NCBI GenBank assembly: GCA_025964695.1
Contig: JAOPYK010000309.1
Span: 1 to 64,000, forward strand
From: Streptosporangiaceae bacterium
Lineage (GTDB): Bacteria > Actinomycetota > Actinomycetes > Streptosporangiales > Streptosporangiaceae
DNA length: 64,000 nt
Direction: 5' to 3'
Below, in pieces: positions 1 through 64,000 of the stretch. A program made the translations under genes and the position numbers. The first letter of the stretch is position 1. Each line of letters starts with the position of its first letter. A model generated the notes under the pieces. The model ran no database searches and was not told where the DNA came from. It saw nothing but the letters and a program-made list of their open reading frames with translations.

Positions 1-1200
<1,200 letters not shown>

Positions 1201-1210
1201 CGTTCGTCCT

Positions 1211-1248
1211 GTCCGGGATCATGTGATCGCAAGCGCATGATCCCGGAC
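1211..1248 (+). terminator. Hairpin terminator after pruA
   Basis: A perfect 13-bp inverted repeat (arms 1211-1223 and 1236-1248, 12-nt loop) begins 10 bases after the pruA stop. It has no clear U tract, which is common in actinobacteria. The rest of 1249-1379 shows nothing else recognisable. Confidence 0.7.
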
Positions 1249-1379
1249 TGCTTCGATCGGCCTGGTTGCATGGCCCTCAGGTGAGTTGCACGGAGCGGCC
1301 GCGAGGCAAGACGATGGGGGCGCGCCCGGTCCAAGTCTCGGCCCGTGGCCCCCCGCCGCCCTCGGAAGCTTGGAACTGC

Positions 1380-2102
1380 ATGTCCATGACGCACCACCGC
1401 CTGGTCCTCTGGAACATCGATCACACGCTGGTCGACGTCGGGAGGGTCACCCGCGAGGCCTACGCCGAGGCCTTCCAGCGGGTGACGGGGCGCCCTCTGG
1501 TGCGGCTGGCCCCCACCGCGGGACGCACCGAATCAGAGATCATCTTCGAGACGCTGGCGTTCAACGGCGTACCGGCCACCGACGACACCCTGCCGGCGTT
1601 CTTCGACGCGCTCGCGCAGGCCTTCGCGGCCCGCCGCCATCTCGTGCGGGAGCAGGGCAGGGCCCTGCCCGGCGCCAAGGAGGGGCTCGACGCGGTGGCC
1701 CGGCTCCCGGAGGCCGTGCAGTCCGTGCTCACCGGGGCCATCCAGCCCAACGCGATCATCAAGCTCACCGAACTCGGGCTCGACCGGCACCTCGACTTCG
1801 AGGTCGGCGGTTACGGCTCGGAGATCTATCCCAAGGGTGCGCTGGTGGAGCTGGCCCGAACCCGGGCGACCCGTAAGTACGCCGTTCCCTTCGGCGAGTC
1901 GACGACGGTGATCATCGCTGACTCGCCGCTGGACGTCCGTGCGGCCCATATCGCCCGGGCCACGATCATCGGTGTCGCGACCGGGGCCGCGACCGAGGCG
2001 GAGCTGCGTTCCTCCGGTGCCGATGTCGTGCTGCCCACGCTCGCCGAGACCACCACTCTCGTGCGGGCCATCGAGCACCTCACCGGCCGTAACACGTCAT
2101 GA
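1380..2102 (+). CDS. HAD-superfamily hydrolase-like protein with altered motif I
   Basis: About 240 residues with haloacid-dehalogenase layout: motif I LVLWNIDHTLV at residues 8-18, a cap region, and a late acidic motif around IIADSPLDV. The start is placed at ATG 1380 (a second ATG is at 1386) because upstream translation is low-complexity Pro/Arg/Gly. In active HAD phosphatases motif I is DxDxT/V with the first Asp as nucleophile; here codon 1413-1415 is AAC (Asn) while the second Asp (1419-1421) is kept. The protein may therefore be a non-catalytic HAD fold or use other chemistry. It sits between pruA and acetoacetyl-CoA synthetase with no evident operon partner. Substrate unknown. Confidence 0.75.
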   Translation: MSMTHHRLVLWNIDHTLVDVGRVTREAYAEAFQRVTGRPLVRLAPTAGRTESEIIFETLAFNGVPATDDTLPAFFDALAQAFAARRHLVREQGRALPGAKEGLDAVARLPEAVQSVLTGAIQPNAIIKLTELGLDRHLDFEVGGYGSEIYPKGALVELARTRATRKYAVPFGESTTVIIADSPLDVRAAHIARATIIGVATGAATEAELRSSGADVVLPTLAETTTLVRAIEHLTGRNTS

Positions 2103-2239
2103 TCGGGGTGCGTCGGCGCCTTCCCTGCCACCCGGCCGGCGACGGCGGCCCAAGGAGGTCTCCGGGGGGCCGTGCGAAGTTGCACCCGGCCTGCCGGAAC
2201 GGCTAAATGGTCATTGACGAGTGGCGGGAGGGTGACGCG

Positions 2240-4285
2240 ATGCCGGTGTCCGAGGGTTCACCCCTCTGGGAGCCGTCCGAGGAGGTCGTGGGCCGGGCAC
2301 AGATCACCCGCTACCTGCGGTGGCTGCGGAACCGGACGGAGGCCGTCGGCGGTGCCGCGGGTCCGGCCGCGTCCTACGACGAGCTCTGGCGCTGGTCGGT
2401 CGGCTCTCTCGATGAGTTCTGGGACTCCATCTGGGACTACTTCGACGTGATCGGTCATCGTGGCGGCGGTCCGGTGCGGTCCGGGGGCCCGATGCCGGTC
2501 GACGGGCTCCGCTGGTTTCCCTCCGCCACGCTGAACTACGCCGAGAACGCGCTGCGCCGGGCCGGCGACCCGGCGTTCCGGGACCGTACGGCTGTGATCT
2601 TCCGGGGTGAGCGCGGTACGAGCGGGACGGGCCGCACGCTCACCTGGGCGGAGCTCGCCGGCGAGGTCGCACAGGCCCAGGCCGGGCTGCGGTCGCTGGG
2701 AGTCGGCCGTGGCGACCGGGTGGTGGCATATGTGCCCAACATCCCCGAGGCCCTGATCCTCTTTCTGGCCACCGCCTCGCTGGGAGCGATCTGGTCGTCG
2801 TGTTCACCCGACTTCGGCGCCCCCAGCGTCGTCGACCGGTTCACCCAGATCGAGCCGGCGGTGCTCGTGGCCGTCGACGGATACCGGTACAACGGCTCGG
2901 CCTACGACCGGACCGGAGTCGTCCAGGAGATCCGGGACGCGCTGCCGACCCTGCGGGCCACCGTGCTGATCCCGTATCTGGACACCGAGGCCCGGCTGGA
3001 CGGAGCCTCGACCTACGGCGAACTGCTGACCGAGCCGCAGCCGGACGCCGCCGGCCGTCCGGTGGACGGCACACCGGCGCCGGAGCCGCGTTTCGAGCCG
3101 GTGCCCTTCGACCACCCGCTCTGGATCCTCTACTCCTCGGGCACCACCGGGCTCCCCAAGCCGATCGTGCAGGGCCACGGCGGGATCGTCCTGGAGCATC
3201 TCAAGGCGCTGTCGTTCCACCAGGACCTCGGGCCCGGCGACGTGTTCCTCTGGTACACCACGACCGGCTGGATGATGTGGAACTACCTGGTCGGCGGCCT
3301 GCTGGTCGGCGCGTCCGTGGTGCTGTACGACGGCGCGCCCACCGATCTGTGGGAGCTGGCCGCCGAGACCGGGGTGACCTACTTCGGCGTCGGCGCCCCG
3401 TACCTCATGGCCTCGCTCAAGCAGGGCTTGCGGCCGGGCCGGGACCTCGACCTGTCCCGGCTGCGCGGGATCGGCTCGACCGGTTCGCCGCTGCCGCCCG
3501 AGGGCTTCGCCTGGGTCTACGACGCGGTCGGCCGCTCCGGGAAAGCGGACCTGCTGCTCGGCTCGCTGTCCGGCGGTACGGACGTGTGCACCGGCTTCGT
3601 GGGCCCCTGCGTGCTGCTACCGGTGCGCGCCGGGATCATCCAGTGCCGGGGGCTCGGTGCGAAGGTCGCGGCGTACGACCCGTCCGGCCGTCCCGTCATC
3701 GATGAGGTGGGTGAGCTGGTCCTCACCGAGCCGATGCCGTCCATGCCCATCTACTTCTGGAACGACCCGCCCGCAGGGACCTCCGGCGCCCGTTACCGCG
3801 AGTCGTATTTCACGGACTATCCCGGGGTGTGGCGGCACGGTGACTGGATCAAGATCCTGCCGGACGGTGGCTGCGTCATCTACGGCCGCTCCGACTCCAC
3901 GCTCAACCGTGGCGGAGTACGGATGGGCACCTCGGACTTCTACCGGGTCGTGGAGGCCTTCGACGAGATCGCCGACAGCCTGGTCATAGACACCGGGCAG
4001 CTCGGCGCCGATGGCCGCCTGATCCTCTATGTCGCGCTCTCCCCTTCCTCGACGCTGGATGACGAGCTGACCGGCAGGCTGCGCGCCGCGCTGCGTTCGG
4101 CCCTGTCGCCCCGGCATGTGCCGGACGAGATCCATGTCGTCCCGGGCATCCCGCGCACCCTGTCCGGGAAGAAGCTGGAAGTCCCGGTCCGCAAGATCCT
4201 GCAGGGCGTTCCGGCGACGAAGGCGGCCAACCCTGACGCCATGGCCAATCCCGAGGTCCTGGCCTATTTCACCCCGCGGGCCTAG
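2240..4285 (+). CDS. aacS: Acetoacetyl-CoA synthetase (acetoacetate-CoA ligase)
   Basis: A 681-residue ANL-superfamily enzyme that activates acetoacetate to acetoacetyl-CoA with ATP. N-terminal ACAS-type segment, then the phosphate-binding motif YSSGTTGLPKP, the motif LSGGTDVCTGF, the hinge region around WRHGDWIKI, and the C-terminal catalytic Lys in RTLSGKKLEVP. SDSTLNRGGVRMGTSDFY is characteristic of acetoacetate rather than acetate ligases. An upstream ATG at 2207 is possible, but ATG 2240 has a GGGAGGGT ribosome site (2226-2232) at good spacing and gives the usual family length (~650-680). It converges on the small secreted gene at 4359, with a near-perfect palindrome between. Confidence 0.93.
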   Translation: MPVSEGSPLWEPSEEVVGRAQITRYLRWLRNRTEAVGGAAGPAASYDELWRWSVGSLDEFWDSIWDYFDVIGHRGGGPVRSGGPMPVDGLRWFPSATLNYAENALRRAGDPAFRDRTAVIFRGERGTSGTGRTLTWAELAGEVAQAQAGLRSLGVGRGDRVVAYVPNIPEALILFLATASLGAIWSSCSPDFGAPSVVDRFTQIEPAVLVAVDGYRYNGSAYDRTGVVQEIRDALPTLRATVLIPYLDTEARLDGASTYGELLTEPQPDAAGRPVDGTPAPEPRFEPVPFDHPLWILYSSGTTGLPKPIVQGHGGIVLEHLKALSFHQDLGPGDVFLWYTTTGWMMWNYLVGGLLVGASVVLYDGAPTDLWELAAETGVTYFGVGAPYLMASLKQGLRPGRDLDLSRLRGIGSTGSPLPPEGFAWVYDAVGRSGKADLLLGSLSGGTDVCTGFVGPCVLLPVRAGIIQCRGLGAKVAAYDPSGRPVIDEVGELVLTEPMPSMPIYFWNDPPAGTSGARYRESYFTDYPGVWRHGDWIKILPDGGCVIYGRSDSTLNRGGVRMGTSDFYRVVEAFDEIADSLVIDTGQLGADGRLILYVALSPSSTLDDELTGRLRAALRSALSPRHVPDEIHVVPGIPRTLSGKKLEVPVRKILQGVPATKAANPDAMANPEVLAYFTPRA

Positions 4286-4306
4286 CCAGGGCCACAGACC
4301 GTGACA

Positions 4307-4346
4307 AGCCCGGTCCCCGTCGGCCATGGCCGACCGGAACCGGGCT
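4307..4346. terminator. Bidirectional hairpin between convergent genes
   Basis: A 40-bp palindrome of two 20-nt arms with only two mismatches and essentially no loop, centred on the GGCCATGGCC core. It lies between the stop codons of the acetoacetyl-CoA synthetase gene (+) and the secreted-protein gene (-), so it can end both transcripts. Confidence 0.75.
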
Positions 4347-4358
4347 CGGGAGACGTTC

Positions 4359-4727
4359 TCAGGAGGCGTTGGCGCAGATCACGTAGACACTGATCCCGAC
4401 GTCGCGGTAACTGTTCTGACGGCCGAGGCCGATCCAGCCGGCCCCGTCATCGGTGGGGAAGCTGCCGACCAGTATGGCCTCGTTGCCCTGGGCCTCGGCA
4501 CCTCCTCCGATGGCCCGCTTGCCGCTGGGGCACCGGACCGTCCGCCGGGTGAAGTTGGGGACGTTGGCGTTGGGCAGCTTGACGATCTGGTATCCGGTGA
4601 TGTCGGCGGCCCGCCGGGGCGCGGACACGGACGTGGCGGACGCTCCTGGCGGGGTGGTCGCCACCGTCGCCAGGATCGCGCCGATGAGGGCGGCCAGCGT
4701 GAAACTTGTGAGCTTCTTCGCCTGCAT
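4359..4727 (-). CDS. Small secreted protein of unknown function
   Basis: 122 residues. The ATG at 4727 is chosen because it has a clear GAAGGAGAGCA ribosome site; the frame stays open upstream but without coding character. A Sec signal peptide (basic MQAKK, hydrophobic core to about residue 22, Ala-rich cleavage region near ASA) precedes a ~90-residue exported domain with two Cys (CPSGKRAIGGGA and the near-C-terminal YVICA), probably forming a disulfide. The CPSGK(R)xIGGGA pattern recurs in secreted actinobacterial hypothetical proteins, but no function is known to me. Its promoter should lie in 4728-4957, where an AT-rich stretch near 4850-4880 stands out. Confidence 0.72.
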   Translation of the reverse strand: MQAKKLTSFTLAALIGAILATVATTPPGASATSVSAPRRAADITGYQIVKLPNANVPNFTRRTVRCPSGKRAIGGGAEAQGNEAILVGSFPTDDGAGWIGLGRQNSYRDVGISVYVICANAS

Positions 4728-4957
4728 TGCTCTCCTTCGGTAAGTCCCAGGCCCTGTGAGGCCGAGCCCTCGCGCGGACGCCCAGCAGACGGTCCGCCGG
4801 CGCGTCCCGCGAGAGCGGAGGTGGGGTCGGACTTGCTTCACTGAGAGTATCCAAGTAATTACATAACGTGTCCAGACTCTTTCTTTGCCGTACATACGAC
4901 GCGGCGTTTCCGTTCAATCGTTGCCGTCTGTGGCCAGCACGGCGGGGCCGTGCGTCC

Positions 4958-4993
4958 GGGGTCCCCTGACCGCGTGAATGGTCAGGGGACCCC
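4958..4993 (-). terminator. Hairpin terminator after the NlpC/P60 gene
   Basis: A perfect 14-bp stem (4958-4971 with 4980-4993) and 8-nt loop lie just beyond the stop codon (5006) of the minus-strand NlpC/P60 gene. Confidence 0.75.
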
Positions 4994-5005
4994 TCATCCC
5001 GCGCG

Positions 5006-6184
5006 CTAGAGGCTCGTCGGAATGCGGGGCAACGGATGCCAGGCGGGGCGGGTGGCGCCCACGAACTCGCGGCGGTAGTAGTTGTCGAACCGGGCCACCC
5101 GGACATGGTCACCGGTGTGCGGCGAGTGGATGAACCGCTGGTGGCCCACGTACATCCCGACGTGCCCGAGCCCGTTGAAGAACAGCAGGTCTCCTGGCCG
5201 CAACCGGCGGACCGGGACGTGCGTCCGGATGGTGTGGAACTGCGATCTGGCGACCCGGGCGAGCCGTACGCCGGCGTGCCGCCAGGACTGCTGGACGAGA
5301 CCGGAGCAGTCGAAGCCGCTCCGGCCGGTACCGCCGAAGACGTACGGCCGGCCGCGCTGACTGTAGGCGAAGCGCACCGCGCGGGATGCCCGGGCCTTCC
5401 AGCCCGCGATCAGCTCGGCCCGCCGATGTCGTACGCCCTCTTGCACCAGCGCCAGCCGTAGCGCCCGGCGCTGTCCCGACCGCAGACCGGGCATGGCCTG
5501 GAGCGCCCGCAGGGCATGCGAGCCGCGCAAGCCACGGAAACCGTGCAGGCCATGCAGGCTGCGGAGGTCGTGCAGGCTGTGTACACCGTGTAGGTCGAGC
5601 AGGTTCGCCAAGGCGTGCGAGCTGTGATGGCTGTGCGGGTGGTGCGGAGACCGTGGGCTCCGCACGGTATGCAGATCCTGTGGATTCAGCAGGGCGAGCA
5701 GGTCCGCGGGGTTCTGCGCGCTCGCCGGGTTCTGCAGGCTCGCCGGGTTCTGCGCGGTGGCCGAATTCAGGGCAGCGTGCGCGATGTGCGAGTCCGGCGG
5801 GCTCTGCGCGCTCTGCACTGCGGGCGGGGCCTCTGGGCGGTGCGGCGACACTACGTCCTCCGGGATGCGCGGGACTTGCATGTGGTGCAGACCCTGACGG
5901 ATCTGCAGGGTGTTCAGATCCTCAAGATCTGACACGTCCCGCAGATCCGTAAAATCCTGTAATCCCGACAGGCCGGGTAGGTTCCGCATATTAGGCAGAT
6001 CCTGAAGGTCGGGAAGGCTTTGCGGATCCTGCGCCGTCGGCAGCATCGCGCCTGCCTGTTGCGCCGTGGGCCGGGGGCTTTGGTCCGCCTGGCCCTGGGG
6101 GTCGGCGAACGCCGTCGCCGATGCCGCCACGAGAGCCAGACTGAGGCCCGCCGTAGCAGCGGCGGCCTTTACCGGAACAGACAC
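5006..6184 (-). CDS. Secreted NlpC/P60 peptidoglycan endopeptidase with repetitive linker
   Basis: About 392 residues. GTG 6184 is preferred over GTG 6190 because the AAGGAGG site is 7 nt from it but only 1 nt from the other. Signal peptide (residues 1-28), then ~210 residues of low complexity: short Leu-x-x-Leu/Asp-Leu repeats (LQDLPNM, LSGLQDF), Asn-Pro-Ala repeats and a His-rich segment (SPHHPHSHHSSH) leading into HxLxxLHGL repeats. The last ~125 residues are an NlpC/P60 domain with the catalytic Cys in FDCSGL, His in GHVGMYVG and a third polar His in FIHSPHTG; it would cut peptide stems of peptidoglycan outside the membrane. The repeat linker may span the wall or bind metal (inference). 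Divergent from the first Ser/Thr kinase. Confidence 0.85.
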   Translation of the reverse strand: MSVPVKAAAATAGLSLALVAASATAFADPQGQADQSPRPTAQQAGAMLPTAQDPQSLPDLQDLPNMRNLPGLSGLQDFTDLRDVSDLEDLNTLQIRQGLHHMQVPRIPEDVVSPHRPEAPPAVQSAQSPPDSHIAHAALNSATAQNPASLQNPASAQNPADLLALLNPQDLHTVRSPRSPHHPHSHHSSHALANLLDLHGVHSLHDLRSLHGLHGFRGLRGSHALRALQAMPGLRSGQRRALRLALVQEGVRHRRAELIAGWKARASRAVRFAYSQRGRPYVFGGTGRSGFDCSGLVQQSWRHAGVRLARVARSQFHTIRTHVPVRRLRPGDLLFFNGLGHVGMYVGHQRFIHSPHTGDHVRVARFDNYYRREFVGATRPAWHPLPRIPTSL

Positions 6185-6422
6185 TTGCACTCCTCCTTGG
6201 TGAACCAGTGAAGATCACTAGGCGTGTCTCTACCCCCGTCGGCGTAATTACACGCCCGTATTTATCGGCTCTGACCTGCGCTTTCATGCGGCTAATCCTG
6301 ATTAATGGGTAACTCCGACGGCAGGTCGAACCAGCATCCGGAAAGGCGCATCTCACTGAATGTGGGACCCACCGGGCACCTCGCCCGGCAGGCTCGCCAG
6401 ACCTCGAGAGGAGCGGTCCGCC
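6185..6422. promoter_or_regulatory. Divergent control region of the NlpC/P60 and kinase-1 genes
   Basis: 238 bp, markedly more AT-rich in 6240-6310 than the surroundings. It contains the imperfect palindrome GGCGTAATTACACGCC (6241-6256) and, on the minus strand, a TAAATA -10-like box near 6260. I looked for a c-di-AMP riboswitch, common ahead of actinobacterial NlpC/P60 genes, and found no convincing match. Confidence 0.4.
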
Positions 6423-8219
6423 ATGCAGGCGACGACCGTGGACCAGATGGCCGGGACGCCGCTACGTGCGGGCGATCCGCGACGTTTGGGACCGTACGAG
6501 CTGCTCTCCAGGCTGGGCACCGGGGGTCAGGGAGCCGTCTTCCTCGGTCTGGCGAGGCACGGCCAGGGTGGCGGCGGCACGCCCGGCGAACGAAGGGTCG
6601 CCATCAAGCTGCTGCACTCCGACCTGACCGAGGACGTCGCCGCACGCGCCCGCTTCGTCCGGGAGGCCGTGGCGGCCAAGAAGGTCGCGCGGTTCTGCGC
6701 GGCCCAGGTGCTCGACGCCGACGTCGAAGGCGACCGGCCGTACATCGTGAGTGAGTACGTCGAAGGGCCCTCGCTGGCGCAACTGGTCCACGAGCAGGGC
6801 CCCATCGGCGGGGGAACGCTGGAGCGGCTGGCGATCGGCACCGCGACCGCGCTGGTGGCGATCCACCAGGCGGGCATCGTGCACCGTGACCTCAAGCCCG
6901 CCAATGTCCTGGTGGCATCGGACGGCCCCCGTGTCATCGACTTCGGCATCGCCAAGGCACTGGACGGCACCTCGACCGTGTCCAGCCGTGTCGTCGGCAC
7001 CCCCGCGTACATGGCGCCCGAGCAGTTGCAGGGGGTCTCGGTCGGCCCGGCCATCGACGTCTTCGCCTGGGGCGCGTTGATGACCTTCATCGCGACCGGT
7101 CTTCCGCCGTTCGGAATGGACTCGATCCCCCTGGTCGTCAATCGGATCCTCACCGCGGACCCTCAGCTGGGAGGGTTGTCCGGGCCGATGCGGGACCTAA
7201 TCCGTGACTGCCTGGCCAAGGACCCGGCCATGCGCCCGACGGCTCGCGGGATTCTGCTGCGACTGCTCGGCCAGGAGGACGTCGTGGCGCCGCTCGCCGG
7301 ACCCGAGTTGGTCGGTACCGACGTCCTGGAGCAGGCCGCGACCCTCGCAGCGACGAGCCTTCCGTTCTCCGCCCCCACGCTGAGGGCGGCGGAGGGACCC
7401 TCGGGCCAGGGCAGGACGTGGCCGGTCGCCGGGCCGGCACCGTACGGCGCGATGCCGGCAATGGTGCCCGCGGCGTTCGAGATGGGCCCCACGCCGTCCG
7501 ACGCCGTAACGCGACCTGCCGCGACCAGATACGGGGCACAGCCGGTGACCGAGTTCGGGCACACCGGAGGCGAGCCGCGGCGCGGCGCCGCCGGCCGGCG
7601 AGTCGCCCTCGCCTGCGCCTGCGGGCTGGCGGCAGCCGCGACGGTGGCGGGAGCCCTCCTGCTGTCGCAGCAGACGCCGTCGATGCACGTGAAGGACGCG
7701 GGATCGACCTCCAGCACGAGCCCGTCATCGTCGGCCACGGCCTCGGCCGGTGACGACGGCGGGACCAATCCCACGTCGCAGGGCACCGGCACCCAGCCCC
7801 ACCACACGCCACGGACTAACGGCGGCACCACCGGTACCGGTGGGACCACCGGTACCGGCGGCACGAACGGTGGCACGACCGGCGGCACCGACGGCGGAAC
7901 CACCGGCGGGACATATGGCGGGGGCACCGACGGCGGCACCGGGACCACCGGGGGCACCGGCACGGGTGGCACCGGGACGGGTGGCACGGGGACCACGGGC
8001 GGCACGGGTGGCACGGGGACCACGGGCGGCACGGGTGGCACGGGGACCACGGGTGGCACGGGTGGCACCGGGACCACGGGTGGCACGGGGACCACCGGTG
8101 GCACGGGGACCACGGGTGGCACCGGGACCACCGGTGGGAAGACCGGGACGGGCGGGTCTGGCAGCTCGCAGACTGGTTCCACCCAGCCCTCGAACTGCGG
8201 ATACGCCGGCTGCACGTGA
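6423..8219 (+). CDS. Membrane Ser/Thr protein kinase with Gly/Thr-repeat outer tail
   Basis: 598 residues. Start ATG 6423 follows GAGAGGAG (6406-6413). Cytoplasmic Hanks-type kinase at ~25-290: glycine loop [11 protein letters not shown], Lys62 in VAIKLL, catalytic HRDLKPANV (Asp156), DFG Asp173, activation segment to [12 protein letters not shown] ~100-residue linker leads to one transmembrane helix (~392-416). The outer part is Ser/Thr-rich, then ~110 residues built almost only of Gly and Thr (GGTGTTGGTGG units), ending with a short tail with two Cys (NCGYAGC). No PASTA domain. The tail may attach to the wall or be glycosylated (inference). Tandem paralogue of the next gene; the kinase halves and even the leader GGAGCGGTCCG before the ATG are shared. 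Confidence 0.88.
7825..8150 (+). repeat. Gly/Thr codon repeat inside kinase 1
   Basis: In-frame tandem copies of GGCACGGGGACCACGGGT-like units of about 18-27 bp encode GGTGTTGGTGG repeats. The most uniform part is 7960-8140. Copy number here is a likely site of slippage or assembly collapse. Confidence 0.85.
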
Positions 8220-8323
8220 TCGGTGCCGAGATCCTCAGGTCGATGGCACCAAAAGGCATCTAACGCTGACCGGTCATGCGTCGTACGCTCGGGCTCAGTG
8301 ACTGCGGGAGGGAGCGGTCCGAC

Positions 8324-9931
8324 ATGGACGACGGGGTTGCGCACGGCATCACCACCCCCCTGCAGCCGGGTGATCCGCGGCGGCTGGGGCCGTACGAGTT
8401 GCTCGGCCGGCTGGGGGTCGGCGGTCAGGGGGCCGTCTTTCTCGGCAGAACCGGGAACGGCCAGCAGGTCGCGATCAAGCTGCTCCACCCGGAGCTGCTG
8501 GACAACGCCGCGGCACGTGGCAGGTTCATCCGGGAGGCGATCGCGGCCAAGAGGGTCGCCCGGTTCTGCGCCGCCCAGGTGCTGGACGCCGACATGGCGG
8601 GGGACCGGCCGTACATCGTCAGCGAATTCGTCCCCGGATCGTCGCTCAAGGATCTGGTGGCGGAGCGGGGGCCGTTCACCGGCGGATCGCTGGACCGGCT
8701 GGCGATCGGCATCGCGACCGCGCTGGTGGCCATCCACCAGGCGGGGATCGTGCACCGTGATCTGAAACCGGCGAACGTCCTCATGGGCCCCGACGGCCCG
8801 CGAGTGATCGACTTCGGGATCGCCAGAGCACTCGACACGACCTCCTCGACCTCCAGCAGGGGCATCGGCACGCCCGGTTTCATCGCACCCGAACAGTTGC
8901 GGGGCGAAGAGGCCGGACCCCCCGCCGACGTCTTCGCCTGGGGTGCCACGCTCGCCTTCGCGGCCACCGGCAGGTCCCCGTTCGGGGCGGACTCGGTGGG
9001 CGCCGTGCTCATGCGCAGCATCAGCGAGGAGCCTGACCTGCACGGGCTGACCGGGCCGCTGCGCGATCTGGTCTCCGCGGCGATGGACAAGAACCCCGAG
9101 CACCGCCCCACCGCCCGGGGATTGTTGCTGCGGCTGCTCGGCCAGGACGAGACCCAGGTCTCGCCGTCCCCGAGGGCACCGGCCGAGATGCTCGCCGAGG
9201 GCGCCACCATGGCGGCCCGGCGCACGCCCCCGCAGGGCAGCCCGGTGCAGCCGTACCCGCCGGTGCCGCACCCGCACGCCCAGGACACCACGGTGGTCCC
9301 GCCGGCCGGCGTCGGCGGGCTGAACACCGCCACGGTCCCGGGATCCGGCTACCCGCCCGAGGTGTCCCGGCGTGGCGGCGGGCGGGTCGCGGCCCTGGCG
9401 GTGGTGGGGACCGTGCTGGCCACCGTCGCCATCGTGGTCGGCGCCATGCTGGTGGCCGGCCACGGGCGCCCGGCCCATCAGGTGGGAAACACCTCGGGGA
9501 CCTCGGCGCCCGCTGCTCCGGCGGGGAACCTCACCCCGCTCGGGTCCTCGACGTCGGCGACCCCGGATCCGGGCACCGCCACCTCAGGCGATCACACCAC
9601 CCAGCCGGCTCAGCCCGTGACCTGCCGGAACGGCGGCCGGCCGGACTCCTACGGCCGGTGCCCGAGCCGGCCGTCCTGCTCAGCGGGCCAGATCCGCGGC
9701 TCGAATGGGCAGTGTTCGCCGTCACCGTGTCCCAGCGGCCAGACCCGGGGGACGGATGGCACCTGCATGCAACCGTCCTCCTGTCCGCCGGGGCAGGTCC
9801 ATGATTCCAACGGCGGCTGTGTGACGCCGGAACCGCAGCCCTGCCCCGATGGGCAGGTGCGCGACGCGGACGGTCATTGTCCGACCAGCACACATTCGAG
9901 CAGGCCACGACCCTCGATCATCGGGACATAG
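8324..9931 (+). CDS. Membrane Ser/Thr protein kinase with paired-Cys outer repeats
   Basis: 535 residues; ATG 8324 follows GGGAGGGAG. Kinase domain ~24-280: [11 protein letters not shown], Lys52, HRDLKPANV (Asp146), DFGIA, activation loop ending GTPGFIAPEQL with several Ser/Thr (TTSSTSS) that could be autophosphorylated. One transmembrane helix ~354-380. The exported tail (about 434-525) has ten or more Cys in repeats of the form C-x3-GQ-x-R-x2-(N/D)G-x-C, roughly five copies, suggesting small disulfide-locked modules that could bind a ligand or the wall. It arose by tandem duplication with the preceding kinase; the kinase halves are nearly alike but the outer sensors are unrelated. 104 bp separate the two genes, so co-transcription is likely. 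Confidence 0.88.
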   Translation: MDDGVAHGITTPLQPGDPRRLGPYELLGRLGVGGQGAVFLGRTGNGQQVAIKLLHPELLDNAAARGRFIREAIAAKRVARFCAAQVLDADMAGDRPYIVSEFVPGSSLKDLVAERGPFTGGSLDRLAIGIATALVAIHQAGIVHRDLKPANVLMGPDGPRVIDFGIARALDTTSSTSSRGIGTPGFIAPEQLRGEEAGPPADVFAWGATLAFAATGRSPFGADSVGAVLMRSISEEPDLHGLTGPLRDLVSAAMDKNPEHRPTARGLLLRLLGQDETQVSPSPRAPAEMLAEGATMAARRTPPQGSPVQPYPPVPHPHAQDTTVVPPAGVGGLNTATVPGSGYPPEVSRRGGGRVAALAVVGTVLATVAIVVGAMLVAGHGRPAHQVGNTSGTSAPAAPAGNLTPLGSSTSATPDPGTATSGDHTTQPAQPVTCRNGGRPDSYGRCPSRPSCSAGQIRGSNGQCSPSPCPSGQTRGTDGTCMQPSSCPPGQVHDSNGGCVTPEPQPCPDGQVRDADGHCPTSTHSSRPRPSIIGT

Positions 9932-10103
9932 CAGGAAATCTGGCTAAGGTATCGAGGGGAGTGACCGCGTAACGACGGGGTGACGTGGTGGCGGTCGCAT
10001 GCGAGAACCCCCGGCCGGCACGGCCTGTCTGCGGACGGTCATGCCCTCTTGGCGGGATCCTTGGCGCAGGCGGCCGGCGCATCACTAAGGAGTGAGACAG
10101 GCA

Positions 10104-13100
10104 ATGGGCGGCAAGCTCGAAGAGGCGAAGGACGATCTGCTCAAACGAGCGGCCGAGACCTGCGCCCGGACCCCCGGCACAGGAGCGGCGAGCGCCGAGG
10201 ACGCGCTGGAGTTCCTGCGCCTCTACTATCGCGGCGTGGCACCGGAGGATCTGCTCGACCGGGATCCCGCCGACGTCTGCGGACCGGCGATGACCCATCG
10301 GGCGCTGGGGGAGGATCGGCCACAGGGGCGGGCGAAGGTACGCGCCTTCACCCCCAGCATCGAGGAGTGCGGCTGGGATCCCGGGCACTCGATCGTCCAG
10401 GTGGTCACCGATGACATGCCCTACCTGGTCGACTCGCTCACGATGGAGCTCAACCGGCATCAGCTGACCACCCACCTCATCGTGCACCCGCTGCTCGGCG
10501 TGGATCGTGACGTCGTCGGGAAGCTGCACGGATTCCGCGGCCATCGCGACACCGACCAGGATCTTGACGAGTCCTGGACGCATATCGAGATCGACCGCAC
10601 CAGCGACCGGGAGTTGCTCGATCGCCTGGAGGCCGACCTTCAGCGGGTGCTGCACGACGTACGCGCCGCCGTCGAGGATGAGCAGAAGATGCGCTCGCTG
10701 GCCGGGGCCATCGCGATCGAGATCGCCGAGCAGGCCCCACCGCTGCCGCACAAGGAGATCGCCGAGAGCGTCGAACTGCTCGACTGGCTGGCCGACGGCC
10801 ACTTCACCTTCCTCGGCTTCCGCGACTACTCCCTGAGCGAGGACGGCGCGGCGCTGCGCACCATACCCGGCACCGGGCTCGGCATCCTGCGCGAGGACAA
10901 GCAGGAGTCCGACAGCTTCGCCGCGCTCCCCGCCGAGGTCAGGGCGAAGGCCCGGGAGCGGCGGCTGCTCGTCCTCACCAAGGCCAACTCGCGGGCCACC
11001 GTCCACCGGCCGCACTACCTCGACTACATCGGGGTCAAGAAGTTCGACGCCAAGGGCGAGGTGATCGGTGAGCGCCGGTTCCTCGGGCTGTTCACCCACG
11101 TCGCCTACAGCGAGTCGATCGCGCACATCCCGGTGCTCAAGCGCAAGCTCGACCAGATCCTGCTGCGGGCGGGCTTCACCCCGGAGAGCTACGACGGCCA
11201 GGACCTCATCGAGATCCTGGAGGCCTATCCGCGCGATGAGCTGTTCCAGACCTCGGTGGAGGATCTGGAGCCCATCGCCATGGGAGTGCTGCGCCTGCGG
11301 GAGCGCCGCCAGCTCAAACTGTTCCTGCGCAAGGACGACTACGGCCGTTACATGTCGTGCCTGGTCTACCTGCCCCGGGACCGCTACACCACCAAGATCC
11401 GGTTGCGCATCCAGGAGATCCTGCGGCGCGCCTTCGAGGGTGTCCAGGTCGACTACAGCGCCCAGGTGTCGGAGTCGATGCTGGCCCGCCTGCACGTGGT
11501 CGTGCGGGGCGAACGCGGCCGCCAGTTGCCCGACGTGGACGCCGACGAACTGGAGCGCCGCCTGGCGGCCGCCACCCGGTCCTGGTCCGACGACCTGGCC
11601 GAGGCGATCATCGAGCAGTGCGGTGAGGAGGGCTCCGGGGCCCTGTCCCGCCGGTACGGCGACGCGTTCCCCGAAGGCTACAAGGCCGATTTCCCGGCCC
11701 GCACCGCCGTCGCCGATCTCAAGCGGCTCGACCTGCTCACCGAGCCCGGCGAGACCACGATCAACCTGTACGAGCCGTACAACGCGGCGCCCGGCGAGCG
11801 GCGGCTCAAGATCTACCGGCTGGGCCCGCCCATCTCCCTCTCCCATGTGCTGCCGCTGCTGCACAACCTGGGCGTCGAGGTCATCGACGAGCGGCCGTAC
11901 GAGATCGTCACCGCCGATCGCACCACATCGTGGATCTACGACCTGGGCCTGCGGTACACACCGTCCCCGGACGTCGCCGACGACGAGGTCAAGGGACTGT
12001 TCCAGGAGGCGTTCGGCGCCCTGTGGCGTGGCGACATCGAGAACGACGGCTTCAACGCGCTGGTCCTGCACGTGGGCTTGAGCTGGCGGCAGGCGATGGT
12101 GCTGCGCGCGTACGCCCTTTACCTGCGCCAGACCGGGACCTCGTTCAGCAAGCGCTATATCGAGCAGGTGCTGCTGCGCAACGCCGCCCTCACCCGGTTG
12201 CTCGTCCGGTTGTTCGAGAGCCGGATGGACCCGAGCCTGGCCGGTGGTGAGGACGAGCGCAGTGCAGGCATCGCGGAGGAGATCGAGGGCAAGCTCGACG
12301 AGGTCGCCAGCCTGGATGAGGACCGGATCCTGCGCGCCTACAACGCGATGATCCACGCGACGCTCCGCACGAACCTCTACCAGGACAAGCCGTACCTCTC
12401 GCTCAAGTTCGACCCGCAGCGGATCCCCGACCTGCCCCAGCCCCGGCCCAAGTACGAGATCTTCGTCTACTCGCCCCGGGTCGAGGGCGTACACCTGCGC
12501 TTCGGCTCGGTGGCACGCGGCGGGCTGCGCTGGTCGGACCGGCCGGAGGACTTCCGCACCGAGATCCTCGGACTGGCCAAGGCGCAGGCGGTGAAGAACA
12601 CCGTGATCGTGCCGGCCGGGGCTAAGGGCGGTTTCGTCGGCAAGAAGCTGCCCCCGCCGGGCAACCGCGACGCCTTCATGAAGGCCGGCATCGAGTGCTA
12701 CAAGGAGTTCATCTCAGGCCTCCTCGACATCACCGACAACCTGGTGGACGGCCAGGTCGTGCCCGCCGCCGACGTCGTGCGCCATGACGGGGACGACACC
12801 TATCTGGTGGTCGCGGCGGACAAGGGCACGGCGACGTTCTCCGACATCGCCAACGAGGTCGCGGCGTCGTACGGCTACTGGCTCGGCGACGCGTTCGCCT
12901 CCGGGGGATCCGTCGGCTATGACCACAAGGCGATGGGCATCACCGCCCGCGGCGCCTGGGAGTCGGTGAGATACCACTTCCGTTCGCTCGGCAAGGACGT
13001 GCAGAAGGAGGACTTCACCGTCGTCGGCGTCGGCGACATGTCCGGGGACGTGTTCGGCAACGGCATGATCCTCTCGGACCACATCAAGCTGGTCTTCGCC

Positions 13101-14933
13101 TTCGACCACCGGCACATCTTCATCGACCCAGGCCCCGACACGGCGGTGTCCTTCGAGGAGCGCAAGCGGCTGTTCGCCCTGCCCCGCAGTTCCTGGGAGG
13201 ACTACGAGACCTCGCTCATCTCCGACGGCGGCGGGGTGTACCCGCGTACCGCCAAGTCGATCCGGTTGAACCCGCAGATCCGCACCGCCCTGGGCATCTC
13301 GTCCGACGTCGCCGCGATGGCCCCGTACGAGCTGATCCACGCGGCCCTCTGCGCCCCGGTGGACCTGCTGTGGAACGGCGGCATCGGCACCTATGTCAAG
13401 TCCGCGGGCGAGAACAACGCCGACGTGGGGGACAAGGCAAACGACTCCCTGCGGGCGGACGCCTCCGACCTGCGCTGCAAGGTCATCGGTGAGGGCGGCA
13501 ACCTGGGGATGACCCAGCTCGGCCGGATCGAGTTCGCCCGGGGCGGTGGCCTGGTCAACACCGACTTCATCGACAACTCCGCCGGCGTGGACACCTCCGA
13601 CCACGAGGTCAACATCAAGATCCTGCTGGATCAGGTCGTCCGCGACGGCGAGCTGACCGGGAAGCAGCGCAACCAGCTGCTCTACGACATGACCGCCGAG
13701 GTCGCCGACCTGGTGCTGCCCGACAACTACCAGCAGAACGTGGTGCTGGCGGCGGCCCGCGCGCAGGCGCCCGGCATGATGCACGTCCACTCCCGCTATC
13801 TGCGCAGGCTCGAACGGGACGGCAAGCTCAAGCGGCGGCTGGAGTTCCTGCCCGACGAGAAGGTGATCGCCGAACGCCGGCAGGCGGGGCTCGGGCTGTT
13901 CCAGCCCGAGTTCGCGGTGCTGCTCGCCTACGCCAAGCTCACCCTCGAGGACGAGCTGGTCGAGTCGGCGCTGCCCGACGAGAGCTATCTCGAGAGCTGG
14001 CTGGTCGACTACTTCCCGACCCCGTTGCACGAGAAGTTCCGCGGCTATATGGACCGGCATCCGCTCCGCCGGGAGATCATCACCACCCGGGTGGTGAACG
14101 ATCTGGTCAACCGGAGCGGCACCAGCTTCATGTTCCGGCTCAACGAGGAGACCGGGGCGGACAACTGTGACATCGCCCGGGCCTATTTGGTCGCCCGTGC
14201 GGTGTTCGACATGCCGCGGTTCTGGGGTTCGGTGGAGGCCCTCGACCACCAGGTCGAGGAGTCCGTGCAGATCTCGATGCTGCTGGAGGGCCGCAAGCTC
14301 ACCGAGCGGGGCGCCCGCTGGCTGCTGCACAACCGGCGCCCGCCGTTCGACATCGCCGAGACCATCGACTCCTTCGCCGACGGCGCGCTGGCACTGGCGC
14401 CGGTCCTGGGCAAGCTCCTGATCGGACGGGATCTGGAGGTCTTCGAGGAGCGCCGGTCGAGCTTCGCCGAGCGCGGCGTACCGGACGAACTGGCCGAGCA
14501 GGTGGCGGTGATGGTCCCCGCCTACTCGACGTTCGATCTGGTGGAGATCGCCCGGGACACCGGCCGGCCGGTGGAGGAGACCGCCGAGGTCTATTTCGAC
14601 CTGGCCGACCGGTTGCAGCTCGCCCGGTTGCGGGACCGGATCACCGCGCTGCCCCGGGACGACCGGTGGCGCTCGATGGCCCGATCCTCGCTGCGCGACG
14701 ACCTCTACGCGGCGCACGCGGCGCTCACCAGGGACGTCCTGGTGACGACCCCGCCGGGGCTGCAGCCGGAGGAACGCCTGCTGGTCTGGGTGGAGAAGAA
14801 CGAGGCCGCCGTGCTGCGCGCCCGCCAGACCCTCACCGAGATCGGGGAGAGCGACAGCTTCGACCTCGCCACCCTGTCGGTGGCCCTGGGCGCCATCCGC
14901 ACCCTCGTCACGGCGAGCACCCTGCCCCGGTGA
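10104..14933 (+). CDS. gdh: Large NAD-specific glutamate dehydrogenase (GDH180 type)
   Basis: About 1609 residues, the usual ~1600 size of this family. It interconverts glutamate and 2-oxoglutarate + ammonium with NAD, normally acting as a catabolic glutamate dehydrogenase. The N-terminal ~650 residues are the ACT-like regulatory part (IVQVVTDDMPYLVDSLTMEL); the central catalytic domain carries RGGLRWSDRPEDFRTE, KNTVIVPAGAKGGFV and the nucleotide-binding region near VVGVGDMSGDVFGNGM. GTG 10092 is open too, but it overlaps the AAGGAG site, so ATG 10104 is chosen. It is downstream of two Ser/Thr kinases. Actinobacterial GDH is known to be controlled by kinase/GarA signalling elsewhere; a link here is only contextual. 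Confidence 0.93.
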   Translation: MGGKLEEAKDDLLKRAAETCARTPGTGAASAEDALEFLRLYYRGVAPEDLLDRDPADVCGPAMTHRALGEDRPQGRAKVRAFTPSIEECGWDPGHSIVQVVTDDMPYLVDSLTMELNRHQLTTHLIVHPLLGVDRDVVGKLHGFRGHRDTDQDLDESWTHIEIDRTSDRELLDRLEADLQRVLHDVRAAVEDEQKMRSLAGAIAIEIAEQAPPLPHKEIAESVELLDWLADGHFTFLGFRDYSLSEDGAALRTIPGTGLGILREDKQESDSFAALPAEVRAKARERRLLVLTKANSRATVHRPHYLDYIGVKKFDAKGEVIGERRFLGLFTHVAYSESIAHIPVLKRKLDQILLRAGFTPESYDGQDLIEILEAYPRDELFQTSVEDLEPIAMGVLRLRERRQLKLFLRKDDYGRYMSCLVYLPRDRYTTKIRLRIQEILRRAFEGVQVDYSAQVSESMLARLHVVVRGERGRQLPDVDADELERRLAAATRSWSDDLAEAIIEQCGEEGSGALSRRYGDAFPEGYKADFPARTAVADLKRLDLLTEPGETTINLYEPYNAAPGERRLKIYRLGPPISLSHVLPLLHNLGVEVIDERPYEIVTADRTTSWIYDLGLRYTPSPDVADDEVKGLFQEAFGALWRGDIENDGFNALVLHVGLSWRQAMVLRAYALYLRQTGTSFSKRYIEQVLLRNAALTRLLVRLFESRMDPSLAGGEDERSAGIAEEIEGKLDEVASLDEDRILRAYNAMIHATLRTNLYQDKPYLSLKFDPQRIPDLPQPRPKYEIFVYSPRVEGVHLRFGSVARGGLRWSDRPEDFRTEILGLAKAQAVKNTVIVPAGAKGGFVGKKLPPPGNRDAFMKAGIECYKEFISGLLDITDNLVDGQVVPAADVVRHDGDDTYLVVAADKGTATFSDIANEVAASYGYWLGDAFASGGSVGYDHKAMGITARGAWESVRYHFRSLGKDVQKEDFTVVGVGDMSGDVFGNGMILSDHIKLVFAFDHRHIFIDPGPDTAVSFEERKRLFALPRSSWEDYETSLISDGGGVYPRTAKSIRLNPQIRTALGISSDVAAMAPYELIHAALCAPVDLLWNGGIGTYVKSAGENNADVGDKANDSLRADASDLRCKVIGEGGNLGMTQLGRIEFARGGGLVNTDFIDNSAGVDTSDHEVNIKILLDQVVRDGELTGKQRNQLLYDMTAEVADLVLPDNYQQNVVLAAARAQAPGMMHVHSRYLRRLERDGKLKRRLEFLPDEKVIAERRQAGLGLFQPEFAVLLAYAKLTLEDELVESALPDESYLESWLVDYFPTPLHEKFRGYMDRHPLRREIITTRVVNDLVNRSGTSFMFRLNEETGADNCDIARAYLVARAVFDMPRFWGSVEALDHQVEESVQISMLLEGRKLTERGARWLLHNRRPPFDIAETIDSFADGALALAPVLGKLLIGRDLEVFEERRSSFAERGVPDELAEQVAVMVPAYSTFDLVEIARDTGRPVEETAEVYFDLADRLQLARLRDRITALPRDDRWRSMARSSLRDDLYAAHAALTRDVLVTTPPGLQPEERLLVWVEKNEAAVLRARQTLTEIGESDSFDLATLSVALGAIRTLVTASTLPR

Positions 14934-14957
14934 CTCGCCCCGCCGTTCTCTCGGCAG

Positions 14958-14987
14958 GCCGTGCTCCCGGTCGTACGAGAGCACGGC
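14958..14987. terminator. Bidirectional hairpin between gdh and the lipoprotein gene
   Basis: A 9-bp perfect stem (14958-14966 with 14979-14987) lies between the convergent stop codons at 14933 (+) and 14991 (-). Confidence 0.65.
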
Positions 14988-14990
14988 GGG

Positions 14991-15947
14991 TCAGGGGGCG
15001 GCGGCTCGGGTCAGGCTGACGTTCTCCCCCAGAACGGCCGCCTTGCCCCGGGTCGGGATGTAGCCGATGGCGAGCCACGTCCAGGTCGCCTCGGCCTTGC
15101 CCGCGACCCTGGCGGAACCGGCCAGGTAGGCACTGACCGCCGCGGGCAGCGTGGCTGCTGAACCGGCGCCGTTCGAGGTCAGCCGCGTGGTCTGCACGAC
15201 GACGTACCAGACGAGGGTGCCCCCGTCCTTGGTGCGCAGCGCGTAGATCGGATCGCCGCCGGCGGCGAACCTGTCCTGCCGGCTCCAGCCGCCGCCGTCC
15301 GGCAGCGGGCCGCGCCGAGATCCGGTGTACGGGTCGGGCGCGAACCCCGGAGGGTTCTCTCCGTTGAGATAGCCGGCATGGGCCGCGGCAAGCCCACCCG
15401 GTGCGATGACGAAACCGGTCGCCTGCGGGGCCACGGGCAGCGCGTACCCCTGATCATCGGTGGCGATCTCCGGTGGCCGGCCCTTGAAGGGCAGCCGGTG
15501 GGCGGGGCGCCATGCGTCGCTCGCCCTCGCGCGCACGAACAGCATCACCACCTCGACGGGCTTGCCGCCGCCTGGATGCTCCTCCAGGGCGGCGGCCGCG
15601 AACCACCGTGGATAGCCGGCCAGCCTCGGGACGTACATCACCGGGTTGACCAGCGAGATCCTGCCGGCGGGCGGGCGCCCGTTGTTCGCGGTGGCCTGGG
15701 CGGAGACGACCTCCCGGAACGGGCCGGTGGCCGTGTCCCGCCAGGCCTTGACGTCGCCCGAGCCGGCGGCGCCGTTGTGCTTCGTCACGTAGTCGTCAAG
15801 GACCTTCAGTGACTCGGGTGCCGAGATCGCGGGCGGGACGGTCGGCTCCGTACTCCTGATGCCGGCCGCCGGGCCCGTTCCACCGCCGGAGCAGCCGCCG
15901 GACAGCACGGCGACGCTGAGCAGTGCCGGGATGACACGTCGGAGCAT
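14991..15947 (-). CDS. Lipoprotein of unknown function (paralogue of 17497-18528)
   Basis: 318 residues. Signal peptide with lipobox LSGGC (lipidated Cys19), then a Pro/Ser/Thr-rich spacer and an exported domain of ~270 residues. It shares with the lipoprotein at 17497 a core pattern (MYVPRLxxYPxWF), a similar 'tail on a lipobox' design, and a closing segment rich in YALRTKDGGTLVWYVV-like strands. The two paralogues flank prfB on opposite strands. I do not recognise a characterised family. Start ATG 15947 has only a weak AGGA upstream. Confidence 0.78.
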   Translation of the reverse strand: MLRRVIPALLSVAVLSGGCSGGGTGPAAGIRSTEPTVPPAISAPESLKVLDDYVTKHNGAAGSGDVKAWRDTATGPFREVVSAQATANNGRPPAGRISLVNPVMYVPRLAGYPRWFAAAALEEHPGGGKPVEVVMLFVRARASDAWRPAHRLPFKGRPPEIATDDQGYALPVAPQATGFVIAPGGLAAAHAGYLNGENPPGFAPDPYTGSRRGPLPDGGGWSRQDRFAAGGDPIYALRTKDGGTLVWYVVVQTTRLTSNGAGSAATLPAAVSAYLAGSARVAGKAEATWTWLAIGYIPTRGKAAVLGENVSLTRAAAP

Positions 15948-16055
15948 GGACGATCCTGGGGCTGGGAGGTCACCGAGTTGCGCGCGTCAGTGTACGTCGG
16001 ACTGATCATCGGCGCGTTGGCATACCCGGCTCCGGTGGCCGTTCGTCAGATCATC

Positions 16056-16113
16056 GGGTGCCGGCGGGCCCGCACGCAGCGGTCGCTAGGGATAGTGCCG
16101 GTCGCCGGCACCC
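16056..16113. terminator. 11-bp inverted repeat downstream of prfB
   Basis: Arms GGGTGCCGGCG (16056-16066) and its complement (16103-16113) enclose a 36-nt loop. It lies in the 257-bp gap between the prfB stop and the lipoprotein start, both minus strand; it may end prfB transcription or structure the lipoprotein leader. No gene is seen in this gap. Confidence 0.45.
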
Positions 16114-16204
16114 GAAGGGGCGTTGCAGTCACATCATCACACGGTGACGGGAAAATTACCGTGCGAATACGAAAGTCGTCCCGGCAAGATCGCCGGGGAT
16201 TAGA

Positions 16205-17326
16205 TCAGAGCGAGTCTTCCTCGGCCTCGGCCCGGCGGAGCCAGCGGATCTCGGCGTCGATGAAGTCGTCGATCGCACCGTCGAGGACGGCCTGCGGATT
16301 GCCCTCTTCGTGGTTGGTCCGCAGATCCTTGACCATCTGGTAGGGCTGGAGGACATAGCTGCGGATCTGGGTGCCCCAGCTGCTGGTGCCCTCACCCCGC
16401 AGCTTGTTCATCTCCTCGGCCTCTTCCTGCCGCTTGCGCTCCAGCAGCTTGGCCTGCAGGACCGTCATCGCGGTGGCCTTGTTCTGCAGCTGACTCCGCT
16501 CGTTCTGGCAGGACACCACGATGCCGGTCGGAAGGTGGGTCAGACGCACCGCGGAGTCGGTCGTGTTGACGCCCTGCCCGCCCGGACCGGACGAGCGGTA
16601 GACGTCCACCCGCAGGTCGTCGTCCGGAATGTCGATGTGGTCGGTCTGCTCGACGACCGGCACCACGTCCACCCCGGCGAACGAGGTCTGCCTGCGGCCC
16701 TGGTTGTCGAAGGGCGAGATCCGGACCAGCCGGTGGGTGCCGTGCTCGCCGCGGAGCGTGCCGTAGGCGTAGGGGGCCTTGACCGTGAACGTGGTCGACT
16801 TGATCCCGGCCTCCTCCGCGAAGGAGGTTTCGTAGATCTCGGTCGGGTAGCCATGCCGCTCGGCCCAGCGGGTGTACATCCGCTGGAGTTGCTGGGCGAA
16901 GTCGGCCGCGTCCACCCCGCCCGCCTGGGAGTTGATGGTGACCAGTGCCTCGCGGGCGTCGTAGTCACCGGACATCAGGGTGCGGATCTCGAGCTGCTGG
17001 ATGTCCTTGAGGAGCGACTGCAGCTCCCGCCCGGCCTCTTCCCGGGTGTCGGCGTCGTCCTCCGCCTCGGCGAGTTCGAACAGCACGCCCACGTCTTCGA
17101 GGCGGCTGCGCAGCCCCTCGACCTTGCTGAGCTCGCTCTCCAGGTACGACAACCGGCGGGTGACGTCCTGCGCGTGGTCCTGATCGTTCCACAGGCTGGG
17201 ATCGGCGGCCTCCTCACGGAGCTCGGTGATGTCCCGGCGCATCACGTCGAGGTCGAGTACGGCCTCGATGCCGGTGAGCGTCGAGTTGAGCTCCTTGAGC
17301 TGATCCATGGGGTCGATGGCTGCCAC
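16205..17326 (-). CDS. prfB: Peptide chain release factor 2 (RF2)
   Basis: 373 residues; recognises UGA/UAA and triggers peptide release on the ribosome. The SPF stop-codon recognition tripeptide is at 204-206, the GGQ catalytic motif at 249-251 within [21 protein letters not shown]. The gene reads straight through, with no in-frame UGA or programmed +1 frameshift near codon 25. GTG 17326 is chosen because the product then starts MAAIDP like other actinobacterial RF2; the ribosome site is weak (GGGGAC). It lies beside ftsE-ftsX-smpB-ssrA, a common actinobacterial neighbourhood, but here is divergent from them. Confidence 0.95.
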
Positions 17327-17496
17327 GTCCCCAGCTTATCGGCGGTCCGCGCCGCCCAGAGCGCCTGACGGCCTCCGGTGGGCGCGCAACAGGATGGATG
17401 CGCAGTTGAGGCCGGTCGGACATCGTGCGAGTTCGCGCGGATGGCAGAATCAGCGATCAGCAGTGGTGGATTACGGGACGATCTGGGGGCGGTACG

Positions 17497-18528
17497 GTGC
17501 GAAAGACGGCGGCCGCGCTGACGGTCGTGCTCCTGCTGTCCGGGCTGACCGCGTGCGCGGAGCCGAAACGGACGCCTACCAGAGCGGTGGCCGTCACCTC
17601 GTCGCCTGCTGCGGAGCCGCTCACTCCCCAGGTCGCCACGCAGGCACTCAGGGACTACATCGACAACGAGGACGTGGCCCGAGCCAGCGGCGACGAACGG
17701 CTGGCCCTGTCCTGGGCCAGCGACGGACAGGCACAGCTGACCGCGGCCGAGTTCCGCAAGTCGGCGTTCACCGGTGACCCGGTGTCCCGGTACGTCTACG
17801 GTGCCCCGGCCCTGTACGTGCCCAGGCTCAATTCGTACCCGCAGTGGTTCATGGCGTCCATGGACCGGACGGTCCGGGGGGATCCGGCGTCCAAGCGCTC
17901 GGTTCTCATGGCCTTCAACCGCGCCTCGGTCGCCGGCCGGTGGAAGCTCAGCCTGTCCACCCTCCTTCTCAAGGGCGTCAAGCTCCCCCCGGTCAAGGTG
18001 GATCCGGAGGGGTACGCGACGGCGCTGGCGACCTTCGACGGAAGCCTGGTGATCAGACCGCGCGACGTGCAGTCCATCCAGGCGGCCATGGCCGAGGAGG
18101 GTGTCACCAACCCGGGGCGCAGGGTCATGAAACCGGGCCCCTACACCTCGGGCTACTACACGCAGACGTTGAAGGCCCGCAAGAAGGCCAAGGAGGCCGG
18201 GCTGACCTACGAGCCCGTGTTCACCGCGACGGCCTTCCCGGTCTTCGGGCTGCGGACCGTCGACGGAGGAGGCCTGGTGGTGTACGCGCTGAGCCGCCAA
18301 ACCGTGACGTACGTCCGTAAGAAGGGCCTGCAGCCGGCCATTCCCCGCGACATCGCCCATCTGCTCGACTCGCGGGTGCTCAAGGACCAGCTCCAGGTCT
18401 GGGAGACGCTGCAGTTCAGCGTCTACGACCCGGTACAGCCGAAGACCAAGGCCCCGCAGCCCAGGGTGGACGTGATCGCCCAGGACGGTGCGGCGACCAA
18501 CGCGGCCAACAAGGCCAGCCCCTCCTAG
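17497..18528 (+). CDS. Lipoprotein of unknown function (paralogue of 14991-15947)
   Basis: 343 residues. GTG 17497 gives a compact signal peptide with lipobox SGLTAC; the open frame further upstream lacks coding character. After a Thr/Ser/Pro spacer the exported domain contains YVPRLNSYPQWF and FGLRTVDGGGLVVYAL, matching segments of the lipoprotein on the other side of prfB. An Ala/Asn/Lys-rich C-terminus follows. It is divergent from prfB, with ~170 bp of shared upstream DNA. Function unknown; duplication with later divergence is the likely origin. Confidence 0.78.
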   Translation: MRKTAAALTVVLLLSGLTACAEPKRTPTRAVAVTSSPAAEPLTPQVATQALRDYIDNEDVARASGDERLALSWASDGQAQLTAAEFRKSAFTGDPVSRYVYGAPALYVPRLNSYPQWFMASMDRTVRGDPASKRSVLMAFNRASVAGRWKLSLSTLLLKGVKLPPVKVDPEGYATALATFDGSLVIRPRDVQSIQAAMAEEGVTNPGRRVMKPGPYTSGYYTQTLKARKKAKEAGLTYEPVFTATAFPVFGLRTVDGGGLVVYALSRQTVTYVRKKGLQPAIPRDIAHLLDSRVLKDQLQVWETLQFSVYDPVQPKTKAPQPRVDVIAQDGAATNAANKASPS

Positions 18529-18537
18529 CGCGGCCGG

Positions 18538-18720
18538 CTAGTACATCTGGCGGAGCACCAGCGCCAGCACGAAGGCCAGCACCAGCGCGAGCAGGATCAC
18601 TGCCGGGGGCACCGCCGGGCCATGGTGGTGCACTTCGGCTCGCGTGGCCCGGCAGCTGGGACAGCGGCCCTCGACGACCGGTCCTGAGCATCGAGCGCAG
18701 ATCAGATGTTCGCAGCTCAT
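18538..18720 (-). CDS. Small zinc-ribbon membrane protein
   Basis: 60 residues. Four Cys in C-x6-C / C-x2-C arrangement (MSCEHLICARC, EGRCPSCRA) suggest a small zinc ribbon, followed by HHH and one C-terminal transmembrane helix (~38-56). The ATG at 18720 has a good GGGAGGGG ribosome site. Similar tiny Cys-rich membrane proteins sit near prfB/ftsE in other actinobacteria, which supports it being real. Convergent with the lipoprotein gene, whose stop is 9 bp away. Function unknown. Confidence 0.72.
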   Translation of the reverse strand: MSCEHLICARCSGPVVEGRCPSCRATRAEVHHHGPAVPPAVILLALVLAFVLALVLRQMY

Positions 18721-18980
18721 TCCGCACCCCTCCCTTCCCGATCACGCCGGCACCGGCACCCGAGCCGGCTCCGGTAACAAGAGCCTGACTCGGATAGCCA
18801 GGTCGGTTACGCCCAAGTTGGACGATCCATGCCAGTGTCCCCTCTAGACTGCGGGATGGCCAACCGGTCCGCCAAACCGGAGCCCGCGCCGGCCGATGTC
18901 TCCTTGCCATGGTTTTCCAAGGCAAGGAGTGCGGACACCGTCGTCTAACAGCCCCTAGACTGGCACGCCGTGATGCAGCC

Positions 18981-19670
18981 GTGATCCATTTCGACAACGT
19001 CACCAAGGTCTACCCCAACCAGAACCGTCCGGCCCTCCAGCATGTGAACGTCGCCGTAGAGAAGGGCGAGTTCGTCTTCCTGGTCGGTCCGTCGGGGTCT
19101 GGTAAGTCGACCTTCCTGCGACTTGTGCTCAAAGAAGAGCGTCCGACCCAAGGCCATGTCCATGTGGCCGGCAAGGACCTCAGCCGGTTGACCAACTGGA
19201 AGGTGCCCCACCTGAGGCGCCGGATCGGTTGTGTCTTCCAGGACTTCCGGCTTCTCCCCAACAAAACGGTCTTCGAGAACGTCGCGTTCGCGCTCGAGGT
19301 GATCGGCAAGCCGAAGCGCTTCATCGGCAAGGTCGTGCCCGAGGTGATCGACCTGGTCGGTCTCGAAGGCAAACAACAGCGGTTGCCCGACGAACTCTCC
19401 GGTGGAGAGCAACAGCGGGTCGCCATCGCCAGGGCTTTCGTCAACCGACCGATGATCTTGCTTGCCGACGAGCCGACCGGGAACATCGACCCGGCAACGT
19501 CCATCGGCATCATGAAGGTGCTCGACCGGATCAACCGGACCGGCACCACCGTCGTCATGGCCACCCACGATGCCGCGATCGTCGACGCCTTCCGCAAGCG
19601 GGTCGTCGAACTCGAGGACGGCCGGGTCGTCCGCGACCAGGCACGTGGGGTCTACGGCCAGGCGTACTGA
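18981..19670 (+). CDS. ftsE: Cell-division ABC transporter ATP-binding protein FtsE
   Basis: 229 residues, full length. Walker A GPSGSGKS (36-43), Q-loop CVFQDF, signature LSGGEQQR, Walker [10 protein letters not shown], switch His in MATHD. FtsEX couples ATP hydrolysis to activation of peptidoglycan hydrolases at the division site. GTG 18981 starts the product [12 protein letters not shown] as in homologues. A three-codon mini-ORF (ATG CAG CCG TGA, 18973-18984) overlaps this start, and a TAGACT -10-like box lies at 18955-18960. FtsX follows 64 bp downstream. Confidence 0.95.
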
Positions 19671-19734
19671 ACCGTACGGCCGCCGGCAACCGTACCGCCA
19701 CGGGAACCACCGATCAGCGAGGACTGCGAAGGAC

Positions 19735-20646
19735 ATGCGAGCACAGTTCGTCTTCCAGGAGATCTGGATCGGTCTCCGCCGGAACATGACGATGACGATC
19801 TCGCTCGTCATCACCGTCGCCATCGCCATGGCGCTTTTCGGGACCGGCCTGCTCATCAGGGCTCAGGTCGACAATTCCAAGAGCTACTGGTACGGCAAGG
19901 TCCAGGTCTCGATCTTCCTCTGTAACAAGTCGAGTTCGAACCCGAGCTGTAACAAGCAGGACATCACCGACGCGGACAAGGCCAAGCTCAAGTCCCAGCT
20001 GCAGGCGATGCCGCAGGTCGGCGCCGGCGGCGTGATCGAGGAGACCCCGGCCCAGGCGTTCGCCCGTTTCAAGGACCGTTTCGCCAGCCAGCCCGGCTTC
20101 GTGCAGAGCACCAAGGAAGGCGACATCCCCGGCTCCTTCCGGGTCCGGTTGAAGAACCCGGAGCAGTGGAAGGCCGTCGCCTCCCAGGTCAACGGCGCCC
20201 CGGGCGTGGACCAGGTGGTCAACGAGCAGGAGATCCTGAAGAAGTTCTTCACGATCCTGGGAGGCCTGCAGTGGGCCGCGCTGCTCATCGCGCTCATCCA
20301 GGTCATCGCGGCGGTGCTGCTGGTGGCGAACACGGTCCGGCTGTCGGCGTTCAACCGACGCCGGGAGACCGGCATCATGCGGCTGGTCGGGGCCTCCAAC
20401 ACCTATATCCAGCTGCCGTTCATCCTCGAGGGAGCGATCTCCGGCTTCGTCGGCGGGATCATCGCCACTGGGCTGCTGATCGTCGCCAAGATGATGCTGA
20501 TCGACAGGCTGCAGGGTTCGATACAGTTCGCCAGTCAACTGGGCTGGGCATCGGTGATCCAGGTCATCGTGGTCTCGATGGTCTTCGGAATCCTGCTGTG
20601 CGCCGGAGCCTCGTTCCTCACCCTCCGCCGCTACCTGCGCGTCTGA
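19735..20646 (+). CDS. ftsX: Cell-division ABC transporter permease FtsX
   Basis: 303 residues. One N-terminal transmembrane helix (~21-43), a ~150-residue extracellular loop with CNKSSSNPSCNK (a Cys pair), then three helices (near 180-200, 230-250 and 270-295) with the FtsX permease fold. The outer loop in this family contacts peptidoglycan hydrolases or their adaptors. ATG 19735 follows GAGGACTGCGAAGGAC. Partner of FtsE. Confidence 0.95.
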   Translation: MRAQFVFQEIWIGLRRNMTMTISLVITVAIAMALFGTGLLIRAQVDNSKSYWYGKVQVSIFLCNKSSSNPSCNKQDITDADKAKLKSQLQAMPQVGAGGVIEETPAQAFARFKDRFASQPGFVQSTKEGDIPGSFRVRLKNPEQWKAVASQVNGAPGVDQVVNEQEILKKFFTILGGLQWAALLIALIQVIAAVLLVANTVRLSAFNRRRETGIMRLVGASNTYIQLPFILEGAISGFVGGIIATGLLIVAKMMLIDRLQGSIQFASQLGWASVIQVIVVSMVFGILLCAGASFLTLRRYLRV

Positions 20647-20699
20647 TCGGGCCGCCGCCGCCGCCGCTCGCGGCGCGGGCCGGCACGGGCACGCCAGCG

Positions 20700-20712
20700 T
20701 AGACTGCCCGGC
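20700..20712 (+). promoter_or_regulatory. TAGACT -10 box for a leaderless S41-protease mRNA
   Basis: TAGACT (20700-20705) lies exactly 7 nt before ATG 20713, which would put the transcription start at or next to the A of the start codon. No Shine-Dalgarno sequence is present in the gap. Confidence 0.5.
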
Positions 20713-21885
20713 ATGCTCCGGCTCACGGGTCGTGTGTTCCGCGGGGCGGCGGTCGTCGTCGCGGTCGTCTGCGCCTATGGCGCCGGAGTCATGAGCGGAG
20801 CCGGCCCGGTGAAGCGTGCGCCGCAGGCCGCCAGGCCCGGCGTGCTCGACGAGGCAGCCCGCCGCATCGCCGGCGAGGCCGCGGCGCCGGTGCCCCCTGG
20901 TGAGCTGGAACGCGCCGCCATCACGGCGATGCTGCGCCGGCTGGGTGATCGCTGGGCGCACTACTACACGGCACAGGAGTACGACGACGTGCAGGGCCGG
21001 CTCAATGGCCGCTACAGCGGCGTGGGTCTCTGGCTGGGGGCGGCCGAGGGCACGGCCGTACGGGTGGCCAGCGTGCAGCCCGGCTCGGCCGCCGGCAAGG
21101 CGGGAGTACGGGTCGGCGACGTCATCACCGCCGTGTCGGGGGCTCCGGCCACCGGCTGGTCGGTGACCGAGGTCGCGACGGCGCTGCGCGGCCGGCCAGA
21201 CGCGCCGGTGGAGCTCACGGTGCGCCGGGGGAGCGCGGAGCACCGTTTCCAGCTGCTGCGATCACTGGTGGAGACCAGTGACGTGACCATACGGCAGCGT
21301 CCCGGTCAGGTCCGGCTCATCCAGATCAGTGCCTTCACCAGGGGAGTGGGACGGCAGGTGCGGAGCGCCGTGATCGCGGACCCGCGGGGCCACGCGGGCG
21401 GGCTGATGCTCGATCTGCGCGGAAACCCGGGCGGGCTTCTCGACGAGGCGGTGGAGACCGCTTCGGCCTTCCTCGCCGGCGGCCGGGTGGTCACCTACGA
21501 GAAGCGCGGCGCGCCGCCGCAGCGGTTCGACGTGACCGCCCCGGGTGACGCCAGAACCCCGCTGGTGGTGCTGGTGGACGCCGGTACGGCGAGCGCGGCC
21601 GAGGTCGTGGCGGGATCCCTGAGTGACCGCGACCGCGCGGTGATCGTAGGATCGCGTACGTTCGGGAAGGGGTCGGTCCAGGAGCCGGTCCGGCTGGGTG
21701 ACGGGTCCGCGCTGGAACTCACCGTAGGTCGCTACCGGACCCCCGCCGGCCGTAATCTCGACGGGGTGGGAATCGACCCTGACGTGGCGGTCTCCGCCGA
21801 TCGCCCGCCCCCGACGGCCGAGCAGCGCGCACTGGCCGTGCTGCACGGCCTGCTCGCCACGCTGCCGATGAAAGACCGAGGATGA
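20713..21885 (+). CDS. C-terminal processing (S41/Ctp) peptidase
   Basis: 390 residues. N-terminal signal anchor (~9-30), helical region, PDZ domain (~100-185, with YSGVGLWLG and [11 protein letters not shown]) and S41 catalytic domain with Ser294 (GTASAAEV) and Lys319 (FGKGSVQ), the Ser/Lys dyad of CtpA-type proteases. It should act outside the membrane on exported substrates. The ftsX-S41-smpB order is conserved in actinobacteria. smpB starts 4 nt after its stop, so translation is probably coupled. Confidence 0.92.
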
Positions 21886-21889
21886 TCAA

Positions 21890-22372
21890 GTGCCACGTGA
21901 GCAAGGGCGCAAGTTCATCGCCCAGAACAAGAAGGCCCGCTTCGACTACCACATCGACGACACGTGGGAGGCGGGCCTGGTCCTCATGGGCACCGAAGTG
22001 AAGTCGCTGCGCATGGGACGGGCCTCGCTGGTCGACGGATACGCTCAGGTCCGGGATGGCGAGGTGTGGCTGATGAACGTGCATATTCCGGAGTACCTCC
22101 AGGGCACCTGGACCAACCACTCGGCTCGCCGGAGCCGCAAGCTGCTCCTGCACAAGCGGGAGATCGCGCGGATCATCGAAAAGACCAGGGAGTCGGGATT
22201 GACGGTGATCCCGCTCGCCTTGTATTTCAATGACGGCAGGGCCAAGGTCGAGATCGGGCTGGCGCGCGGCAAGAAGTCGCACGACAAACGCCAGGCCATC
22301 GCGGAGCGTGAGAGCAAGCGGGAGATGGCGCGGGCCACTCGGCACCGCGGCCGGGCCCCCGGCAGTGCGTGA
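21890..22372 (+). CDS. smpB: SsrA-binding protein SmpB
   Basis: 160 residues. Canonical SmpB: N-terminal [24 protein letters not shown]-terminal basic helix ([18 protein letters not shown]). It delivers tmRNA to stalled ribosomes for trans-translation. GTG 21890 follows GAGGA (21878-21882), which overlaps the end of the S41 gene. Its RNA partner ssrA lies 2.4 kb downstream, with a lipoprotein gene between. Confidence 0.96.
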
Positions 22373-22429
22373 GGACACCGGAGCGGTGCCGTGGGGGCGT
22401 CGCCGTGGGGTCGAGGAAAGGGACTGTGG

Positions 22430-24403
22430 ATGACGAAGGCCAGGAAGGCGGGCGCCGCGTTGGCCTGCGGGATGCTGGTCAGCACCCTGGGGGCCTGTGG
22501 CTTCGCTGAGCCTTCTCCGTTCGGAACCGTCCAGGACTTCCTGATCGCATGGCAGGTCCAGAACTACACGGCGGCGGCCACGCACACCACCGGTGACCGG
22601 GCCGCTGTGGCAGCGGCGTTGCGGGACGTGCCGCAGCAGCTCGACGCGGCGTCGGTCAAGTTGTCGATCAACAATTCGAAGATCGTCAAGAGTGGCGACG
22701 GCTATGACGCGCAGTTCCAAGTCAAGATCGACCTGGGTGAGAACGGCGACCCCTGGACCTACCCGAGCCAGATGCATCTGCGCCGGGCCGGTACCGGCTG
22801 GAAGATCGTCTGGAACCCCTCGGTCATCCATCCACTGCTGGAGAACGGCCAGCGGCTCGCGGTGGTCACCGAGACGCCCAACCGGGCGCCGGTACAGGAC
22901 TACCAGGGCAAGCCGCTCCTGAAAGCGGTCATGACCGATGTCGTGGGCGTCATCCCCCGGTCGCTGCGCGATCCCAAGGCCACGCTCGACCGACTGGCCA
23001 CGATCACCGATCTCGACCCGGACCGGCTGATCGGCCGGGTCAACTCGGCGCCGCCGCAGGAGTTCCTGCCGCTGGCGACGCTGGAGCAGATCCCGGCGAA
23101 CAGAACCATCACCGCGACGGCCAGGCAGATCCCGGGCCTGATCGTGCGGCCGCGGATCCAGCAGATCGCGCCGAGCATGGCCGCCGAGTTCGTCGGCACC
23201 CTCGGCCCGGCGACCGCGGTGAAGCTGCAGCAGGTCGGCGCCCCTTACCAGCCGGGCGACACCATCGGCGACTCCGGGCTGCAACTGCTCTACCAGCGTC
23301 AGCTGGCCAGCACCCCGACGGTGAAGGTCGTCGCGGAGAACCCGCAGGACGGCAAAGCGCCCACCGTGCTCACCACGTGGCCGTCCAAGGACAGCCCCCA
23401 GCCGCTCCGCACGACCCTGGAGCCCAAGACCCAAATCAGGGCCGAGCAGGTACTGAGGGGCGTGGCGGCGCGGGCCTCGATGGTCGTGGTGCGCCCCTCC
23501 ACGGGCGATGTGCTGGCCGTGGCCAACAGCGGGACCGGCGGCCGTGACCTCGCGCTGGAGGGCCAGTATCCGCCCGGCATGACGTTCGGCCTCGTGTCGG
23601 CCGAGACGCTGTTCCAGCGTGGCCTTCAGGCGAACCAATTGCTGACCTGTCCCGCCACGGTCACCGTCGGTGGTCAGGTCATCAACAATCCCTCGCCGCG
23701 GCCCGGCACCATGAGCTTCGACCGGAACTTCGCCAGGTCCTGTACGACGACACTCGCCTCGCTCGGCAACTCACTGGACGGAGCCTCCCTGGTCCAGGAG
23801 GCGAGCAGATTCGGCCTCGGCCTCGACTGGGGCCTGACGGTGCCCGTGTTCACCGGATCGGTGCAGGCGCCCGTCAATGACGGTGAGAAGGCCCTCACCA
23901 TGATCGGCCAGGGCAAGGTGCGTACCAGCCCGCTGTCGATGGCTCTGGTGGCCGGGGCCGTCGAATCCGGGACCTGGCGGCCGCCACAGCTGCTGAACAT
24001 CCCCACTCCGTCGACGCTGCAGCCGCAGCAGCAGACACCGCTGGCGCAGCCGCAGGTACTGCCGGGACGGGTCGTCAAGGGCCTTCAGCTGCTCATGCGC
24101 CGTTCGGTCGCCGCCGGCACCGCCCAGAAGGCCAATGTCGCCGGTCAGCTGCGGGTGTCCGGCGTGGCGGCGACGGTCGAGTACGACAGGGGCAAGAACG
24201 TCTCCTGGTTCGTCGGGTACCGAGGTGACGTGGCCTTCGCCATCGCGGTCGAGGGCAAGGTCGACGCCGCGACGATCGCGGCGAAGTTCCTCAATGGAGC
24301 CACGGTCAGCCAGGCGGCGCCCAAAACCAAGCCCACGCCGGGGAAGACCGCCACCGGGACCACGCGGCCGGCCGGCAAGACGACCCCCGTCGGCCACCAC
24401 TGA
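22430..24403 (+). CDS. MecA_N/PBP2-type lipoprotein with degenerate transpeptidase domain
   Basis: 657 residues. Lipobox STLGAC after MTKARKAG; NTF2-like MecA_N domain (~25-140: FGTVQDFLIAWQVQNYTAAA), dimerisation region, C-terminal transpeptidase fold (~325-620). All three active-site motifs are lost: the SxxK site reads PPGMTFG (Met and Gly instead of Ser and Lys, residues 384-387), SxN reads SCT (437-439), and KTG reads VAA (579-581) inside the otherwise typical V-x-G-x-x-x-T-x-E...WFVGY context. It cannot be a working transpeptidase; it may bind wall precursors or partners. A Thr/Lys/Pro-rich C-terminus follows. ATG 22430 is preceded by GAGGAAAGG. Confidence 0.85.
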   Translation: MTKARKAGAALACGMLVSTLGACGFAEPSPFGTVQDFLIAWQVQNYTAAATHTTGDRAAVAAALRDVPQQLDAASVKLSINNSKIVKSGDGYDAQFQVKIDLGENGDPWTYPSQMHLRRAGTGWKIVWNPSVIHPLLENGQRLAVVTETPNRAPVQDYQGKPLLKAVMTDVVGVIPRSLRDPKATLDRLATITDLDPDRLIGRVNSAPPQEFLPLATLEQIPANRTITATARQIPGLIVRPRIQQIAPSMAAEFVGTLGPATAVKLQQVGAPYQPGDTIGDSGLQLLYQRQLASTPTVKVVAENPQDGKAPTVLTTWPSKDSPQPLRTTLEPKTQIRAEQVLRGVAARASMVVVRPSTGDVLAVANSGTGGRDLALEGQYPPGMTFGLVSAETLFQRGLQANQLLTCPATVTVGGQVINNPSPRPGTMSFDRNFARSCTTTLASLGNSLDGASLVQEASRFGLGLDWGLTVPVFTGSVQAPVNDGEKALTMIGQGKVRTSPLSMALVAGAVESGTWRPPQLLNIPTPSTLQPQQQTPLAQPQVLPGRVVKGLQLLMRRSVAAGTAQKANVAGQLRVSGVAATVEYDRGKNVSWFVGYRGDVAFAIAVEGKVDAATIAAKFLNGATVSQAAPKTKPTPGKTATGTTRPAGKTTPVGHH

Positions 24404-24479
24404 GGCCCTCGCGTCTTCCGTTGCCACTTTGTTACTTTTTTGCCAGAAGACTGCAACCATCCCAGGTATCCCGAACGTC

Positions 24480-24640
24480 TACATAGGTGACTGGGAACCC
24501 GACTGGGGGGTTGCGGGGCTCAGTCGCCGTGATGAGACCAGAGCCTCGTCTCGGGGGGAGGTTCTGGGGTCCGGACCGGCCCGACCCTGCCGGTCAGCCC
24601 CGGTGGATGCGACACGTTACGCATCCACCGGGGCTTCGTC
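24480..24640 (+). other. Possible structured RNA upstream of ssrA
   Basis: The 342-bp gap 24404-24745 has no gene. Within it, GACCAGAGCCTC (24537-24548) pairs with a Gly/Thr-wobble complement near 24568-24581, and a perfect terminator hairpin follows at 24596-24635. Upstream is an unusually T-rich stretch (TTGCCACTTTGTTAC, 24421-24435) that could be a promoter. This may be a small RNA or only the 3' region of the preceding gene; I cannot match it to a known family. Confidence 0.3.
24596..24635 (+). terminator. 16-bp perfect hairpin upstream of ssrA
   Basis: Arms 24596-24611 and 24620-24635 are perfectly complementary with an 8-nt loop. It may end the PBP-like gene (192 bp upstream) or a small RNA, and it insulates ssrA. 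Confidence 0.7.
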
Positions 24641-24745
24641 GTCTCCGCCGTCTCCGGGCGCCCGCCGGGAATGCCGTTGGCGTCCCGGGCGTTGTGCTGT
24701 ACGGTCTGTTCTGGATGCTTCGGTATCCGGTTGACAACTCAACAT

Positions 24746-25114
24746 GGGGGTGACTGGCTTCGACTGCGGTAGTCGAGTCAGGTGAAGCGGGTCGAGGGTT
24801 GTGGTCGTGACCTCGTTAATCCTGTGACCACAAACCAATAAGTGCCAACTCTAAGCGCACTGAGTTCGCCCTCGCCGCCTGAGGCGAGTAGCGACTCTGT
24901 CAGCCCGGGAGCGTCTCCGACCCGGGATCTGGCATCGTAAGGAGACTCCACCTACCGGCCCGGTCGCGGGGTTGGTAGGAAAATCAAACAGCGGCTGAGC
25001 CCGTCGGCAACTTGCCTGCGTGAGTGCCGGGGCCGAGAAAACGCCTAGCAGGCTGCACCCGGAGAAGACCTGAATCATTGCCGTAGGACCAGGGTTCGAT
25101 TCCCTGCACCTCCA
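24746..25114 (+). ncRNA. ssrA: Transfer-messenger RNA (tmRNA)
   Basis: One-piece tmRNA of about 369 nt. The 5' end GGGGGUGACUGG pairs with 3' CACCUCC to form the tRNA-like acceptor stem; the T arm is CAGGGTTCGATTCCCTG (about 25091-25107); discriminator A at 25114, with CCA completed after transcription. The tag reading frame begins at GCC 24844 and ends at UGA 24880-24882, encoding ANSKRTEFALAA, a typical ALAA degradation signal. The T-arm and ends fix the limits to within a base or two. Works with SmpB encoded at 21890. Confidence 0.95.
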
Positions 25115-25120
25115 CAAGCC

Positions 25121-25163
25121 GGCCCCTGTGCTAGGCGAGCTTTGCTCGCCTAGCACAGGGGCC
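25121..25163 (+). terminator. Terminator of ssrA
   Basis: A perfect 20-bp stem with a 3-nt TTT loop (arms 25121-25140 and 25144-25163), followed by a T-rich stretch (GCTGTGTTTTCC). The strongest intrinsic terminator in the window. Confidence 0.9.
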
Positions 25164-25190
25164 GCTGTGTTTTCCTCGGGAACGACCCCC

Positions 25191-25229
25191 GCACCCCCGG
25201 GGGTGCGGGCTCTGCCCGCACGCCCCCGG
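25191..25229. terminator. Second hairpin pair between ssrA and the AhpD-like gene
   Basis: GCACCCCCGGGGGTGC (25191-25206) is a perfect palindrome and overlaps a longer C/G-rich hairpin to 25229. It lies just past the stop of the minus-strand AhpD-like gene (25243), so it probably serves that gene. Confidence 0.6.
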
Positions 25230-25242
25230 TGCCCCTAGGAGA

Positions 25243-25698
25243 TCACTTCTGGTACGACCTCGGCACCATGCGGGTGGCCACGCCGATCCGGTTCCAGGCG
25301 TTGATCGTGGCGATCGCCACGACCAGAGCGGCCAGCGTGTGCTCGTCGAAGTACTTGCCGGCCTGTTCCCAGACCTCGTCGGGCACCCGGTCCCCGCCGT
25401 CGCTGAGCCGCGTGGCGGCCTCCGTCAGTGCCAGCGCCGCGCGCTCCTCCTCGGTGAAGAAGGGTGCCTCCTGCCATACGGCCACGGCGAACAGCCGCTC
25501 GTCGGACTCCCCGCCGGCCTTGGCGTCCGAGCCGTGCATGTCGACGCAGAAGGCGCAGCCGTTGATCTGGCTCGCGCGCAACTTCACCAGCTCCAGCAGC
25601 GGCTTGGGGAGGGTGCTCTGGGCGAGGTACTTCTCCAGGCCCAGCATGGCCTTGTAGGCTCCCGGCTCCAGTGCGGAGAGGTCCATGCGCGCGTTCAT
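25243..25698 (-). CDS. AhpD-like / carboxymuconolactone decarboxylase-family protein
   Basis: 151 residues. The AhpD core motif ECxxCxxxH is present as NGCAFCVDMH: redox Cys48 and Cys51 and His55. Such proteins use the vicinal Cys pair for peroxidase or thiol-redox reactions; they are small all-alpha cytoplasmic oligomers. ATG 25698 has the AAGGAGCT ribosome site. It is divergent from the EI24-type gene across a 128-bp region with evenly spaced ATTGG/CCAAT boxes. Substrate unknown. Confidence 0.88.
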   Translation of the reverse strand: MNARMDLSALEPGAYKAMLGLEKYLAQSTLPKPLLELVKLRASQINGCAFCVDMHGSDAKAGGESDERLFAVAVWQEAPFFTEEERAALALTEAATRLSDGGDRVPDEVWEQAGKYFDEHTLAALVVAIATINAWNRIGVATRMVPRSYQK

Positions 25699-25766
25699 CG
25701 TCAGCTCCTTGTACGGCGTCGCCCGTCATTCCGTACGGGCCTTCCAAGGATCACTCTAGGAACCGT

Positions 25767-25810
25767 ATTGGCTGCTCATAAGGGCCAATCTGGATCAATC
25801 CGATTGGGCC
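25767..25810. promoter_or_regulatory. Phased ATTGG/CCAAT operator-like array
   Basis: ATTGG at 25767, CCAAT at 25785 and ATTGG at 25803 are spaced exactly 18 bp apart with alternating orientation. The last two form the imperfect inverted repeat GGCCAATC...GATTGGGCC (25783-25810). Divergent genes lie on both sides. TAAGGT (25815-25820) then sits 6 nt before the GTG start at 25827, suggesting a leaderless transcript. Confidence 0.45.
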
Positions 25811-25826
25811 ACTGTAAGGTGGCGCG

Positions 25827-26669
25827 GTGAACGGGCCCTACGCTCAGCCGTACGCTCAGCCATCGGCGTCACGACGTCAGGGCGGGATCCGTGACATCTT
25901 CGCGGGGGTCGGCTACCTCGCCCGCGGGCTGGTCTGGGTGGCCCGCCATCCCGCCCAGTGGCTCTTCGGCCTCATCCCGGCGTTGATCGTTCTGGTGGTC
26001 TACGTCGGGGGGCTGGTGGGCCTCGGGGTTTACGCGATGGATTTGGCCGGATGGGTCACCCCGTTCGCCGATCACTGGTCGGACGGGCTGCGGCAGACCA
26101 TCCGGGTGATCGCGGCGTTGGCGATCTTCGGCTCGGCCGCGTTCCTCGCCATGGTGACGTTCACCGCGATCACCCTGGTGGTGGGTGAGCCCTTCTACGA
26201 GTCTCTCGCGGTACGAGCCGAGAACGATCACGGTGGGGCTCCGCCGGAACCGGACGTCTCGCTGTTCACGCAGATCGTCCGGGGTATCGGGGACGGGCTG
26301 GTCCTGGGATTCTTCGCCACGCTCTTCGCCGTGCTGTTCTTCCTGCTGGGTTTCGTACCGGTCATCGGCCAGACGGTGGTGCCGGTCCTGGCGGCCTGTG
26401 TCACGGGCTACCTGCTCACCGGGGAGCTCACCGCATTGGCCCTGGAACGGCGCGGCCTGCGACGGCGGGACCGATTCCGGCTGCTGAAGCGTCACCGATT
26501 GCTCGCCGTCGGGTTCGGTGCGGCCACGGTGGTGCTCTTCCTGATCCCGCTCGGCGCGGTCGTGGCCATGCCCGGGGCGGTGGTCGGCGGTACCCTGCTG
26601 GCCCGCGAAAGGCTCGCCCCACCTGTGCCGATGCCTCCGGGTGGACCGGCGGGCAGCGCCCGCCGGTAG
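25827..26669 (+). CDS. EI24-domain (CysZ-like) integral membrane protein
   Basis: 280 residues. Gln/Ala/Pro-rich N-terminus, then four or more hydrophobic helices (about 45-72, 90-118, 152-185 and 228-255) in the EI24/CysZ layout, with the typical GEPFYESLA segment after helix 2. CysZ of enterobacteria carries sulfate, but most actinobacterial members are uncharacterised, so the substrate is not assigned. GTG 25827 lacks a ribosome site and lies 6 nt after a TAAGGT -10-like box. An 8-bp hairpin (26646-26666) overlaps the last codons. Confidence 0.8.
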   Translation: MNGPYAQPYAQPSASRRQGGIRDIFAGVGYLARGLVWVARHPAQWLFGLIPALIVLVVYVGGLVGLGVYAMDLAGWVTPFADHWSDGLRQTIRVIAALAIFGSAAFLAMVTFTAITLVVGEPFYESLAVRAENDHGGAPPEPDVSLFTQIVRGIGDGLVLGFFATLFAVLFFLLGFVPVIGQTVVPVLAACVTGYLLTGELTALALERRGLRRRDRFRLLKRHRLLAVGFGAATVVLFLIPLGAVVAMPGAVVGGTLLARERLAPPVPMPPGGPAGSARR

Positions 26670-26826
26670 GGCGGCCGGACCGCGCTGCGGGCCGGCCCCT
26701 GTCATTTACTGCCGTAACTGGATGTAACGGGCTGGCACCTGTCGACGATCTGTGGACGAGAAGATGTGTCCGGAGTGTGATTGCCTCCCCTGCGCCAAAT
26801 GTTGATCTTCGCGTAGCCTGTGCCGC

Positions 26827-28329
26827 ATGTCCGATCAGGGGGAGCGCTGGAATGCGCCCGGCGGCGATGTGAACGACTACGCACCGACCGACCGTTCGAC
26901 AGGTCCGAAGCCACCGTCCAACGACGCGAATCCCTTCGCGACGTCGGCGCCACAGCAAGCAGCAGCAGGGGTTTCGACGGCCGCGCAGCAGGAGCCCGTC
27001 GTGGGTCGCATGACCTTCTCCGCGGAGGTGGTCGAGGCGCCCGAGGGCCGTACCGACTTCTCCTCGGCGGAGTTCCCCACTCCAGGGTTCCCGCCGCCTC
27101 CACCGCTCGAGCCGGCCGCCTCGGAGTCCGCCACCTCGGCGTTCCCGGCGCCGGAACTTCCGACCACGGACTTTCCGGGGCGCGGGTATCCCGGGCAGGA
27201 CTTCATCACGCAGGGGTTCACCGAGCAGGACTTCCCGGCCGTTGACGCCGGGTTCGACCGGGCTCCCGGGACGGGCGCGTCCGGAGTGCCGGGATCTGAG
27301 CCCGGTGGTGAGACCTTCGGCGGCCGGCACGGCATGCCCGCGGGTGAGGCCGGGTCCGAGGAGCCGCCCGCCGCTTTGGCGGGCTGGGACTCCCATGCCT
27401 TCGACGGCGTCGAGTCGGGTGCCGGCGACAGCAACTACGCCGGGGTCGACATGTCGGGACCGGGTACGCCGCCCAAGCCCGGTATGCCGAGTTCCGGGAA
27501 CTGGCGGATGCCGGAGTGGATGGCGGAGGAGGGCAAGGACGGCGGATCCACCTCGGACTCGTTCGACGCTGACGCGGGCGGCAATCGGTCCCGGGTGGGC
27601 CTGTTCGCCGGTGTCAGCCTGCTCGTGATCGCGCTGGTCGCCTCCGCGGCGGTGTTCCTGCTCAAAGCCGGTGGCGGTAGCAAAGCCGTCCAGCCGTCGA
27701 CACCGGCCAAGGGTGCGGGAAAGGTGGGGAAGAAGACCACCAAGCCCCCCGCCGTCGCGCTGCCCCCGGACAAGCAGCTCCCGAAGTTCGCGGGCACCCA
27801 CTCCAAGCCGGCCGGCCGCGTCAACGACACCTTCAGCGGCCTGTCGTACCCCCGTTTGGGCACTCCATGGCAGGTCCCCACCCCCAAGAGCGGACTGGCG
27901 CTGCTCGGCTGGTCCGGTCAGCAGATCGTGGTGACCGAGAACAACCCCAAGCAGCTCTGGTACGCCCAGCTCCTGAGCGGCGTGCTCGGCCCCGCCGAGC
28001 GGGACATCTACGCGGGGCCCGGCACCGAGCGTGCGGCAGCCGCCGCCTACGCCCGGGAGACCGAGGCCCGGCTGTACGGATTCGCCCACAAGACGAAGCC
28101 GCTGGCCTCCCAGCCGCTCAACCTGAACGGGCACAAGGGCTGGCTGATCAGCTCGTATCTGACCTTCCACCGGGCCGGCGTCAAGGCGACCGGCGACGTG
28201 GTGACCGTGGCGGTGATTGATGCGGGCCGAAAGACCCCGGCGGTGGTGCTCATGGCGGTGCCCAATACCAACAAGAAGCTCTGGCCCGATATCAACTTCC
28301 TGGTCAGCTCGCTGAAGGTGCTGCCCTAA
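26827..28329 (+). CDS. Membrane-anchored protein of unknown function (paralogue of next gene)
   Basis: 500 residues. A long disordered cytoplasmic N-terminus (~1-255; Pro, Gly, Phe, Thr-rich with repeats like PGFPPPP, TTDFPGRGYPGQDF), one transmembrane helix (~258-280), a Lys/Pro spacer and an exported C-terminal domain of ~190 residues (FSGLSYPRLGTPW ... PDINFLVSSLKVLP). This last domain matches that of the downstream gene. ATG 26827 is 7 nt after TAGCCT (26814-26819), again leaderless-like. The inside-disordered, outside-folded design resembles anchored sensor or scaffold proteins, but no family is recognised. Confidence 0.75.
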   Translation: MSDQGERWNAPGGDVNDYAPTDRSTGPKPPSNDANPFATSAPQQAAAGVSTAAQQEPVVGRMTFSAEVVEAPEGRTDFSSAEFPTPGFPPPPPLEPAASESATSAFPAPELPTTDFPGRGYPGQDFITQGFTEQDFPAVDAGFDRAPGTGASGVPGSEPGGETFGGRHGMPAGEAGSEEPPAALAGWDSHAFDGVESGAGDSNYAGVDMSGPGTPPKPGMPSSGNWRMPEWMAEEGKDGGSTSDSFDADAGGNRSRVGLFAGVSLLVIALVASAAVFLLKAGGGSKAVQPSTPAKGAGKVGKKTTKPPAVALPPDKQLPKFAGTHSKPAGRVNDTFSGLSYPRLGTPWQVPTPKSGLALLGWSGQQIVVTENNPKQLWYAQLLSGVLGPAERDIYAGPGTERAAAAAYARETEARLYGFAHKTKPLASQPLNLNGHKGWLISSYLTFHRAGVKATGDVVTVAVIDAGRKTPAVVLMAVPNTNKKLWPDINFLVSSLKVLP

Positions 28330-28436
28330 GCGCGCAAGCCCTGCACGCCGGTGTGTCCGTTCGAGGTTGATTCGTGCCATGCGCGTTACCGCGGACGTGT
28401 GGGACCAGTCTGGAGTTTTCGCATACCCTGCCGGAC

Positions 28437-30191
28437 GTGCCTGAGAACGAGGGGCCGACCCCTGCCGCCAGTTCCTGGTTGACTGGCGCCTACCTTCCGC
28501 CAGACTATGTCGACACCGGGCCGATTCCCACGATCACCGACGACATGACCGCCGAAGACGTGGCGCGGCTCTCCGAAGCGGAGTCGCTGGTGTCCTCCCC
28601 GGCCGGGAAGGACACCAGCGAGCGGACCGTGGGGCCGGCTCCGGGCGCCAACGGCACATCGGCCGCCACCACCGAGGCGGCCGCCGCCGAAGAGGTGGTC
28701 GCCGGTGGTTCCGCAGAGGTGAAGGGGCCTGAAGGGGATCCCCCTGCGGTGACGACGATGTCCGCCTCCTCCGCGGGAGAGGCCGCGAAGAGCGTGGAGT
28801 CGGCCGGGAGTGAACCCGGTGCTGGTGTTCCCGCCGTTACTGAGGTGATGACGGGCGGCCGCGCGGAGGTGGAGAGCGCTGACGGTGGTCCTGCGGCGGT
28901 GACGACGGTATTCCCCCTCGTGGCAGGAGGGGCTGCGGAGGGCGTGGAGCCGGACGGGACCGACGCCGATGCCGAGGTTGGGGCGGTCGCCGAGAGCGGT
29001 GGTAGGGCAGACGCGGTTGCCGGGAGCGTCGACCCGGATGCGGGCGTGGATGCGGGCGTGGATGCGGGCGTGCATGCGGGCGGCGGTGTGGACGATGCGC
29101 CTGCGGGGGGCATTGACGGGGATGCCGGGAGCACGGATGCGGATGCCGATGTGGCGGCCGACGCGTCTGTTGGGGGCGGAGGTGCGGGCGAGGCATCTGC
29201 CGATGACGGCCGTGCCGACGACGCCCCTGCCGAGAGTGGTGATGAGGGCGGTGCGGACGCCGCGACGGGGACCGGCAATGGCGGTGTTGCGGAGGCGGAG
29301 AGCGCCGATGATGCCGCAGCCGTGACGACGATGTTCGCCGTGGTCACCAACCAGACGCCGGAGGACGCTGATACCACGTCGTTCGCCGTGGTGACGGCGG
29401 ATATCGCCCGCGATCTCGATGCCGCTCGCGGCTCGGAGGCAGGCGCCGCAGTCAGAGGGGACGGCGAGTCGGGGATGCCGCTGCTCCGGTCCCAGCGATC
29501 CCGGGCGGTCCTGATCGCGGTGGTCGGAGCGGTGGTCGTGGTGGTCCTGGGCGTCGCGGCCGCGGCGGCCTTCGGCGGAGAACGGGGCAAGGGGCCGGCT
29601 TCGGCGCAGGTCTCGTCCGCGCCGGGTCCGGGTTCTGCCACGTCCAAGGCTGCGATCACCCCCGCCAAGGCGTTCCCCCGCTATCCGGGAGGGAAGAGCC
29701 TGGTGCTCGGCCGGATCATCGACCGTACCGCCCACCTGTCGTACAGCAGGCTCGGCGGGAAGTGGAGCTACGGACTGGACGGTCGCAAGCTGTCCGCCGC
29801 GCTGGGTGTCAGCCGGAGGGGGCCGCAGCTCAGGGGGATCATGGAGGCGGGCGGCGCCGAGTACCTCTCCGCGCCGCTCCCGGCCTCCGTGGGGCGCTCG
29901 GCCACCTCGGCGGCGGCGCAGGCCCTCGCGCGGAACGTCATTCGCGCCGGCCAGTCCAAGGAGCCGACGTTGCGGACGTACGCGGTCGAGCGGCTGACCG
30001 GAGGGCTCACGGGCTGGCTGGCCGGCTTCCAGGTACAGAGCGGGCCCAACGACGGGGAGACCGTCGCCGTCGCCCTGGTCGACACCGGAGCGGCGCGCCC
30101 GGGCGTCCTCTACGTGACGGTGCCGAGGGGTGACAAGACCGTACGCCCGGATATTCGCGCCCTCGTGCAGTCACTCCGCATCGCTCGCTGA
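28437..30191 (+). CDS. Membrane-anchored protein with acidic Ala/Asp/Gly-rich N-terminal half
   Basis: 584 residues. GTG 28437 lies 7 nt after TACCCT (28424-28429); the upstream frame has poor coding character. Residues ~50-340 are extremely rich in Ala, Gly, Asp, Glu and Val, with tandem DAGVDAGVDAGVHAG units; a transmembrane helix follows (~358-382), then an exported domain (HLSYSRLGGKWSYG ... RPDIRALVQSLRIAR) homologous to the C-terminal domain of the preceding gene. Tandem duplication is likely, with the intracellular halves diverging freely. Function unknown. Confidence 0.72.
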   Translation: MPENEGPTPAASSWLTGAYLPPDYVDTGPIPTITDDMTAEDVARLSEAESLVSSPAGKDTSERTVGPAPGANGTSAATTEAAAAEEVVAGGSAEVKGPEGDPPAVTTMSASSAGEAAKSVESAGSEPGAGVPAVTEVMTGGRAEVESADGGPAAVTTVFPLVAGGAAEGVEPDGTDADAEVGAVAESGGRADAVAGSVDPDAGVDAGVDAGVHAGGGVDDAPAGGIDGDAGSTDADADVAADASVGGGGAGEASADDGRADDAPAESGDEGGADAATGTGNGGVAEAESADDAAAVTTMFAVVTNQTPEDADTTSFAVVTADIARDLDAARGSEAGAAVRGDGESGMPLLRSQRSRAVLIAVVGAVVVVVLGVAAAAAFGGERGKGPASAQVSSAPGPGSATSKAAITPAKAFPRYPGGKSLVLGRIIDRTAHLSYSRLGGKWSYGLDGRKLSAALGVSRRGPQLRGIMEAGGAEYLSAPLPASVGRSATSAAAQALARNVIRAGQSKEPTLRTYAVERLTGGLTGWLAGFQVQSGPNDGETVAVALVDTGAARPGVLYVTVPRGDKTVRPDIRALVQSLRIAR

Positions 30192-30195
30192 GCGA

Positions 30196-30251
30196 AGCGC
30201 GTTGATCCCAGCGCGTTGATTTCAGCGCGTTGATTTCAGCGCGTTGATCCC
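30196..30251. repeat. Four tandem 14-bp repeats AGCGCGTTGATYYC
   Basis: Four exactly phased copies at 30196, 30210, 30224 and 30238 differ only in the last bases (CCC, TTC, TTC, CCC). Further degenerate GTTGATC/GCTGATC copies continue to about 30288. They fill the gap between the preceding stop and the acyl-CoA dehydrogenase start (30368), so they may be regulator-binding iterons. Confidence 0.85.
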
Positions 30252-30367
30252 ATGTTGATCGAACGAAGTTGATCCGAGCGTGCTGATCAAACCATCTCGG
30301 TCGGCCAGGCCACACCGAATCCTGTTCTAGTAGCCTGCGACCTACCCCTATCAGGATGAGGTGAGTC

Positions 30368-32713
30368 ATGGCGATCGGGCTGACCGAGGAGCATGAGGCC
30401 CTGGCGGCCTCCGTTCGTGGCTTCACCGCGCGGCACGTCTCCACGGATGTGATCCGCGCGGTGGTGGCCCTGACCGAGCAGACTGTCGCGCGGGTCGCCG
30501 AGGGGTCCGGGCCGGAGGCCGCGGACACGGCGCCGCGGCCGGTGTTCTGGCCGGCGCTCGCCGATCAGGGCCTGCTGGGACTGCACCTGCCGGAGGAGTA
30601 CGGCGGCCAGGGATTCTCGCTGGTGGAGCTGGCCGTGGCCGTCGAGGAGCTGGGCCGGGGCCTGACCCCGGGTCCGTACGTCCCGACCGTGCTGGCCAGC
30701 GCGATCATCGCGGCCGGCGCCGATGAGAAGACTCGCCAGGAGCTGCTGCCGGGTCTCGCCGACGGAACCCGCACCGCCGCGGTCGCTCTGAACGGCACCC
30801 TCACCGGGACGCACGGGCCGGACGGCCTGACGATCGAGGGGAGCGTCGAGCCGGTGCTGGGCGCCGAGATGGCGGATCTCCTGGTCCTGCCGGTCCGGAC
30901 GGAGGCCCATACGAAGGCACATGCGAAGGCCCACGCGAAAGCCCGTACGGCAGAAGACGCGGGGCACGGAACGTCGGGGCATGGAGCAGCAGGGCATGGA
31001 ATGTGGGTGGTCGTGGAGGCCGCCGACGTGGTGGTCGAGCTGCTGGAGAGCCTTGACCTGACCCGGGCGGTGGCCGCGGTGACGGTGCGGGGCATCACGG
31101 TCCCCGACGAGCGGGTGTTGTCGGCGGCGGGCGCCCGAGACCTCGCGGCCGTGATCCTGGGCGCCGAGGCCTGCGGGGTGACCGGCCGGGCGCTGGACGC
31201 GGCGGTCTCCTACGCCAAGCTCCGCGAGCAGTTCGGACGGCCGATCGGCCAGTTCCAGGGCGTCAAGCACAAGTGCGCCTGGATGCTGGTCGGGCTGGAA
31301 CGCGCGCGGGCCGCGGTCTGGGACGCCGCTCGGGCGGTCGGGGACGGTGCCGGCCAGGCTGAGGCCCAGCGCGGCTATGCCGTCGCGGTCGCCGCGGCGC
31401 TGGCTCCTGATGTGGCCGTGAGCTGCACCGAGGACAACATCCAGGTGCACGGCGGCGTCGGCTACACGTTCGAGCACGACGCCCACCTGTCCTACCGCCG
31501 CGCACTGACCCTGCGGGCGCTGACCGGCCGGGCGAGCTCCTTCCAGGAGTCCCTCGCCGAGCTGGCGCTGGCGGGCGTACGCCGGCCGATGGAGCTGGAG
31601 CTGCCCGCCGACACGGAGCCGCTCCGGGCGGAGGTCGGGGCGCGGGTGGCCGAGCTGGCCGCGATGGAGCCGCTCGCGCAACGGGCCGAGATGGCTGCGG
31701 GCGGCTGGGTGACCCCGCACCTGCCGAGGCCGTGGGGCCGGGAGGCGTCACCGCTGGAGCAGGTCGTGATCCAGCAGGAGCTCAAGCGCGCGAACGTACG
31801 GCCCGTACCGTTGATGATCGCGGCGTGGGTGGTGCCGTCGCTGGTGCAGTACGGCACGGGCGAGCAGCAGGAGCGATTCCTGCCACCGACGCTGCGCGGC
31901 GAGATGGTCTGGTGTCAGCTGTTCAGCGAGCCCGGCGCCGGCTCTGATCTGGCCTCGCTGTCCACCCGGGCGGTGAAGGTCGAGGGCGGCTGGGAGATCT
32001 CCGGACAGAAGATCTGGAACTCGCTGGCCCGGGAGGCGCACTGGGGGATCTGCATCGCCCGGACGAATCCCGACGCGGCCAAGCACGCGGGCATCACGTA
32101 CTTCCTGATGGACATGGCGTCGGAGGGGATCGAGGTCCGGCCGCTGCGCGAGTGCACCGGGGACGCGATCTTCAACGAGGTGTTCCTGGACTCCGTCTTC
32201 GTGCCCGACGCGCTGGTGGTAGGCCCGGTCGACGCGGGTTGGCAGGTCGCCCGCAACACGCTGGCCAACGAGCGGGTGGGACTGACCTCGACGTTCCAGC
32301 TCGGTGGCGACATGCCCAAGCTCGTACGGCTCGTCTCGGAGCTGGGGCTGGCCGACGACCCGGTGGTGCGGGTGAACCTGGGGCGGCTGGCCTGTGACGA
32401 GCACGCCTTCCAGCTGCTGGGCCTGCGGGCCACGTTGAAGCAGCTGTCCGGCACCGACCCGGGCGCTACCGCCAACGTACGCAAGCTGGTGGCCATGGAG
32501 CACGGCCAGGACGTTACGGAGTACGGCTTCACCCTGCTGGGAGCCGAAGGTGCCCTCACGGGCGGGTGGCGGTCGGAGTTGCGGCGCATGTGGACCCGCT
32601 ATCTGCTCGCCTCCCGGGCGATGACGATCGGCGGCGGCACCACCGAGGTCAATCTCAACGTCATCGGTGAACGCCTGCTCGGCCTGCCACGCGACCCCGA
32701 ACCGGGGAAATAG
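30368..32713 (+). CDS. Two-domain acyl-CoA dehydrogenase (fused tandem ACAD)
   Basis: 781 residues, about twice a normal acyl-CoA dehydrogenase. The first ACAD unit covers ~1-400 (EEYGGQGFSLVELAVAVEELGRG; IQVHGGVGYTFEHD), the second ~410-780 (CQLFSEPGAGSDLAS flavin-contact motif; IGGGTTEVNLNVIGERLLGLPR). Similar double FadE proteins (FadE6/FadE22 type) occur in mycobacteria. It oxidises acyl-CoA to enoyl-CoA with FAD; substrate not determinable. A His/Ala/Lys-rich insertion (~178-213: HTKAHAKAHAKAR, GHGTSGHGAAGHG) interrupts the first unit. Start ATG 30368 follows GATGAGGTGAG. It has its own promoter region containing 14-bp repeats. Confidence 0.9.
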   Translation: MAIGLTEEHEALAASVRGFTARHVSTDVIRAVVALTEQTVARVAEGSGPEAADTAPRPVFWPALADQGLLGLHLPEEYGGQGFSLVELAVAVEELGRGLTPGPYVPTVLASAIIAAGADEKTRQELLPGLADGTRTAAVALNGTLTGTHGPDGLTIEGSVEPVLGAEMADLLVLPVRTEAHTKAHAKAHAKARTAEDAGHGTSGHGAAGHGMWVVVEAADVVVELLESLDLTRAVAAVTVRGITVPDERVLSAAGARDLAAVILGAEACGVTGRALDAAVSYAKLREQFGRPIGQFQGVKHKCAWMLVGLERARAAVWDAARAVGDGAGQAEAQRGYAVAVAAALAPDVAVSCTEDNIQVHGGVGYTFEHDAHLSYRRALTLRALTGRASSFQESLAELALAGVRRPMELELPADTEPLRAEVGARVAELAAMEPLAQRAEMAAGGWVTPHLPRPWGREASPLEQVVIQQELKRANVRPVPLMIAAWVVPSLVQYGTGEQQERFLPPTLRGEMVWCQLFSEPGAGSDLASLSTRAVKVEGGWEISGQKIWNSLAREAHWGICIARTNPDAAKHAGITYFLMDMASEGIEVRPLRECTGDAIFNEVFLDSVFVPDALVVGPVDAGWQVARNTLANERVGLTSTFQLGGDMPKLVRLVSELGLADDPVVRVNLGRLACDEHAFQLLGLRATLKQLSGTDPGATANVRKLVAMEHGQDVTEYGFTLLGAEGALTGGWRSELRRMWTRYLLASRAMTIGGGTTEVNLNVIGERLLGLPRDPEPGK

Positions 32714-32780
32714 CACTGTCGCCCGGATCGGGGCTTTCCGCCGTTCCCTGGGGAGACGCACCGGGTAACCTTTGCGCCTG

Positions 32781-34484
32781 ATGACGGGGCGAACGCGGCG
32801 GCTACCGGCCGTTCTGACCGGCCTGGGGTTGGGGCTGCTGGCGATCGGGCCGGGACTCAAACCCGGCTACATCCTGTCCTATGACATGGTGTTCGTGCCG
32901 GACCCGCCCTTCACCCGTGGCACGTTCGGCCTGACCGGGGCGTTGCCTCGCCACGTGCCGAGCGACGCCGTCGTCACCGCGCTCTCCACGGTCATGCCGG
33001 GCGATCTCGTGCAGAAGCTGCTCCTGCTCGCGATCTTCGTCATGGCCTGTGCCTCGGCGGCCTCGCTGGTGCCTTCGGAGCGCTCGCTGCCGCGGCTGGC
33101 TGCCGGGGTCTGCTACGCCTGGAACCCGTATGTGGCGGAGCGGTTGCTGCTCGGCCAGTGGGCGTTGCTGCTCGGGTACGCCGCGCTGCCCTGGGTCGTG
33201 AGCGCCGCGGCCGGCGTCACGGAGCGGAACGGCGGGTGGCGGCTGGTCCGTGCCCTGGTGCCCGCGGCCATCGGCGGGTTCGCGGGGATGGCCGTCTCTG
33301 GACTGACGGCCTTGATCGTCGCGATGACCTTCGCGGTGCGGCGGGAGCGTCCGGGGCCGGAGGCCCGCAGGTCGGCGACCCGGACGGTGGCCGCGCTGCT
33401 GGCGGTGAGCCTGCCCTGGCTGGTGACCGGGCTGTTCCGCTCGTCCGGCCAGGTGGGGGACGCCTCGGCGGTCGGTGCCTTCGCGGCCAGGGCGGACACG
33501 CCTTTTGGGGCGCTGGGCAGTCTGCTGCTGCTGGGCGGGACGTGGAACGCCGAGACCATGCCGCCGGGCTACGGGTCCGTGGTCACCTCGCTCGCCTGGC
33601 TGGCCGTCGTGCTGGCCGCTCTCGCCGGATACGCGTTGTGGTGCCGGGCACCGTGGTCGGGTGGGCTGGCGGCGGCCGGGCTGACGGGCTTCGCGCTCGC
33701 CGGGCTCGGCGTGCTGGTGCCCGGTGTGCTGCGCACCGCGATCGGCTGGTGGGCCGGGTTCGGCGTGCTGCGCGACGGGCAACAGTACGTCGCCCCGCTC
33801 GCCGTCATGGTCGCGGTCGGCCTGGGCGTCACAGCCGACCGGGCGCTGCGGAGGGATCGGGCCGGTGCGGCGCTGGGAGTGCTCGCGACCCTCGCCCCGG
33901 TCGCTCTGCTGCCTTCCCTCGCCTGGGGGGCGGCGGGCCGGCTTCAGGCCGTCGGTTACCCCGCCGACTGGTCCCGGGTCCGGCAGGTCATCGCCGCGGA
34001 TCGCGCTCCGGGGGACGTGCTCCTGCTGCCCTGGGCGACCTATCGCGGTTATCCGTGGAACGGCGGCCGCCGGGTGCTGGATCCGTTGCCGCGCTACCTG
34101 GATCGCCGGGTGATCTCGAGCGACGCCGTCGTCGTGGGCACCGTCGAGATCGCCGCGGAGGACCCGCGCGCACGAAGGCTCGATCCCGTGGTCAGGGGCG
34201 GCGGAGAGCTCACCGGCACGCTGGCCCGGGCCGGGATCAGGTACGTGGTCGCCGACGCCGACCTCGGCGGTGTGGACCGGACTCGCCTGGCGGGTGCGGA
34301 GCTCGTCGTGGACCGCCCGGACATCCTGCTCTACCGCATCCCGGAAGCGGCGCCGGACGTGCGGGACGGTGGCCCGCCCCTCTGGCCGGTGCTGTTGGCC
34401 TGGCATGTCGCGCTCTGTATGGTTCTCTGGTCATTTCGGGCACCAGCCACTACTCTGGTCACTCGAATCCCGCCCCCGTCCTGA
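32781..34484 (+). CDS. Polytopic membrane protein, probable GT-C-type glycosyltransferase
   Basis: About 567 residues with roughly 11-12 transmembrane helices. An early acidic/aromatic loop SYDMVFVPDPPF resembles the first extracytoplasmic loop of GT-C enzymes, which use polyprenyl-phosphate sugars outside the membrane. A soluble stretch (~400-520, VRQVIAADRAPGDVLLLPWATYRGYPW...) precedes the last helix. ATG 32781 lies 9 nt after TAACCT (32766-32771); TTG 32772 is possible. Its position directly before a DUF2613-like peptide, GT2, GT4 and an AftD-like enzyme mirrors the Rv0235c-Rv0236c-Rv0236A neighbourhood of M. tuberculosis. Catalytic role inferred, not shown. Confidence 0.72.
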   Translation: MTGRTRRLPAVLTGLGLGLLAIGPGLKPGYILSYDMVFVPDPPFTRGTFGLTGALPRHVPSDAVVTALSTVMPGDLVQKLLLLAIFVMACASAASLVPSERSLPRLAAGVCYAWNPYVAERLLLGQWALLLGYAALPWVVSAAAGVTERNGGWRLVRALVPAAIGGFAGMAVSGLTALIVAMTFAVRRERPGPEARRSATRTVAALLAVSLPWLVTGLFRSSGQVGDASAVGAFAARADTPFGALGSLLLLGGTWNAETMPPGYGSVVTSLAWLAVVLAALAGYALWCRAPWSGGLAAAGLTGFALAGLGVLVPGVLRTAIGWWAGFGVLRDGQQYVAPLAVMVAVGLGVTADRALRRDRAGAALGVLATLAPVALLPSLAWGAAGRLQAVGYPADWSRVRQVIAADRAPGDVLLLPWATYRGYPWNGGRRVLDPLPRYLDRRVISSDAVVVGTVEIAAEDPRARRLDPVVRGGGELTGTLARAGIRYVVADADLGGVDRTRLAGAELVVDRPDILLYRIPEAAPDVRDGGPPLWPVLLAWHVALCMVLWSFRAPATTLVTRIPPPS

Positions 34485-34494
34485 GGACTTTCTG

Positions 34495-34623
34495 ATGCGC
34501 ATTGCGTTCGCGGCGCTCGCCGGAGTTCTGCTGGCCTCGCTGCTCTCCTTCTCTCTGGTGCAGGCGAATGCGGCGAACAAGGACCCTGTCACCAAGCCCC
34601 TTTACAACTACGGCTCTCGGTGA
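34495..34623 (+). CDS. DUF2613-like small membrane/secreted peptide
   Basis: 42 residues: an N-terminal hydrophobic helix (~4-26), a short polar tail and C-terminal YNYGSR. Size, topology and the Y-G-(S/N)-R ending fit the DUF2613 family, whose mycobacterial member (Rv0236A) lies beside AftD. A GAGGACT ribosome site precedes ATG 34495. It lies 10 bp after the GT-C-like gene and 3 bp before the GT2 gene, so all are probably one operon. Confidence 0.75.
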   Translation: MRIAFAALAGVLLASLLSFSLVQANAANKDPVTKPLYNYGSR

Positions 34624-34626
34624 CCT

Positions 34627-35484
34627 GTGCGCCGACCGGGCTCACCCGGGAGCGGTCTGGGACCTAGCGGGTCGGTGCTCCTGGAGATCGTCGTCCCCGC
34701 CTACAACGAGGCCACCCGGCTGCCGGGGGGCCTCGACCTGCTGACCCGGAAGCTGGTCGAGCTCGAGGTGCCCGCGGCGATCCTGGTCGTCGACAACGCC
34801 AGCACGGACGCGACTCCCCAGATCGTGCGCGACTGGTCCGGCCCGGTGCCCGTACGGCTGCTGCACTGCGCCCGGCGCGGCAAAGGCGCGGCGGTCCGGA
34901 CCGGGCTGCTGGCCAGCACCGCGCCCTACGTGGGCTTCTGCGACGCGGACATGGCCACCGATCTCGGAGCGCTCGACGAGGTGCTCCGCCTGCTCGGCAG
35001 CGGACTGCACGTCGTGGTCGGCTCCCGGCGCCATCCGGGCTCGCTGGTCCGCACGAACCACAATCCGTTGCGCAGGCTCGGCGCGATCACCTTCAACCGG
35101 CTCTGCAGAGGTCTTGTCGGCGGTATCACCGACACTCAGTGCGGGTTCAAGTTCTTCGCCGGCCCGCTCGCCCGCGCGGCCGCCGCCGATCTCCGTACGC
35201 CCGGGTTCGCCTTCGACGTCGAACTGCTGCTGCACTGCCGCCGGCACGGCGCCCAGTTGCACGATGTCCCGGTGCGCTGGCAGGACGTCTCCGGTTCGAC
35301 GTTCTCGGTCCGCAGGCACTCCGTCGGATGCCTGCGCGACCTGGCGCGGATCGGCCTGATCTCCTGGCGGTACGCCGGCCGGCCGAGCCGTCCCGCTTCG
35401 GTGTCGCTGAAGGCGAGCGGGGCCCTCCGTGTGGACCTGCCGTACGAGCAGTTCACCGAGGTAGGACGGTATCGCGCCGGATGA
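34627..35484 (+). CDS. Family 2 glycosyltransferase (polyprenyl-phosphate sugar synthase type)
   Basis: 285 residues if GTG 34627 is used; GTG 34672 is the alternative, giving MLLEIVVPAYNE. GT-A fold with VVDNASTD, the metal-binding DxD motif as CDADMA, and the NRLCRG..TDTQCGFKFF segment typical of dolichyl/polyprenyl-phosphate mannose or glucose synthases. It would make a lipid-linked sugar donor at the inner membrane face, matching the GT-C-like and AftD-like enzymes nearby. Its stop overlaps the next start as ATGA. Confidence 0.85.
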   Translation: MRRPGSPGSGLGPSGSVLLEIVVPAYNEATRLPGGLDLLTRKLVELEVPAAILVVDNASTDATPQIVRDWSGPVPVRLLHCARRGKGAAVRTGLLASTAPYVGFCDADMATDLGALDEVLRLLGSGLHVVVGSRRHPGSLVRTNHNPLRRLGAITFNRLCRGLVGGITDTQCGFKFFAGPLARAAAADLRTPGFAFDVELLLHCRRHGAQLHDVPVRWQDVSGSTFSVRRHSVGCLRDLARIGLISWRYAGRPSRPASVSLKASGALRVDLPYEQFTEVGRYRAG

Positions 35485-36785
35485 CCGGGCGGGTCGAGGG
35501 AGTACGGCTGGCGATCGTCAACTGGCGGGATCCCTGGCATCCCGCAGCGGGCGGCGCCGAGCGGTACGCCTGGGAACTGGCCCGGCGGTTCGCGGACCAG
35601 GGCGCCGAGGTCCGGTACGTGACCGCCCGCGCGCCCGGCCAGCCGGTCCGGAACCGGGTGGAGGGCGTCGAGTTCGTCCGCATGGGCGGGCGGTTCACCG
35701 TGTACCCGCTGGTGCTGATGTGGATGGCACTGCGGCGACGCTCCTTCGACGCCGTCATCGACTGCCAGAACGGCATCCCCTTCTTCACTCCGTGGGTGCT
35801 GGGCCGGCGGGTCCCCGTTCTGTGCTCGATCTTCCACGTCCACGACGAGCAGTTCGGCATGTACTTTCCGGGGTGGCTCGCCTGGATCGGCAGGATGCTG
35901 GAGGGCCCGGTGGCGCGCTGGACCTACCGGCGGCAGGCCTGCACGGCCATCTCGCTGACGACCGTGACGGCGCTACGGGAACGGCTCGGCTGGACCGGAC
36001 CGGTCTACGTGGTCCCGGTGGGCGTGACGATCCCCGAGCGCCCGGTGCCGGACAGACCCGTCGGCGATCCCGAGCTGGTGTGCGTCAGCAGGCTCGTCCC
36101 GCACAAGCGGGTGGAACGGATCCTGGCGCTCGCGGACCGGCTCCGCGAACGCCTGCCGGGACTGCGGGTCCAGATCGTGGGTGACGGTCCTTCGACGGAG
36201 GGACTGGCCAAGGAGATCGCCGAGCGGGGTCTGGGGGATGTCGTCACCCTGCACGGATTCGTGTCCGAGGCGGAGAAGACGGCCCTGGTCGCGGGTGCCG
36301 GCCTGCATCTGAGCGCCTCCCGGGGCGAAGGCTGGGGACTGTGCGTTGCGGAGGCCGCCGCGCTGGGCGTGCCGACCGTGGCCTACGACGTCGATGGGCT
36401 GAGGGACGCCGTGCGCGACGGGGTCACGGGCTGGCTCGTCCATGGCGACCAGGAGCTCGAAGAGGTCGTTGAACGGGCGCTCCAGGAGCTCGGAGATCCG
36501 GCCCGGCGTGCGGAGGTCGCCGATGCCTGCCACCGCTGGGCGAAGGAGTTCGGCTGGGACCGGACCGCCGAGCGCATGGGTGATCTGGTGGCGGCGTCGA
36601 TCAGGGCCGGTTCGGCGTACTCGGCCGGGGGTGGCGCAGTGGTCGTCCGCAGGTACGGTGACGAGGTGGCACGGGTCGTCGAGGGTCCGGTCCGCGACGA
36701 GGCTCTGAGCGGCTCCGCCGAACTGATCGAGGCACGCCCCGCCACCCCGGTGGAGCGGTTGCTGGGACGTGCCGACCGGCTGTGA
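35481..36785 (+). CDS. Family 4 glycosyltransferase
   Basis: 434 residues, GT-B fold. The N-terminal half has the acceptor-side loop HPAAGGAERYAWELA; the C-terminal half has VSRLVPHKRVERIL, the nucleotide-sugar motif VGDGP and ASRGEGWGLCVAEAAALGVP with the conserved E-x7-E. It uses a nucleotide sugar in the cytoplasm. A ~60-residue C-terminal extension (VVVRRYGDEVARVV...) is not part of the fold. Overlaps the GT2 gene by 4 nt, so it is translationally coupled. Confidence 0.88.
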   Translation: MTGRVEGVRLAIVNWRDPWHPAAGGAERYAWELARRFADQGAEVRYVTARAPGQPVRNRVEGVEFVRMGGRFTVYPLVLMWMALRRRSFDAVIDCQNGIPFFTPWVLGRRVPVLCSIFHVHDEQFGMYFPGWLAWIGRMLEGPVARWTYRRQACTAISLTTVTALRERLGWTGPVYVVPVGVTIPERPVPDRPVGDPELVCVSRLVPHKRVERILALADRLRERLPGLRVQIVGDGPSTEGLAKEIAERGLGDVVTLHGFVSEAEKTALVAGAGLHLSASRGEGWGLCVAEAAALGVPTVAYDVDGLRDAVRDGVTGWLVHGDQELEEVVERALQELGDPARRAEVADACHRWAKEFGWDRTAERMGDLVAASIRAGSAYSAGGGAVVVRRYGDEVARVVEGPVRDEALSGSAELIEARPATPVERLLGRADRL

Positions 36786-36824
36786 GCACGCGCTCGTAGA
36801 GTGTGGGAGGAGGCGAGCGCGGTC

Positions 36825-39800
36825 ATGTCCGTGACGGCTCACGTCGACGCCATCGCCCAGCGGCTCGCCGACGTCGACGGGGAGACCGGCCCGGACTCCG
36901 CAGAGATCGACCTCCGGTTCCGGGAGAGGCTGCGCGTCCTCGCCTGCTGCCTGGGCCTGGTCGTGCTGGCGACCTCGACCCGGCCGGGCAGGATCCTCGC
37001 CGACACGAAGATCGATATGGCGGTGAACCCGCTCGGGTTCCTCGGCAGGGCCCTGCACCTGTGGGACGTCGACCACTTCGGCCAGCTGCAGAATCAGGCG
37101 GCCGGCTACCTGTTCCCCATGGGGCCCTTCTTCGCGCTCGGCCACCTTGTCGGCATGCCTGAGTGGATCACCCAGCGGCTGTGGATGTCCGCTCTCATGT
37201 GCATGGCCTTCCTCGGCACCCGCCGGCTCGCCGCCCGGCTGGGAATCGGCGGGCCGGTCACCCGGATGATCGGCGGTCTGGCCTATGCGCTGGGCCCGCA
37301 CGGGCTGTCGGCTCTGGGCCAGAACTCCTGGGAGTACCTGCCGCTGGCGATGCTGCCCTGGATCGTGCTGCCCCTGATCACGGCGATGGAAGGCGGCAGC
37401 AGGCTCAAGGCCGCCGCTCGGTCGGGGATCGCCGTGGCGCTCTGTGGCGGCATCAACGCCACGGCGACCATCGCCGTGCTCGCCGTACCGGTCATCTATC
37501 TGCTGACCAGGCCCCGGCGGACCCCGCGGCTGCGGACGTTGGCCTGGTGGTCGGTGGCCGTCGGCTTCGCGACCATGTGGTGGCTCGTACCGCTCTTCCT
37601 GCTCGGCAAGTACGCGTTCTCCTGGTTGACCTACACCGAGAAGGCTTCGACCACGACCCAGCCGACCAGCGTGGTCAACGTGCTGCGTGGTGCCGAGCGG
37701 TGGATCAACTACCTGGTGAGCGACGGGGCGTCGCTGCCCGTCGGGCACTCCCTGTCCGTCGGTGTCCCGCTCATCGTGATCACCGGCGGGCTCGCGGCGC
37801 TCGGCCTGGCCGGGCTGCTCAGGGCCCGGCTGCCCGAGCGCTCGTTCCTGCTGTGGACCCTGCTGGCGGGCCTCGTCATCGTCACGGCCGGGCATGTGAG
37901 CGGGCTGGAGAGCCCGCTCGCCGGCCCGATCCGGGACCTGCTCGATGGGCCGCTGGCCGCGCTGCGCAACCTCTACAAGTTCGACGGGCTGATCCGGCTC
38001 CCGCTCGCCTTCGGCATCATGCACCTGCTGACGTCCGTGGCCCGCCCGCGCCCCCGGCTGGGGGTGTTCGCCGCGACGCTGGTCGCGCTGGCCGGTGTGG
38101 TCAGCCCGGCACTGACCAACGGGCTTTCCGGCCCCGGTGACTTTCCGCAGATCCCGAGCTACTGGACGGACGCCGCGGACTGGCTCAACAGCCGGGCCGG
38201 TGAGCAGGCCGTGCTCGCGGTTCCCGGGTCACGGTTCGGGGAGTACACCTGGGGCCGTCCGATGGACGATGTGATGCAGCCGCTGCTGCGCACCCGATGG
38301 GGGACCCGGCAGCTCGTCCCGCAGGGATCGCCCGGCTACGCCAGGGTGCTCGACGCCCTCGATCAGCAGGTGTCCGCCGGCCGGGGTTCCGCCGGGCTGT
38401 CGGAGATGCTGGCCCGCATGGGGGTGCGCTATCTCCTGGTGCGCAATGACCTGAACCGCGCGGAACTGCAGGGGGCCTGGCCGGCCCGGGTGCACGAGGC
38501 GCTGGACTCCTCTCCGGGCATCCGCAGGGTGGCGGGCTTCGGCGCCCGGCCTTCGGACAGCGGCTGGCCGGACGCCACCGGCCAGTACGACCAGCCATAC
38601 CAGCCCCTCGAGGTGTACGAGGTCGCCAACGCCGACGACGTGGTCAGCATGGCTGACGCCGGACGGGCCCTCCGGCTCTACGGAACACCGGAGGCGCTGG
38701 TCACCCTGGCCGACAACGGCCTGCTCAAGGGCCGGTCGGCGCTGCTCAACGACGACGCGCCGCAGGCCACGGGCGACCCCGTGGTCGCCGACTCGGAGCG
38801 GCGGCGCGAACGCAACCTGGGAACCATCCGAACCCTGATCGGCCCCACCCTCACCGCCGGCAGGAACGCCCGGGTGGGCAAGGTGGTGGGCCGGGACCCG
38901 GTGGAGACCGGCTGGGACAAGTACGAGACGGTCGCGGAATACGCCGGGATCAAGAACATCACCGCCTCGTCATCGTCCGCGGATCCCACCTCGATCGAGG
39001 CGTTCAACGACCAGAGCAGCCTGCCCGCCGCGGCCATGGACGGTGACCCCGGCACGCAGTGGGAGACCGGCGGCTGGTCGGGCCCGGTCGGCCAGTGGCT
39101 GAAGGTCGCCTTCGAGCGGCCCATCCAGCCGGCGAACGTGAAGGCGATCTTCTCCCAGAACGGCTTCCTCGGCCCGCCACCGGCGAAGATCAGTGTGGAG
39201 ACGGAGGCCGGCGCCCTCGACCAGGACCTGAAGTTCACCACGACGGCGCAGCCGCTGAACGTGCCCCGGGGCACCACCCGATGGCTGCGCATCCGGATCA
39301 AGCAGGTCGCCTCGTCGGCGCCGGTCCCGACCAGCGGCCGGATCGCGATCCCCGAACTTCAGATCGGCGGGATCCAGGTGCAGCGCTACTACCGCCTGCC
39401 CGCCATTCCGCGGAGCCCGGCCGCGGGAAGTGCCACTGCCGGGAGTTCCGCTGCGGCGAGTCCTGCCGTCGGCAGCAGGGCCAATCCCGTCGTCATGGCG
39501 CGCAGCATCGCCGACGCCCCCGACTGCATGCGCGGGTCCGTCCGATGGGTCTGCTCGCCGACCCTGGAACGCCGCGACGAGGAGGGCACCGGCTTCGCCC
39601 GGATCTTCACCGAGCCTGCCGCGGACCAGGCCAAGCTGACCGGTACGGCGGTGGTGACGGGCCGTGGCGTCATCGAGAAGTACGGCCGGACCAACCCCTT
39701 CGTCTCCGTGGCCGCCAGCTCGACCTGGTCGAAGAGCCCGGCCGGCTGGGCGCGATCCGCCTTCGACGGGGACCCGGCGACCAGCTGGATCGCCGCCGGA

Positions 39801-41339
39801 CAAGACCGGAACCCGAGGTACACGATCACCTGGCCGCAGCGCACCCGGATCGATTCGGTCACCGTCACCCGTCCGGCGATGAGCGTGGCGATGAGAGTGC
39901 GGGTGCAGGGCGAGAACGGTCAGTATCGCGAGGGCTGGCTGGACAGGACGGGCAAGCTGCGGTTCGCGCCGATGCAGACGAGCAAGGTGACGCTCGGTTT
40001 CACCTCCACACAGGTCCCGCGGCAGATCACCGACATCACCATCCCCGGTGTCCCCAACCTCGGATCGCCCGGACAGTCGCCCCTCACCCTTCCCTGCGGC
40101 GCGGGTCCTCCGCTCACCCTCAACGGCACCGCGATCCCCACCACGGCCACCGGAACCGTCGCCGACCTGCTCGCCGGTCGGCCGTTTCGCTTCCAGGCAT
40201 GCAAGGCGGTACGGATCGCGGCCGGCGACAACAGGCTCGCCGCCGCGCCCAAGAGCGATTTCCAGATCCAGAGCATGGTGGTCGACCCCGGGGGCAGGCT
40301 GGCGGCGGCCGCCGAACGGGAGACGTCCTCGGTCACCGTCCGCACCTGGGGGCCGGGTGAGCGGCAGGTGGACCTCGACGCCAAGGCCCGGTCGTATCTG
40401 GTGGTCAACGAGAACTACAACGTCGGCTGGCAGGCGAAGATCGACGGCAGGGTTCTGCAGCCGCTGCGCTTGGACGGCTGGCGGCAGGCCTGGGTGGTCC
40501 CGGCGGGTACGGCGGGCACCGTCCATCTCGTCTACGAGCCCGATCCGCTCTACCGCATGGCCCTCCTGATCGGTCTCAACCTGCTCATCGCCCTGGTCCT
40601 GGTCGCCGTCTGGCCGTACTCACGCCGGGCCACCGGGGCACCCCCGCGTCGTGCCGGGCCGACTTCGCTCTACCTGCGCTCCGGGGCCTCGGTGCTCGCC
40701 GTCGCCGTGGGCTTCTGGGTCGGCGGGTACGGCGGGCTGGCGGTGACCGCGGTGGTCACTTTGCTGGCCGGCTGGATGGGCGGGCGGATCGGCAAGGCGG
40801 CGCGCTCGTCGTGGATGACCGCCGGGGCGATGCTGGCCGGCTCGGTGGCACTGGCGCTGAGCATCTGGCTGCAGATCCACGGTCACTCCGGACCGGCGAG
40901 CGACGCCCTGGGGGACGTCGTTCCCCAGCTCTTCGGGATGGTCGTCGTGGGCCGGCTGGCAGTGGCCCTGGCCGAGCGTCCGGACCCTACGAGCGCGGTC
41001 GAAGAAGCCCCTCCCGTGTCCCCGGCCGAGGCATGGGAGGCCATCTCCGCAGCCGGCCGGCCGCTTGGGCCGCCTGCCGGGCCACCTGCGGGGCCGCCTG
41101 TCGGAAGACCCGCCGGGTTGCCTGTCGGAACACCCGCTGGAACGGCCGCCGGGGCGCCTGTCGGAACACCCGCCGGGCAACTCCGCTCGAGCAACGGGCA
41201 ATGGAGGCCGGACCGTACGGCCCCGGTCCGTCCGCGGCGGGATCCTGGCCGCCCTCGCGGGGACGGTAGAGCTGCTGAACGCGCCGCTCGACCAGAAGAT
41301 GAGGGCACAAGCCGGCACCTGCTGCCAAGAACATGGTGA
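36825..41339 (+). CDS. AftD-like alpha-(1->3)-arabinofuranosyltransferase (DUF3367 family)
   Basis: 1504 residues. The N-terminal ~430 residues hold about 11 helices with a GT-C first-loop acidic motif (HLWDVDHFGQLQNQAAGYLFPMGP), then a long extracytoplasmic region with two discoidin-like carbohydrate-binding segments (AMDGDPGTQWETGGW and AFDGDPATSWIAAG), three C-terminal helices (~1240-1350), and a ~120-residue Pro/Gly/Arg-rich tail with PAGPPAGPPVG repeats. Mycobacterial AftD adds arabinofuranose from decaprenylphosphoryl-arabinose to arabinan; the same donor is not proven here. ATG 36825 follows GGGAGGAGG; GTG 36801 is an alternative. A TAGAGT box (36797) suggests an additional promoter. 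Confidence 0.85.
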   Translation: MSVTAHVDAIAQRLADVDGETGPDSAEIDLRFRERLRVLACCLGLVVLATSTRPGRILADTKIDMAVNPLGFLGRALHLWDVDHFGQLQNQAAGYLFPMGPFFALGHLVGMPEWITQRLWMSALMCMAFLGTRRLAARLGIGGPVTRMIGGLAYALGPHGLSALGQNSWEYLPLAMLPWIVLPLITAMEGGSRLKAAARSGIAVALCGGINATATIAVLAVPVIYLLTRPRRTPRLRTLAWWSVAVGFATMWWLVPLFLLGKYAFSWLTYTEKASTTTQPTSVVNVLRGAERWINYLVSDGASLPVGHSLSVGVPLIVITGGLAALGLAGLLRARLPERSFLLWTLLAGLVIVTAGHVSGLESPLAGPIRDLLDGPLAALRNLYKFDGLIRLPLAFGIMHLLTSVARPRPRLGVFAATLVALAGVVSPALTNGLSGPGDFPQIPSYWTDAADWLNSRAGEQAVLAVPGSRFGEYTWGRPMDDVMQPLLRTRWGTRQLVPQGSPGYARVLDALDQQVSAGRGSAGLSEMLARMGVRYLLVRNDLNRAELQGAWPARVHEALDSSPGIRRVAGFGARPSDSGWPDATGQYDQPYQPLEVYEVANADDVVSMADAGRALRLYGTPEALVTLADNGLLKGRSALLNDDAPQATGDPVVADSERRRERNLGTIRTLIGPTLTAGRNARVGKVVGRDPVETGWDKYETVAEYAGIKNITASSSSADPTSIEAFNDQSSLPAAAMDGDPGTQWETGGWSGPVGQWLKVAFERPIQPANVKAIFSQNGFLGPPPAKISVETEAGALDQDLKFTTTAQPLNVPRGTTRWLRIRIKQVASSAPVPTSGRIAIPELQIGGIQVQRYYRLPAIPRSPAAGSATAGSSAAASPAVGSRANPVVMARSIADAPDCMRGSVRWVCSPTLERRDEEGTGFARIFTEPAADQAKLTGTAVVTGRGVIEKYGRTNPFVSVAASSTWSKSPAGWARSAFDGDPATSWIAAGQDRNPRYTITWPQRTRIDSVTVTRPAMSVAMRVRVQGENGQYREGWLDRTGKLRFAPMQTSKVTLGFTSTQVPRQITDITIPGVPNLGSPGQSPLTLPCGAGPPLTLNGTAIPTTATGTVADLLAGRPFRFQACKAVRIAAGDNRLAAAPKSDFQIQSMVVDPGGRLAAAAERETSSVTVRTWGPGERQVDLDAKARSYLVVNENYNVGWQAKIDGRVLQPLRLDGWRQAWVVPAGTAGTVHLVYEPDPLYRMALLIGLNLLIALVLVAVWPYSRRATGAPPRRAGPTSLYLRSGASVLAVAVGFWVGGYGGLAVTAVVTLLAGWMGGRIGKAARSSWMTAGAMLAGSVALALSIWLQIHGHSGPASDALGDVVPQLFGMVVVGRLAVALAERPDPTSAVEEAPPVSPAEAWEAISAAGRPLGPPAGPPAGPPVGRPAGLPVGTPAGTAAGAPVGTPAGQLRSSNGQWRPDRTAPVRPRRDPGRPRGDGRAAERAARPEDEGTSRHLLPRTW

Positions 41340-41347
41340 CCGGCATA

Positions 41348-41413
41348 GTGGCGGACGGGTGGCGGACGGGTGGCGGACGGGTGGCGGACGGGTGGCGGAC
41401 GGATGGCGGACGG
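41348..41413. repeat. Six tandem 11-bp repeats GTGGCGGACGG
   Basis: Six exactly phased units: five identical and the last ATGGCGGACGG. They start 9 bp after the AftD-like stop codon and lie in the gap shared with the convergent acyltransferase gene. Confidence 0.9.
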
Positions 41414-41480
41414 GGTGACAGACGCCGTGCCCCGACGGAGCGGCCGGCATGCTGACGGGCGAGGTCACAGGTGCCCGGGG

Positions 41481-42692
41481 TCAGCGTAGGCCGAGCTTGC
41501 GGACGGGCTCCTCCACCAGGTAGTAGCTCACCGTCGCGACCCCGACCGTCAGGAGCGCGGTGATGGGAAAGTCGACCAGCAGGTTGCCGGTGAATGGGGG
41601 ATGCCCGCTGACGTCGAACCAGGTGAACATCACCACGAACTGCCAGAGGAACACACCGTAGGAGATCTTCCCCAGGAAGCGCATCACCCGGTTGCCGAGG
41701 ATGGCCGTCATCGCCGGATGGGCCTGCGCGGCCAGCGCGACCGGAGCGACGAAGAAGGCCGCGACGAGCCCGTACAGCAGGATGTTGAACTGCGAGGTCC
41801 AGATGCTGTCCGCGACCAGCCGGGACTTGCCGGTGACCGGCGTCGACGCGACGCAGTAGATCAGTGCCGCGATCAGCCAGCACGCCCCCCAGGACTGGCC
41901 GACCGTACGGCAGAACCGGGCCGCCGAACCCGCCGGCACGGCCCGGGCCCACGCAGACAGGACCGCCAGCGCCATGCCGACCGCGAACCAGGCGAAATAG
42001 CGGGGCAGCCACATCCCCAGCAGCGCCCCCTGGCTCGAATGGAACATCACGACCGTGTAGGCCAGGGAGATCGCCGCGTAGAACCCGATGCCCGTCAGCA
42101 ACCGCCGTCCGCGCGCGTCGGGATCGTCCCCGCCCCGGCGCGCGTACGCGGCCAGTGCCGCCGCGGTCAGCGGCAGCGTGAGGTAGAAGGCGGCCTCGAC
42201 CGTCAGGCTCCAGATCTGCCCCAGACCCTTGGGGCCCAGAAACCCCAGCCACCAGTTGTGCGGGTCATAGCTGTAGGTGAGCGTCAGCAGTTTGACCCAG
42301 CCCCACAGGTCGCCCACATGCGCGCGGCCGTAGGTGAACTGGGTGAGCGCGACCAGCACCCAGTAGGCGGGCAGCAGCCGCAGCGCTCGCTTCCACAGGT
42401 ACCGGCCGGTCCTGGGAGCGGGCCGGTCGTCCAGTGCCGTTCTGGCCCAGGGCAGGTAGAGCAGCAGCCCGGAGAGGGTGAAGAAGATCGGTACGCCCAT
42501 CTCCCCGCGGGACAGCAACCACGCCAGCGCGTCCTTGCGGGTGTCGGAGATGTACCCGGTGCCGGAGGCCACATGGAACAGCAGCACGGCGAACGCGGCC
42601 GTCGCCCGCACGCCGTCGAGGGCGTCCTGGTGCCCGGAGACGATCGGCAGGCTCCGGGCCTGGGTGGATTGCTCGAGCTGTACGGTCGACAC
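41481..42692 (-). CDS. Acyltransferase-3 family membrane protein (OafA-like)
   Basis: About 403 residues, 10 or so transmembrane helices. Acyltransferase_3 signature: DGVRATAAFAVLLFHV near the N-terminus with the conserved His, GVPIFFTLSGLLLY, and the Arg-rich RYLWKRALRLLPAYW loop. Such enzymes move acyl groups across the membrane onto glycans or lipids. GTG 42692 has GGGAG upstream; ATG 42716 is the alternative. It converges on the polysaccharide genes and probably decorates the same polymer (inference). Confidence 0.85.
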   Translation of the reverse strand: MSTVQLEQSTQARSLPIVSGHQDALDGVRATAAFAVLLFHVASGTGYISDTRKDALAWLLSRGEMGVPIFFTLSGLLLYLPWARTALDDRPAPRTGRYLWKRALRLLPAYWVLVALTQFTYGRAHVGDLWGWVKLLTLTYSYDPHNWWLGFLGPKGLGQIWSLTVEAAFYLTLPLTAAALAAYARRGGDDPDARGRRLLTGIGFYAAISLAYTVVMFHSSQGALLGMWLPRYFAWFAVGMALAVLSAWARAVPAGSAARFCRTVGQSWGACWLIAALIYCVASTPVTGKSRLVADSIWTSQFNILLYGLVAAFFVAPVALAAQAHPAMTAILGNRVMRFLGKISYGVFLWQFVVMFTWFDVSGHPPFTGNLLVDFPITALLTVGVATVSYYLVEEPVRKLGLR

Positions 42693-42801
42693 CCGCTGCT
42701 TCTCCCTGGGTGGCATGGGCCGTAAGTCGCCCAAAGATACCTTAGGTCGCCCGGTGGCGGGATGGGTCGAAGTCCCCGAACGTTGCCGGGACGGCCGGGC
42801 G

Positions 42802-42912
42802 CAGGCGGTGGCCTGTCCTCGGCATTGAGCGCGTCCGCCAGGCGGCGGGGTCAGGCGGTGACCTGTCCTCGGCATTGAGCGCGTCCGCCAGGCGGCCGGG
42901 CTCAGGCGGTGA
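42802..42912. repeat. 50-bp tandem duplication at the 3' end of the FAD-monooxygenase gene
   Basis: Two ~50-bp copies (starting 42802 and 42852) and a partial third (42903) of a unit that begins CAGGCGGTG. The third partial copy is the end of the monooxygenase coding region with its stop codon, so the duplicated DNA derives from or was inserted at the gene's 3' end. Confidence 0.85.
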
Positions 42913-44098
42913 CGACCTCGTCCCAGTCGATCCGGTAGCGCTGCTCCGGACCGAGCGTCTTCTCCGGGGTGAGGAAGGTCTTCATCGCGACGGGCATCAT
43001 CAGTCTCATCAGCGTGATGGCCACCGGCCCCAGCGCCTTGCTGTTGTTCGTCTTCGCGGCGCGTGCGGCGACCTTCTCGACCCGGGGGCGGCGCAGTCGT
43101 TCGTAGGCGGCGAAGGCGCTCGGCACGTCGGGCAGGTCACGCAGGCAGCGGGCCAGCTGGACGGCGCTTTCGGCGGCAAGCGACGCGCCCTGACCGGAGC
43201 TGGCGGACGGTGCGTGCGCGGAGTCGCCGACCAGGACCATCCGGCCGCGGTGCCAGTGCGGCAGCTTCGGCATGATCTCCATCGATCCGAGCACGAACAG
43301 CTCGTCGGCGCTGGTGTGCTCGAGCAGGTCACGGCCGGGCACGTCGTCGGCGTAGACCTCACGCAGCCGGCGGAGCCACTCGGCCGCCGGGACCTCGCGG
43401 GCCTGAGCGGACGTCATCGGCTTGTCGTGCGGCAGGTTGCCGAACCAGGCGGTGCGGCCGTCGGGCTGCACCCAGTAGCCGAGGAAGGCTCGCCTGCCGA
43501 AGACGAAGTACGTCGCGTCGGGCTCCGCCGGCACCGCGATGTCGGCCGCGGCGCCGAAATTCAGCAGGGGAACGTTGTCGGGTGCGGGCGCGGCCGGGTC
43601 GATCAGTGTGCGGACCGTGGAGCGGACACCGTCGGCGCCGATGAGCACGTCCCCGTTCGCGGTGCTGCCGTCGGCGAAGCGCGCGGTGATGCCGGTCGGC
43701 GTGTCCTCCACGCCGATGAGCCGCTTGCCGTACTCGATCCGGATGCCCTGCGCCACGGCGTCGTCGTGCAGTGCGCGGTAGAGCTCGGAGCGCCACATGG
43801 CCCGGCTGGGCGGCAGGTCGGGCAGGCTGGGGAACTCACCGATCCGCTTGCCATGGCCGTCGGCCATGACCGTGTGGACCATCGGCAGGCCGATGGCGCG
43901 CACGGCCTCGTCGGCACCGAGGATCCCCAGTGCGTCGAGCCCGTTCGGCGCTACCGTGAGCGTGCCACCGATGCCGTCCGCAGTGCTTTCGTACGCCTCG
44001 TAGACGGTCGGCTCGATGCCCGCCCGTCGCAGTGCCATCGCGGCGACCGGGCCGGCGACACCGCCTCCGATGACCAGTGCTGTCCTGACTCCTGTCAT
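42902..44098 (-). CDS. FAD-dependent aromatic-ring-type monooxygenase
   Basis: 398 residues. FAD-binding GxGxxG as VIGGGVAGPVAAM at the N-terminus, the DG motif in LIGADGVRSTVR, and the second FAD motif VLVGDSAHAPSASSGQGAS, all typical of the p-hydroxybenzoate hydroxylase fold. It would hydroxylate an aromatic or polyketide substrate with NAD(P)H and O2. ATG 44098 overlaps the PadR stop (ATGA), and GGGAGAGGGAC lies before it. The PadR protein probably controls it in response to its substrate, but the substrate cannot be told. Confidence 0.9.
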   Translation of the reverse strand: MTGVRTALVIGGGVAGPVAAMALRRAGIEPTVYEAYESTADGIGGTLTVAPNGLDALGILGADEAVRAIGLPMVHTVMADGHGKRIGEFPSLPDLPPSRAMWRSELYRALHDDAVAQGIRIEYGKRLIGVEDTPTGITARFADGSTANGDVLIGADGVRSTVRTLIDPAAPAPDNVPLLNFGAAADIAVPAEPDATYFVFGRRAFLGYWVQPDGRTAWFGNLPHDKPMTSAQAREVPAAEWLRRLREVYADDVPGRDLLEHTSADELFVLGSMEIMPKLPHWHRGRMVLVGDSAHAPSASSGQGASLAAESAVQLARCLRDLPDVPSAFAAYERLRRPRVEKVAARAAKTNNSKALGPVAITLMRLMMPVAMKTFLTPEKTLGPEQRYRIDWDEVVTA

Positions 44099-44691
44099 GT
44101 CCCTCTCCCGAAGATCTCCTGCCATGCCCGGACGTAGTCCGGCTGCTTGAGCGACTCGACGAGTCCCGTGACGAAGCGGCATTCCGCGTCCAGCACCGCG
44201 AGCCGGTACTCCTCCTCGACCAGGAACACCCAGGCGACACCGGCTTCGGTGGCGGACCGCACGGTGGCGCGGATCTCGTCGGCCTCGGCGGTCAGCGCCG
44301 TCAGCCGCCGGCCGAGCAGCTCGACCGCCTCGATCGGCGAGAGCACGCTCAGCAGCGACAGGGCGACCCCGAAGTGCGGGTACTCCTCCTGCGGCTGCGC
44401 GACCAGCTCGCGCAGCCAGTCGTAGAGCTCCTGCCTGCCCTCATCGGTGAGCGCGTAGACGGTGCGCTCGGGCCGCTGGGTGTCGCGGACGGTCTCCTGC
44501 TCGATGATGAAACCGGCCTTCCTCAGCTGCTTCACCACCATGTACAGCGACCCCCGGTTGTACTTGAAGCTGCGGTCCTTGTCGGTCTCCTGCAGCCGAC
44601 GCCCCAGCTCGTAGGGGTGCATGGGCTCCATGAGCAGGAAGGCGAGCACCGCCAACGCCAGCGGGTTGGCCACTTTGCGCCGCTTCGCCAC
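44095..44691 (-). CDS. PadR-family transcriptional regulator
   Basis: 198 residues. N-terminal winged helix (ALAVLAFLLMEPMHPYELGRRL ... RGSLYMVVKQLRKAGFI) with the MHPYE motif of PadR proteins and a C-terminal helical dimerisation part. GTG 44691 follows GAGGATGCC. First gene of a two-gene operon with the FAD monooxygenase, so local autoregulation is likely. Confidence 0.92.
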   Translation of the reverse strand: MAKRRKVANPLALAVLAFLLMEPMHPYELGRRLQETDKDRSFKYNRGSLYMVVKQLRKAGFIIEQETVRDTQRPERTVYALTDEGRQELYDWLRELVAQPQEEYPHFGVALSLLSVLSPIEAVELLGRRLTALTAEADEIRATVRSATEAGVAWVFLVEEEYRLAVLDAECRFVTGLVESLKQPDYVRAWQEIFGRGT

Positions 44692-44718
44692 GGCATCCTC
44701 ATCTCTTAGTCAGAATCA

Positions 44719-44750
44719 ATCATCTAGGGTCAACTAGTCAATGTCAACTA
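44719..44750 (-). promoter_or_regulatory. Promoter/operator of the padR-monooxygenase operon
   Basis: On the minus strand, TTGACA (44747-44742) and GATGAT (44724-44719) are separated by 17 bp, a near-consensus promoter. It overlaps two direct copies of GTCAACTA (44729-44736 and 44743-44750), 14 bp apart, which are candidate PadR sites. The region is strikingly AT-rich compared with its surroundings. Confidence 0.6.
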
Positions 44751-44790
44751 TTTAGCACCGGACACCTCCCGGGGGGAACGTTCATGGTCA

Positions 44791-45582
44791 TCAGGTGCCG
44801 CGGGACCGGCGCTTGCCCTCGATCGCGCCGACCGCGAGGCCGGCGGCCTCCGCGCCCTTGAGCGCGATCAAGCCCGCGATCATCGGCGGTGATCCGTGAC
44901 GCAGCAGCTGCCGGACCGACCGTGGCCGGCCGAACGAGCGTGCCCCGGGGCGGGCGCGGTAGACGGGCAGCCAGCGGCCGTAGTAACGCCGCTTGCGGAA
45001 CGCCGAACGCAGCGTGAGCCGTCCTTCGTCGTGCCGGACCTGGGCGGCGACCCTGCCGATCGTGTGGCCCGCCGCGGCGACCCGGTCGTTGAGGTCCCAG
45101 TCCTCGAACGCCGTCAGCTCCTCGGCGTACCCCCCGGCCTGCCGTACCACCTCGCGGCGGAAGATGCGCGCGGCCTCGACCTCCTCGTCGCCCAGATAGG
45201 AACTCTTCTCAGCCGCCCTGCACCCGGCCAGGAAGCCCTCGCCGAAGGACAGCTCCGGGATCACCAGCCCGCCCAGCCGGGGATCGCAGCCGAAGGCGGT
45301 GACCGCCTCGGCGATGACCTCACGGTCCAGCACCATGTCGGCGTCTATGAAGGCCACGATGTCTCCCGAACCCATCCGCCAGCCCTGGTTGCGCTGGGCG
45401 CTTCGCTCGGGGCCGTGCACCAGAACCCGGTCTGCCAGGGGGGCCGCGATGTCGCGGGTGCCGTCGGCGGAGTCGTTGTCGACGACGAGGAGTTCCAGAT
45501 CTGTATAGGTCTGGGCGCGGATCGAGGTCAGGCAGGCGGCCAGGGTGCGGGCGGCGTCCCGGGTGGGCACCACGACGGTCAC
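44791..45582 (-). CDS. Family 2 glycosyltransferase
   Basis: 263 residues from GTG 45582, 11 nt after the transporter stop. GT-A fold: VVVPTRDAARTLAACLTSI, VDNDSADGT, metal-binding DAD in FIDADMVLD, and the acceptor-side ED-x-D motif FEDWDLNDR. A basic C-terminal part (SAFRKRRYYGRW) ends with a weak hydrophobic stretch. The start is uncertain: the frame is open further upstream inside the transporter gene, but no start there has a ribosome site. Acceptor unknown. Confidence 0.8.
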   Translation of the reverse strand: MTVVVPTRDAARTLAACLTSIRAQTYTDLELLVVDNDSADGTRDIAAPLADRVLVHGPERSAQRNQGWRMGSGDIVAFIDADMVLDREVIAEAVTAFGCDPRLGGLVIPELSFGEGFLAGCRAAEKSSYLGDEEVEAARIFRREVVRQAGGYAEELTAFEDWDLNDRVAAAGHTIGRVAAQVRHDEGRLTLRSAFRKRRYYGRWLPVYRARPGARSFGRPRSVRQLLRHGSPPMIAGLIALKGAEAAGLAVGAIEGKRRSRGT

Positions 45583-45592
45583 CAGCGGGCGG

Positions 45593-47062
45593 CTAGGGCT
45601 GGACAGCGGGACCTCCGGGCAGCGCGGCGGCCTGCCGGGGCAGCAGCGGTGACAGCAGGCCCGCGAGCACGAAGACCGCGACGCAGTATGCGAGCGTACG
45701 AGGGGCGGCCCCCAACTCGGCCTGCGCGCGGGCTCCGCCGAAGAAGATGACACCGGCGAGGGCGACGCCCATGGCCCCGCCGATCTGGACCACGGAGTTG
45801 AGGACGCCGGAGGCCGCGCCCGCGTCGTCGGCGGGGACATCACCCAGGACCAGATTGGACAGGATGGGGATGGTCAGGCCCATGCCGAGGCCACTGAGGA
45901 ACATGCAGGGCACGATCTCGCCGCTGGTCAGGCCGTTTCCGTAGCGGGCGACTACACCGGCGAGCAGGGCCGTGCCGATCGCCATGAGCGTGGTGCCGGT
46001 CCCCACCAGGCGCCTGCCGTGCCGGTGACCGTGCCGATTGGTGAGCTGGGCGGTGCAGGCGATGCCGGCCGGCCAGGCCAGGCTGGTGATGGCCAGATGC
46101 AGTGGAGTCCAGCCGAGACCGAACTGCAGGGCCCAGGTCAGCAGCATGAAGTAGCAGGACACTCCGGAGAACAGGACGATCATCAGGATCAGCCCCGCGC
46201 TGAAGGAGCGCCTGGCGAACAGGTGAGTGGGCACCAGCGGAGTGGTGTTCCGCCGCTCCCGGCGACGCTCGTACCAGACGAAGATGATCAGCATCGGGGT
46301 GGCGGCCGCCATCGCGGCCACGCTCCATGGAGGCCAGCCCTGCTCACGCCCCTGCACAAGGGGAAAGCACAGCAGGAGGGACGCGGCGCCGATGAGCAGC
46401 ACACCGGGAATGTCGAGCCGCAGTGGATGATCGGAGGCGGACTCCTTCATCCAGCGGGCGGCGCCGATGAGCGCGAAGATCCCGATCGGCACGTTGATAT
46501 AGAAGATCATGCGCCACGCGCTGTAACCCGTCAGCACCCCGCCCAGCACGGGACCGCTCACCTGCGCGATCCCGAGCAGCACCCCGTACAGGCTGAAGGC
46601 CGTGGTGCGCTCGCGGCCGGGCGCGAACTGGGTGGCGATGACCGACATCACCTGTGGGACCATCACGCCGCCGAAGGCGCCCTGTGCCACCCGCGCGGTG
46701 ATCAGCATGCTCGGGGTGAGCGCCGCGCCGGCCACCGCGGACGCGATCGTGAACCCGGCGACGCCGGTCATGAAGACCTTCCGGCGGCCGGCGATGTCGC
46801 CCAGCCGCCCGCCGGTCACCAGTGTCAGGGCGTACGACAGCGCATAACCCGCCACCATCCACTGGCCTGTGGAATAGGCGGCACCCAGATCGTTTTGAAT
46901 CTTGGGCAGTGCCACCCCGACGATGGTGACGTCCATCAAATCCATGAACGTGGCCAGCAGCACGACGAACAGGGCAAGCCAGCGTACGCGGCCGCCATAC
47001 TCCCTGGTGGCACCGGGATAGGGGGCTGCTCCGCGATCGGGATGCGCGATTTGTTCGGTCAT
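45593..47062 (-). CDS. DHA2-family (EmrB/QacA-type) MFS efflux transporter
   Basis: 489 residues with 14 predicted helices. DHA2 features: MDVTIVGVALPKIQ in helix 1, motif A GGRLGDIAGRRKVF, motif C QVSGPVLGGVLTG, and WRMIFYINVPIG. Proton-driven drug or metabolite export. ATG 47062 has only a distant GAGAGG, and TAACCCT lies just before the start, so a very short leader is possible. Divergent from the DUF3068 gene; co-directional with the following glycosyltransferase. Confidence 0.9.
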   Translation of the reverse strand: MTEQIAHPDRGAAPYPGATREYGGRVRWLALFVVLLATFMDLMDVTIVGVALPKIQNDLGAAYSTGQWMVAGYALSYALTLVTGGRLGDIAGRRKVFMTGVAGFTIASAVAGAALTPSMLITARVAQGAFGGVMVPQVMSVIATQFAPGRERTTAFSLYGVLLGIAQVSGPVLGGVLTGYSAWRMIFYINVPIGIFALIGAARWMKESASDHPLRLDIPGVLLIGAASLLLCFPLVQGREQGWPPWSVAAMAAATPMLIIFVWYERRRERRNTTPLVPTHLFARRSFSAGLILMIVLFSGVSCYFMLLTWALQFGLGWTPLHLAITSLAWPAGIACTAQLTNRHGHRHGRRLVGTGTTLMAIGTALLAGVVARYGNGLTSGEIVPCMFLSGLGMGLTIPILSNLVLGDVPADDAGAASGVLNSVVQIGGAMGVALAGVIFFGGARAQAELGAAPRTLAYCVAVFVLAGLLSPLLPRQAAALPGGPAVQP

Positions 47063-47144
47063 GTAGGGTTATGAAACCTCTCGATGAGGCCTAACGCTGA
47101 TTGCCGCGGCCGTTCAATATAGCGGCAGCTCCCAGGAGGTAGAG

Positions 47145-48206
47145 ATGCGGCGACGGGCTGGTTTGATCTTGATCGGTCTCGGCGCCTTCTTCCTTTCACT
47201 CGCCCCCATGGTCAAGTTCTACGTGGCCCAGCAGGTCATGGCGGCACCCACGGATTTCTGGCAGAAGACCACCCTCCGGGCCGAGGGGGCGTCCTATCTG
47301 GACCTGACCGGACCCAAGGTGCGCAAGAACGTCACCCTGGTCCTGACCAACACCACCCGTGGCGACCCGCAGGCCAGCGATGGCAAGACCGCGGTCTGGG
47401 ACTCCTTCACCTCCATGCTCGACCCCAGCAGCGGGTCGGACGTGACAGTCCAGGGCCGTCGTTTCGCCTTCGACCGTCGAAGTGGCCAGCTGGTCAACTG
47501 CTGCGGCGCCGCGGTCGATCAGGACACCACGGTCAAGCAGACGGGCCTAGGGCTCCTCTGGCCGATCGGAAATGTCCAGAAGCGAACGTATTCCTATTTT
47601 GATCAGAACACCCGCCGGGCCTGGCCCATGACCTTCGACGGTGAAGAGAAGGTCGGGGGGATCTCGACCTACCGATTCATCCAGACGATACCTGAGACCA
47701 GGCTCAGCACCATTCCTGGAATCCCCGCCAACCTGCTCGGACTCGACAAGAAGAAGGGCAACCTGGCGGCCGACGTGATCTTCCAGGCGACCACCACGAT
47801 GTGGGTGGATCCGCGCACCGGGGTGCCAGTCAGCCAGGAGGAGAACATCCGGTCCACCGCGCGGACGAGGGACGGAGCCGGGCAGCTGACGCTGTCCACC
47901 GCCGATCTCAAGACGGTCCCGGAGTCCCAGGCGGCGCTCGTCAAGCTTTCCAACGGGTACGCGTGGAAGTTCGTCACCGTACAGCAGTGGCTCCCGGTCG
48001 GCTCCCTGGTCTTCGGGCTGTTCCTGCTCGCCACCGGCGCGCTCCTGCCGCTCTTCGAGAGCGGCGGTGGCCGGGACAAGCGGCCGGCGCCACGGCCCAG
48101 GGGTGGTCCCGCCCGTGCAAAGGGGTCCCGTGGTCAGGCCCCCCGGTCCGGGCCGCGCCCCGAACGCGGGCCTCCCGCCCGGGATCGGTACTCGACCCGA
48201 TCCTGA
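47145..48206 (+). CDS. DUF3068 (PorA-family) membrane-anchored protein
   Basis: 353 residues. N-terminal helix (~5-25), extracellular beta-rich domain ending ~285, second helix (~288-308), then a basic Arg/Pro/Gly cytoplasmic tail. FWQKTTLRAEG..YLDLTG and TYRFIQTIPET are in the DUF3068 pattern. The related corynebacterial name 'PorA family' does not imply a porin here. ATG 47145 has a strong CAGGAGGT site. Proteins of this family often occur near envelope glycosyltransferases, as here; role unknown. Confidence 0.8.
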   Translation: MRRRAGLILIGLGAFFLSLAPMVKFYVAQQVMAAPTDFWQKTTLRAEGASYLDLTGPKVRKNVTLVLTNTTRGDPQASDGKTAVWDSFTSMLDPSSGSDVTVQGRRFAFDRRSGQLVNCCGAAVDQDTTVKQTGLGLLWPIGNVQKRTYSYFDQNTRRAWPMTFDGEEKVGGISTYRFIQTIPETRLSTIPGIPANLLGLDKKKGNLAADVIFQATTTMWVDPRTGVPVSQEENIRSTARTRDGAGQLTLSTADLKTVPESQAALVKLSNGYAWKFVTVQQWLPVGSLVFGLFLLATGALLPLFESGGGRDKRPAPRPRGGPARAKGSRGQAPRSGPRPERGPPARDRYSTRS

Positions 48207-48221
48207 TCTGATACGTGTTCC

Positions 48222-48253
48222 AGCGCCCTGCGGAGAAGATCACACAGGGCGCT
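48222..48253 (+). terminator. Hairpin terminator after the DUF3068 gene
   Basis: A 9-bp perfect stem (48222-48230 with 48245-48253), 14-nt loop and the T-rich run TCTCTTT after it. Confidence 0.75.
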
Positions 48254-48273
48254 TCTCTTTGGGCGAATCTAAC

Positions 48274-48311
48274 TAGAACGTGTTGCAGTTTTGCGGGGCG
48301 GCACCTACAGT
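48274..48311 (+). promoter_or_regulatory. Promoter with KstR-like operator, leaderless start
   Basis: TTGCAG (48283-48288), 17-bp spacer and TACAGT (48306-48311) form a good promoter; GTG 48318 follows 6 nt later, so the mRNA would be leaderless. TAGAACGTGTTGCA (48274-48287) exactly matches the KstR consensus TnnAACnnGTTnnA and overlaps the -35 box, the position expected for a repressor. Confidence 0.6.
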
Positions 48312-48317
48312 CGGCGT

Positions 48318-49427
48318 GTGCGGACACGTGTAACCGAGCTATTCGGTATCGAGTACCCGATCTTTGCGTTCAGTCACTGCCGCGACGTCGTCGCCGCAGT
48401 GAGCCGCGCCGGCGGCATGGGCGTCCTTGGCGCGCTGTACTTCACCCCCGAGGAACTCGAGCTGGAGCTCAAGTGGATCGACCAGAACGTCGGCGGCAAG
48501 CCGTACGGGGTCGATGTGGTGATGCCGGCGAAGTACGAGGGCGCGGACCTCGGTGACGCCGAAGAGTTGCTCGGCAAGCTGCAGGGCATGATCCCCCAGG
48601 AGCACCGGCAGTTCCTGGAGGACCTGCTGGCCGAGCACGGTGTCGAGCCGTCCACCGACACCGCGGGCCGCGCCCTGCTGGGCTGGACCGACCAGACGGC
48701 CCGGCCGCAGGTGGAGGTGGCGCTCAGGCACCCGATCGCACTGCTGGCCAACGCGCTCGGCCCGCCCCCCGCCGACGTCGTAAAGCTGGCGCACGAGCAT
48801 GGGGTCAAGGTGGCCGGTCTGGCCTCCAACGCCCGGCACGCGCGAAAGCAGGTCTCGGTCGGGGTCGACATCATCGTCGCCCAAGGCACCGAGGCGGGGG
48901 GCCACACGGGTGACGTCTCGACCATGGTCCTCATCCCCGAGGTCGTCGACGCCGTCGGCGCGGCCACCATCGTGCTGGCGGCCGGTGGCATCGGCGGGGG
49001 CCGTCAGATGGCGGCAGGGCTGGCACTGGGCGCCGAGGGGGTCTGGACCGGCTCCATCTGGCTCACCGTCGAGGAGGCCGACACTCCTGAGGGCGCGCTG
49101 CCCAAGCTGCTCAAGGCCAGCTCGCGCGACACCGTACGATCCCGCGCCTGGACCGGGAAGCCGGCCAGGTTCCTCAAGACGGCGTGGACCGAGGCGTGGG
49201 AGAGCGAGAAGTCTCCCGGCTACCTTCCGATGCCGATGCAGTTCATGCTCATCTCCGACGCGCTGGGCCGGATCGCCCGCTCCGGTGACGGTGAGCTGAT
49301 CACCTTCCCGGTCGGCCAGATCGTCGGCTCGATGAATCACGTCAGGCCGGCCAGCAAGGTCATCCTGGACATGATCGAGGAGTACATCGACGCCATCGAG
49401 CGCCTCAACGCCGTCACCGAAGGCTGA
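48318..49427 (+). CDS. Nitronate monooxygenase-like flavoenzyme (2-nitropropane dioxygenase family)
   Basis: 369 residues, FMN-binding TIM barrel. AGGMGVLGALYFTPEEL at the N-terminus, the catalytic-region motif AQGTEAGGHTGDVSTMVL and phosphate-binding AAGGIGGGRQMAAGLALGAEGV. It resembles M. tuberculosis Rv1533 rather than the indane-degrading IpdC. Many annotated nitronate monooxygenases are in fact enoyl or ketone reductases, so activity on nitronates is not assumed. GTG 48318 is fixed by the promoter: the TACAGT box lies 6 nt upstream. The KstR-like box suggests co-regulation with the steroid cluster downstream. Confidence 0.85.
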   Translation: MRTRVTELFGIEYPIFAFSHCRDVVAAVSRAGGMGVLGALYFTPEELELELKWIDQNVGGKPYGVDVVMPAKYEGADLGDAEELLGKLQGMIPQEHRQFLEDLLAEHGVEPSTDTAGRALLGWTDQTARPQVEVALRHPIALLANALGPPPADVVKLAHEHGVKVAGLASNARHARKQVSVGVDIIVAQGTEAGGHTGDVSTMVLIPEVVDAVGAATIVLAAGGIGGGRQMAAGLALGAEGVWTGSIWLTVEEADTPEGALPKLLKASSRDTVRSRAWTGKPARFLKTAWTEAWESEKSPGYLPMPMQFMLISDALGRIARSGDGELITFPVGQIVGSMNHVRPASKVILDMIEEYIDAIERLNAVTEG

Positions 49428-49500
49428 CCCCCGTCCCCTTCGTCATCATGCAGTCCACCGGCGGGAGACTGCATGAATGGGCAGCGACTGTGGCGGTTCG

Positions 49501-49640
49501 CCGATGATGTTGTGTGGTCCCCGTCCCGAGGGGGCCGGAGCAACATCAAGGGGACCAACCCCGACGGTTGCCGATGATGTTGTGTGGTCTCCCTCGGGAG
49601 GGGGACGGAACAACATCATGGGGAGCAGCCCCAACGGCTC
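49501..49640. repeat. Two 70-bp tandem repeats, each able to fold as a hairpin
   Basis: Copies begin at 49501 and 49571 (CCGATGATGTTGTGTGGT...). In each, GATGTTG pairs with CAACATC about 28 nt downstream, with G/C-rich inner pairing. A weaker third match (CGGCGATGAGG) follows at 49640. The whole 523-bp gap 49428-49950 has no supported gene; it also has a 7-bp triplicate GCATCCG near 49862. Confidence 0.85.
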
Positions 49641-49950
49641 GGCGATGAGGCTGTTCGTGGGGCCGGGGTCGGGGCCGGAGTGACGAGTCCGGTTGGACGA
49701 TCCCGGGGCTTGAGATCGTTAATGGTTGGTTCGATCGCCCAGACGGCTTTCGGGGGCGAGGATAGCCGTAGCCGTAGCCCGTGGTTCGCCGCCGGTTCCT
49801 TGATGACGTGGAGCCGGGGCCCCCGCCGATCGGCAGGGGCCCGGCGTCTGTTTCGTTGCGGCATCCGGCATCCGGCATCCGGCATAAGCCAGCGGAGTGG
49901 CGGCTGACGGCGTGGGTCATCGTCCAGCGGCCGCTCAGAGGCCGGCTCTG

Positions 49951-50457
49951 TCACCAGCGGGTCAGCCAGGAGAGGGCCCGGCCGATGATCAGGTAGACCC
50001 CGGCCGCCACGGCCCAGTTCTCGTACATCTGGTGCTTGGGGTCGGGGTTGGCGAACACGTCGTGGAACGGTGTGGCTAGCCAGGCGCCCGTACGCATGAT
50101 CGCGTGTACGACTTCGTTGGCCTGGTTGGCATTGCTCCAGGTCAGCAGCATGCCCAGGGCGAGGATCAGCGCGGCGGTCACGGCCGCCATCCAGAGGCCG
50201 GTGCTGACGGGGTTGCGCCGGTGCCGCCGCCAGCGCCGGGCGGTCTTCTTGTCGACCAGCACGGTCTGCGGCTTGGCCTCGGCGACCCGGCGCCCGGTGA
50301 AGATCCGCGGCCGGGCGGTTCCGGCCTCGTCGGCCGTACGCCTCGGGAACAGCCGAGGGCGGGTTCGGGTGTCGGCAGCGGTGTCGGTCGGGGTGCCGGT
50401 CGCGGGGTCCAGTGCGGGATCAGAGGTCCGGCGCCTGCGCCATATCTGAACGGCCAT
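49951..50457 (-). CDS. Small two-helix membrane protein of unknown function
   Basis: 168 residues. A basic, Arg/Thr-rich cytoplasmic N-terminus (~1-85), a helix at ~88-108, an outer loop, and a second helix at ~145-163 ending RALSWLTRW. ATG 50457 has AGGAGGAG upstream. No family recognised. It lies alone between a repeat-filled gap and an 81-bp duplication. Confidence 0.68.
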   Translation of the reverse strand: MAVQIWRRRRTSDPALDPATGTPTDTAADTRTRPRLFPRRTADEAGTARPRIFTGRRVAEAKPQTVLVDKKTARRWRRHRRNPVSTGLWMAAVTAALILALGMLLTWSNANQANEVVHAIMRTGAWLATPFHDVFANPDPKHQMYENWAVAAGVYLIIGRALSWLTRW

Positions 50458-50526
50458 CGTTGACTCACTCCTCCTGCGGGGGCAGGTTCATGTAGCCCGC
50501 GTTGTCCCTCAGGAGACACGTTCTAA

Positions 50527-50688
50527 ACAAGCCGCGGGTCGTGACCGCTGATGGAGGGTGGCCGCTTCACGCCGTTGTTGGTACCGCGGCGGCTGCCCTG
50601 ACCCTGGACAAGCCGCGGGTCGTGACCGCTGATGGAGGGTGGCTGCTTCACGCCGCTGCTCGTACCCCGGCGACTGCCCTCACTTGCC
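50527..50688. repeat. 81-bp tandem duplication at the 3' end of the enoyl-CoA hydratase gene
   Basis: Copies start at 50527 and 50608 (ACAAGCCGCGGGTCGTGACC...), ~85 percent alike. The second ends over the stop codon of the hydratase gene (50680), so the duplicated unit includes that gene's 3' edge. Confidence 0.85.
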
Positions 50689-51492
50689 GTGGTACACGGC
50701 GGGCCGCTTCTCCTTGAACGCGCGGGAGCCCTCCTTGGCGTCCTCGGAACCGATCACCGGCCAGCCGATCACGTCGGAGACCTTGAGCGCCTCCTCCTCG
50801 GACAGATGCACGGTCTCCCGGTAGGCGCGCAGGATGGCCTGGGTCGACAGCGGTGCGGAAGCGGCGACCTCGTCGGCGAGTTCGCGTGCGACCTTCAGGG
50901 CCGAGCCGTCCGGTACCACCTTGTTGATCAGGCCGTACGTCAGGGCCTCCTGAGCGGTGACGGAGCGGCCGGTGAGCAGGATGTCCATCGCGTGGACATA
51001 GGGGATCTGGCGGGGCAGCCGGATCGCGCTGCCTCCCATCGGGAACAGCCCGCGCTTGGCCTCGAACAGCCCGAGGGTGGCGGAGGCGCCCGCCACCCGA
51101 AGGTCGGTGCCGAGCAGCAGTTCGGTGCCGCCCGCGACGGCGTACCCCTCGACCGCCGCGATCAGCGGCTTGGCCGGCTGGCCGTCCCGGAGCAGGCCCT
51201 TCCAGTGGAAGTTGGGGATCTCCTGTGCCCGCTGCTGGACTCGCGGATCCTCCGACGGGGCGCCCATCGCCTTGAGGTCGGCGCCCGCACAGAACACACC
51301 ATCGGCTCCGGTCAGGATTCCCACCCGCACCGAAGGAGTCGAGGAGATGTACGCCCAGGCGTCGGCCAGTCCGACGAGCATGTCCGAGCTCAGTGCGTTT
51401 CGTGCCGCCGGCCGGTTCATCGTGACGATGACGACCTGCCCGTCCTGCTCGACGGTGCAGTGCGGGGTGCTGATCGGCAGCAGCTCGGCCAT
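50680..51492 (-). CDS. Enoyl-CoA hydratase/isomerase (crotonase family)
   Basis: 270 residues. Oxyanion-hole strand GVFCAGADLKAM; both catalytic Glu are present (GGTEL and FEAKRGLFP). Hydrates enoyl-CoA to 3-hydroxyacyl-CoA. ATG 51492 has AGGAGAGAGC. The divergent partner is the acyl-CoA synthetase at 51724, and a near-match to the KstR operator lies between. By context it is an EchA19-like hydratase of steroid side chains; its sequence alone cannot fix that. Confidence 0.9.
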   Translation of the reverse strand: MAELLPISTPHCTVEQDGQVVIVTMNRPAARNALSSDMLVGLADAWAYISSTPSVRVGILTGADGVFCAGADLKAMGAPSEDPRVQQRAQEIPNFHWKGLLRDGQPAKPLIAAVEGYAVAGGTELLLGTDLRVAGASATLGLFEAKRGLFPMGGSAIRLPRQIPYVHAMDILLTGRSVTAQEALTYGLINKVVPDGSALKVARELADEVAASAPLSTQAILRAYRETVHLSEEEALKVSDVIGWPVIGSEDAKEGSRAFKEKRPAVYHGK

Positions 51493-51544
51493 GCTCTCTC
51501 CTCGCTCGGGAGCCGGCCCGGAAAGCCGGGTCCGGCCATAAAAC

Positions 51545-51558
51545 AAGAACAGATTCTA
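51545..51558. promoter_or_regulatory. Degenerate KstR-like site between echA- and fadD-type genes
   Basis: AAGAACAGATTCTA matches TnnAACnnGTTnnA except the first T and the G of GTT. It is located in the 231-bp divergent region, 53 bp upstream of the hydratase start. Confidence 0.35.
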
Positions 51559-51723
51559 GTAATCGGACGGGCCGGTGGACAGGTCTTGCCGAGCAAAACT
51601 GAAACGTGATCTACTTTGGATCCGAAACAGGGCGCGGCGTGCCGTGAACCCCATGGAGACGCCCGACCACACCGTACGGCTCGCGCCGTATCGGGGACAC
51701 GCCGACGAAGGCAGGGAGAGCCG

Positions 51724-53289
51724 ATGGGGTCGTTGGGCTTCTGGCGATTGGCACAGCAGGATCCGGAATGGATCGCCGCAGTCGACCCGGATGGCACCGA
51801 ACACACCGCCGGTGAGCTATTGAGCAGATCCAACCGCCTGGTCCACGGGTTGCGCGGGCTGGGACTGGAGCCGGGAGACGGTGTCTGCGGGCTGGTGCCC
51901 AACGGCGTGGACGGCCTCGTGCTCTACCTGGCAGCACTGCAGGCCGGCTGGTACTACACGCCGATCAACTGGCACCTGACCGGCCCGGAGATCGGCTACA
52001 TCGTGGCCGACAGCGAGGCCAAGGCGTTTTTCGTCGACGTCCGGCACGCCGCCGAGGGCATCAAGGGCGCCGAGGAGGCCGGGCTGGACCCGCGCCGCCG
52101 ATTCGCCTTCGGCGACGTCGAGGGGTTCCGGTCCATCGGCGAACTGGTCGAGGGGCAGCCCGACACCGCGCCGGCCGATCGCAGCAACGGCGCCACCATG
52201 CACTACACCTCGGGTACCACCGGCCGGCCCAAGGGCGTCAAGCGGCGGCTGGCCGGTATCGACCCGGACGACGCCGCGGAGCTGATGACCTTCCTGCTGA
52301 GCTTCTTCGGGTTCACGCCGGGGCGGCCCGCGGGCGGCGGGCCCGAGGCGCACCTGATCACCTCGCCGAACTATCACACCGCGGTGACCCAGTTCGGCGG
52401 CTCGGCCCTGCACATGGGCCACACGGTGGTCTACATGGATAAATGGGACGCCGAGGACACCCTCCGGGTGATCGAGAAGTACAAGATCTCCAACACACAC
52501 ATGGTGCCGACCCACTTCAAACGGCTGCTGTCGCTCCCGGCGGAGACCCGCGCCAGGTACGACGTGTCCAGCATGAAGTGGGCCATCCACGCCGCCGCAC
52601 CCTGCCCGGTGCCGCTCAAGCACCAGATGCTCGAGTGGTGGGGCGAGTGCATCTGGGAGTACTACGCGGCCACCGAGGGCGGCGGCACCATCGCCTCTCC
52701 GCAGGACTGGCTCGCGCATCCCGGCACCGTGGGCAAACGCTGGCCGATCAGCGAACTGCTGATCGTCGACGATGACGGCAACGAGGTGCCCACCGGCGCG
52801 TCCGGCACCATCTACATGAAGATGGCCGGGGTCGAATTCGAGTACAAGGGCGACAAGGAGAAGACGGAGAAGGACCGGCTCCGTGACTTCTTCACCGTCG
52901 GCGACATCGGGTATCTGACCGAGGACGGCTTCCTTTTCCTGTCCGACCGCAAGGCCGACATGATCATCTCGGGTGGGGCCAACATCTACCCGGCCGAGAT
53001 CGAGAACGAGATCATCTTGTTTCACAAGGTCGCCGACGTGGCCGTCTTCGGTATCCCGGACGAGGAGTGGGGCGAGCAGATCAAGGCCGTGGTCGAGCCC
53101 GCCGAAGGTGTGACGCCCGGCCCGGAGCTCACCGAGGAGATCTTCACGTTCCTGGAGGGCCGGCTGGCCAAGATGAAGTGGCCTCGGAGCATCGACTTCG
53201 TGGAGGCGCTGCCCCGCGAGCCCAACGGCAAGCTGTTCAAGAGGAAGCTGCGCGACCCGTACTGGAAGGACCGGCAGAGTGCCATCTGA
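51724..53289 (+). CDS. Acyl-CoA synthetase (FadD-type)
   Basis: 521 residues. ANL motifs: HYTSGTTGRPKGV (P-loop-like), YYAATEGGG, the adenylate-binding DFFTVGDIG and hinge DRKADMIISGG, and C-terminal Lys in PNGKLFKRKL. Start ATG 51724 is fixed by CAGGGAGAGCC; an upstream in-frame start at 51616 lacks a site. It forms acyl-AMP then acyl-CoA from a carboxylic acid; by neighbourhood a steroid side-chain or related acid. The following DUF35 gene starts 11 nt before its stop. Confidence 0.92.
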   Translation: MGSLGFWRLAQQDPEWIAAVDPDGTEHTAGELLSRSNRLVHGLRGLGLEPGDGVCGLVPNGVDGLVLYLAALQAGWYYTPINWHLTGPEIGYIVADSEAKAFFVDVRHAAEGIKGAEEAGLDPRRRFAFGDVEGFRSIGELVEGQPDTAPADRSNGATMHYTSGTTGRPKGVKRRLAGIDPDDAAELMTFLLSFFGFTPGRPAGGGPEAHLITSPNYHTAVTQFGGSALHMGHTVVYMDKWDAEDTLRVIEKYKISNTHMVPTHFKRLLSLPAETRARYDVSSMKWAIHAAAPCPVPLKHQMLEWWGECIWEYYAATEGGGTIASPQDWLAHPGTVGKRWPISELLIVDDDGNEVPTGASGTIYMKMAGVEFEYKGDKEKTEKDRLRDFFTVGDIGYLTEDGFLFLSDRKADMIISGGANIYPAEIENEIILFHKVADVAVFGIPDEEWGEQIKAVVEPAEGVTPGPELTEEIFTFLEGRLAKMKWPRSIDFVEALPREPNGKLFKRKLRDPYWKDRQSAI

Positions 53290-54208
53290 TCCGAACCATG
53301 TGCTGGAGTTCCCTGGCGGCTACACGCGCTCGGTGGGCCCGGTCATCGGCCGTTTCCTCTCCGAGTTGCGCGACGGCCGCCTGGTGGGGGTGCGCACCCG
53401 GGCCGGTCGCGTGCTGTTCCCGCCCACCGAGTACGACCCGGACAGCGGCGATGCCGTCACCGAGGAGTACGTCGAGGTCGGTCCGGTCGGCACCGTCGAG
53501 TCCTGGTCGTGGGTGCCCGAGCCGCTCGGTTCGCATCCGCTCCAGCGGCCGTTCGCGTGGGCGCTGATCAGGCCAGACGGAGCGGACACCGCGCTGCTGC
53601 ACGTCCTGGACATGGGAACGTTCGACCGCGGCGCCAAGCCGCCCCGGCGGCTCAGGACCGGCATGCGGGTACGTCCGCGCTTCACCACCGAACGCAGCGG
53701 GCGCATCACCGACATCGAGGTCTTCCTGCCCGAGGTGACGATGATGACCTCGCCGAGCCGGCTGGAGTTCCAACTCAAGCCCGGCAAGGCGCTCGACCGG
53801 TTCCTGGACGGCATGTCCCAGGGCCGCATCCTCGGCCACAGGTGCGGGGTCTGCGGCAAGGTCGTGGTCCCCATGAAGGGCCTGTGCCCGACGGACGGCG
53901 TGCCCACCACCGAGGAGGTCGAGATAGCCGACACCGGCACGATCACCACCTTCGCGGTCAACAACATCCCGGACCCGCGAGCCCCCGCGGTGCCGTTCGT
54001 GTCGGCCTACGTGCTGCTGGACGGCGCCGACATCGCGATGCTCACCCTGGTCGCCGGCGTCCCCGCCGATCAGGTCAGGATGGGCATGCGGGTGAAGGCC
54101 GACTGGAAGCCCCGCGAGGAGTGGGGCCGGACCATCCAGAACATCCGGTGGTTCGAGCCGTCCGGCGAACCCGACGCCCCCTTCGAGTTCATCAAGGACT
54201 ACACGTGA
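53279..54208 (+). CDS. Double DUF35 (OB-fold/Zn-ribbon) protein, Rv3521-like
   Basis: 309 residues: an N-terminal OB-like half (HVLEFPGGYTRSVGPVIGRFL) and a C-terminal rubredoxin-like/DUF35 half with C-x2-C (HRCGVCGK) and a third Cys (GLCPTDG). It closely resembles M. tuberculosis Rv3521, which lies beside ltp4-ltp3 there as here. DUF35 proteins act as subunits of thiolase-like steroid side-chain aldolases, binding the CoA ester. GTG 53279 overlaps the synthetase stop (coupled). Confidence 0.9.
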   Translation: MPSDPNHVLEFPGGYTRSVGPVIGRFLSELRDGRLVGVRTRAGRVLFPPTEYDPDSGDAVTEEYVEVGPVGTVESWSWVPEPLGSHPLQRPFAWALIRPDGADTALLHVLDMGTFDRGAKPPRRLRTGMRVRPRFTTERSGRITDIEVFLPEVTMMTSPSRLEFQLKPGKALDRFLDGMSQGRILGHRCGVCGKVVVPMKGLCPTDGVPTTEEVEIADTGTITTFAVNNIPDPRAPAVPFVSAYVLLDGADIAMLTLVAGVPADQVRMGMRVKADWKPREEWGRTIQNIRWFEPSGEPDAPFEFIKDYT

Positions 54209-54281
54209 CGAGGGAAGCCGTCGCGTCAAGGCGGCCACGAGCCGCCGAGCGGAGCGGGGCCATGAGCAGGGAAGCGAGCAG
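54206..54281 (+). repeat. Intercistronic repeat copy C with mini-ORF before ltp4
   Basis: The sequence from the upstream stop codon to the ltp4 start (GACGAGGGAAGCCG..., ending GCGAGCAGATGAGC) matches, on the opposite strand, the repeat at 61346-61402 and 61467-61523. It holds a short ORF (ATG 54260 to TGA 54283-54285) whose stop overlaps the ltp4 ATG. Confidence 0.75.
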
Positions 54282-55325
54282 ATGAGCAGAGACGTCGCGA
54301 TCGTCGCGTTCTCCCAGACCTACCACAGTGCCACCGACCAGGGGCTTTCGGAGACCGAGCTGATCCTGCCGGTCCTGCAGGAGGTCAAGGCCACGACCGG
54401 GCTGAGCCGGTTCGGCTTCACGTGCTCGGGATCCTGCGACTATCTGGTCGGTGCACCCTTCTCGTTCGTGGCGGCCCTGGACGCGGTCGGTGCCTGGCCG
54501 CCGATCTCGGAGAGCCACGTGGAGATGGACGGCGCCTGGGCGCTGTACGAGGCCTGGGTCAAACTGCAGTACGGCGAGATCGACACCGCTCTGGTCTACG
54601 GGTTCGGCAAGCCTTCGCAGGGCTCGCTACGCGAGATCATGACCCTGCAGCTCGATCCGTACTATCTGGCCCCGCTGGGCGTGGACCAGGTGTCCCTCGC
54701 CGCGTTGCAGGCCAGGGCGTACCTTGACCGGTCCGGTGCCAAGGAGGACGACCTTCTCGCCGTCGCCGCCAGGTCCCGGCAGAACGGGCGCGACAATCCG
54801 TACGCCCTCCATCTGGACGATCCCGTAGCCGATGCCGCCTATGAGGTGGCGCCGCTCAAGGCGCACGATCGGGCGCCGGACGCCGACGGAGCGGCCGTGA
54901 TCGTGCTGGCCGTCGGCGACACGGCGCGGGAGCTGTGCGAGCGTCCCGCCTGGATCCGTGGCATCGACCATCGCAGCGACGCCCACTCACCGGGGGTCCG
55001 AGACCTGTCCCGGTCGGAGTCCGCCCGGATCGCCGGAGCGAAGGCGGGCGCGACGGGCATCGAGGTGGCCGAGCTGCACGCGCAGTTCAGCCACGAGGAG
55101 CTCATCCTGCGCGAGGCACTGGGGCTCTCCGACGACGTCGTGGTCAATCCGTCCGGTGGACCGCTGTCGGCCAACCCCGTGATGGCCACCGGCCTCATCC
55201 GGATCGGTGAGGCCGCGGCCCGCATTCATTCGGGCGCGGCGGGAAAGACCCTCGGTCACGCCACCGCCGGTCCGTGCCTTCAGCAGAACCTCGTCTGTGT
55301 CCTGGAAGGAGACCGCCGTGGGTAA
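54282..55325 (+). CDS. ltp4: Thiolase-fold steroid side-chain aldolase homologue, Ltp4-like
   Basis: 347 residues, SCP-x/thiolase superfamily. Shared with mycobacterial Ltp4 (Rv3522): the CSGSCDYLVG and FSFVAALDAVG segments, SHVEMDGAWALYEAWVKL, ALVYGFGKPS, and the C-terminal NPSGGPLSANPVMATGL and HATAGPCLQQN. Rhodococcal Ltp3/Ltp4 have been linked to removal of C24-branched sterol side chains. ATG 54282 overlaps a mini-ORF stop. The end overlaps ltp3 by 8 nt, consistent with a heteromeric complex with Ltp3 and the DUF35 protein (inference). Confidence 0.88.
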   Translation: MSRDVAIVAFSQTYHSATDQGLSETELILPVLQEVKATTGLSRFGFTCSGSCDYLVGAPFSFVAALDAVGAWPPISESHVEMDGAWALYEAWVKLQYGEIDTALVYGFGKPSQGSLREIMTLQLDPYYLAPLGVDQVSLAALQARAYLDRSGAKEDDLLAVAARSRQNGRDNPYALHLDDPVADAAYEVAPLKAHDRAPDADGAAVIVLAVGDTARELCERPAWIRGIDHRSDAHSPGVRDLSRSESARIAGAKAGATGIEVAELHAQFSHEELILREALGLSDDVVVNPSGGPLSANPVMATGLIRIGEAAARIHSGAAGKTLGHATAGPCLQQNLVCVLEGDRRG

Positions 55326-56475
55326 TCCCTGCGCGATCATCGGCATCGGCCAGACGGCGTACAAGACCAAGCGCCTGGACGTCTCCATCGCCGGGCTCGT
55401 CCGCGAGGCGGCTCAGCGGGCGCTCGAGGACGCCGGGCTCACCTGGAATGACATCGACGCGGTTGTGATCGGTAAGGCCCCGGATCTGTTCGAGGGCGTC
55501 ATGATGCCCGAGGCGTACCTCGCTGACGCGCTCGGCGCCACCGGCAAGCCGATGATGCGGGTGCACACCGCCGGCAGCGTCGGCGGTTCGACGGCGATCG
55601 TCGCGGCCGGTCTCATCGAGGCCGGCGTGCACCAGCGGGTGCTCACCGTGGCCTGGGAGAAACAGTCGGAGTCCAACGCCACCTGGGCGCTGACGGTCGG
55701 CGGCCCGCACAGCACCTCCCTCGTGGTCGGCGCGGGCGGCTACTTCGCACCGCACATCCGGGCGTACATGCGGCGTTCCGGTGCCCCCGACCACATCGGC
55801 TCGCTGGTCGCCGTGAAGGACCGGCAGAACGCGCTGAAGAATCCGTACGCGCATCTCAAGATCCCCGGCATCTCGCGCGAGATGGTGGAGATGACCCCGA
55901 TGCTCTGGGAGCCGATCCGCTATCTGGAGACCTGTCCGTCGTCCGACGGTGCGGTCGCCATGGTGCTGGCGTCCGACGAGGCCGCGAAGAAGGCCCCGAA
56001 CCGGCCGGCATGGGTGCACGGGACCGCCATGCGCTCCGAGCCGATCTTCTTCGCGGGCCGGGACACGGTCAGCCCCCAGGGCGGCAAGGACTGTGCGGCC
56101 GACGTCTACCGGCAGGCCGGAGTCACCGATCCGCGCCGGGAGCTCGACTGCGCGGAGGTGTACGTCCCGTTCTCCTGGTACGAGCCGATGTGGCTGGAGA
56201 ACCTCGGCTTCTGCGGTGAGGGGGAGGGCTGGAAGCTCACCGAGAGCGGCGCCACCGCGCTCGACGGCGACATCCCGTGGAACGCCAGCGGCGGGGTGCT
56301 GTCGTCCAATCCGATCGGCGCGTCCGGCATGATCCGGTTCGCCGAGGCGGCTCTGCAGGTCCGGGGGATGGCCGGTGAGCACCAGGTCGACGGTGCCCGC
56401 AAGGCACTAGGTCACGCGTACGGCGGCGGAGCGCAGTTCTTCGCCATGTGGATCGTCGGATCGGACAAGCCCTGA
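55318..56475 (+). CDS. ltp3: Thiolase-fold steroid side-chain aldolase homologue, Ltp3-like
   Basis: 385 residues. Matches Ltp3 (Rv3523) throughout: VIGKAPDLFEGVMMPEAY, GYFAPHIRAYMRRSGAP, FSWYEPMWLENLGFC, HAYGGGAQFFAMWIVG. The thiolase Cys position is AGSVGGS, so no nucleophilic Cys is present, as expected for a retro-aldolase and not a true thiolase. GTG 55318 has the strong AAGGAGACCGCC site and sits inside the ltp4 end. Likely releases propionyl-CoA or a ketone from branched steroid side chains (inference from homologues). Confidence 0.9.
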   Translation: MGNPCAIIGIGQTAYKTKRLDVSIAGLVREAAQRALEDAGLTWNDIDAVVIGKAPDLFEGVMMPEAYLADALGATGKPMMRVHTAGSVGGSTAIVAAGLIEAGVHQRVLTVAWEKQSESNATWALTVGGPHSTSLVVGAGGYFAPHIRAYMRRSGAPDHIGSLVAVKDRQNALKNPYAHLKIPGISREMVEMTPMLWEPIRYLETCPSSDGAVAMVLASDEAAKKAPNRPAWVHGTAMRSEPIFFAGRDTVSPQGGKDCAADVYRQAGVTDPRRELDCAEVYVPFSWYEPMWLENLGFCGEGEGWKLTESGATALDGDIPWNASGGVLSSNPIGASGMIRFAEAALQVRGMAGEHQVDGARKALGHAYGGGAQFFAMWIVGSDKP

Positions 56476-56544
56476 ACCCCCTTCCGCTCCGAGCTCATGG
56501 AGCCGCGTGATCACGGATGGGGATCCCTCCGGAGGAGAAGCCCG

Positions 56545-58125
56545 ATGGAGTTCAACCTCGCTGACCTGTTCGAAGGGGTTGCCGACGTGCTGCCCGAGCG
56601 GGTGGCGCTGGTCGTCGGTGACGACCGGCTGACCTTCGCCGAGCTGGACGCGCACGCCAACCGGCTGGCCCATCATCTGGCCGATACAGGGGTGAAACCG
56701 GGACAGCACGTGGGCATTCAGCTCTACAACGGCGTCGAGTACATCGCCACCGTGATCGCCGCGCTGAAGATCCGCGCCGTGCCGATCAACGTGAACTACC
56801 GGTACGTGGAGAGCGAACTGCTCTACCTCTACCAGGACTCCGACATGGTCGCCCTCGTCTACGACGTGGAGTTCGACGATCGGGTGGCGGCCACCGCGCC
56901 GAAGGCGCCGGCGCTGCAGCAGTTCATCGCGGTCGGTGGTCCCAGCACGGTCCCGGGCGCGATCGGCTACCAGGACGCGCTGACGGGCCGGCCCGCCACC
57001 CGGGGCTTCCCGGAGCGGTCCGGCGACGACACCTACATCATCTACACCGGCGGTACGACCGGCATGCCCAAGGGCGTGATGTGGGGCATGAAGGATCTGT
57101 TCTTCGCCTTCGCCAATCCCGCGATGCCGACCCCGAGCGAACCGGAGGACGTGATCGCCTTCGCAACGGCGTCGGGTCCGATGGTGATGATGCCGGTGGC
57201 GCCGCTGATGCACGGCGCCGCCCAGATGGGCACCTTCATCGCGTGGTGGATGGGGGCCACCATCGTCTACGTCCGCAAGTTCGACGCCGCCGGCGTGTGG
57301 CGGACCATCGAACGCGAGAAGGTCAACTCCCTGACCATCACCGGCGACGCGATGGCCATGCCGATGGCCGACGAGCTGGCCAGGGCCCGCGACTCGTACG
57401 ACCTGTCGTCGTTGTTCGCGTACGTCTCCACGGGGGCGATCCTCACCGGCACGGTCCGGGAACGCATCCAGGCGTTGCTGCCCAACGTCATGATCATGGA
57501 CCGGTTCGGCTCGACCGAGTCCGGATCCACGGCCGAGGCGGTGCCCGGGTCCAGCCCGGAGAAGGGACTGCGGTTCGCGCCCGATGTGGAGAACATCGTC
57601 GTGCTCGACGACGACCTGCGGCTGGTAGAACCGGGCTCCGGTGTCATGGGCCAGGTGGCGCGTAGCGGGTTCATCGCCCGCGGCTATTACAACGACCCGG
57701 ACAAAACCGCGCGTACGTTCCCCGTCGTGGATGGCAGACGCTGGCTGCTCACCGGTGACATCGCCACCGTCGAGCCCGACGGGACGATCTCGGTGTACGG
57801 CCGCGGCTCCCAGGCCATCAACACCGGCGGGGAGAAGGTCTTCCCCGAGGAGATCGAGGCGGTCCTCAAGGGCCATCCCGGCGTGTACGACGCGGTGGTG
57901 ACCGGCATCCCGGACGAACGGTTCGGCTCCCGGGTGGCCGCCGTGGTCCAGCTGTACGAGGACGGTACGCCGACCGAGGAACTGGACCGGCACTGCCGTA
58001 CCCATCTGTCGGGCTACAAGGTGCCCCGGACGTACGCCTTCGTCGCCGAGATGCGGCGCTCGCCGGCCGGTAAGGCCGACTACCGCTGGGCCAAGGAGAT
58101 CGCCGAGGAATCGGCACGGGCGTAG
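56545..58125 (+). CDS. fadD19: Acyl-CoA ligase, FadD19-like
   Basis: 526 residues. YTGGTTGMPKGVMWG, SIGSxE-equivalent DRFGSTESG, WLLTGDIATVEPDG, hinge RGSQAINTGGEK and C-terminal RSPAGKADYRWAKE; the last two closely match mycobacterial FadD19, the ligase that activates C24-branched sterol acids (Rv3515c). ATG 56545 follows GGAGGAG. Placed after ltp3 with ~70 bp between, ending the catabolic operon ahead of a MarR regulator. Confidence 0.9.
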   Translation: MEFNLADLFEGVADVLPERVALVVGDDRLTFAELDAHANRLAHHLADTGVKPGQHVGIQLYNGVEYIATVIAALKIRAVPINVNYRYVESELLYLYQDSDMVALVYDVEFDDRVAATAPKAPALQQFIAVGGPSTVPGAIGYQDALTGRPATRGFPERSGDDTYIIYTGGTTGMPKGVMWGMKDLFFAFANPAMPTPSEPEDVIAFATASGPMVMMPVAPLMHGAAQMGTFIAWWMGATIVYVRKFDAAGVWRTIEREKVNSLTITGDAMAMPMADELARARDSYDLSSLFAYVSTGAILTGTVRERIQALLPNVMIMDRFGSTESGSTAEAVPGSSPEKGLRFAPDVENIVVLDDDLRLVEPGSGVMGQVARSGFIARGYYNDPDKTARTFPVVDGRRWLLTGDIATVEPDGTISVYGRGSQAINTGGEKVFPEEIEAVLKGHPGVYDAVVTGIPDERFGSRVAAVVQLYEDGTPTEELDRHCRTHLSGYKVPRTYAFVAEMRRSPAGKADYRWAKEIAEESARA

Positions 58126-58320
58126 CCCTTCGGCGCGCGTTCCGGCAGGTCCGCCCGGTGACCCGGCCGGACCCGCCCTCGTGCGGTCACTCGTCGACCG
58201 GCCTGACGACGCGTTACGGCGTTCCTGGCCGGACGGTCCGCGGACGGCTAAGCTCTCCTCACGCGATTCGCTCTAGCAAAGAGTCTCTCTCCTGAAGAGA
58301 AAGTGGAGGGTGTGGTGAAG

Positions 58321-58785
58321 GTGTCGACCCGTGAGCAGATGGCTATCGAGCTCCAGTTGGCAATGCAGCGCACCACCATGTGGACGGTGCTGCTGCATCA
58401 CACCGTCGCGGGCAAAGCCGGCATCAACGTCACCGACCTGCAGTGCCTGAACCTGCTCTCCCTGGATGGCCCGATGACGCCGGGGCAGCTCGCCCAGTCG
58501 ATGGGCCTCACCACCGGTGGCGCCATCACCGCCGTCGTCGATCGGCTGGAGAAGGCCGGATTCGTGCTGCGCAGCCGTGACCCCGACGACCGCCGCAAGG
58601 TGATCATCGAGCCGGTCCGGGACAAGGTGGCGGCGCTGGGCGCGTACTTCGAGCCGATCGGGCGGTCGGTCATGACCCGGTTCGCCACCTATACCGACGA
58701 GCAGCTGGAGTTCCTGCTCGACTCCGCCCGGAGCAACAACGAGGCCATGCCGGATGTGATCAAGCAAGTCCAGGCTCTGCCCTGA
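58321..58785 (+). CDS. MarR-family transcriptional regulator
   Basis: 154 residues from GTG 58321 (GTG 58315 and 58312 also possible; GGAGGG 58305-58310). Winged helix: MTPGQLAQSMGLTTGGAITAVVDRLEKAGFV, then the wing RSRDPDDRRKV. It follows the fadD19-like gene in the same direction, with ~195 bp between carrying a CTCTAGCAAAGAGT-like inverted element (58271-58284). Probably senses an acyl-CoA or steroid acid (inference). Confidence 0.88.
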   Translation: MSTREQMAIELQLAMQRTTMWTVLLHHTVAGKAGINVTDLQCLNLLSLDGPMTPGQLAQSMGLTTGGAITAVVDRLEKAGFVLRSRDPDDRRKVIIEPVRDKVAALGAYFEPIGRSVMTRFATYTDEQLEFLLDSARSNNEAMPDVIKQVQALP

Positions 58786-58901
58786 AGCCGGCGCCGATAA
58801 GGTGCGTTCTGTCATTGACCTTCCCGGTGAGATGGGGGAGAAGCTGCACATCCCAGACGGTCGGCTTCGACCTGGACACCTCGATCTTCCTGGACGAGTA
58901 G

Positions 58902-59555
58902 TCAGCCGGTGAGACGGCCGCGCAGAAGATCCATCAGGGTGGCGTGAATCTCGGCGAGCGGCCGGGCGGGCTGGAGGGCACGCCAGTCGAGTGCCACGGT
59001 GAGCACCATGCCGAAGACCGCCGAGGCGGCCATCTCGGTGTCCAGGTCCGCGCGCAGGTCTCCGCGGGCCACTGCGGAGCGGAGGATCTCGGCGATCACC
59101 CCGACGGCCCGTTCCCGGATGAGCCGCGCGGCCTGCTGCCAGTCGCCGCCGGCCCGCCAGGTCTCGGCGATCAGTAGCCGGGCGAACGCCTCGTGTTCGC
59201 CGATGAAGGCGAGCTCCGCCCCGACCACGGACTCCAGCGCTCCGAGCGGGCCCGGTGTTCCGCCCCGGGTGCCGTACGGTGCCTCGGTGGGGCCGGGTGA
59301 GGCCGGCGGCTGGGGAACGTCGAGGTCGGCGGCTTCGCGGAGCCGGGAGGCCATCCGCTCGATGCCGTACTCCAGCAGCGTGGAGAACAACGCCGCCTTG
59401 CTCCGGAAGTTGTAGTAGACGGTGCCCTTGGCCACCCCAGCCCGTTCGGCGATCTGGTCGACGGTGGTCGCGGTGAAGCCCTGATCGGCGATCAACCCGA
59501 CGGCGGCGTCGAGCAGCCGCTGCCGGGTCACCTCGCGTCGGGTGCTGATGGCCAC
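58902..59555 (-). CDS. TetR-family transcriptional regulator
   Basis: 217 residues. N-terminal HTH: TRQRLLDAAVGLIADQGFTATTVDQIAERAGVAKGTVYYNF, then a ligand-binding helical part. GTG 59555 lies 6 nt after the stop of the upstream membrane gene, so translation is coupled. The pair shares one promoter region carrying GTACTGACTGGTCAGTAC at 59960, the natural candidate for autoregulation. Not KstR by sequence. The 116 bp downstream (58786-58901) hold only a gene-end-like fragment (LDTSIFLDE) with no start. Confidence 0.92.
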   Translation of the reverse strand: MAISTRREVTRQRLLDAAVGLIADQGFTATTVDQIAERAGVAKGTVYYNFRSKAALFSTLLEYGIERMASRLREAADLDVPQPPASPGPTEAPYGTRGGTPGPLGALESVVGAELAFIGEHEAFARLLIAETWRAGGDWQQAARLIRERAVGVIAEILRSAVARGDLRADLDTEMAASAVFGMVLTVALDWRALQPARPLAEIHATLMDLLRGRLTG

Positions 59556-59561
59556 TGGCGA

Positions 59562-59935
59562 TCAGAGCTTCAGCACGGAATGGAGCCGCTTCATGGTCCA
59601 CACGCGGTTCTGGAGCGCGGTCACCGTGGTGAGCTGGAGCATCAGCAGCACCAGGGGGACGACCCGGCCGATAGGCCCGAACTTCGCGTGCGCCGCGCGC
59701 CGGTCACCACCTGCGCCGTGGTCTCGACCGCGGCTCCGCCGGGACCGCGCTCCTCGGGTGGGAGGTCGAGTCCGGGGACGGGCGCAGACCCCCCAGCCGC
59801 GTCATCCGTCCCCGGATCCTTCCGGGTCCGGGACGTCCCGAGAGGAGTCGCCACCGGATCCAGGGGTAGAGGCGGGGCTGGAACGGGATCACGCGCCTCG
59901 CCGGCCTGTGTCCCAGAGTCCTGCCCGCCGCTCAC
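59562..59935 (-). pseudogene. Frameshifted small membrane-protein gene upstream of tetR
   Basis: GTG 59935 with GGAG 6 nt upstream opens a Pro/Gly-rich frame (MSGGQDSGTQAG...VETTAQ) that runs to a stop at 59642. The C-terminal coding signal continues in another frame (GDRRAAHAKFGPIGRVV, then helix PLVLLMLQLTTVTAL, ending RLHSVLKL, stop 59562). Codon bias switches between frames at about 59710; one missing G there would restore a single ~124-residue protein with one helix. It may be a real mutation, a sequencing error or programmed. The tetR gene follows 6 bp after its stop. Confidence 0.65.
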
Positions 59936-59959
59936 TACCGCTCCAAAATGTACCCGTTT

Positions 59960-59977
59960 GTACTGACTGGTCAGTAC
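59960..59977. promoter_or_regulatory. Perfect 18-bp palindromic operator, probable TetR site
   Basis: GTACTGACTGGTCAGTAC is a perfect palindrome (8-bp arms, 2-bp centre) 25 bp upstream of GTG 59935, the first gene of the tetR operon. This shape and length are typical of TetR-family operators. Confidence 0.7.
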
Positions 59978-60129
59978 GAAATTAGTACAGGGCGCTTCAA
60001 CATTCGGCATAGCGACCGGTGATCTGCCTCACCATTCACGCGTGGAGACCTATTGGACGGTTCGTCTGCTTACGGTGGGTCGCCGATGGGTCGGGGCGAT
60101 GCCGGTTTGTGATGGTTTCCCATCTGATG

Positions 60130-60147
60130 CGAACCCGGAGGGGTTCG
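60130..60147 (-). terminator. Hairpin after the thiolase-like gene
   Basis: A perfect 7-bp stem with a 4-nt loop lies just past the stop codon (60159) of the minus-strand thiolase-like gene. The remaining gap to 59978 shows nothing else. Confidence 0.6.
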
Positions 60148-60158
60148 TCCGGGATGGT

Positions 60159-61349
60159 TCAGCGGACGGTGATGATGGCGGAGCCGTGGCCGAAGAGGCC
60201 CTGGTTGACGGCGATCCCGGCCTGAGCTCCGTCGACCTGGCGACCCTCGGCCTGGCCGCGCAACTGCCAGGTCAGCTCGCACACCTGGGCGATCGCCTGT
60301 GCCGGGATCGCCTCGCCGAACGAGGCCAGCCCGCCGCTCGGGTTGACCGGGATCCGCCCGCCCAGCGTGGTCGCCCCCGAGCGCAGCAACGACTCGGCCG
60401 CACCGGGCGCGCAGAGACCGATGTCCTCGTACCAGTCGAGTTCCAGCGCGGTGGACAGGTCGTACACCTCGGCCAGTGACAGATCCGAGGGGCCGATCCC
60501 CGCCTCCTCGTAGGCGGCGTCCGCGAGTGCCGAGCGGAACGGCCGGGACGGCGGCGGCACGGTCATCGCCGAGTCGGTCGCGAAGTCCGGCAGGTCGAGG
60601 ACGGTCTTGGGAAAGGTCGGCGTGACCGTGGACAATGCCGGAATCCGTACCGGATCGGCGAACCCGTGCCGGCGCGCGAAGTCCATCGAGGAGATCACCA
60701 GAGCCGCGCCGCCGTCGCTGGTCGCGCAGATGTCGAGCAGCCGCAGCGGATCGGCCACCACGGCCGACTCGCGGACGTCCTCGACCGACACCTCCTTGCG
60801 GTAACGGGCATTCGGGTTGCCCAGACCATGCCGCGAGTTCTTCACCTTCACCGCCGCGAAGTCATCCAGCGTCGCGCCGTGCAGGGCCATCCGGCGCCGG
60901 GCGTACAGCGCGAAGTAGATCGGGTTGGTCGCGCCGAGCAACCGGAACCGCAGCCAGTCCGGGTCGTCCGGCCGGTCACCGCCGACCGGCTTGAAGAAAC
61001 CCTTCGGGGCGGCGTCCGCGCCCACCACGAGCGCGACCTCGCAGAGCCCCGCCAGGATCTGCGCGCGCGCGGCGGCGATCGCCTGAGCGCCCGAGGCGCA
61101 GGCGGCATAGGAACTGGACACCCGGGCACCGGACCAGCCGAGCGCCTGGGCGAACGTCGCGCCGGCGATGAATCCGGGATAGCCGTTGCGGATGGTGTCG
61201 GCGCCTGCGACGTACTGGACGTCCGGCCAGCTCAGCCCGGCATCCGCCAGCGCCGCACGGGCGGCGGCCAGGCCGTACTCCACGAAGTTGCGGCCCCACT
61301 TGCCCCACGGGTGCATGCCCGCACCGAGAACGGCGATATCCCTATTCAT
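60159..61349 (-). CDS. Thiolase-family protein (SCP-x / lipid-transfer type)
   Basis: 396 residues. N-terminal AVLGAGMHPWGKWG, nucleophile-region SYAACASGAQAI with Cys at the thiolase position, DSDG-type LLDICATSDGGAALV and C-terminal NPSGGLASFGEAIPA and FGHGSAI. It is paired with the DUF35 gene just upstream, as ltp4/ltp3 are paired with theirs, implying a complex. Unlike Ltp3 it keeps the Cys, so it could be a true thiolase (C-C cleaving with CoA) or an aldolase. ATG 61349 lies at the end of a repeat unit with GGAGCGAGCA. Confidence 0.88.
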   Translation of the reverse strand: MNRDIAVLGAGMHPWGKWGRNFVEYGLAAARAALADAGLSWPDVQYVAGADTIRNGYPGFIAGATFAQALGWSGARVSSSYAACASGAQAIAAARAQILAGLCEVALVVGADAAPKGFFKPVGGDRPDDPDWLRFRLLGATNPIYFALYARRRMALHGATLDDFAAVKVKNSRHGLGNPNARYRKEVSVEDVRESAVVADPLRLLDICATSDGGAALVISSMDFARRHGFADPVRIPALSTVTPTFPKTVLDLPDFATDSAMTVPPPSRPFRSALADAAYEEAGIGPSDLSLAEVYDLSTALELDWYEDIGLCAPGAAESLLRSGATTLGGRIPVNPSGGLASFGEAIPAQAIAQVCELTWQLRGQAEGRQVDGAQAGIAVNQGLFGHGSAIITVR

Positions 61350-61470
61350 TGCTCGCTCCGCTCGCTGTTCGCGGCCGCTTGGACGCGGCGGCTTCCTTCG
61401 TCACGTGCTCGCTCGTTCCTCGCTGCGCGCGCTCCTCAGTCCAGCCACCGCGCGGCCGCTCACGGCTCAT
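61342..61470 (-). CDS. Small repeat-encoded ORF coupling DUF35 and thiolase genes
   Basis: 42 codons (MSRERPRGGW ... SKRPRTASGASNE). Its ATG overlaps the DUF35 stop (ATGA) and its end overlaps the thiolase start, so ribosomes could pass from gene to gene. The sequence is made mostly of the intercistronic repeat, so a functional peptide is doubtful; the value may be translational coupling. Confidence 0.45.
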   Translation of the reverse strand: MSRERPRGGWTEERAQRGTSEHVTKEAAASKRPRTASGASNE

Positions 61471-61523
61471 TGCTGGCTCCGCTCGCTGTTCGCGGCCGCT
61501 TGGACGCGGCGGCTTCCTTCGTC
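61346..61523. repeat. 57-bp direct repeat pair (copies A and B)
   Basis: Copy A 61346-61402 and copy B 61467-61523 are 57 bp, one mismatch apart, 64 bp between. On the minus strand each ends GCGAGCGGAGC(G/C)AGCAATGA, providing a ribosome site and ATG. Copy B encodes the last residues of the DUF35 protein, copy A the end of the small ORF. A diverged copy C lies at 54206-54281. Confidence 0.9.
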
Positions 61524-61973
61524 GGGTGGGATGGGTTGCCACAGCCAGGTGATGTATTCGTACTGCTCGTCCTGGTAGAGGGTGCCGGTGGTGAGCTCGA
61601 CCTCCATGCCGACGGCAAGATCGGCCACGCCGACACCGGGCACCGTCTGGCCGAGGATCACCATCTGCTCGGCCGCCAATTCGACGGCCGCGATCGTGTA
61701 CGGCTTGAACGGCTCGGCCGTGACGTAGGGCGGCGGGGGCTTGTAGCGGGAGTCGGCGTACGACCAGACCCGGCCGCGGTTGGACAGCGCGTACTCCTCG
61801 AGTTCCGACCCGTCCTTCGGCCCCTGACACGAAGGGTTGCGGCAGGCCAATTCGTTACGGGGGAAGTAGGGCGTGCCGCAACTCGTGCAGCGTGTGCCGA
61901 GCAGGTGCACGTCGCCCTCGCCGGTCGTGAACCAGCCTTCGACGGCGGGGCGTTGTTCTTTGGTCCGCGGCAC
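61467..61973 (-). CDS. DUF35 OB-fold/Zn-ribbon protein
   Basis: 168 residues from GTG 61973 (GGAGG 8 nt upstream). Zinc ribbon C-x2-C...C-x4-C (RCTSCGTPYF and ACRNPSC), then an OB fold (AVELAAEQMVILGQTV). Such proteins bind CoA-ester partners of thiolase-like enzymes; the next gene is one. The C-terminal ~18 residues (DEGSRRVQAAANSERSQQ) come from repeat copy B and look like a non-native extension. Confidence 0.88.
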   Translation of the reverse strand: MPRTKEQRPAVEGWFTTGEGDVHLLGTRCTSCGTPYFPRNELACRNPSCQGPKDGSELEEYALSNRGRVWSYADSRYKPPPPYVTAEPFKPYTIAAVELAAEQMVILGQTVPGVGVADLAVGMEVELTTGTLYQDEQYEYITWLWQPIPPDEGSRRVQAAANSERSQQ

Positions 61974-62014
61974 TCGAGCGACCTCCGTCTGTTGACCAAG
62001 CGACCGCTCAAATC

Positions 62015-62028
62015 TATAACGCGTTCTA
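62015..62028. promoter_or_regulatory. KstR-like operator between DUF35 and SDR genes
   Basis: TATAACGCGTTCTA exactly matches TnnAACnnGTTnnA, 42 bp upstream of the DUF35 start (-) and 108 bp upstream of the SDR start (+). A TACAGT -10-like box for the SDR side is at 62078-62083. Confidence 0.55.
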
Positions 62029-62135
62029 GTTGGACGGAAGCGCCGGGGCCCACATACCGACTGGTCGGTCACCTCGCTACAGTGGCGACCGAGCGGGATT
62101 CGGCCACGTACGGGCGCGACACGAGGAGTGCGTAC

Positions 62136-62903
62136 ATGCGGACTGGACTGCAGGGGAAGACGGCGCTGATCACCGGCGCCTCGCGAGGTATCGGAAAGGC
62201 GATCGCCTTTGGACTGGCCGGCGAAGGGGCCAATATCGTGCTCTCCTCCCGTCGGCAGGAGGCCCTCGACGAGGTGGCGGCGGAGCTCCGGGCCGCCCAC
62301 CCGGATGTCGGCGTGCTGGCCAAGGCCGCCCATGTCGGTGACGAGGATCAGGCCCGAGCGTGCGTCGACGCCACGATCGCCGAGTTCGGCGGCCTGGACG
62401 TGCTGGTCAACAATGCCGGGACCAGCGTGCACTTCGGGCCGCTGGCCGAGATCGACGCCGCGGCCGCCGCGAAGACCGTCCAGGTCAACCAGTTCGCGGT
62501 GGTGCAGTGGACGCAGCTCGCCTGGAAGGCGTGGATGGCGGAGCACGGCGGCTCGGTCATCAACATGGCCAGCGTCGGCGGTCTCGTGACCGAGCACGGT
62601 ATCGGTTACTACAACGCCACCAAGGCCGCGGTCATCCATCTGAGCCGGCAGTTCGCTATGGAACTCGCCCCGGGCGTACGCGTCAACGCGATCGCCCCGG
62701 GCCTGGTCAAGACCCAGCTCGCCAGGGCCCTCTGGGAGGGCAACGAAGAGGCGATCAGCAAGTACCTGCCGCTCGGCCGGCTCGGCGTGCCCGCGGACAT
62801 CGCCAACGCGGCCGTCTTCCTCGCCGGTGACGCGTCATCCTGGATGACCGGGCAGACCCTGGTCATCGACGGCGGCGCCATGATCCGCCCGTCCATCGCC
62901 TGA
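62136..62903 (+). CDS. Short-chain dehydrogenase/reductase
   Basis: 255 residues, classical SDR. Cofactor motif TGASRGIG, NNAG, Ser in NMASVGG and catalytic Tyr159-x3-Lys163 (YYNATK); the tail GQTLVIDGGAMIRPS is typical. Arg after TGAS and SSRRQ suggest NADP(H) preference. ATG 62136 follows GAGGAG. By context, it may oxidise a hydroxyacyl-CoA or steroid alcohol. Start of an operon with the LLM gene. Confidence 0.92.
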   Translation: MRTGLQGKTALITGASRGIGKAIAFGLAGEGANIVLSSRRQEALDEVAAELRAAHPDVGVLAKAAHVGDEDQARACVDATIAEFGGLDVLVNNAGTSVHFGPLAEIDAAAAAKTVQVNQFAVVQWTQLAWKAWMAEHGGSVINMASVGGLVTEHGIGYYNATKAAVIHLSRQFAMELAPGVRVNAIAPGLVKTQLARALWEGNEEAISKYLPLGRLGVPADIANAAVFLAGDASSWMTGQTLVIDGGAMIRPSIA

Positions 62904-62999
62904 CCGAAGCCGCCGCCCTCCGTGACCGACTCGAGAGCCGGCCAATCGACAGCCGACATCGACAGGCGGCCGATCACGGAGGAAGAGAAGGAGACGAGC

Positions 63000-63956
63000 A
63001 TGACCTCTCGCTGGGGATTGACGATTCCGCTGACAGGGATGGCGTTGCCGGAGCAGCGCGAGATCATCTCTGAGCTGCCCGCACTGGGCTACACCGACGC
63101 CTGGTCCGCGGAGACCAATGGCGCCGACGCCTTCACGCCGCTGGCCCTCGCCTCGCAGTGGGCGCCGGAGCTACGGCTCGGCCCGGCGATCGTGCCGGTC
63201 TACACCCGTGGCCCCGCGTTGCTGGCCCAGCACGCCGCGACCATGGCGGAACTGGCCCCCGGCCGGTTCGTGCTCGGCATCGGGACGTCCTCGCCGGCGA
63301 TCGTCGAGCGCTGGAACGGCGTCCCGTTCGTGGAGCCGTACAAGAAGGTCAGGGACACCCTGCGCTTTCTGCGGCGCGCGCTCGCCGGGGAGAAGGTCAC
63401 CGACGAGGCGCTCGGCGTGAAGGGCTTCAAGCTGGACCTGGTGCCCCAGACCCCGCCGAAGATCGTGCTCGCGGCGCTCCGTCCCGGCATGCTGCGGCTG
63501 GCGGCGCGCGAGGCCGACGGCGCCATCACCAACTGGCTGGCCCCGCACGACGTGCGCAAGGTGCGCGCGGAGCTGGGGGACGAGAAGGAACTGATCGCGC
63601 GGATCTTCGTCTGCCCGACCGAGAACGTGGACGAGGCCAGGCAGCTGGGCCGCTGGCTGATCGCCGCCTACATGACCGTGCCGGTGTACGCGGCGTTCCA
63701 CGACTGGCTCGGCCGGGGGGACGCGCTCCAGCCGATGCACGAGGCCTGGGCGGCCGGTGATCGCAAAGGCGCCCTGGAGGTCATTCCGGAGGAGGTGGTC
63801 GACGACCTGATCGTGCATGGTTCCCCGGACGTCTGCCGGAGCCGGATCCGCGAGTACAGGGAGAACGGGCTGGACACCCCGGTCCTCGCGGTGCTGCCCG
63901 GTGGTGGCCTGGCGATACCCGACGCCGTACGCGCGCTGGCGCCGACCACGGGCTGA
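63000..63956 (+). CDS. LLM-class F420-dependent oxidoreductase
   Basis: 318 residues, luciferase-like TIM barrel. YTDAWSAETNGADAFTPLALA and the cofactor-phosphate region RFVLGIGTSSPAIVERWNGVPF are typical of F420-dependent members (Rv3520c type). ATG 63000 follows AAGGAG at 6 nt; the longer frame to 62922 has no site. Rv3520c lies beside Rv3521-Rv3523 in M. tuberculosis, supporting a steroid-pathway role; substrate unknown. The window ends 44 bp after its stop. Confidence 0.88.
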   Translation: MTSRWGLTIPLTGMALPEQREIISELPALGYTDAWSAETNGADAFTPLALASQWAPELRLGPAIVPVYTRGPALLAQHAATMAELAPGRFVLGIGTSSPAIVERWNGVPFVEPYKKVRDTLRFLRRALAGEKVTDEALGVKGFKLDLVPQTPPKIVLAALRPGMLRLAAREADGAITNWLAPHDVRKVRAELGDEKELIARIFVCPTENVDEARQLGRWLIAAYMTVPVYAAFHDWLGRGDALQPMHEAWAAGDRKGALEVIPEEVVDDLIVHGSPDVCRSRIREYRENGLDTPVLAVLPGGGLAIPDAVRALAPTTG

Positions 63957-64000
63957 TCGCCCCTGACTTTGCGTTAACCGGACGTTTCTGTTGCGGCTGC

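Follow-up and report, generated by a model that had tools for sequence, protein, structure and literature searches.

The window, by which we mean the whole stretch of 64,000 nucleotides that was analysed, carries on its forward strand an intact open reading frame (22430-24403) with an ATG start, whose 657-residue product is a lipoprotein that we describe as a pseudo-transpeptidase on the basis of the reading-frame listing, Pfam, alignment and a predicted structure. A second in-frame start, GTG at 22391, lies upstream of this ATG. The protein begins with a predicted signal peptide (22430-22498, + strand) containing the lipobox TLGAC, and the cysteine of this lipobox, Cys23 (codon 22496-22498), is kept in at least 90% of 43 aligned homologues; a lipoprotein signal with its cysteine near residue 23 is likewise a feature of mycobacterial PBP-lipo. 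Three domains follow on the same strand, all above the Pfam cut-offs and in the order PF05223, PF03717 and PF00905, namely MecA_N (residues 32-141, 22523-22852; E 8.6e-11, 42.6 bits against a cut-off of 22), the PBP_dimer or pedestal domain (residues 148-305, 22871-23344; E 9.6e-9, 36.3 bits against 24.4) and the transpeptidase domain (Pfam residues 350-611, 23477-24262; E 4.1e-19, 69.4 bits against 22.1). A preliminary description of this DNA had recognised a MecA_N plus transpeptidase architecture, both parts of which are found by Pfam, and had missed the PBP_dimer domain. Against the NCBIfam equivalog for mecA (the PBP2a-type beta-lactam-insensitive transpeptidase) the window protein scores 36.6 bits, below the cut-off of 750.

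The genes around it lie on the same strand. Upstream stand ftsE (18909-19670 as listed, the true start probably lying further in), ftsX (19735-20646), a gene for an S41-type peptidase with a PDZ-like part (20713-21885; the family name was judged from the sequence alone) and smpB (21890-22372), which ends 57 bases before the PBP gene; downstream, ssrA, the tmRNA gene (24746-25117), starts 342 bases past it. Directly beyond ssrA, a hairpin of 20 perfectly matched pairs followed by a T-rich tail (25120-25164) is likely to be the terminator of the tmRNA gene, judging from its sequence, while a promoter scan gave nothing exceeding shuffles. Further downstream, 26827-30191 encode a tandem pair of long proteins that resemble each other in their C-terminal domains and have a membrane helix and N-terminal halves of low complexity.

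Loss of the catalytic motifs and its distribution

Alignment with active homologues places M384-T-F-G387 (23579-23590, + strand) at the SxxK site, S437-C-T439 (23738-23746, + strand) at the SxN site and V579-A-A581 (24164-24172, + strand) at the KTG site, while PPG, VxG and WFVGY are intact. The positioning of these motifs is not in doubt, since the flanking PPG, F386, C438, T440 and WFVGY are common to the active proteins, and the alignment therefore bears out the preliminary description, which had reported the replacement of the catalytic motifs amid intact fold residues; its account of the SxN motif holds for the asparagine, which is gone, and not for the serine, which the window protein retains as S437. 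The same loss extends across 119 sequences from the window's family and a sister family, a set that includes duplicates and comes to 86 sequences once those at least 85% alike are removed, and which we compared with 80 active homologues drawn from other lineages or present as paralogues in the same genomes. The lysine of SxxK occurs in 0/119 of the dead proteins and in 80/80 of the active ones, the latter by construction as the active set was picked by this residue; the remaining three counts are free of that choice, and comprise the KTG lysine (0/119 against 79/80), the SxxK serine (6/119 against 79/80) and the SxN asparagine (2/119 against 80/80). As read from the alignment, the motif loss is far beyond chance. 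Within the dead group the three former catalytic sites vary freely.

Several individual sequences depart from the general pattern. Two dead proteins (L218 and L223) keep the SxN asparagine in the form FLCNVGF, with SxxK and KTG gone, and three others (L018, L026 and L219) have QTG at the KTG position; to judge from these residues, they represent different stages of decay. A protein of the sister family (L118/L006) keeps the nucleophilic serine (PPGSVFQ) and not the lysine. Outside the order, a homologue in genome G052 (L182) has TAFK for STFK and TTG for KTG, and its motifs are possibly a second, independent drift away from the standard ones.

In a search of 60 relatives, homologues were present in 36/36 other genomes of the window's family and also in the sister family, and all of those aligned were dead, whereas the motifs of homologues from another family of the same order (f3) and from other families of the class aligned as intact. 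A scan of named genomes gave 80 loci, nearly all in named Streptosporangiales genera and mostly in Actinomadura (the others being Actinoallomurus, Thermomonospora, Spirillospora, Actinocorallia, Planotetraspora, Sphaerisporangium, Planobispora, Microbispora and Herbidospora), and 80/80 were dead. A class-wide draw added five dead members, which all belong to the window's family, and 24 intact ones, none of which does. The gene is carried by 199/200 genomes drawn from the window's family, representing 67/68 genera, and in the sole exception (G161) the contig stops 195 bases past smpB, so that no gene loss is shown there. A single-genome artefact or a pseudogene is ruled out by the 119 relatives with open frames together with the purifying selection described below.

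The dead proteins form one clade with support of 100/100, and every active homologue falls outside it, in a maximum-likelihood tree from which the motif columns were left out and whose active members were paralogues from the same genomes and homologues from the order and the wider class; catalysis was thus probably lost once, as far as the sequences allow this to be read. Inside the family we found no orthologue with an intact Ser/Lys pair, all 119 dead-clade sequences being without the lysine. Among the named species, 80/80 have smpB immediately before the PBP gene and in the same orientation, 78/80 have a tmRNA gene downstream of the PBP gene, 78/80 have ftsE and ftsX further upstream, and 46/80 have the S41 peptidase gene in between; at loci L118 and L119 the tmRNA was not found within the fetched flank, smpB and the PBP gene being in place. 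An intact MecA_N PBP follows ftsX-smpB in family f3 (L039, L050) and in f9 (L041), and follows smpB in f37 (L201). The location between smpB and ssrA, which the preliminary description had called unusual, is on this evidence part of the normal order ftsE-ftsX-smpB-PBP-ssrA. As active copies hold the same place in sister families, the place is an inherited one in which catalysis was lost in situ, and a gene order common to active homologues says little on a new role. These intact syntenic copies are the ancestral state, and do not refute the loss of the motifs. The standing of f3 as the direct orthologue rests also on gene order, because the tree is unrooted and leaves the nearest active group unresolved.

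Predicted fold and shifted constraint

An AlphaFold2 model built with 43 homologues has a mean pLDDT of 89.7 and a pTM of 0.85, the poorly predicted regions being the signal peptide and the C-terminal tail only. Its top Foldseek matches are PBP2a, B. subtilis PBP3 and E. faecium PBP5 (PBP5fm), with E down to 3.6e-33, and VIA-align gives Z up to 40 over the dimer and transpeptidase part. The protein is thus predicted to be a folded pseudoenzyme with an intact PBP2a-like fold, including a transpeptidase domain whose shape survives the loss of catalysis, in agreement with the earlier proposal that the fold had been kept. The pedestal or dimerisation domain is complete across the dead clade (coverage 0.99-1.0).

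Across 25 disjoint species pairs the median NG86 dN/dS is 0.32 overall, MecA_N having the lowest value (0.22) and the transpeptidase domain the highest (0.39), and the true values are probably lower, since NG86 gives too low a dS in G+C-rich genes; by this measure of coding change the gene is under purifying selection. The distribution of constraint along the protein has shifted. When full-length active homologues are compared pairwise, 528/528 pairs show stronger conservation in the transpeptidase domain than in MecA_N; this holds for just 8% of 3655 pairs in the dead clade, in which MecA_N is the best-conserved domain. As sequence pairs are not independent, tree lengths on a fixed topology were also compared, and the ratio of transpeptidase to MecA_N length is 0.35 for the active proteins and 1.05 for the dead ones; the dead/active ratio of these ratios is 3.0 (2.3-3.95 by site bootstrap, on a smaller set). 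MecA_N has 21 positions that are fixed in the dead clade only, the sheet and dimer part has 19 and the transpeptidase domain eight, against 0, six and 24, respectively, that are fixed in the active proteins only (Fisher p 1.4e-8 for the shift between MecA_N and transpeptidase). In terms of residue conservation, the catalytic half has lost constraint and the N-terminal half has gained some. A further 29 transpeptidase positions are fixed in both groups, and it may be that this domain does more than hold its shape.

Active paralogues are common in the same cells. At least one additional MecA_N PBP was present in 35/37 examined genomes of the window's family and in the sister-family genome, and all 28 newly read main-type paralogues from these two families have the catalytic serine and lysine, SxN and a KTG-type motif; G025 seemingly has no active MecA_N paralogue, so that not every genome offers such a partner. 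The main-type active paralogue has a curtailed dimer domain (median coverage 0.20), of which residues 148-246, the initial two thirds, are missing, and this short active MecA_N-transpeptidase PBP (L031 at G000:C230; L149-L177) occurs in most genomes of the family. One PBP function might here be split between a dead full-length MecA_N regulator, which keeps the pedestal, and a short cross-linking paralogue, the two acting as one joint unit. However, G056 and G057, from outside the two families, also carry short MecA_N forms, and a full-length active copy exists in some members of the family (L186, L187); a clean complementary loss after duplication was therefore not established, a reciprocal split of functions is reduced to a possibility, and we regard the joint unit as unlikely.

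A proposed non-catalytic role and its rivals

We consider it rather probable that this exported MecA_N class-B PBP lipoprotein is a pseudoenzyme which neither cross-links peptidoglycan nor is acylated by beta-lactams, and whose place in the wall-synthesis machinery is that of a binding or regulatory subunit. MecA_N and the pedestal would bind either nascent peptidoglycan or a protein partner (FtsX, an active PBP or a SEDS glycosyltransferase, for instance FtsW), the transpeptidase domain would survive as a structural shell, and cross-linking would be left to the active MecA_N paralogues of the same cell. A binding or regulatory role, as the preliminary description had already proposed, is the best reading because the catalytic set is gone and the fold kept, and because the loss is old, monophyletic and held by selection; the scaffold and receptor roles raised there would both be compatible with these findings. 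A link with FtsEX is suggested by gene order, which the active homologues also have. By analogy, a non-catalytic role is made sensible by three precedents: catalytically dead B. subtilis PBP2B sustains division, with activity supplied by PBP3, a MecA_N relative (PMC5656894); SEDS enzymes are activated by the pedestals of bPBPs (PMC8078798); and in PBP2a it is the N-terminal domain that binds peptidoglycan, and it also gates the active site (PMC6858329). PBP-lipo of M. abscessus, for which the catalytic serine is required (PMC9170245), counts against such a role.

The nearest rival is a sensor version of this proposal, in which the protein is a peptidoglycan or muropeptide receptor that binds nascent wall or stem peptides and reports the state of the wall without being a scaffold for a synthase, its binding place being either the MecA_N/pedestal sheet, as in PBP2a, or the old pocket. 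The PBP2a sheet that links the N-terminal domain to the remainder does bind peptidoglycan (PMC6858329), and among the strands that may correspond to it in the AlphaFold model (residues 142-148, 297-303 and 312-317, equated by strand order only and without superposition) R142, A144, V145 and W317 are fixed in the dead clade and not in the active proteins. Against this version, the lipoprotein has no cytoplasmic part and no known signalling domain, and we hold it to be rather unlikely. The relative rate of the transpeptidase domain, about three times faster against MecA_N than in active relatives, could also be taken to mean that this domain is decaying under relaxed selection and that a minor role is left to MecA_N or to the lipoprotein anchor. 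This we find quite improbable, given that the frame is intact in all relatives read, that the 29 jointly fixed positions lie in this very domain, that its median dN/dS, at 0.39, is well below 1, and that its fold is predicted with high confidence.

A different catalysis, through a new nucleophile such as the near-invariant Cys438 or Thr440, would account for the retention of both residues in 43/43 aligned dead-clade proteins. However, the active proteins have Cys407, Cys438 and Thr440 fixed to the same extent, so that these residues are not a new feature; Cys407 and Cys438 more likely form a disulfide, and the free variation of the three old catalytic sites also speaks against a working centre, such that this explanation is very improbable. 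We give hardly any credence to a beta-lactam decoy or sink, an idea which, apart from the PBP-like shape of the pocket, goes back to the preliminary description: with the nucleophilic serine absent in 113/119 proteins and the lysine in 119/119, no covalent trapping of beta-lactams is expected, and the conservation lies away from the pocket.

Comparison with known systems

That some class-B PBPs have a task besides catalysis was already known from laboratory mutants. In the present case evolution has apparently made that separation itself, across an entire large family of soil actinobacteria, over a very long time and in a core gene near ftsEX, and the results suggest that a preserved PBP look-alike now controls cell-wall building rather than performing it. 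The protein offers a natural test case for the non-catalytic half (MecA_N plus pedestal), the part that also gates PBP2a, and PBP annotations, as well as the PBP counts in lists of beta-lactam targets, may include proteins that are unable to bind these drugs covalently. In the literature searched, whose scope left out most subscription papers, we found no natural dead PBP of this type.

S. aureus PBP2a (MecA), B. subtilis PBP3 and E. faecium PBP5 have the same domain order as the window protein and are its best fold matches, with a sequence match that spans MecA_N and the dimer domain; they are, however, working low-affinity transpeptidases with SxxK, SxN and KTG, whereas none of these motifs is complete in the window protein. 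Degenerate LytM factors, such as EnvC under FtsEX, are catalytically dead relatives of wall enzymes that serve as regulators. The likeness is that of a dead member of a wall-enzyme family near FtsEX, although the window protein is near FtsEX by gene order alone, and EnvC differs from it in both fold and enzyme class. Mycobacterial PBP-lipo (MAB_3167c), which we take as a similar lipoprotein PBP by description rather than by direct homology comparison, is likewise a predicted actinobacterial lipoprotein class-B PBP and is linked to wall synthesis at the septum (PMC9170245). It requires catalysis, since the S364A mutant fails to rescue, and it binds Bocillin (PMC9170245), whereas the window protein has no serine at that site. 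The engineered dead bPBPs B. subtilis PBP2B S309A and an active-site mutant of S. aureus PBP1 offer a parallel, in that each still fulfils its structural role without catalysis and leaves cross-linking to another PBP (PMC5656894, PMC8078798). These are laboratory-made forms of a main divisome PBP with a membrane helix, whereas the window protein is a natural, family-wide lipoprotein.
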